Source of the DNA: a virus
Virus record (IMG/VR): IMGVR_UViG_3300017752_000187
Location: 1 to 22,241 of that record
Strand: one strand, 5' to 3'
DNA: 22,241 nucleotides
The notes under the pieces are model-generated. The model did not search any database. It was not told where the DNA came from and saw only the letters and a list, made by a program, of their open reading frames with translations. The translations under genes and the position numbers were made by a program. Shown here in pieces: positions 1 through 22,241 of this stretch (the stretch's first letter is position 1; each line of letters begins with the position of its first letter).

Positions 1-1919
1 AAAGGTGTTGGTGTTACATCAGTCTGTTTAACTTTCAGGTGAATCGTTGCATCAGTTGTAGCACTCAAGGTTGTGCCAATATCCATATTGACAGCAGTGT
101 TTGAAATCGATGTAATCATCGATGGTGTCAATCTAAATGGCTCGCCTGCTTTGTAAACTACAGAATCTATCGTCACATCAGCTTGGAACACCATATAGAA
201 CTCAGTGTCAAGTTGAGTTTGTGTAGGTGTTGAAGAATATGGGAAAGTCTCTGTCCCTGTAACTGTGAGCGTAGATGTTCCAGAGGTAGTGAATTCAGTA
301 GAAAACTCTTTCTGGTAGGTGTAGTTGTTATCATACGTTCCACCTGTATCTGTAGCAAGAGTTTTTGCAGCTTTGAACGGTGCTCTAAATACCAACTGAT
401 TGGAATTAGATTCTTTTAAAACTGCCTTACTGCTTTCCAGAACAGGATCCGCAAATCCGTTGATTGCATCATCGTCGTGGTAAATTGTTTTTACATCAGC
501 AAATGTTCCACCAGTCATACGAATATCATAGAGATATAAACGATATTGACATGCAGCAGCATTTACTGTTCCGCTGTCATAGCGGATTTGGCGAACACGC
601 GCCTGCCCAATAATAGTAGACGGTGCAGCGTGGATTGAGTAGGTATTGTCAGAAGCAGCATTAGAGGCAGCATTACCAAACTTAACTAATGCACCATCTT
701 GAATATTCCAATTACCAGCAACCTCGTCAACAAGAACATAATTACCATATGTTGTCGAAACTGTGAAACCCTCTTCGACAACGCTCTCGTTTGCTCTCTC
801 CACCTCTACATATGTGGGTGACAGGAATTCCCTTCTGTATCCGTTGACATACGCAAGACCACGCCCAACACCAACTGCAAAATAATCGGATCGACCGCCT
901 TCACCAGAAGTGAAGAGTCCTCTGTTGATTGATGTCTTTAAGTGATCTCTTAGCGATAATTCAAAGTTGCGAATAACATAGTTACCGCTTTCATCCTTTG
1001 TTCTCTGTGCAAGCTGTGCGCCAAGTTGGTTGTAGTAATCTAGATCACCAACATCGTCGCCACGAGAAAGTAAACCATCTTCAATTGTATATAAAGAAAT
1101 AAAGTCATCGTTGTTTGTTTCAGAAAGACCCAATTTTGCAATTTCTGTTGACGTCTTATACCGATCGGCTCCTGGAGCATTGAAGTTAAATGTGCCAGTT
1201 GCTGGGTCATTCAGAGTATTGTCGTCGTCAGCAGTTACTTTAGAGTCTTTAAACTTAACACCGACATAATAGCTGGCGATAGTTTTATATTTTTCAAGAG
1301 AAATTTCTTGGGCATCGTGATAGACAAAATAACCATCAATGTAAAGTATGCCTTCTTCGATTAGGAAATCAAGACCTTTACCGAAATAATTTCTTGTAGG
1401 GTCGTTTGCGTCTGTGCCGTTGTCAACTACAAACGTATCACCATTTCTACCAGAATCAGTAGATGTTACTGTAAGAGTTTCACCAGCTTCGAAATGTAAG
1501 TATGAGCCTGCGCTACTACCTTGAGTGTATTCAATATACAGAGTTTTCTTATCAACAGCATCTGTATCCAAACCTGTCGCGGTTTTAGAAACCTTGGCTA
1601 TGAGTCCGCTAGTGGAACCAGTTACCGTATCGCCAACATAGTTGATGAGAGTATCGTTTGAGACCGAAGCAGAAGATGCGTCGAGGTCGTTAATCTTGAT
1701 GAAGTCTCTCACCAGTGGCTGACCGCTGGCTCCCTTTACCCTTGCGCCATCTTTAAACATATGGTCAGCAAAATTGCCAACCGTGTCTTGTAAGATAGTC
1801 TGCAGTTGTGTCAGTTCCCTTGCTTGAACCGCAACTCCAGGTTTGAACAAGATACGAGAAAACTTCTTCGCTTTGTCGAAGTTATCAAAATATGGGCTTG
1901 TGTTTAAATTTAGAGCCAT
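1..1919 (-). CDS. DUF4815-type virion structural protein (C-terminus beyond window)
   Basis: A continuous minus-strand reading frame of 639 codons starts at 1919 and leaves the window at its left edge without a stop. The N-terminus reads MALNLNTSPYFDNFD, then RILFKPGVAVQARELTQLQT and DHMFKDGARVKG. I recognise this as the start of the DUF4815 family, a structural protein of marine T4-like phages that usually lies near gp8 and whose exact place in the virion is not established. The rest is rich in beta-prone Thr/Ser/Gly/Val segments, fitting a fibrous or baseplate-peripheral protein. The start is supported by AAGG about 8 bases upstream of the ATG, and the gene follows gp8 after a 9-bp gap. It may have its own late promoter inside the gp8 gene (2048-2055). 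Family assignment is recalled from the N-terminal motif; the role is inferred. Confidence 0.82.
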   Translation of the reverse strand, partial: MALNLNTSPYFDNFDKAKKFSRILFKPGVAVQARELTQLQTILQDTVGNFADHMFKDGARVKGASGQPLVRDFIKINDLDASSASVSNDTLINYVGDTVTGSTSGLIAKVSKTATGLDTDAVDKKTLYIEYTQGSSAGSYLHFEAGETLTVTSTDSGRNGDTFVVDNGTDANDPTRNYFGKGLDFLIEEGILYIDGYFVYHDAQEISLEKYKTIASYYVGVKFKDSKVTADDDNTLNDPATGTFNFNAPGADRYKTSTEIAKLGLSETNNDDFISLYTIEDGLLSRGDDVGDLDYYNQLGAQLAQRTKDESGNYVIRNFELSLRDHLKTSINRGLFTSGEGGRSDYFAVGVGRGLAYVNGYRREFLSPTYVEVERANESVVEEGFTVSTTYGNYVLVDEVAGNWNIQDGALVKFGNAASNAASDNTYSIHAAPSTIIGQARVRQIRYDSGTVNAAACQYRLYLYDIRMTGGTFADVKTIYHDDDAINGFADPVLESSKAVLKESNSNQLVFRAPFKAAKTLATDTGGTYDNNYTYQKEFSTEFTTSGTSTLTVTGTETFPYSSTPTQTQLDTEFYMVFQADVTIDSVVYKAGEPFRLTPSMITSISNTAVNMDIGTTLSATTDATIHLKVKQTDVTPTP

Positions 1920-1928
1920 TTCTTTACC

Positions 1929-3533
1929 TTAAAAGTTGAACACCACTTTCAGTGTCTCTACCTGATTTTCATCGCGAGTAATAGGTCTGCGATTGTCAAT
2001 GTACAGGATCTCACCAGAGTGGTTGCTGATTTCTGGATTCGTTAAACTATTTATAGTCATTCCTGTATCGCCTGTCGTGGAATTCGTGAAAGTTGATGAG
2101 GCTGAAATCCCTGGAAACTTCTCTAGGAGGTAGACGGTATCCTTGGTTCCATTGCCTGTTGTGTCAATAATTTGGATGACACTAAATTCTCCACCATCGT
2201 CAGTCGTTACTCTATCATCTAAGTTGAATTTTGTTACGTTTGCAGAAGAAACTGTCACAACGTGACAAGGTGTTCCAACCGAACTGGTGAACGACCCTGT
2301 TTCATCAAAGTTATGCATATTCTTAATGATGCCGACTTGCCTGAATTCGTTGTCGACAATAATATCATTTTCGTCAGAAGTAAAAGAAACTGTTACACCA
2401 ACATTTTTAGCAAACAGTTCTCTTGGAGGATTACCTCCATGACCAGAGTTGGGTGCAACAACTGGTCTCAGAGATGCAGAAGTACCAGAACCAACAGTCT
2501 GTACTATTTCGAGTTCAACAAACGTGTAACCAAATCCAGGACTTGTAACATTTACTGCAGTAATCGTTCCAGCTGCATTAACAGAAGCAGCGGCAGTTGC
2601 GCCAGTTCCATCACCTTTTACGTTGATTGTAACGTCACCCTCTACATAGTCAACACCACCATTGGTGACAACAATGCGGTCAAGCGTGCCTTTAACTGCT
2701 GCAGCCTCAACAGAGGACTGAAGCGAAGGTGTTTCTGAAGAACCGAGTGCGGCTGTAGCAGTAGCACCTGTGCCACCACCGCCAGTAAGTTTGATGAATG
2801 CAAAAGAATAACCCCGACCTTCACTCGTAATCGTGATAGAGTCAACTGCATTACCACTAAGAGAAGCAGTAGCGACCGCACCAGTTCCGTCTCCCTCAAT
2901 GACAACAGTAGGAGCAGAGGTATATCCAGAACCACCAGCAGTCACTGTAATGGAATCTAACTCGCCATTAACATCAAATGCTGGATTACCTGCACCAGAT
3001 ACCTTACGAACAGGGATGTAATTTACATTAAGAAATTTTGTTCTATCAGCAGAACCGATCTGAAACATAAACTTCCATGTATATCCGTCATCCAATTTAA
3101 AACTGTCTGTTCCTGTAGATGTTGGTTTAACTGTACTTTGAGCGTCACTATTATTCTCAATGCACTTGTAAACATTGAATTCGTCAGTTACTACAAAAAA
3201 CTTTGCGTCTGCTAGATTGGTTGCACCACTATACGCTGGGTGATTGTCTGCATACTCGTCGTCATATTGATCGTAAACCGTCCCAGACGTCCAATCATAC
3301 CTTGGAGCAAGTAACACTGCATCCGACGCCTGAATGCGTTTGACGAACAGCATATCGTGACGATATTCTGACTGGTAATACTGCGAGTCTCGAGGAGTCT
3401 CGGGCGTGGTCTCATCATCCCAAGGTCTAGCCCTCGAAGCGAACATATAGAAAAAGTCGTTCTCATTAAAGATATCTCGATAAAAAGAACGAGCGTTTTC
3501 TACCCTTGCAGCTTTTCTTAATAGCAGTGCCAT
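1929..3533 (-). CDS. 8: Baseplate wedge protein gp8, with inserted glycine-rich repeats
   Basis: 534 residues; T4 gp8 is about 334. The N-terminal third has the gp8 pattern: RARPWDD (35-40), APRYDW (76-81), a short segment ending in VYKCIENN (121-128), then LDDGYTWKFMFQI (147-159), equivalent to the T4 GDGYVWEYLFEI segment. The C-terminus, HSGEILYIDNRRPI (505-518) and the final VVFNF, matches the T4 ending HSGEMIYMENRPPI...LFTF. About 165 extra residues (192-357) form a block of glycine-rich repeats inserted in the middle, which accounts for most of the extra length. In T4, gp8 is a wedge component that binds gp7 and gp10, and here it lies in the same operon as gp7, gp6 and gp25. The start is preceded by TAGGAG about 6 bases upstream. 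Identity is confident; the role of the inserted block is unknown. Confidence 0.93.
   Translation of the reverse strand: MALLLRKAARVENARSFYRDIFNENDFFYMFASRARPWDDETTPETPRDSQYYQSEYRHDMLFVKRIQASDAVLLAPRYDWTSGTVYDQYDDEYADNHPAYSGATNLADAKFFVVTDEFNVYKCIENNSDAQSTVKPTSTGTDSFKLDDGYTWKFMFQIGSADRTKFLNVNYIPVRKVSGAGNPAFDVNGELDSITVTAGGSGYTSAPTVVIEGDGTGAVATASLSGNAVDSITITSEGRGYSFAFIKLTGGGGTGATATAALGSSETPSLQSSVEAAAVKGTLDRIVVTNGGVDYVEGDVTINVKGDGTGATAAASVNAAGTITAVNVTSPGFGYTFVELEIVQTVGSGTSASLRPVVAPNSGHGGNPPRELFAKNVGVTVSFTSDENDIIVDNEFRQVGIIKNMHNFDETGSFTSSVGTPCHVVTVSSANVTKFNLDDRVTTDDGGEFSVIQIIDTTGNGTKDTVYLLEKFPGISASSTFTNSTTGDTGMTINSLTNPEISNHSGEILYIDNRRPITRDENQVETLKVVFNF
2048..2055 (-). promoter_or_regulatory. Candidate T4-type late promoter inside gene 8
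   Basis: The minus strand carries an exact TATAAATA octamer, the T4 late promoter -10 element. It is inside gene 8, overlapping codons for Thr-Ile-Asn-Ser (493-496). A start about 6 bases downstream would give a leader of about 120 bases before the DUF4815 gene. The sequence match is direct; activity is inferred. Because it lies in coding sequence, chance is a real alternative. Confidence 0.45.
2463..2960 (-). repeat. Glycine-rich beta repeats inserted in gp8
   Basis: Residues 192-357 of gp8 contain four degenerate units of roughly 35-45 residues, each with the pattern I-x-V-T-x-G-G-x-G-Y followed by V-x-x-x-G-D-G-T-G-A-x-A-x-A. Examples are ITVTAGGSGYTSAPTVV (195-211), ITITSEGRGYSF (233-244), IVVTNGGVDYVEGDV (287-301) and VNVTSPGFGYTF (327-338). 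The GDGTGA or GGGTGA box recurs at 214-219, 252-257 and 307-312. Related units occur in the neighbouring gp7. Confidence 0.85.
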
Positions 3534-3555
3534 TTCTAACTCCTATATGTTAGGT

Positions 3556-4017
3556 TTAGGTGTCAGAAACAGTCAAAGTCCAAGTGATTTTCAGTGTGTC
3601 AGCAGCACCTTTGTTCACAACCGAAAAGGTCGTGCGGCAAAGCATAGTCCCTGAAGACACTGCGTTAAATACGCCAGCTTCAGTAACAGCACCTGTGCCA
3701 GTACCAGCAGGGAAGTCACCAACATATTCAACGGTGTTAGTTGAAACAGTTTGTGATGTCAGAGCAACACGAGAGGAAGCAATAGCTGTTTCCAGTGTGG
3801 TGTCGCCTGCAGCTGGTGCAGTTGTGCCAGTCCCGACTTCCATATGTGACATACGAGTTGCAGGGGAAGAAGCACCGAGTCTATCGGCAATATGGTTTAG
3901 ACCTGTTGTCACAACCAAGTTCTTCACTGTTTGCTCTTCAATAAGGTTTTTGTCTTTATCAAAGACCTGAATATGAACGCGACCAAGTGCGTTCATTTTT
4001 TCTACATCAAGAATCAT
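3556..4017 (-). CDS. Small virion protein, possibly tail-fibre-related
   Basis: 153 residues, no signal peptide or membrane segment. The middle has NLVVTTGLNHIADRL (33-47) and HMEVGTGTTAPAAGDTTLE (58-76). The C-terminal half has TEAGVFNA (112-119), GTMLCRTTF (123-131) and DTLKITWTLTV (140-150). This layout of an N-terminal strand block, a VGTGTTAP-like turn and a final beta block ending in ITWTLT recurs in small phage structural proteins annotated as tail-fibre or tail-collar related. I recognise the style, not a specific T4 gene. It lies between gp7 and gp8 and has an exact late-promoter octamer 37 bases upstream plus a TAGGAG ribosome-binding sequence before the ATG. That promoter suggests it may be made in larger amounts than its neighbours. 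Alternative: a baseplate decoration protein. Function not assigned. Confidence 0.7.
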   Translation of the reverse strand: MILDVEKMNALGRVHIQVFDKDKNLIEEQTVKNLVVTTGLNHIADRLGASSPATRMSHMEVGTGTTAPAAGDTTLETAIASSRVALTSQTVSTNTVEYVGDFPAGTGTGAVTEAGVFNAVSSGTMLCRTTFSVVNKGAADTLKITWTLTVSDT

Positions 4018-4054
4018 TGTTTTCTCCTAGTTGATGTGTATATTATTTGTTTTG

Positions 4055-4062
4055 TATTTATA
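4055..4062 (-). promoter_or_regulatory. Candidate T4-type late promoter before the 153-aa gene
   Basis: Exact TATAAATA on the minus strand, in the 62-bp intergenic gap between gp7 and the 153-aa protein. A start about 6 bases downstream gives a leader of roughly 30 bases containing a TAGGAG ribosome-binding site, a good geometry for a real late promoter. Confidence 0.75.
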
Positions 4063-4079
4063 ACGATTATTAATCTAAG

Positions 4080-7000
4080 TTACGAAATAGTTCTGACTTC
4101 ACCGACATAATCTTCGGCAAAGTAATTTCCAGCATAGTTCTGTGCAATAATCTGCCCAGTCTCTCCCCAACCTGCGCTATCGGTATACGCGCCTGTGAAT
4201 AGCAACACGTTTGATTCGTCAACAGTTGAGTCGTCAGTTACCGCATTACCTGCACCCTTGGAGACTGCCTCTGATAAATCGATTGAATCTGTCTTTGCAA
4301 GTCCTGTGTCCAGAGAAAGAATTTGTGACCATTCTACTTCATCGGTCTTATTTATTTCCACCACTAAGGTGACAGTTTCTGCCCAATCAACAGAGTCAGA
4401 TGGTGTACGAATAATAACAAGTAAGAGGTCAATTAATTCAGACCAATCAACCGAATCAGCGACAGCTGGTAAATGAGATTCTTTTGCAACAGCTTCAGAC
4501 CAATCAACGGATTCAGTCTTCGCCATTGTAACGTCTAACTTATCAACTGCATCGTCAACGGAAGGACTTTCAACCTTACTCAACACTGGGAACAATAAGA
4601 TAGTATCATCAGACGCGCCTGTTCTCTGATCAGACCAATCTACAGAATCAGTGATTGCTGGTTTATGGAAGAACAAGGCTGGAGCATCCTGAACAAGTGG
4701 AGTCTCAACTTCAGCAAATAAGCGGAACACGATAATATCAGGAGTTGCGTCAAACCCTGCTCCCATGTCAACAATTTGATTTATTTGCAAGTCAGTCCAT
4801 GCAATCATACCAGCAGGGTGAGCAATACGGTCTAATAAATCTCCCCATTCTGTTTTCGGGCGAGAGGTTTTGACCTGATACGAGAAGTTCTGATACACAG
4901 CATTGTCTTGGAGTTTGTTGGCATCAGAAAGGAATCCACGAGAGTTCTTGAAGTTTCCTGGATATGTATGAGAGAAACCTGTAGCGCAAGAGATTGTTGC
5001 TGTCTCGCTTGTCTCCGACCGCAAAATGAAATCAAACGAGGCTCTTTGGAATCCTGTACCAGTTGAGATAACCTCTACGAGAGATGGATAATTATTTTCA
5101 TCCAGAGTTTTAACTCTGACCAACGCATTGTTTTCAATGCCAGTAAGCGTGTAATCTTCTCCGAAATAATCGATCGCATATACACCAAGAATATCACCAG
5201 TCTCTGATACCTTAAATGTTTCACCTACAACAAACGCACCATTTGATGTACCTGAGTTTGTTTTAAGTGAGACACTATTAAGCACACGAGTAAGGAATGC
5301 AGTTTTATTGTCAATGGTATCAGAAAGACCCTCAAGACCAATCCAAGATCTAACAAGGTCAGTATTCAGAATTAGATTAGGGACATTGTTGTAACCAAGA
5401 CCCTTCACATTGTTAACAAACACCGTGCTAGAAATAGAACCATCAGTCAATCTTGTATCAATAACTGCTGCAGTTGTAATAGTATCAGCTGCATTTGGCT
5501 GCACGATAACTGAGGGGTTGGCTGAGTATCCCGCACCACCATCAGTAATTGTTACTGAGAAAACCTTACCTTCTGTGATGGATTCAACTTTAAATGTGAG
5601 CGGTGCGCCACCGCCACCACCCAAAAGAGAATCTGGAATAGTGATTGTTTCGTCTGGTGCGTAATCGTCACCGACTGCATCAATTGATGTTATTGATGCT
5701 TGACCTATTCCATTTATAACAATAGTAAATTGTGCGCCTGTTCCGTTTCCGTCTGTTGTGAAACCGCTATCAATATCATAAGTTCCTGCAGTTCTCAGTG
5801 CATCTGCAGCACCGATCGTCCCAACAGTTGCAATCTTACCGCCAATTACAGCAGTCAATTCACCCTCAACGCCCTGTCCTGGAATTATAGTATCTCCAGG
5901 AAGGTCGAGAGTCATTTCAAATGCTTCTGGTGCAGTATAAGCGATCTGCTTCACACGTGTAACAGAAGTGTTGATTACTTTTCTAGCTGTAATAGATGCA
6001 GTTGATTCGTAATAATGAACATCAACACGCTTACCTCTAAGGCTGAGAGGATCTGGAACTGGTGATGTTTCTGTATTTGCATATGCCTTAATGGTCAACT
6101 CTTTGTTGTAAATACCATCAGAAGGTCTTAAGATAAATTCAGATGGAAGGAATACTTCAACATCTTCATTATACATCAGTTTGAAAAATTCTTGAACACC
6201 TCTCCGTGAACCCTTAGATTCTAGAAACTCTCGCATATGCTTTATGAGCATTCTTGAATCTACTTCAGCTGTCGATGGGAAGTCGATAGCATATTGCTCT
6301 AGCATCGGCTCTAAGAAATCTGGGTCATTGTGGTCAATGTTGATCTTGTCGATCATCTCTTGGAGAAGGTGCGTCGGACTATATTGTGACTCAGCAGTTC
6401 CGTTTATCTTCAGATCAGTGTATTCTTCGTGACCGAGATCTTCAAATACATAATAGTCTTTGATGAATCTTGCAAAATTCGGATAATCTGTTTTGATGAA
6501 TTCAGGGATCTGTGAATCAGCGATGTAATTCATCTTATCGTGGAAATATCCAGGAGCGCGAGCAATAGTCTGCAACACTGGTGTTAGAATAGCACCATTA
6601 CCGCCACCAATATTTTGAGCGACAGTAAATGTCATATCTGGTGCGTTGTTTACGCCACCGATACTAATATCTAGAATTGTAACCGTTTCGCCTTCCATGT
6701 AGGAAGCACCTGAGGCAGTAACATCGACAGAAGTAACAGCACCATTAGAATCTACAATAACAGTAGCAGTTGCTCCATTCCCTGCCTTCATTGACTGGAT
6801 AGGAACATTTGGGTATGTTCCAGCATCCCTTCTGGTATCTGCAACTGTTGTGTTTGTCAGGGATGATGACCCAATTCCAATACCAGAACGGATATAAACT
6901 TGAGGAGTCTCGCCATAACCGTCACCGACCTCAGTCATTGTAACCGCATTAACATCACCACCAAGGATCTCTACTGTTGCAACAGCTTGAACCTGATCAG

Positions 7001-7130
7001 ACTCAGGAGACCCAGAAGGAGCGGAGATAAAGATCTCTGTTTCAGTGGGGATCGATGAATAATTGCTACCTGCATTGGTAACAGTAATCGATTCGATAAA
7101 TCTCTTGAATTTTGGTGCTGATCTAGCCAT
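4080..7130 (-). CDS. 7: Baseplate wedge protein gp7-like, with two repeat types
   Basis: 1016 residues, close to T4 gp7 (1032). Residues 14-190 and about 447-588 are glycine-rich beta repeats. Between them, 201-330 resembles the C-terminal half of T4 gp7: IADSQIPEFIKTDYPNFARF (203-222), then a helical stretch ending in FLESKGSRRGVQEFFKLMYN (302-321) and EDVEVFLPS (322-330), comparable to T4 FFESRSYDFYSTKGIEASYKFLF followed by KVLYNEEVEI. Further on, SYQVKTSRPKTEWGDLLDRI (750-769) and HPAGMIAW (771-778) parallel the T4 segment containing SRSYYVMKIKSNLPSSRW and HPVGFGF. Residues 826-990 are a DSVDWSE repeat array. The gene follows gp6 after 2 bp (TAA, then ATATG), matching T4 neighbours. In T4, gp7 is a wedge scaffold that contacts gp8, gp10 and gp53. 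The T4 comparison is from memory and deserves a profile search; size, position and motif order agree. Confidence 0.82.
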   Translation of the reverse strand: MARSAPKFKRFIESITVTNAGSNYSSIPTETEIFISAPSGSPESDQVQAVATVEILGGDVNAVTMTEVGDGYGETPQVYIRSGIGIGSSSLTNTTVADTRRDAGTYPNVPIQSMKAGNGATATVIVDSNGAVTSVDVTASGASYMEGETVTILDISIGGVNNAPDMTFTVAQNIGGGNGAILTPVLQTIARAPGYFHDKMNYIADSQIPEFIKTDYPNFARFIKDYYVFEDLGHEEYTDLKINGTAESQYSPTHLLQEMIDKINIDHNDPDFLEPMLEQYAIDFPSTAEVDSRMLIKHMREFLESKGSRRGVQEFFKLMYNEDVEVFLPSEFILRPSDGIYNKELTIKAYANTETSPVPDPLSLRGKRVDVHYYESTASITARKVINTSVTRVKQIAYTAPEAFEMTLDLPGDTIIPGQGVEGELTAVIGGKIATVGTIGAADALRTAGTYDIDSGFTTDGNGTGAQFTIVINGIGQASITSIDAVGDDYAPDETITIPDSLLGGGGGAPLTFKVESITEGKVFSVTITDGGAGYSANPSVIVQPNAADTITTAAVIDTRLTDGSISSTVFVNNVKGLGYNNVPNLILNTDLVRSWIGLEGLSDTIDNKTAFLTRVLNSVSLKTNSGTSNGAFVVGETFKVSETGDILGVYAIDYFGEDYTLTGIENNALVRVKTLDENNYPSLVEVISTGTGFQRASFDFILRSETSETATISCATGFSHTYPGNFKNSRGFLSDANKLQDNAVYQNFSYQVKTSRPKTEWGDLLDRIAHPAGMIAWTDLQINQIVDMGAGFDATPDIIVFRLFAEVETPLVQDAPALFFHKPAITDSVDWSDQRTGASDDTILLFPVLSKVESPSVDDAVDKLDVTMAKTESVDWSEAVAKESHLPAVADSVDWSELIDLLLVIIRTPSDSVDWAETVTLVVEINKTDEVEWSQILSLDTGLAKTDSIDLSEAVSKGAGNAVTDDSTVDESNVLLFTGAYTDSAGWGETGQIIAQNYAGNYFAEDYVGEVRTIS
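4161..4655 (-). repeat. DSVDWSE repeat array at gp7 C-terminus
   Basis: Seven copies of a short motif close to [ST]-[DE]-S-V-D-W-[SA]-[ED] occur at gp7 residues 827-834, 872-879, 891-898, 911-918, 929-936, 947-954 and 983-990. Spacing is 18-20 residues for the central copies and about 36-45 at the ends, as if one copy had decayed in each end gap. At DNA level this appears on the plus strand as recurring GACCAATC-A/T-AC-x-GA-x-TCAG, for example at 4440, 4498 and 4630. Confidence 0.85.
5367..5792 (-). repeat. Glycine-rich beta repeats in middle of gp7
   Basis: Residues about 447-588 of gp7 hold three degenerate units: TDGNGTGAQFTI (459-470), then ITSIDAVGDDYAPDETITI (480-498) with a GGGGGAP box, then VTITDGGAGYSANPSVIV (526-543), then VNNVKGLGYNNVPNLIL (572-588). 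They follow the same I-x-x-x-G-x-x-Y...GxGTGA scheme as the gp8 insert. Confidence 0.75.
6561..7091 (-). repeat. Glycine-rich beta repeats at gp7 N-terminus
   Basis: Residues 14-190 of gp7 contain three units: ITVTNAGSNYSSIPTE (15-30), VTMTEVGDGYGETPQVYI (63-80) and VDVTASGASYMEGETVTI (135-152), separated by Ala/Thr/Val strands and GNGATATV or GGGNGAILT boxes. The same unit type is used in gp8. Confidence 0.8.
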
Positions 7131-7132
7131 AT

Positions 7133-9052
7133 TTAACTATCCGATACTCTAGCAGTTAGACTAATTGTAGTCCCTGCTCTTATGTTATTAGGTATGTCAG
7201 CTGTACTTGTATCTTGTGTAAGAATATAGTTCTTTGACGGTGTGGGGATAACTGCCGATCCAGTTGCACTATCCTCAGTAGTTCTTTGTAGAACATCTGT
7301 CTTAATATCTTTGGAACTTTCGTGCGGTTGGCAATTTACGCTAAGTGTCGCATGAGAACCTTGTATGCTTGTTATTTGCAGAGAATTAAATTCTATCTTA
7401 CCAGTATCATAATCAATAGTTCCTGCATTTGCATCAACGATAACATTTTTATCCGATGTCTTGAGAACAATCGTGCCTCTACCGTTGTAAGCAGGTGCAA
7501 CAACGTCTTCGTTTGGAACATCTGTCGCGTAAACAGTATATGTCGCTTGGTCAATTTTAGCGTTAAAGAAACCAGTAGAAACAGAGTATGGCTGAATCTT
7601 ATTATTGAAAGGAAGGTCATATTTAACAATTGTGTTTAACGTAGGAGTTACACGCTTTTGTAATCTTAATTCTAAGTTGACAGCAATGAATGACTTGGAC
7701 GCCTGAACCAACCTAGAGGAAAGAACAGAGTAATAAAAGTTCTTGTCCAACGCATTGAGTTGTGTATCAAAATAATCCTGCAGTTCAGTTTGAACAAGAT
7801 TTTGTAATGCGCCTTGAGTGAGTGTTGTTTTCTTGGAGTCATAAATAACACCAACATTCAGACCAATAAATGTAAAATCTGGGTCAACGAATTCTGCTGT
7901 AATAGATACTGGTTGCCTTGGCTCAATTGTTTCTCTAAGAAGGTTATCTTTATCGTCTTGTGTGATAATCAATCCAGGTTTTGCCTGAAGTGAAATAAAG
8001 ACTTTACCGTAAATCGGTGGATCATTATCCTCACCACCCCAAACAGCAACAGACTTCACGTTTGGATTTGCTGATAACACCAATGATTGATAATCGTTGG
8101 TTGTGACTGCTCTGTTTTTTGTGGCGTTAAATCTAGGAGCATTGAATCGAATACTGTCGACACTTTCCTGTTCAGAACCACCAGAAGATTCAGAAACCAG
8201 TGTCAGAGAAATGGTCTCGCCTGCACCAATTAAAACGCTTGGTGGCGTAAAGTTTTTAATACCGTTTGCAGCTGGTCCAGAGGCAGCAATATAGTTTAGT
8301 CTGACAATATTACCTGTTTCAAGTTTCTTGCCAACAACACCGTCTCCAAACCTCACTTCATAGAAACCATTGAGGGATTCCTCGATATAGAATACATTAG
8401 ATGTAGACTTAACATCAAGAATATTATCTGAAAAGTTGAATGTCGTAGATGTACTATCAGACACACTTTCTTGAACCGAGCAAGTTACAGTTGTTGTATC
8501 AACAGCTGGGTTAGCCATCAAGACTGGTCCAGATAATGTAGCTGAATCTACAATCTCTGAGTTATCAACACGAATACCTTCAATGACTCTGACATTGGTG
8601 AAATAAAACCCTTGGACATTGTTTACACTTGATTTGTTTACTGTATAATCTTGATCGGGGTAGAATTTAAATGATGCGCCATTATAGGAAGCAGTGAATA
8701 CCTTATCTTTCGACAATGTCAAAGATCCGCTTGTGTATGACGAAGGGATATTCGTTATAGACAAATCGATAACAGCTGACGAAGCACGTGCTGACCTCGC
8801 AGTATAACCCATTGTCTTTGCAATCGAGGCAACTGAGTTCCGTTTAACAGCGGAATCAATGAATGCTTCGTTGGCAACCATATGCGCCAAGAAGGCATTA
8901 TATTGAGTGTTGTATGCTAGAAGATCTATCAAAACAGAAAGACCAGATGCCTCAAAGTCATAATCAGAATACTGCGACTGATCAGCGAGGAAAGTCTTTA
9001 AATTGTTCTTGATAGAATCGAATTCAAGTTCTGTTAGTTTTCTTACTGCCAT
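7133..9052 (-). CDS. 6: Baseplate wedge protein gp6
   Basis: 639 residues, close to T4 gp6 (660). The N-terminus has the conserved opening seen in gp6 and the wider baseplate J-like family: KLTELEFDSIKNNLKTFL (5-22), then FEASGLSVLIDLLAYNTQYN (33-52) and FLAHMVANEAFIDSAVKRN (54-72), then a run of beta domains. In T4, gp6 dimers form the iris-like inner ring of the baseplate whose opening drives sheath contraction, bound to gp25 and gp53. Here it is flanked upstream by gp25 and downstream by gp7, the expected wedge neighbours. The ATG is preceded by AAAAAGAG; a degenerate late promoter (9071-9078) lies just upstream. No truncation is visible. Confidence 0.95.
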   Translation of the reverse strand: MAVRKLTELEFDSIKNNLKTFLADQSQYSDYDFEASGLSVLIDLLAYNTQYNAFLAHMVANEAFIDSAVKRNSVASIAKTMGYTARSARASSAVIDLSITNIPSSYTSGSLTLSKDKVFTASYNGASFKFYPDQDYTVNKSSVNNVQGFYFTNVRVIEGIRVDNSEIVDSATLSGPVLMANPAVDTTTVTCSVQESVSDSTSTTFNFSDNILDVKSTSNVFYIEESLNGFYEVRFGDGVVGKKLETGNIVRLNYIAASGPAANGIKNFTPPSVLIGAGETISLTLVSESSGGSEQESVDSIRFNAPRFNATKNRAVTTNDYQSLVLSANPNVKSVAVWGGEDNDPPIYGKVFISLQAKPGLIITQDDKDNLLRETIEPRQPVSITAEFVDPDFTFIGLNVGVIYDSKKTTLTQGALQNLVQTELQDYFDTQLNALDKNFYYSVLSSRLVQASKSFIAVNLELRLQKRVTPTLNTIVKYDLPFNNKIQPYSVSTGFFNAKIDQATYTVYATDVPNEDVVAPAYNGRGTIVLKTSDKNVIVDANAGTIDYDTGKIEFNSLQITSIQGSHATLSVNCQPHESSKDIKTDVLQRTTEDSATGSAVIPTPSKNYILTQDTSTADIPNNIRAGTTISLTARVSDS

Positions 9053-9070
9053 CTTAGACTCTTTTTATTT

Positions 9071-9078
9071 TATTTATT
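9071..9078 (-). promoter_or_regulatory. Degenerate late-promoter-like element before gp6
   Basis: The 42-bp gap between gp25 and gp6 is very AT-rich and its minus strand reads AATAAATA, one mismatch from TATAAATA. The predicted start would lie about 13 bases before the gp6 ATG. Weak support: the first T of the octamer is missing and the composition of the gap makes chance matches likely. Confidence 0.25.
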
Positions 9079-9094
9079 ACGCAATATGCTGGCA

Positions 9095-9496
9095 TTATCT
9101 CAACCTTTGCAGCACGTTTGTATATACTTGTGGCTCTTTTACCCCAATGACATAAAATTCTATTCGTATTTCATATTGTTCCAAATCAAAGTTTGGTTCA
9201 CATTCAACGTCAATCAATTCAACCCTTGGTTCATAGTTCTCAATTGTTGTCTCTATCTCTTTTTGCATTACGCTACTTACGAGGTAATCCATTGGTTCAA
9301 ACAACAAATCGTAGATACCAGAACCGTAATTGGGGTTGAAAGGTTTTTCACCTTTCTGTGTCAACAAAACATTTTTCAAAGACTGTTTGACGGCATTCAC
9401 ATCGAACTTCTTACCAATATCTTTAGTAAGTACATTCGGTTTAAAAGACATATCAATATCTTTGTATATTCTTTTTGGTGTGTTCTTGGTAGCCAT
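9095..9496 (-). CDS. 25: Baseplate wedge protein gp25
   Basis: 133 residues; T4 gp25 is 132. The gp25 layout is clear: RIYKDIDMSF (9-18), VKQSLKNVLLTQKGEKPFNP (36-55), YGSGIYDLLFEPM (57-69), then NYEPRVELIDV (87-97) containing the conserved E-P-R triplet at 89-91, and a final beta segment IRIEFYVIG (110-118). In T4, gp25 attaches gp6 to the innermost sheath ring and so relays the contraction signal; its relatives occur in all contractile injection systems. The start matches the T4 N-terminus in alignment length. The coding region is separated from the upstream 214-aa gene by 16 bp containing a TATAAATA octamer. No clear Shine-Dalgarno sequence is visible immediately before the ATG, which is unusual for this window. 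Confidence 0.96.
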   Translation of the reverse strand: MATKNTPKRIYKDIDMSFKPNVLTKDIGKKFDVNAVKQSLKNVLLTQKGEKPFNPNYGSGIYDLLFEPMDYLVSSVMQKEIETTIENYEPRVELIDVECEPNFDLEQYEIRIEFYVIGVKEPQVYTNVLQRLR

Positions 9497-9500
9497 ATGC

Positions 9501-9508
9501 TATTTATA
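9501..9508 (-). promoter_or_regulatory. TATAAATA octamer immediately before gp25
   Basis: Exact TATAAATA on the minus strand, in the 16-bp gap between the 214-aa gene and gp25. Counted as a T4 late promoter, transcription would start at or next to the gp25 ATG, giving a leaderless message. It is either a promoter with that property, a promoter read mainly for genes further downstream, or chance. Confidence 0.4.
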
Positions 9509-9512
9509 ACCC

Positions 9513-10157
9513 CTACGCCTCGTTTCCCATTAAAAACTGACTCGTTGCATCATAATGAACATCATCCCAAGTCTTCGGTTTATCTTCTTCGTCTGGCGTA
9601 TCAAACCCGTCCGTAAACTCCTCTTTTACTTCATTGAACCTTTTAATGAATGGTGAAGCAATCTTTTTAATAGGATTAGTCGGTCTGTCAACGGTTCCTG
9701 TCAGTGGCTTACCGAGTTCCACCAATTCACCATAACGTGTCTGGATATTTGGTATAATCTCACAAAGTTTATCAATATCATCACCAAGACCATTCAGAGC
9801 ATCCAAAAGTTCCTCTGGATCGCCTATATCAATATCTTTGTACTTCTCAGCCATCCCCGAAACAAGTTCGGCTGATTCTAATGTATCACCGACAAGTTGA
9901 TTACCTTTGTCGATGAAGTCTTGAAACTCTTGTGGTAAAGAAGGAAGCAACTCTTCAGCTAGTGCAAAGGGATCGTCAAGCAATTCCTTCATCTTTTTCA
10001 GGTCTTGTGCAACCTGAACACCCATTGTGATTTCTGTGTATCCAGGAATACTAGCAATACGTTTAGGAAGTGCTGCAACAGACAGTTCGACAGTATCAAT
10101 TACACCATTGATGCCATCTACAAGGTCAGTAAGTGCTTGGGGTGCGCCACAACTCAT
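9513..10157 (-). CDS. Unassigned protein between gp5 and gp25
   Basis: 214 residues; I do not recognise a named family. It is strongly acidic, especially in the last 40 residues, and looks largely helical. The N-terminus has VDGINGVIDTVELSVAALPK (13-32) and the middle has a Leu-rich stretch, LEELLPSLPQEFQDF-like, followed by IGDPEELLDALNGLGDDID. There is no signal peptide, transmembrane segment or cysteine cluster (only two cysteines). The ribosome-binding site AAGGAGAT is excellent and overlaps the gp5 stop codon, so translation is probably coupled to gp5. Its place between the spike gene and the wedge gene suggests a virion or baseplate-assembly role, possibly linking hub and wedge, but that is inference from position only. 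Absence of a T4 counterpart at this location is worth noting. Confidence 0.8.
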   Translation of the reverse strand: MSCGAPQALTDLVDGINGVIDTVELSVAALPKRIASIPGYTEITMGVQVAQDLKKMKELLDDPFALAEELLPSLPQEFQDFIDKGNQLVGDTLESAELVSGMAEKYKDIDIGDPEELLDALNGLGDDIDKLCEIIPNIQTRYGELVELGKPLTGTVDRPTNPIKKIASPFIKRFNEVKEEFTDGFDTPDEEDKPKTWDDVHYDATSQFLMGNEA

Positions 10158-10168
10158 TTCTTATCTCC

Positions 10169-11707
10169 TTATGATGGTGGTGTAGTTGCACCAGCAGACG
10201 AACCGCCAGTGATTCCATGAACATGAGTAGCCAGCGATGTACCGACACCGACAACATCACCAGTAGCAACAATCGAGCCAGTAGTCGTGAAGGTTGCTGA
10301 TGTGAGTGCAAACCCTCCTGCCGTCATAGTTGTTGCTGCATGAGTATAAGCTGCAGCTGCAGAAGACATAGCCATCGCCCCAACGGTAGTGATTGTCAAC
10401 AAACCACCAGTGTCAATATTTGTATTTAATAGTGAAGCAATATTTGTCTGCCCTGCTGATGTGCTTATTGCAGATGTGGAACCTGCAGCCAAGTCAATAT
10501 TACCCAGAGTTGTAACAGCAAATCCTTGTTGATTTGGTATAACACCAACAGTGAATTGTGTTTTGCCCTTACTCGTGACAGCATTTTTACCGCCAATATG
10601 GTCTGTTTTATTATTAGCAACTGTTGTCGCCTGAGCACCTTTCACCAACAATACGTCAGAACCTGCTGGGATCTGACCGATAAACGGAATGGAAATTGGT
10701 GGTGCTGAGGTTGCACAGTTGATGACCGTGTATCTGCTACCACTAATGTTTATTTTCTGATCGCTGATAACATCAAGCATATCGTTACCTTGCACTTTGG
10801 CATAACGACCGCCTCGAATAGTCGAGTAAATGCTTCCAGCATAATCTTCAATAACATCACCCTTATCAACTTTGATGTTAACATCACCGCGTGTCACGTT
10901 GATTGTGAGATTACCTTCAACGTGCAATGTTTTGTTTCCGTAAACAATCTCAAAATCATCACCAACAATCTTTTGAACGCGAGATCCATCTGGCTGAAAC
11001 TCTACAAAAGAGCCAGACTTGTGGTAGGTATGAATCCTCTCAGATCCAGGAGTATCGTCAAACTCTTGGATGTGCCCAGATTCATATTCGTGGACATTGT
11101 TGTATGGATACTCAGACTTTGATTCTTCAGAACCTTGTGGGTGTGGTTCGCTCCAAGTCGCTGGTTTCACTTCAGGAAATGAAGCATTCTCTCCATCGAT
11201 GGGGCTGGGTTGAGCAAACGGTTGGTCTGTTACTCGCATTGCTCGTTTGGCTGCAAGAGATATATGTTTCTCTGCGGTCTTACCGCCACGAGCCAATCTT
11301 GACAATGAAGATTCACCAACGTGATTCTTACCTTTATCTTGAGAGCGCAATCCGTTCAAAGGATATGTCGCTGAAGGATCTTGGAACCCAGTCTGACCAT
11401 TACCCTTCACACTATCAACACCGCCAATTGATCCCATAATTATGGGAAGCTGAGTTTCATTACTGTCAGTGAAGAAACCAACAACAGTAGACCCAGCAAC
11501 AAGACCAATATTTGTGTTACCGATACCTGAGATTGCAGCAGATGAAGTCGGTTGAACCGTCATCGCCCATGGGAGATCTTCAGTCGGAAGAATTGCCTTA
11601 TCGTCTGTGTGATATCCAAGAATACGAACTTTATAGCGACCAATTTTCTCAGGGTCGTTGCAATCTTCAACGATTCCGAGCCACCATGTGAAATCACCGT
11701 AAATCAT
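10169..11707 (-). CDS. 5: Baseplate central spike protein gp5, lysozyme-less
   Basis: 512 residues; T4 gp5 is 575. The N-terminal OB-fold (about 1-97) matches T4: WWLGIVEDCNDPEKIGRYKV (8-27), LPWAMTVQPTSSAAISGIGN (45-64) and GFFTD...IIMGSIGGV (77-97). The linker then goes straight to YPYNNVHEYESGHIQEFDDT (200-219) and PGSERIHTYH (220-229), which in T4 follows the lysozyme domain; the T4 lysozyme domain is absent. Residues about 250-480 are beta-helix-like repeats (HVEGNLTINVTRGDVNIKV) that form the needle shaft in T4. The tip reads THVHG (494-498), an H-x-H motif like that binding iron at the apex of phage spikes such as P2 gpV. The gene overlaps the gp27-like gene by one base (TAATG). The protein forms the trimeric membrane-piercing spike bound to the hub. 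Confidence 0.95.
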   Translation of the reverse strand: MIYGDFTWWLGIVEDCNDPEKIGRYKVRILGYHTDDKAILPTEDLPWAMTVQPTSSAAISGIGNTNIGLVAGSTVVGFFTDSNETQLPIIMGSIGGVDSVKGNGQTGFQDPSATYPLNGLRSQDKGKNHVGESSLSRLARGGKTAEKHISLAAKRAMRVTDQPFAQPSPIDGENASFPEVKPATWSEPHPQGSEESKSEYPYNNVHEYESGHIQEFDDTPGSERIHTYHKSGSFVEFQPDGSRVQKIVGDDFEIVYGNKTLHVEGNLTINVTRGDVNIKVDKGDVIEDYAGSIYSTIRGGRYAKVQGNDMLDVISDQKINISGSRYTVINCATSAPPISIPFIGQIPAGSDVLLVKGAQATTVANNKTDHIGGKNAVTSKGKTQFTVGVIPNQQGFAVTTLGNIDLAAGSTSAISTSAGQTNIASLLNTNIDTGGLLTITTVGAMAMSSAAAAYTHAATTMTAGGFALTSATFTTTGSIVATGDVVGVGTSLATHVHGITGGSSAGATTPPS

Positions 11708-13059
11708 TAAAAGTCTCCCAAACTATCTTTCATAATTGAAAGAGTCATACTATGTTGACCGTTAGAAATATCGTGACGGACACCTGTAATTAAATAGATA
11801 CCAGAGATAAATGGATCTTCTAGATCCTCGCGGTCAACACGACCCTGACCAAGCTCAACAGTTTTTGGGTATACCAATCTGACGAGTAATCCTGTCTCGA
11901 TGTCAGTTTTTCCTGGAACTGTAATTTCCATTACCTGATTTCTGAATTCAGCGTCACCGTATCTTCTGATCAGTGTATTTCGTACCTGCTCAACACCTCT
12001 GTGAAAATTACTACCAAACGGAGAAGTCGCCATTGGAGCGAATGTTCTGTTTGCAAGAGGATTCCCGAGCATATTGGGTGGCGTAGGATTTATTTGTGAG
12101 ATTGTGTGGAAACTGTCAAAGTTTTCTTTGATGTATTTCTTATCTTGGCTCGCCAAACCCTCTGATTCTGGTCTAGAGTCGAACTTCATCATCGCCATAC
12201 GTTTTGTTGTGAAGTCGTATGACACAATAGAACTTGCAGTATAACCCTCAACCTGAGATTTAATCTGGTCTTTGAATGTCGGGAAGTATATGCTCTCTAC
12301 CTGATTAAATCGACTGTGTATAAACGGACTGATGTACTTGTATGCACCAGAGCGTTTATCCTCTGTAATTTCTTCAGTCTGATTTTGTTGAATATTGTAT
12401 TCATCGTAAATTATTCGGTTTTCTTTTTGTTTTCTAATCAGGAATTCTGGGGAAGTGAAGTGGAAGCCACCCTTTGTCTCGTAAAATTTGAAATTAGATT
12501 TTGAAGTTTCAGAACCTATAGACTTAGAAGCCAAGTGATTCAGACACTTGAACGGTGACCAGTAGTTTGCAATAAATTCGTAATTCTGAGAAGCATGTGG
12601 GGTATCTTGAATGTTAATTTCAGCTTCACCAAAGGCAATTTCATTAAAAATGGTTTGAGCCAACTGGTCAGTGCTTCCCTTGAATTTAGAAGTAAGTCTT
12701 ACAAACGAATCGGAATATACTTCAGGTGTTACGCAATGAAATGTGTAGAACTGCTCGCGGTCATTATTTAGAGTTCTGTTTTTAATTGCATTGACAATGA
12801 ATTTCATTTGTATAGAAGATTCAAATGTAGGTGTTCTAAACTTAACCGCTATTGTCTCTTGTCCTAAAAATGGCACGGCTGTTATAAGTCCATTACTATC
12901 AACAATCGTAATTTCTGCTGCCATACCATTGAGATCCATATTCTCATATATGACTGCTTCTAGCATAAAATTACTGAGATTGTACGATTCACCGTCAGTT
13001 GCTACGATGAACACTTCCTCAATAAGAACGGCTCCAGGTTGTCTTAAATTTTCACTCAT
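11707..13059 (-). CDS. 27: Baseplate hub protein, gp27-like
   Basis: 450 residues; T4 gp27 is 391. Direct similarity to T4 gp27 is low by eye, but the layout fits a hub protein: an N-terminal beta domain with FMLEAVIYENMDLNGMAAEI (31-50) and TIVDSNGLI, a middle containing NYEFIANYWSPFKCLNHLAS, and a C-terminal segment DPFISGIYLITGVRHDIS followed by HSMTLSIMKDSL, comparable to T4 [20 protein letters not shown] and then YMFTNATKL. In T4 the gp27 trimer is the adaptor between the tail tube and the gp5 spike. Here it directly precedes gp5 with a TAATG overlap, and follows gp53 with an 8-bp overlap, which supports the call. Alternative: another hub component of T4-like marine phages. The symbol is assigned by position and the C-terminal pattern. 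Confidence 0.72.
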   Translation of the reverse strand: MSENLRQPGAVLIEEVFIVATDGESYNLSNFMLEAVIYENMDLNGMAAEITIVDSNGLITAVPFLGQETIAVKFRTPTFESSIQMKFIVNAIKNRTLNNDREQFYTFHCVTPEVYSDSFVRLTSKFKGSTDQLAQTIFNEIAFGEAEINIQDTPHASQNYEFIANYWSPFKCLNHLASKSIGSETSKSNFKFYETKGGFHFTSPEFLIRKQKENRIIYDEYNIQQNQTEEITEDKRSGAYKYISPFIHSRFNQVESIYFPTFKDQIKSQVEGYTASSIVSYDFTTKRMAMMKFDSRPESEGLASQDKKYIKENFDSFHTISQINPTPPNMLGNPLANRTFAPMATSPFGSNFHRGVEQVRNTLIRRYGDAEFRNQVMEITVPGKTDIETGLLVRLVYPKTVELGQGRVDREDLEDPFISGIYLITGVRHDISNGQHSMTLSIMKDSLGDF

Positions 13060-13555
13060 TTATTAACCGATTGAATTCTGTAAGAAAGTCTTGAATGAAT
13101 TTGGGATTAACGACAGATATATCCTGTCTTGCATCATTCTCATATTGTTCGTGTTCTAAGTGAGAAACCTCTTTGATTTCTCCTGCAGCCAACTTCGCGG
13201 TATCGTATTCTACACAAACAAGAGGATTATCTAATGTTATCCAGTGATGAGTGTTGCTGCCATTTCCCGCACCATACTTATCTTCAACAAGTGCTTCTAA
13301 TTGCTCTGGACTGTAATACCATTCGTTGTATGGATCTACAATATCATTGACAAGGAGAACAGTCCAATATAACTTTGGATCGTCATATAAGATATCAGCA
13401 ACATCTTCTGGTCTTTGCCCTGCCTCGATAGTATAATCTACTAAAAGAAGTTCATTTTCAGCTAGACTAGAAAGTTTAATTCTCCTGAAAATATCTGTTG
13501 CGACTAATATTTTGTTGTCGAGAACATAACCGATTTTTGGAAAATTTCTAAACAT
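13052..13555 (-). CDS. 53: Baseplate wedge protein gp53
   Basis: 167 residues; T4 gp53 is 196. The family signature is clear: IFRRIKL (22-28) near the N-terminus, then DYTIEAGQRPEDVADILYDD (40-59) and PKLYWTVLLVNDIVDPYNEW (60-79), which parallels T4 YYIKGSPRPEELANAIYGNP and QLYWVLLMCNDNYDPYYGW. The RPEE/RPED...LYW segment is a LysM-like fold in T4 gp53, where the protein clamps gp6 and gp25 of neighbouring wedges. The C-terminal helix IQDFLTEFNRLINE resembles the T4 end INSFMNDLIRIMEK. The start codon overlaps the gp48 stop (TAATG), and the stop overlaps the start of the gp27-like gene by 8 bp, so the three are probably translationally coupled. Confidence 0.95.
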   Translation of the reverse strand: MFRNFPKIGYVLDNKILVATDIFRRIKLSSLAENELLLVDYTIEAGQRPEDVADILYDDPKLYWTVLLVNDIVDPYNEWYYSPEQLEALVEDKYGAGNGSNTHHWITLDNPLVCVEYDTAKLAAGEIKEVSHLEHEQYENDARQDISVVNPKFIQDFLTEFNRLINE

Positions 13556-14685
13556 TAAAATCCTTCCTCAACTTTGCTTCTGGTCAGGAGTTCTGTTTCT
13601 TTGAACGCCATACTCATTGTTATTTCTGATGGTGCACCACGAGCATCCTTAAACGTAGTGAAAGTCCCACCATTACCATAGTCGACTGAAAGATCTGTGA
13701 GGAAACATGGTGCCATTTTATTTAAGTATGTGTTTTTTCTGTTTTTATAAACATACTCTATCTGAAACTCAGATGGGAAAGTGAAGAACAACCCACCAAG
13801 ATCTTTCTCGGGATGCATATGAGTTTTAAAGAGTTTAATGATCTCCATAACGTCTCTGAGTTCTTTTTCATTCCTTGGAGCGAACTTATATTCGAATGCA
13901 AAACTTCTGAACCCCATCGTTTGGAAGATCTGCTCTTTATATGGATTCCGAACAGTTCTTGTTGCAGAACGTATTGCACCGCTGACATTAAGATTTCCAA
14001 GACCTAATTCTCTCGGTAAATCGGCTGCGCTGGAAATACTTCTTGCAAGAACACTACCCATTGGAGACCCTGCTGCAGCTTCCAGTGCCTTACCGATTTC
14101 TCCCTGCTCAACAAGACCTTTCATTTTATTAAATGTCTGGGTGATATTTGCATCACCACCAGCAACACCTCCCAAAATTGTTCCAAGGTCTTCGATGTTA
14201 AATTCAGCACCATATTTGGCTTGCGGTGAGTTTGGAATATACAGGGATATTGAAGAATCTATTTTTCTTGTTGACCTCGCCTTCATTGCAGTGGCTTTGT
14301 CAAACAGTGCACTCGTGCCTGTAGCTACAGCGGCTGCAACTATAGTTGATCTGGCTGCTTTTTTGCCACCTAGAGCTGTGCCTGCAGCTGTACCTGCGCC
14401 AATTGACGCTATATCTTTATTGAATTCTTGACGACCGTTTTCAACAGCCAATTGTTTGGCTGCATCTTTATCGCCAGCGTTGTCCAGTTCTTTTAACTGT
14501 TTAGTTCTGGAATCTGCCTCTTTTTCGCTCTCAGTTTTAAAGATGTAAAAATTTATGGCGTGTGGTTGTTCGTCAGAACCGATATTAGAAGGATAGCGAT
14601 AGATCTTAGTGCGTCTCTTCTTCTTCTTTTTCTCTGTAACTGCATCATTGTCAGTTGCAGTTTCTTTATTGTCTGTAGTAGCCAT
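13555..14685 (-). CDS. 48: Baseplate tail-tube cap protein gp48
   Basis: 376 residues; T4 gp48 is about 364. The N-terminus has a run of basic residues, KKKKKRRTK (19-27), after an acidic Thr/Asp-rich start, then INFYIFKT (44-51). Residues 97-127 are Gly/Ala-rich and hydrophobic. ISLYIPNSPQAKYG (146-159) and the C-terminal region FRSFAFEYKFAPRNEKELRD (259-278), GGLFFTFPSEFQIEYVY (297-313), CFLTDLSVDYG (327-337) and MSMAFKETELLT (358-368) fit the gp48 family of marine T4-like phages. In T4, gp48 with gp54 covers the hub dome and starts tail-tube assembly. It is the first gene of the leftward baseplate operon and lies directly downstream of a TATAAATA promoter. gp54 is a distant relative of gp48, but the better gp54 candidate is the 209-aa protein on the other strand. 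Confidence 0.88.
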   Translation of the reverse strand: MATTDNKETATDNDAVTEKKKKKRRTKIYRYPSNIGSDEQPHAINFYIFKTESEKEADSRTKQLKELDNAGDKDAAKQLAVENGRQEFNKDIASIGAGTAAGTALGGKKAARSTIVAAAVATGTSALFDKATAMKARSTRKIDSSISLYIPNSPQAKYGAEFNIEDLGTILGGVAGGDANITQTFNKMKGLVEQGEIGKALEAAAGSPMGSVLARSISSAADLPRELGLGNLNVSGAIRSATRTVRNPYKEQIFQTMGFRSFAFEYKFAPRNEKELRDVMEIIKLFKTHMHPEKDLGGLFFTFPSEFQIEYVYKNRKNTYLNKMAPCFLTDLSVDYGNGGTFTTFKDARGAPSEITMSMAFKETELLTRSKVEEGF

Positions 14686-14695
14686 TCGACTTCTC

Positions 14696-14703
14696 TATAA
14701 ATA
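14696..14703 (+). promoter_or_regulatory. T4-type late promoter for the rightward gp4 operon
   Basis: Exact TATAAATA on the plus strand in the 42-bp divergent region between gp48 and gp4. A start about 6 bases downstream would give a leader of roughly 18-20 bases before the gp4 ATG at 14728. No strong Shine-Dalgarno sequence lies in that leader. Confidence 0.8.
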
Positions 14704-14719
14704 GGGATATTAGTTTTCT

Positions 14720-14727
14720 TATTTATA
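14720..14727 (-). promoter_or_regulatory. T4-type late promoter for the leftward baseplate operon
   Basis: Exact TATAAATA on the minus strand (TATTTATA on plus), ending one base before the gp4 start codon. A start about 6 bases downstream would give a leader of about 29 bases with AGAGAAG before the gp48 ATG. With the opposite octamer at 14696-14703 it makes a compact divergent late promoter pair whose predicted transcripts overlap. Confidence 0.8.
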
Positions 14728-15171
14728 ATGCCATATTCAAAAAATGTTTACAAGGGTCGCTTTAAACCCACCAATCCAAAAAAATATTGTGGAGATGTCT
14801 CCAACATTATTTATCGCTCATCATATGAGCTTAAATTTATGAAGTGGTGTGATCAGAACGAAAATATCGTCGAGTGGGGATCTGAAGAGTTATCAATACC
14901 ATACAGATCCCCTGTTGACAACCGAGTCCACAGATATTTCCCTGATTTCTATATAATGCTGAATGGAAAGAAGTATCTCATAGAAATAAAACCATCTCGG
15001 TTCACCCAAGAGCCAAAGATCCCCAAAAGAAAAACGAAACGATTCATTGAAGAAGTGAAGCAATATGGCACTAATTTAGCAAAATGGCAAAGTGCAACTG
15101 AATTCTGCCTCGATAATGGTTGGGAATTCAAAATAATCACCGAAAAAGAATTGGGTATCTCGTATAAATAA
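14728..15171 (+). CDS. 4: Head completion protein gp4 (nuclease-fold)
   Basis: 147 residues; T4 gp4 (also called gp50) is about 150. The sequence opens with VYKGRFKP (7-14), then NIIYRSSYELKFMKW (26-40), RYFPDFYI (69-76), KKYLIEIKPS (81-90) and a Lys-rich helix. E34, D73 and E86-x-K88 form a PD-(D/E)xK / TnsA-like nuclease core: an early Glu in SSYE, PD, then E-x-K. In T4, gp4 is needed to complete filled heads so that tails can join, and family members keep this nuclease core. It is the first gene of the rightward operon. The ATG is chosen because it is the first in frame after the late promoter, although a good ribosome-binding site is not visible. Confidence 0.93.
   Translation: MPYSKNVYKGRFKPTNPKKYCGDVSNIIYRSSYELKFMKWCDQNENIVEWGSEELSIPYRSPVDNRVHRYFPDFYIMLNGKKYLIEIKPSRFTQEPKIPKRKTKRFIEEVKQYGTNLAKWQSATEFCLDNGWEFKIITEKELGISYK
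15163..15170 (+). promoter_or_regulatory. TATAAATA octamer at the end of gp4
   Basis: Exact TATAAATA on the plus strand formed by the last codons and stop of gp4 (Tyr-Lys-stop). The next ATG is only 5 bases after it, so a T4-like start would fall on the ATG itself. AAGG also lies between the octamer and the ATG and can serve as a ribosome-binding site for read-through messages. Promoter activity is uncertain. Confidence 0.35.
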
Positions 15172-15175
15172 GGAT

Positions 15176-15742
15176 ATGGCAAACCCTTTTGAACAGATCA
15201 GAGCAAACTCGAACGACCAACGCAGATCTATGCAATGGTATCAGAGGCAAGTGCGACAGTTGGCGTCCAACATCAACACGCCTTCAGCTGCAATGCGCTC
15301 AGATGTTTTTGAGGTAGCACCAAGGATAGAAATTGGGAGCATGTATCTTTACAGGTATGACCCAAAACATAAAAAGAAACTCCCATACTATGACACCTTT
15401 CCATTGGTTCTCCCTTTCGAGCCAACAGCTGGTGGATTTTATGGGTTGAATCTACATTATCTCCCATTCCTACTCAGAGCACAACTCTTGGGAAAATTGA
15501 TGGAAACCGCAGATGACAAGACCATCGGTGACGACACAAAGATGAGATATAACTGGTCTTTGTTGAAGAGTGTTGGAAATGAAATAAAACCTTGCGTGAA
15601 AAGATATTTAACAAATCACGTCATAACGCAATACTATAAAGTGAACCCAGCTGATTGGAAGGCGACCATATTCCTACCAGTAGATAATTTCGTGGGTGCA
15701 ACAAAACAAGAAGTATTTAGAGATTCAAGGGCAATGCTATAA
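15176..15742 (+). CDS. Conserved-looking phage protein between gp4 and gp54
   Basis: 188 residues. The N-terminus is Arg/Gln-rich and helical (RRSMQWYQRQVRQLASNI, 17-34). The core contains IEIGSMYLYRYDPKHKKKLP (51-70) followed by YYDTFPLVLPFEP (71-83), then GGFYGLNLHYLPFLLRAQLL (86-105). I recall proteins with this YRYDPK...LPYYDxFPLV...GLNLHYL signature as conserved, unnamed structural or assembly genes of marine T4-like phages, but I cannot tie it to a T4 gene number. It lies within an operon of hub and tail-tube genes; its stop overlaps the start of the gp54-like gene by one base (TAATG), indicating translational coupling and suggesting a baseplate or head-tail assembly role. No signal peptide or membrane segment is visible. 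A T4 gp2 or gp3 counterpart is possible by location (these map near gene 4 in T4) but not shown. Confidence 0.85.
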   Translation: MANPFEQIRANSNDQRRSMQWYQRQVRQLASNINTPSAAMRSDVFEVAPRIEIGSMYLYRYDPKHKKKLPYYDTFPLVLPFEPTAGGFYGLNLHYLPFLLRAQLLGKLMETADDKTIGDDTKMRYNWSLLKSVGNEIKPCVKRYLTNHVITQYYKVNPADWKATIFLPVDNFVGATKQEVFRDSRAML

Positions 15743-16371
15743 TGGCTAATTTCAAATTAAACGATTTCTTGGGAAAGATACGTCAAGAAGATCTTGCTCG
15801 TTCAGCCAGATTTGAGGTTGTTATCACAACTCCTGGAAAGTCAAAAAATGCAAGAAGTGTATCGCTGCTTTGTGAAGAAGCAGCAATTCCTGGATTGATT
15901 TCAACATTCACGCCAACCAAGATTGGTAACTGGACTGAGTATCGCGTCCACGGTGTTGAATTTTTTGGTGACAACGCAACATTTGGTTTTTACGTTGACA
16001 CTCAATGGGGCGTGAGAGAGTTTTTTGAAGACTGGATCGCAAATGCCCAAGTAGATCCTATCTCAAAAGAAGTTGGATTCTATGAAGATTATACTTCTGA
16101 CGTTGAGATATACACATTAGATCGTGGCGACAATAGAACAGGAAAGTGGTGTCTCAAAGATGCATTCCCAAGACTTGTAAACCTGACGCCAATGTCACAG
16201 GCAGCTGATTCTCCAGCGAGAGTTTCAGTCACCTTTGCGTATAAGTACTGGACGTCAGACACGATTGAAGAAGGATTCCGCGAAGGCGGTGGACCATTTG
16301 GTAATATAAAGCGATTGGTCAATATGTTTAAAAACGATGGCAAGGGGTTCAAAGACCTTTTTGATTTTTAG
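15742..16371 (+). CDS. 54: Baseplate tail-tube initiator, gp54-like
   Basis: 209 residues; T4 gp54 is 320 and the tail tube protein gp19 is 163. The fold pattern is that of tube proteins: ARFEVVITTP (22-31), CEEAAIPGLISTFTPTKIGN (44-63), a central beta strand with FGFYVDTQWGVREFFEDW (81-98), and the ending ARVSVTFAYKYW (159-170), comparable to T4 gp54 ITTFDVTFAYRVM. A positively charged tail follows (IKRLVNMFKNDGKGF). In T4, gp54 sits on gp48 and nucleates gp19 polymerisation. The operon position between gp4 and gp26 and the presence of gp48 across the divergent promoter favour gp54 over gp19, but a gp19-type protein cannot be excluded by eye. The gene is translationally coupled to the 188-aa gene. 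Confidence 0.72.
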   Translation: MANFKLNDFLGKIRQEDLARSARFEVVITTPGKSKNARSVSLLCEEAAIPGLISTFTPTKIGNWTEYRVHGVEFFGDNATFGFYVDTQWGVREFFEDWIANAQVDPISKEVGFYEDYTSDVEIYTLDRGDNRTGKWCLKDAFPRLVNLTPMSQAADSPARVSVTFAYKYWTSDTIEEGFREGGGPFGNIKRLVNMFKNDGKGFKDLFDF

Positions 16372-16380
16372 GAGTAAATT

Positions 16381-17079
16381 ATGGCACTACCAGTAATTGA
16401 TGTGCAAACATTCGATATTAATATATCATCATTGGGAAAGAAATTTAAGTTTAGACCTTTCCTAGTAAAAGAAGAAAAACTATTGGTCATGGCAGGGGAG
16501 TCTGATGATAAAGCTGATATGATCAATGCAGTACAACAGATTATCACAAACTGCTCACTGGGTAAAGTTGACGGATCTAAATTACCGATTTTTGATTTAC
16601 AAAAAGTATTCTTGGAAATCAGAGGTATGTCAGTTTCTAACGTGATACCCTTGGTTGCAAAATGCGGTGATTGTGGGGTTGATAATGATGTGGTATTTGA
16701 TCTTGAGAAAGTCAAGATCACCAAAAACAAAGGACACACAAGAAGCGTAAAATTGACTGACACAATGGCGTTGGAAATGGATTATCCAAACGTGTTTGAA
16801 ATCAATAAACTCTTGGGTGACGACATAGAAGAAATATATAAAGTAACAGCGAACTGCATTAAAACAATTTACAACGATGAAGAAGTGATTGAGTTTCAAG
16901 AGAGTCCCTTAGAAGAGAGACTTCAATTCATCGAACAGTTCTCGGTCAAACAGTTTGCGCTGATACGGTTGTTTTATGAAACAATGCCACAAATATTACA
17001 TGCGATTGAGTTCAACTGTAAGGCATGCAAAAAGGACAATACACTCGTTATTGATGGCTACGAAAATTTTTTCGTCTAA
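16381..17079 (+). CDS. 26: Baseplate hub assembly protein gp26 (T4_baseplate family)
   Basis: 232 residues; T4 gp26 is 208. It has the pattern of the T4 gp26/gp51 family: an N-terminal beta region FDINISSLGKKFKFRPFLVK (11-30) followed by EEKLLVMAGES (31-41), a helical middle with CSL...LPIFDLQKVFLEIRG, and two C-x-x-C pairs, C95-x-x-C98 (KCGDCG) and C213-x-x-C216 (NCKACK), that probably form one zinc site. The terminal NFFV is followed by TAA. In T4 the gp26/gp51 proteins act in hub assembly around the tape measure. The ATG has GGAG 8 bases upstream, overlapping the gp54 stop. The last codons overlap a slippery heptamer and a long open -1 frame, so this form is probably the short product of a frameshift pair. 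Confidence 0.86.
   Translation: MALPVIDVQTFDINISSLGKKFKFRPFLVKEEKLLVMAGESDDKADMINAVQQIITNCSLGKVDGSKLPIFDLQKVFLEIRGMSVSNVIPLVAKCGDCGVDNDVVFDLEKVKITKNKGHTRSVKLTDTMALEMDYPNVFEINKLLGDDIEEIYKVTANCIKTIYNDEEVIEFQESPLEERLQFIEQFSVKQFALIRLFYETMPQILHAIEFNCKACKKDNTLVIDGYENFFV
17064..17070 (+). promoter_or_regulatory. Probable -1 ribosomal frameshift site A AAT TTT
   Basis: The sequence AAATTTT, read in the gp26 frame as A AAT TTT, fits the X XXY YYZ rule for tandem -1 slippage. Slippage moves the ribosome from the gp26 frame, which stops 7 bases later at 17077, into a frame open for 59 more codons. A small imperfect hairpin (17096-17114, CTTG/CAAG plus CAG/CTG) lies 25 bases downstream, further than typical stimulators. 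Confidence 0.72.
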
Positions 17080-17249
17080 GCCTCTCTCACGAAAACTTGC
17101 AGAATCTGTTCAAGACGAACTTTTTATTGATGCAAGAGCACCATTACTCTCTCACGGAAATAGAGGCAATGGTTCCATGGGAGAGGGAAGTCTACGTTGC
17201 TATGTTGGTTGAACATCTAAAGAAAAAGGCAGAAGCCTCAAAGAGATAA
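17070..17249 (+). CDS. -1 frame extension of gp26 (gp26 fusion product)
   Basis: After slippage at 17064-17070, translation would continue with FRLSLSHENLQNLFKTNFLL, then MQEHHYSLTEIEAMVPWERE and VYVAMLVEHLKKK, to a TAA at 17247, giving a 289-residue fusion (230 residues of gp26 plus 59). The stretch looks like a real protein: SLSHENL, HYSLTEIEAMVPWERE and a helical Lys-rich end. I recall closely similar C-terminal tails on longer hub assembly proteins of marine T4-like phages. Standalone translation could only start at the internal ATG at 17130 (39 codons), which has no clear ribosome-binding site and would lose the conserved first part. The frame is open upstream only to 17055, just before the slip site, which fits a frameshift extension. 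It ends 4 bp before the probable tape-measure gene, as tail-assembly chaperone pairs do. Alternative: a sequencing or evolutionary frameshift separating what is elsewhere one gene. Confidence 0.7.
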   Translation, partial: FRLSLSHENLQNLFKTNFLLMQEHHYSLTEIEAMVPWEREVYVAMLVEHLKKKAEASKR

Positions 17250-17253
17250 AAAG

Positions 17254-18822
17254 ATGCAAGAAATTAAACCAAATTTAAGGCAGTCCCAAGGGGACAACGT
17301 AATCGGATTCCCAGATGTGTTCAAAGGAACATCTGCAAATGATTCTGTTGTTAAGCCAATCCAGATGCAGAAGGCTGAAGAAGGTAAACCTTTCAGTGGT
17401 TCTCGAAGTGGTGGAGGTGTATCTAATGTAACTCCAATTCTCAGTGAGATTCAAGCATCATCAGAACTTTCTATGGAGGAGTTGGCAAAACAAACTGAGA
17501 TCCTAGAAAGAATTGATAACAATACTGATACTCCTGTGGAGAGTGCTGGCGGTCAAACGCCACCGACCACAGAAGCAGAAATCAGAGCCAAATTAAATGA
17601 AAAGCAGCCAATTGACGAAGAACAAGGCGACAAGATAATAGGCTCTCTTGCTGAGTTAAACAAAAACAGCATGAAGACAACAAGTTTATTGGCTTTGGCT
17701 GGTGCGTTTGCTGGATCTCAAATGGATCTTATCTCAGAGACTTTGAAAAATATGTGGAATAACATGTCCACATCAGAAAAGGTTCTTGCAGGTATAGCAG
17801 CAGGTGTTACTGCATTGTTGATAGCAAGAGGACTCGGGCGTCTTGTGCCAAAGTCATTGAGAACGCCAACAACCAGAACGCCAAAAACCAAAACACCACC
17901 GCCAAGGCAGGGTCCACCATCGACACAGCCCAAACCACAAACACAACCCAAACCACAGAGTGCACCGCCAAGGCAGAGTCCACCACCATCACAGCCGAAG
18001 CCACAGCCATCGCCTACATCATCAACAAAACCGCCTACACCAACAACAAAACCACCTACGCCAACAACAAAACCGCCTACGCCAACTGGTCCAAAAACAT
18101 CGGTGGCAAGGACAATAGCGCAGAGACTTCCAGCAAAAATTGCTCAGATAGCGACAACCTCTGCTGCTAGTGGTCCAGCTGCAGCAGTCACAGGTACTAT
18201 ATTAACAGTGGCTTCAGTGTATGAGTTATCTGCTTTGGCATTGAGGGAAGCAGGATATGGTAAACACGTTGATGCATTTGAAGGAGGTGTGGTCAATCTT
18301 CTTGGATTTGATACCGAGGAACAGGAAGAAGCAAAAGATATCGCAAAAATTCTTATGAATGCGAAAAAATACGATGCCCTTTCTGCGCAAATAGATGCAT
18401 CCGATATGTCGGAAGAAATGAAAATTGCAGAAAAACAAGAGTTGCGAATGGCACTAGACAATAGTGGCGATGTTGACTGGATCGGTGATGTTGATGCCAG
18501 AAAGGCTGACAGAGTATTTTCTTTTTATGAGAAAAAATATGGAGAAGTGGATTTAGACGCGCCACCGCCTGCTGCGACTACTCCAACGCCAAATACTGCT
18601 ACCAACATCGAAGTGGAAACAACTAAGTCAAAAGAAGCTGACATGAGTCAAATTCAGCCACTGCAACCACCACCACCGCAAGCTGCACCGCAAGTTATCG
18701 TTAAACCAACGCCACCACCTGATGTGAACGTGACTGCAACATTGCCAAGAACAATGGTTCCTTCAGAACCGACATCGCGAGCATCTCAAGCAAGAATTCC
18801 TAACCTTGCGTTCGGCTTTTAG
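17254..18822 (+). CDS. Probable tail tape-measure / hub protein (gp29 position)
   Basis: 522 residues; T4 gp29, the tail-length protein, is 590. I do not see a family motif, so the call rests on position and architecture. It directly follows the gp26 frameshift pair, the usual place for a tape measure after its chaperones. Layout: a helical N-terminus with MEELAKQTEILERIDNN (74-90), hydrophobic stretches at 143-160 (SLLALAGAFAGSQMDLI) and 176-197 (VLAGIAAGVTALLIARGL), a Pro/Thr/Lys-rich linker (204-280), another hydrophobic Ala-rich segment (300-329), a helical acidic-basic region (355-400), then a second Pro-rich region (436-490). Hydrophobic segments are typical of tape measures, which can enter the host membrane during ejection. 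The long proline-rich linker is unusual for a helix-based ruler. Alternative: a hub-associated structural protein of unknown role. Confidence 0.6.
   Translation: MQEIKPNLRQSQGDNVIGFPDVFKGTSANDSVVKPIQMQKAEEGKPFSGSRSGGGVSNVTPILSEIQASSELSMEELAKQTEILERIDNNTDTPVESAGGQTPPTTEAEIRAKLNEKQPIDEEQGDKIIGSLAELNKNSMKTTSLLALAGAFAGSQMDLISETLKNMWNNMSTSEKVLAGIAAGVTALLIARGLGRLVPKSLRTPTTRTPKTKTPPPRQGPPSTQPKPQTQPKPQSAPPRQSPPPSQPKPQPSPTSSTKPPTPTTKPPTPTTKPPTPTGPKTSVARTIAQRLPAKIAQIATTSAASGPAAAVTGTILTVASVYELSALALREAGYGKHVDAFEGGVVNLLGFDTEEQEEAKDIAKILMNAKKYDALSAQIDASDMSEEMKIAEKQELRMALDNSGDVDWIGDVDARKADRVFSFYEKKYGEVDLDAPPPAATTPTPNTATNIEVETTKSKEADMSQIQPLQPPPPQAAPQVIVKPTPPPDVNVTATLPRTMVPSEPTSRASQARIPNLAFGF
18025..18087 (+). 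repeat. 21-bp tandem repeat, three copies (TKPPTPT)
   Basis: Three consecutive 21-bp units near ACAAAACCGCCTACGCCAAC encode T-K-P-P-T-P-T three times (residues 258-278). Units differ at only two or three positions, so the array is young or under homogenisation. It lies inside the proline-rich linker, which also has looser QPKPQ and PPRQ repeats upstream. Confidence 0.9.
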
Positions 18823-18834
18823 GTGATTAATCAC
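18823..18834. other. 12-bp perfect palindrome after the 522-aa gene
   Basis: GTGATTAATCAC directly follows the stop codon at 18820-18822 and is fully self-complementary with no loop. It could be a binding site for a dimeric protein or chance; no second copy was noticed in the window. Confidence 0.4.
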
Positions 18835-18839
18835 TGCAT

Positions 18840-18865
18840 AAAAAAAGGGACACCGAAGTGTCCCT
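18840..18865 (-). terminator. Intrinsic terminator for gene 32
   Basis: A perfect 8-bp stem (AGGGACAC / GTGTCCCT) closed by a 4-base loop (CGAA on plus). On the minus strand it is followed by seven T residues, the arrangement of a Rho-independent terminator for leftward gene 32 messages, 60 bases after the gp32 stop. In the plus direction it is followed by ATAAACC, not a T tract, so it should stop rightward messages poorly. Confidence 0.88.
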
Positions 18866-18924
18866 ATAAACCTATGTTGTCGGTTTTACCCAGTTTCTGC
18901 CCAAGAGGAGGCAGTCTTCCTGAA

Positions 18925-19845
18925 TTAGTCGTCTTCAGCCAACTTGGCGAAGTATGACAAAGTGTCATCTTCATCATCGTCAGTATTAGACGCAACTGAA
19001 ACGGCAGGTTTTGAAGGAGTCGAATCAACAAAGATTTGATCTTCTACATCTCCAGTTTGTTCTGCCACTTTCTCAGCAGTAGTTACTTTCGCACCACCAG
19101 CCAAGACCATATTCAGCTTTTGCTTCAACTCATCATAAGACTTGAAGTTTTTGGGATCAACGATCTCTGCAAGAGAGTGTTCCTTTTCCCATAGACCTTC
19201 AATGTCTGCATCTTCAGGAGCGATAGGAGTAGGAGTTGTTTCAAACTCAGACTTGTCATAGTTGCGATATCCGTCAACCTGACGTGCCTTCAATTTGAAG
19301 TTTACACCTTCCCAGAAATCAAAGGGATTTACTGGTGTCTCATCCTCGAACTGAGGTTGCATAACGTCTTTGATTTTGTCAAAGATTTTCTTACCGAACT
19401 TGTAAAGCATAACCTGTCCCTCATTCTGAGGGTTGGCAGGATCTTTAACAACAAGAACATTTGCATAGTAAGAGAGTCTACGCTTTTGCTTACGAGCCAG
19501 ATCTTTATTAGCATCCGTACCGCTGTTCCACAACTCACTGTTGAGTTCTGATACAGGATCTTGTTGGTTCAGAGTTGTAAGGGAGTTTTCGATATACCAC
19601 TTACCAGTTGGACCTTGGAAACCATGGTTGAACATACGAACCCATGGAAGTTCCTCGCCCTTTGGTGCTGGCAAAAAACGAAGAACGGCATAACCATTAC
19701 CAGCGGAATCTACAGAGAGTTTCCACTCGTTACCGTCATCTTTTTTGTAGTTGGATTGAGGGGCATCAATTTTTTCGACTTCTTTCATCAGGTTGTCGAA
19801 GGAACCTCTTGCTTTACGCAAGTCAGATAGTGAATTAAACGACAT
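18925..19845 (-). CDS. 32: Single-stranded DNA-binding protein gp32
   Basis: 306 residues; T4 gp32 is 301. The core aligns closely with T4: EWKLSVDSAGNGYAVLRFLP (40-59), NHGFQGPTGKWYIE (73-86), KRRLSYYANVLVVKDPANPQ (121-140), NEGQVMLYKFGKKIFDKI (141-158) and WEGVNFKLKARQVDGYRNYD (178-197). The basic-Ser motif at 119-126 (KQKRRLSY) corresponds to the T4 KRKTSY segment. The acidic C-terminus (TDDDEDD and a final EDD) is the protein-interaction tail that recruits gp59 and polymerase. T4 zinc ligands Cys77, Cys87 and Cys90 are not present: after H74 and WYIE the sequence is NSLTTLNQQDPVSE. gp32 coats ssDNA in replication, recombination and repair and represses its own translation in T4. GGAG lies 6 bases before the ATG. 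It is followed by a strong terminator. Confidence 0.97.
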   Translation of the reverse strand: MSFNSLSDLRKARGSFDNLMKEVEKIDAPQSNYKKDDGNEWKLSVDSAGNGYAVLRFLPAPKGEELPWVRMFNHGFQGPTGKWYIENSLTTLNQQDPVSELNSELWNSGTDANKDLARKQKRRLSYYANVLVVKDPANPQNEGQVMLYKFGKKIFDKIKDVMQPQFEDETPVNPFDFWEGVNFKLKARQVDGYRNYDKSEFETTPTPIAPEDADIEGLWEKEHSLAEIVDPKNFKSYDELKQKLNMVLAGGAKVTTAEKVAEQTGDVEDQIFVDSTPSKPAVSVASNTDDDEDDTLSYFAKLAEDD

Positions 19846-19904
19846 ATTATTCTCCAGTATAAGCGTTGTATTTACGTTGTGTGTTTTGTCCTATATCAGC
19901 GGAC

Positions 19905-20480
19905 TCAGTATTTATAAAGATTCTCACCTACATACCTCATCTTGTCTGTTAATTTGACAAACGGTCGATATTTCCTTATGAGTAAATTAATGCTCTCTAA
20001 GAATATATCATCACCATTATCGCTCATTTTGAACAATTTGTCAAGCAAAACTAGCGTCTCAATTGATATTTTTTTACCAAGATATAGACGATAGACTAAT
20101 GCGTGTTGTCCACTATCAGCGACAAATGGGTTGGAAATGGATTCTTTCTCCATCTCCAGTTTTATCAGTTCGATATCTTGCTCAAACTGATAATCTCTTC
20201 TCGCCTTGCGTGCCTTCCATTCCTTATAGACTTCAGCAGAGCGAGTATCAAACATCCCACCCCACTTATCTCCAGAAACAAAGTTTGCTACAAGCAAGTC
20301 GATAATCTCTTTCTTTTTGTAGTCTCTCGCAAGTTTACGCATTGCAATAATATCTTTCCTTTTCAGGAATGCCTTCTCGCTCGCCTTCACCGCACCACGT
20401 GTCTTTGTGATGTCATACTTCTCAGTTGTGAAGTGGAGTTTGAGAGCGAGATATAATTTGTAAACCTCAAACGGATCCAT
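19905..20480 (-). CDS. 59: DNA helicase loader gp59
   Basis: 191 residues; T4 gp59 is 217. The N-terminal motif MDPFEVYKLYLALKLHFT (1-18) followed by a basic stretch ASEKAFLKRKDIIAMRKLAR (33-52) is characteristic of the family. GDKWGGMFD (70-78) and a basic/acidic helix (KEWKARKARRDYQFEQDIEL) follow, and the C-terminal domain has LIRKYRPFVKL. In T4, gp59 binds gp32-coated fork DNA and loads the gp41 helicase. The order 33-59-32 is the same as in T4. Its start overlaps the gp33 stop by one base (TAATG). The last codons, Leu-Tyr-Lys-Tyr-stop, contain a TATAAATA octamer that points at gene 32, so the end of this gene doubles as a promoter. Confidence 0.95.
   Translation of the reverse strand: MDPFEVYKLYLALKLHFTTEKYDITKTRGAVKASEKAFLKRKDIIAMRKLARDYKKKEIIDLLVANFVSGDKWGGMFDTRSAEVYKEWKARKARRDYQFEQDIELIKLEMEKESISNPFVADSGQHALVYRLYLGKKISIETLVLLDKLFKMSDNGDDIFLESINLLIRKYRPFVKLTDKMRYVGENLYKY
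19909..19916 (-). promoter_or_regulatory. T4-type late promoter for gene 32, inside gene 59
   Basis: Exact TATAAATA on the minus strand in the last codons of gene 59. A start about 6 bases downstream (near 19903) gives a leader of about 58 bases before gene 32. A small hairpin, GTCC/GGAC with a 9-base loop (19888-19904), would lie at the very 5' end of that message. T4 also gives gene 32 its own promoters. Confidence 0.65.
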
Positions 20481-20776
20481 TACAGAGGCAACTTCCCAGA
20501 CTTCTCAAACTTCAGAAGGTTGAGTTCTGATGCCTCCACTTTAATTTTATCTTTCAACGATGTAGTCAGGAGTTTCTTGACAGATTCAATCTCCATCGTA
20601 TTCTTCTCGCAAAAGGCAACAATTGTATCAATGTATCCAGAACCAGTCCTGACCGCTTCTTTCTCAATGTGCTGAGAGAAGTCCGAAGAACTTTTAAACT
20701 GCTTCGTGATCAGATATTCATCTGTGACTTGGGAAGCATCCGTGGTCATATCGTTATCAACTACTACTTTCGGCAT
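20480..20776 (-). CDS. 33: Late transcription coactivator gp33
   Basis: 98 residues from the chosen start; T4 gp33 is 112. The second half, GSGYIDTIVAFCEKNTMEIE followed by SVKKLLTTSLKDKIKVEASE and LNLL, aligns in order with T4 GYIIEAMVEQFGMSYLEATT...FIPSGIVEKIQSEAIDENLL. In T4, gp33 binds the beta flap of RNA polymerase and the sliding clamp and activates TATAAATA promoters together with gp55. A longer open frame reaches 20866, but the ATG at 20776 has an excellent AAGGAGAT six bases upstream and gives the family length, so it is chosen. The first 20 bases overlap the upstream epimerase gene and the stop overlaps the gp59 start. Its presence fits the late octamers in this window. Confidence 0.85.
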   Translation of the reverse strand: MPKVVVDNDMTTDASQVTDEYLITKQFKSSSDFSQHIEKEAVRTGSGYIDTIVAFCEKNTMEIESVKKLLTTSLKDKIKVEASELNLLKFEKSGKLPL

Positions 20777-21596
20777 GAAATCTCCTTTTCCAATCTCTAA
20801 TATATTCAATGACATCATGGCTCCTTTTAATATATGGGTTTTCACAAAGTGTTTTTTCAGCTTCACCTTTCACATCAAACTCGTGGACAGTAGGGTGATC
20901 AAATGCCTCTGCTATTTCTAGAATCGTATATGGATGGTTAGATCCAAAATGCGCTTCCTTTATCTTCTTGTTTGCAACAACTAGGTTAGCGACACCCATT
21001 GCAACATCTTCAACGTGGGTGAAATCTCTGGACTTCTTTCCCGATCCAAATATCCTAAGACTTTCGCCCTTTTCAATTTGATTCTTGAATGCTCTGACAA
21101 CGGTGCTGTGTTCACCATAATCCGCTTCTCTTGGTCCATAGACGTTATAGAAATACATAAGGTGAAACTTTAAATTGTAATTCGTTTGATAGAAAAACAA
21201 TAATTCCTCGCACATCGCCTTGCCGAATGTGTAAGGATTTGCATAGACATCGCTAAATTGAACGCTAGAAGACTGTGCGAAATATAAAGGACAGTTATGT
21301 TTGGATGCCCATTCGCAAACAGAAATGGTTGGATTTACGTTATTTCGTATAGACCCTGCAGGATCATTAATTGACGCTCTGACCCTTGGAGTGTTTGCTA
21401 GATGAACGATAGCATCACAGGGTGGAGGTGTGACATTACACACATCATCGAAGATATAACTCACGTTTGAGTGAGAAGATACATACCTTCCATTTCTTCT
21501 ATCATCGATTACAGTTATTCTATAATCACCTTCTGCCAAAAGATCAACTAAATGACTTCCAATAAATCCGCAACCACCTGTGACTATAATATGCAT
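20757..21596 (-). CDS. NAD-dependent sugar-nucleotide epimerase/dehydratase
   Basis: 279 residues, an extended short-chain dehydrogenase. The N-terminal Rossmann motif is GGCGFIGSHL (7-16, G-x-x-G-x-x-G type), followed by VIDDRRNG (29-36) where the acidic residues suit NAD. HLANTPR (65-71), AQSSSVQF (107-114) and the catalytic Y122-x-x-x-K126 (NPYTFGKAMCEE) are present, then YFYNVYGPR (148-156) and RDFTHVEDVA (190-199). This is the layout of UDP-glucose 4-epimerase, dTDP-glucose 4,6-dehydratase and UDP-glucuronate decarboxylase relatives; the substrate cannot be told. Such genes in phages may serve to alter host surface sugars or to make a modified sugar for virion or DNA. It is slightly shorter than the usual 310-340. 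The ribosome-binding site GAGG lies in the last codons of the cell-wall hydrolase gene upstream. Confidence 0.9.
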   Translation of the reverse strand: MHIIVTGGCGFIGSHLVDLLAEGDYRITVIDDRRNGRYVSSHSNVSYIFDDVCNVTPPPCDAIVHLANTPRVRASINDPAGSIRNNVNPTISVCEWASKHNCPLYFAQSSSVQFSDVYANPYTFGKAMCEELLFFYQTNYNLKFHLMYFYNVYGPREADYGEHSTVVRAFKNQIEKGESLRIFGSGKKSRDFTHVEDVAMGVANLVVANKKIKEAHFGSNHPYTILEIAEAFDHPTVHEFDVKGEAEKTLCENPYIKRSHDVIEYIRDWKRRFHAESSS

Positions 21597-21598
21597 AC

Positions 21599-22108
21599 TT
21601 ACCTCGGTCTGTAGAATATGTGCGAGTCAATTTTGGCAGTGATGTGCATCGTCTTGTTCCAGTCTGGATCTACATAATCAGCATGGTAGAATAGCGCACC
21701 ATCTGTTATGTCGAAAGTAGTTTCAAGTGCTTTCTCAGCCAGCATATAGATTTCAACATACTTCTGCAAATTCTTTACTTCATCACTCTTACCATCACAA
21801 TACCATGAGAATTGACATCTATGTTTGTATGGATAATACACTCCCTTACTTTTTGTTATGTAATGTGGTGCTTCGTAAACCACCTCACAAATTGTACTGG
21901 GGAATGCGCTCGATTTTACTCTGTTTAATGTAACATTAGCGACTGCCAACATACCAGCAGTTGACTCGTTTCTTGCTTCATGATAGATGTTTTGAGCAAG
22001 GCAAGCCACCTTTGGTTCAATTGGTGCACCAAGTAATGCGGTGGCTTCATCTACTGGATTGGAAGCAATCGAAATAAGGATTGCTGTCAACGGATCAAGA
22101 AATTTCAT
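21599..22108 (-). CDS. SleB/CwlJ-type cell-wall hydrolase, probable endolysin
   Basis: 169 residues. The family (Hydrolase_2, SleB/CwlJ lytic enzymes) is marked by LAQNIYHEARNES (37-49) with the expected catalytic Glu44, then AVANVTLNRVKSSAFPSTIC (55-74), CQFSWYCDG (98-106) and GALFYHADYVDPDW (137-150). These enzymes cut the glycan backbone of peptidoglycan. The first 22 residues (MKFLDPLTAILISIASNPVD) are hydrophobic and could be a weak signal or signal-anchor sequence, although only one Lys precedes the hydrophobic part. No holin is seen next to it in the window. Because gp5 here has no lysozyme domain, this may be the main lysis enzyme or, less likely, a virion enzyme. AGG precedes the ATG by 7 bases. 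The gene directly follows the probable outer-membrane protein. Confidence 0.88.
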   Translation of the reverse strand: MKFLDPLTAILISIASNPVDEATALLGAPIEPKVACLAQNIYHEARNESTAGMLAVANVTLNRVKSSAFPSTICEVVYEAPHYITKSKGVYYPYKHRCQFSWYCDGKSDEVKNLQKYVEIYMLAEKALETTFDITDGALFYHADYVDPDWNKTMHITAKIDSHIFYRPR

Positions 22109-22123
22109 AATATAACCTAAAGA

Positions 22124-22241
22124 TTAGAACTTAACGACTACGCTTGTTCCCAAGAAATCGTCAGTCTTGTTGCCATCGCCATCTGTGTTGTATTCGTAAA
22201 ATACACCAACACTCAAAGCATCAGACAATGCATAATCTATT
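22124..22241 (-). CDS. C-terminus of a probable outer-membrane beta-barrel protein (partial)
   Basis: The right edge holds 38 codons and a TAA stop on the minus strand; the start lies outside. It reads YALSDALSVGVFYEYNTDGD, then GNKTDDFLGTSVVVKF. Alternating hydrophobic residues in two strands, a Asp/Asn/Gly turn and a final aromatic residue (Phe) after VVVK are the classic last hairpin and beta-signal of Gram-negative porin-like proteins recognised by the BAM machinery. It lies 15 bp before the cell-wall hydrolase. With so little sequence a beta-rich virion protein remains possible. Confidence 0.6.
   Translation of the reverse strand, partial: IDYALSDALSVGVFYEYNTDGDGNKTDDFLGTSVVVKF

Follow-up and report, generated by a model that had tools for sequence, protein, structure and literature searches.

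A predicted outer-membrane beta-barrel encoded between a two-piece tmRNA and a cell-wall hydrolase in uncultured T4-like marine phages

What protein lies behind a phage gene whose product ends like an outer-membrane beta-barrel, and why would a phage carry it beside a cell-wall hydrolase? The question is raised by the last bases of IMG/VR record IMGVR_UViG_3300017752_000187, which was analysed over its whole length of 22,241 bases (the window) and in which the gene of interest is broken off at the right edge. An earlier note, made from the sequence alone, had seen in this ending a phage-carried, porin-like outer-membrane protein encoded in an operon with a cell-wall hydrolase and a sugar epimerase.

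The interrupted gene, its complete copy and its neighbours

The minus-strand frame 22240-22124 translates to ...IDYALSDALSVGVFYEYNTDGDGNKTDDFLGTSVVVKF followed by a stop (codon 22126-22124), the remaining two minus-strand reading frames are closed across the same interval, and base 22241 is the final base of the interrupted codon. The partial frame had been placed correctly to within 1 base, and the strand-turn-strand-VVVKF ending described for it is indeed the peptide obtained by translation. The genes of this end of the window are the following:

22124..22240, minus strand: predicted outer-membrane beta-barrel protein, C-terminal 38 codons and stop of 195 amino acids, cut by the right edge (translation; complete gene in contig L082, 1028-1615)
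21599..22108, minus strand: cell-wall hydrolase, Hydrolase_2/SleB-like, probable endolysin (Pfam PF07486, E 1.2e-25; PHROG 938 endolysin, E 4e-22)
20757..21596, minus strand: NAD-dependent nucleotide-sugar epimerase (Pfam PF01370, E 5.7e-35; PHROG 540)
20480..20776, minus strand: gp33-like late-transcription coactivator (Pfam PF16805, E 3.6e-20; PHROG 254), an internal ATG being taken as the start where the mechanical open reading frame opens at 20866
19905..20480, minus strand: gp59-like helicase loader (Pfam PF08993, E 1e-12; PHROG 269, E 1.6e-47)
18925..19845, minus strand: gp32-like single-strand DNA-binding protein (Pfam PF08804, E 9e-46; PHROG 224)

The hydrolase gene begins 15 bp after the barrel stop and encodes a full Hydrolase_2 domain (90.5 bits against a cut-off of 27), so that hydrolase and epimerase are same-strand neighbours of the barrel gene, as the proposed operon implied. 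The "cell-envelope cassette" also suggested for these genes holds in part: the position of the barrel is occupied by envelope proteins in relatives, but the genes downstream of the epimerase are transcription and replication genes of the gp33, gp59 and gp32 types. Further along, a 522-residue proline-rich open reading frame (17254-18822) lies between baseplate-type genes and gp32 and has no Pfam or PHROG match.

A search of IMG/VR with the window fragment, the query being read through its stop codon, returned seven contigs (L082-L088). One of them, L082, can be aligned with the reverse-complemented window over 3,144 bp; the overlap contains 4 mismatches, all of them outside the barrel segment and the first far from it, and the hydrolase and epimerase encoded in the two contigs are 100% identical. 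L082 can thus be taken to represent the phage population of the window. This near-identical contig supplies the full gene that the earlier note had wished to see recovered (L082, 1028-1615, 588 bp, 195 residues). The copies in the other six contigs are 95-97% identical to that of L082, and dN/dS values of about 0.09-0.17 between L082 and these homologues indicate purifying selection. Another phage contig, L093, encodes a 203-residue homologue that is 47% identical. The frame at the edge is a real gene and not a chance reading frame.

A predicted barrel outside the established families

The complete protein starts with a clear N-terminal signal peptide of textbook type, MNKFILGAAAVAFSISPAHA followed by VEDY (...SISPAHA/VEDY), read by eye and with a hydrophobicity check. 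The mature chain of 175 residues contains zero cysteine and 15% aromatics, has a net charge of -11 and is devoid of a hydrophobic helix (best 19-residue hydropathy 0.68). Its alternating hydrophobic, lipid-facing pattern exceeds that of shuffled chains (z 2.7-3.75), the mean alternation score being matched by just 3 of 5,000 shuffles. The window protein and those of L082-L088 end in a terminal Phe (...SVVVKF); the L093 homologue ends in ...GLSIK, without an aromatic last residue.

An AlphaFold model built from 4 sequences is all-beta and of medium confidence (pLDDT 65, pTM 0.56), and modelling the mature chain without its signal gave a worse result (pLDDT 54). About 10-11 strands are predicted in the mature chain of the medium-confidence model, where a closed outer-membrane barrel would have an even number. 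Almost all of the 50 PDB matches listed by Foldseek are outer-membrane barrels of many families, including OccD2, OmpG, PcoB, chitoporin, NanC and KdgM, at E 3e-3 and weaker (none passing 1e-3) and TM up to 0.57. In a viral structure library the model matched phage porins and outer membrane proteins, among them one of Aeromonas phage phiAS5, with six matches at E below 1e-3.

Profile searches place the protein near known families but inside none of them. It aligns over residues 8-195 to positions 3-175 of Pfam OMP_b-brl (PF13505; E 6e-4 to 9e-4), with scores of 19.9 and 20.5 bits that fall below the gathering cut-off of 28.7 bits and thus short of membership, and partially to DUF2490 (PF10677; E about 1e-4), again below gathering (22.9 and 22.5 bits against 29.8). 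PHROGs and NCBIfam profiles gave nothing useful. Beyond L082-L088 and L093 in IMG/VR, no sequence relatives were found in isolate phages, plasmids, GTDB genomes, PHROGs, NCBIfam or PDB sequences, and a search seeded with the L093 protein recovered itself alone. Matches to Vibrio phages (E=10), to a gokushovirus (E=0.2) and to antibodies among PDB sequences were dismissed as chance. The barrel belongs to no established family.

Taken together, the signal peptide, the 10-11 or so strands, the barrel-type pattern and the fold matches support the idea of a phage-carried outer-membrane barrel, which on this sequence and model evidence the protein very probably is. The earlier note had let its reading depend on the full gene having a signal peptide and not proving to be a fibre or decoration protein without barrel topology; the signal is present and the fold matches are membrane barrels. 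Its term "porin-like" stands as far as an outer-membrane barrel is meant but is too specific as a porin label for a mature chain of 175 residues with no porin-family match. A classical 16-strand trimeric porin, with a mature barrel of about 300 residues, was rejected on the same length. For the oligosaccharide porins KdgM and NanC there is fold likeness alone (TM 0.42-0.47), with no Pfam or PDB sequence match.

The position between the tmRNA and the hydrolase

The window stops short of the next gene upstream, which in L082 is a circularly permuted tmRNA of alphaproteobacterial type (656-998) ending 29 bases before the barrel gene. It scores above gathering in Rfam (alpha_tmRNA 98.2 bits, tmRNA_permuted 113.6 bits; RF01849, RF04321) and its tag peptide is ANDNFAFEDYALAA. 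Complete permuted alpha-type tmRNA genes also occur in T4-like phage contigs L002, L003, L004, L083, L084, L094, L098-L105 and L107, and the tags in such contigs include ANDNFAFEDYALAA, ANDNFAYEGFALAA and ANDNYAHEDYALAA. The type of the tmRNA suggests an alphaproteobacterial host; the exact tag motif had no match in GTDB genomes. However, phage Melnitz combines an alphaproteobacterial-type tmRNA with a gammaproteobacterial host (PMC9004378), so the host may belong to another class.

The motif TATAAATA is found at the tmRNA start in 16/16 loci compared, nearly always with TTGAC in front. The window has 7 copies of it, where mononucleotide shuffles predict 2.6. Boxes noted at the following positions lie for the most part 10-70 bases ahead of a gene start:

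14696 and 15163, plus strand: TATAAATA boxes
4062, 9508, 14727 and 19916, minus strand: TATAAATA boxes, that at 19916 lying upstream of the gp32-like gene

This enrichment and placement fit a T4-type late promoter, while the TTGAC box means that host-type early transcription is also possible. The operon would then start at TATAAATA, a T4-type late-promoter box, and be expressed late, and the cell probably produces barrel, hydrolase and epimerase at the same time.

A pattern search derived from the tmRNA yielded 47 contigs. Between the tmRNA and the same hydrolase lie the barrel in 7 contigs, a cupredoxin in 5, a 102-residue membrane protein in 4 and nothing in 9, counts that come from non-independent samples, the barrel set being essentially two haplotypes. 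The cupredoxin carries a signal peptide and a Copper-bind domain (Pfam, E 1.4e-15) and has no match in isolate phages at 1e-5. It and the membrane protein follow the tmRNA in hydrolase-less contigs too, the cupredoxin in nine of them (e.g. L120, L148). Its location is:

L003, 5549-5998: cupredoxin directly after the viral tmRNA; also in L118, L126, L130, L139 and L140

The position thus looks like a swappable slot for cell-envelope genes, or for none. Over the barrel gene the DNA of two phage lineages (the haplotypes) is 91-99% identical, but their flanks agree less well, at about 67-72% in the hydrolase and, for the 5' portion of the tmRNA, about 70%. This difference suggests that the barrel was transferred from one lineage to another as a single piece. 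In L093 the homologue has a glycosyltransferase-like gene immediately on either side (weak matches to GT8 and GT25, below curated cut-offs, in a single contig).

Other arrangements were seen among the relatives. In L149 (4489-9788) the same tmRNA element is followed by CsgG (E 2.9e-45) and then by an unusual phage gene set, comprising a secreted repeat protein that is curlin-like by eye and has no Pfam match, a FecR-domain protein and a CHASE2/nucleotidyl-cyclase protein. The 138,660-base contig L097 encodes an epimerase (77%) without a preceding hydrolase and with a 141-residue acidic open reading frame in its place, the contig having no tmRNA match. Glutamine riboswitches lie downstream of the epimerase region in L098 (8729-8832), L100 (5432-5534) and L101 (4274-4376).

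Proposed role and comparison with known systems

We propose that the barrel is exchangeable cargo, carried between a permuted tmRNA and a cell-wall hydrolase by an uncultured T4-like marine phage. During infection the signal-peptide-bearing protein would be exported by the host cell and inserted into its outer membrane, where it would most likely alter the cell surface and thereby keep competing phages from adsorbing or injecting (superinfection exclusion or surface masking). We give this whole chain, from export and insertion through cargo in the slot to a surface change directed against competitors, a probability of about 40%. Among cargo roles a surface change is favoured by the neighbourhood of the homologue in L093 and by the published reading of glycosyltransferase islands in pelagimyophages, whose glycosyltransferase genes were linked to O-chain change and avoidance of superinfection (PMC7029224). 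The superinfection role itself is offered tentatively; a lytic phage profits less from superinfection exclusion when expression is late than when it is early.

The main rival sees the barrel as a small channel or porin through which a nutrient or metal passes during infection, the gene being metabolic cargo. Raised uptake is the simple explanation given for the phage CsgG pore (PMC7029224). The slot also houses the cupredoxin, a periplasmic redox protein, and some of the fold matches (KdgM, NanC, OccD2, PcoB) are substrate channels. However, the lumen of a barrel of 175 residues and about 10 strands is usually filled or narrow, matches to porin and transporter families do not reach threshold and the fold matches are non-specific, which makes an uptake pore unlikely, at perhaps one chance in a few.

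A part in lysis is less probable still. The barrel could weaken or open the outer membrane and thus allow the neighbouring hydrolase to complete lysis, in place of a spanin, and the 15 bp spacing, the common strand and the shared late-type promoter are in line with such a pairing. Yet the hydrolase directly follows the tmRNA in nine relatives and is preceded by the cupredoxin or the membrane protein in nine more, and the 47% homologue in L093 does not adjoin a hydrolase. The hydrolase readily occurs where the barrel is missing, and what takes the place of the barrel is again an envelope protein; optional cargo for the envelope is therefore a better description of the barrel than a component of lysis.

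The medium confidence of the model and the Pfam matches below gathering would also suit a periplasmic or surface-attached all-beta protein with a signal and no true transmembrane barrel, but the alternation pattern, the terminal Phe, the full-length OMP_b-brl alignment and the almost uniformly outer-membrane fold matches make this quite improbable. That the protein is a fibre or decoration component of the virion is hardly credible: all-beta composition is common to many tail proteins and the phage has structural modules nearby, but a clear signal peptide is unexpected in a virion protein, most close relatives lack the gene, as would be expected of cargo, and the structural matches are to membrane barrels rather than to fibres.

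A more far-reaching reading, held to be somewhat less likely than not, is that of an undescribed phage barrel family that is mobile as a module. Its place would be a slot reserved for envelope genes immediately 3' of the two-piece tmRNA of T4-like marine phages, which would swap barrel, cupredoxin and membrane protein there and so reprogram the host envelope during infection. No description of the barrel family or of an exchangeable slot behind the tmRNA was found in the limited open-access literature consulted. Phages that export outer-membrane proteins can alter both host uptake and which other phages infect; a slot bounded by the viral tmRNA and the hydrolase is a defined place to seek envelope genes in T4-like marine phages, and its swapped alternatives permit a direct comparison of their effects.

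The phage itself is distant from isolates: among isolate phages the best DNA match covers 5% of the query at 73.8% and falls on gp32 of a Synechococcus phage, and its baseplate proteins share <40% identity with isolate phages among the matches listed. Phage-borne outer-membrane proteins are already known, such as Lc of the lambdoid phage PA-2 and Lom of lambda, as is the two-piece tmRNA beside gp33 in Melnitz. Similarity to the barrel at the fold level is seen in phage proteins such as the BFVD entry "OmpC Outer membrane protein (Porin)" of an uncultured Caudovirales phage and the phiAS5 outer membrane protein; these BFVD phage entries share 10-14% identity with the barrel, with no detectable sequence homology, and the barrel is shorter than the OmpC type. 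The CsgG curli pore of pelagimyophages and Melnitz is likewise an outer-membrane gene of marine T4-like phages (PMC7029224, PMC9004378), and in L149 it follows the same tmRNA element as the barrel does in L082; however, CsgG is a lipoprotein multimer, whereas the window barrel is a single chain without Cys, and the two have no sequence relation. Finally, the two-piece tmRNA of Melnitz is, like that of L082, permuted, of alpha type and upstream of the gp33 coactivator (PMC9004378), but in the phage of L082 and the window the tmRNA is separated from gp33 by the variable slot and by the genes for hydrolase and epimerase.
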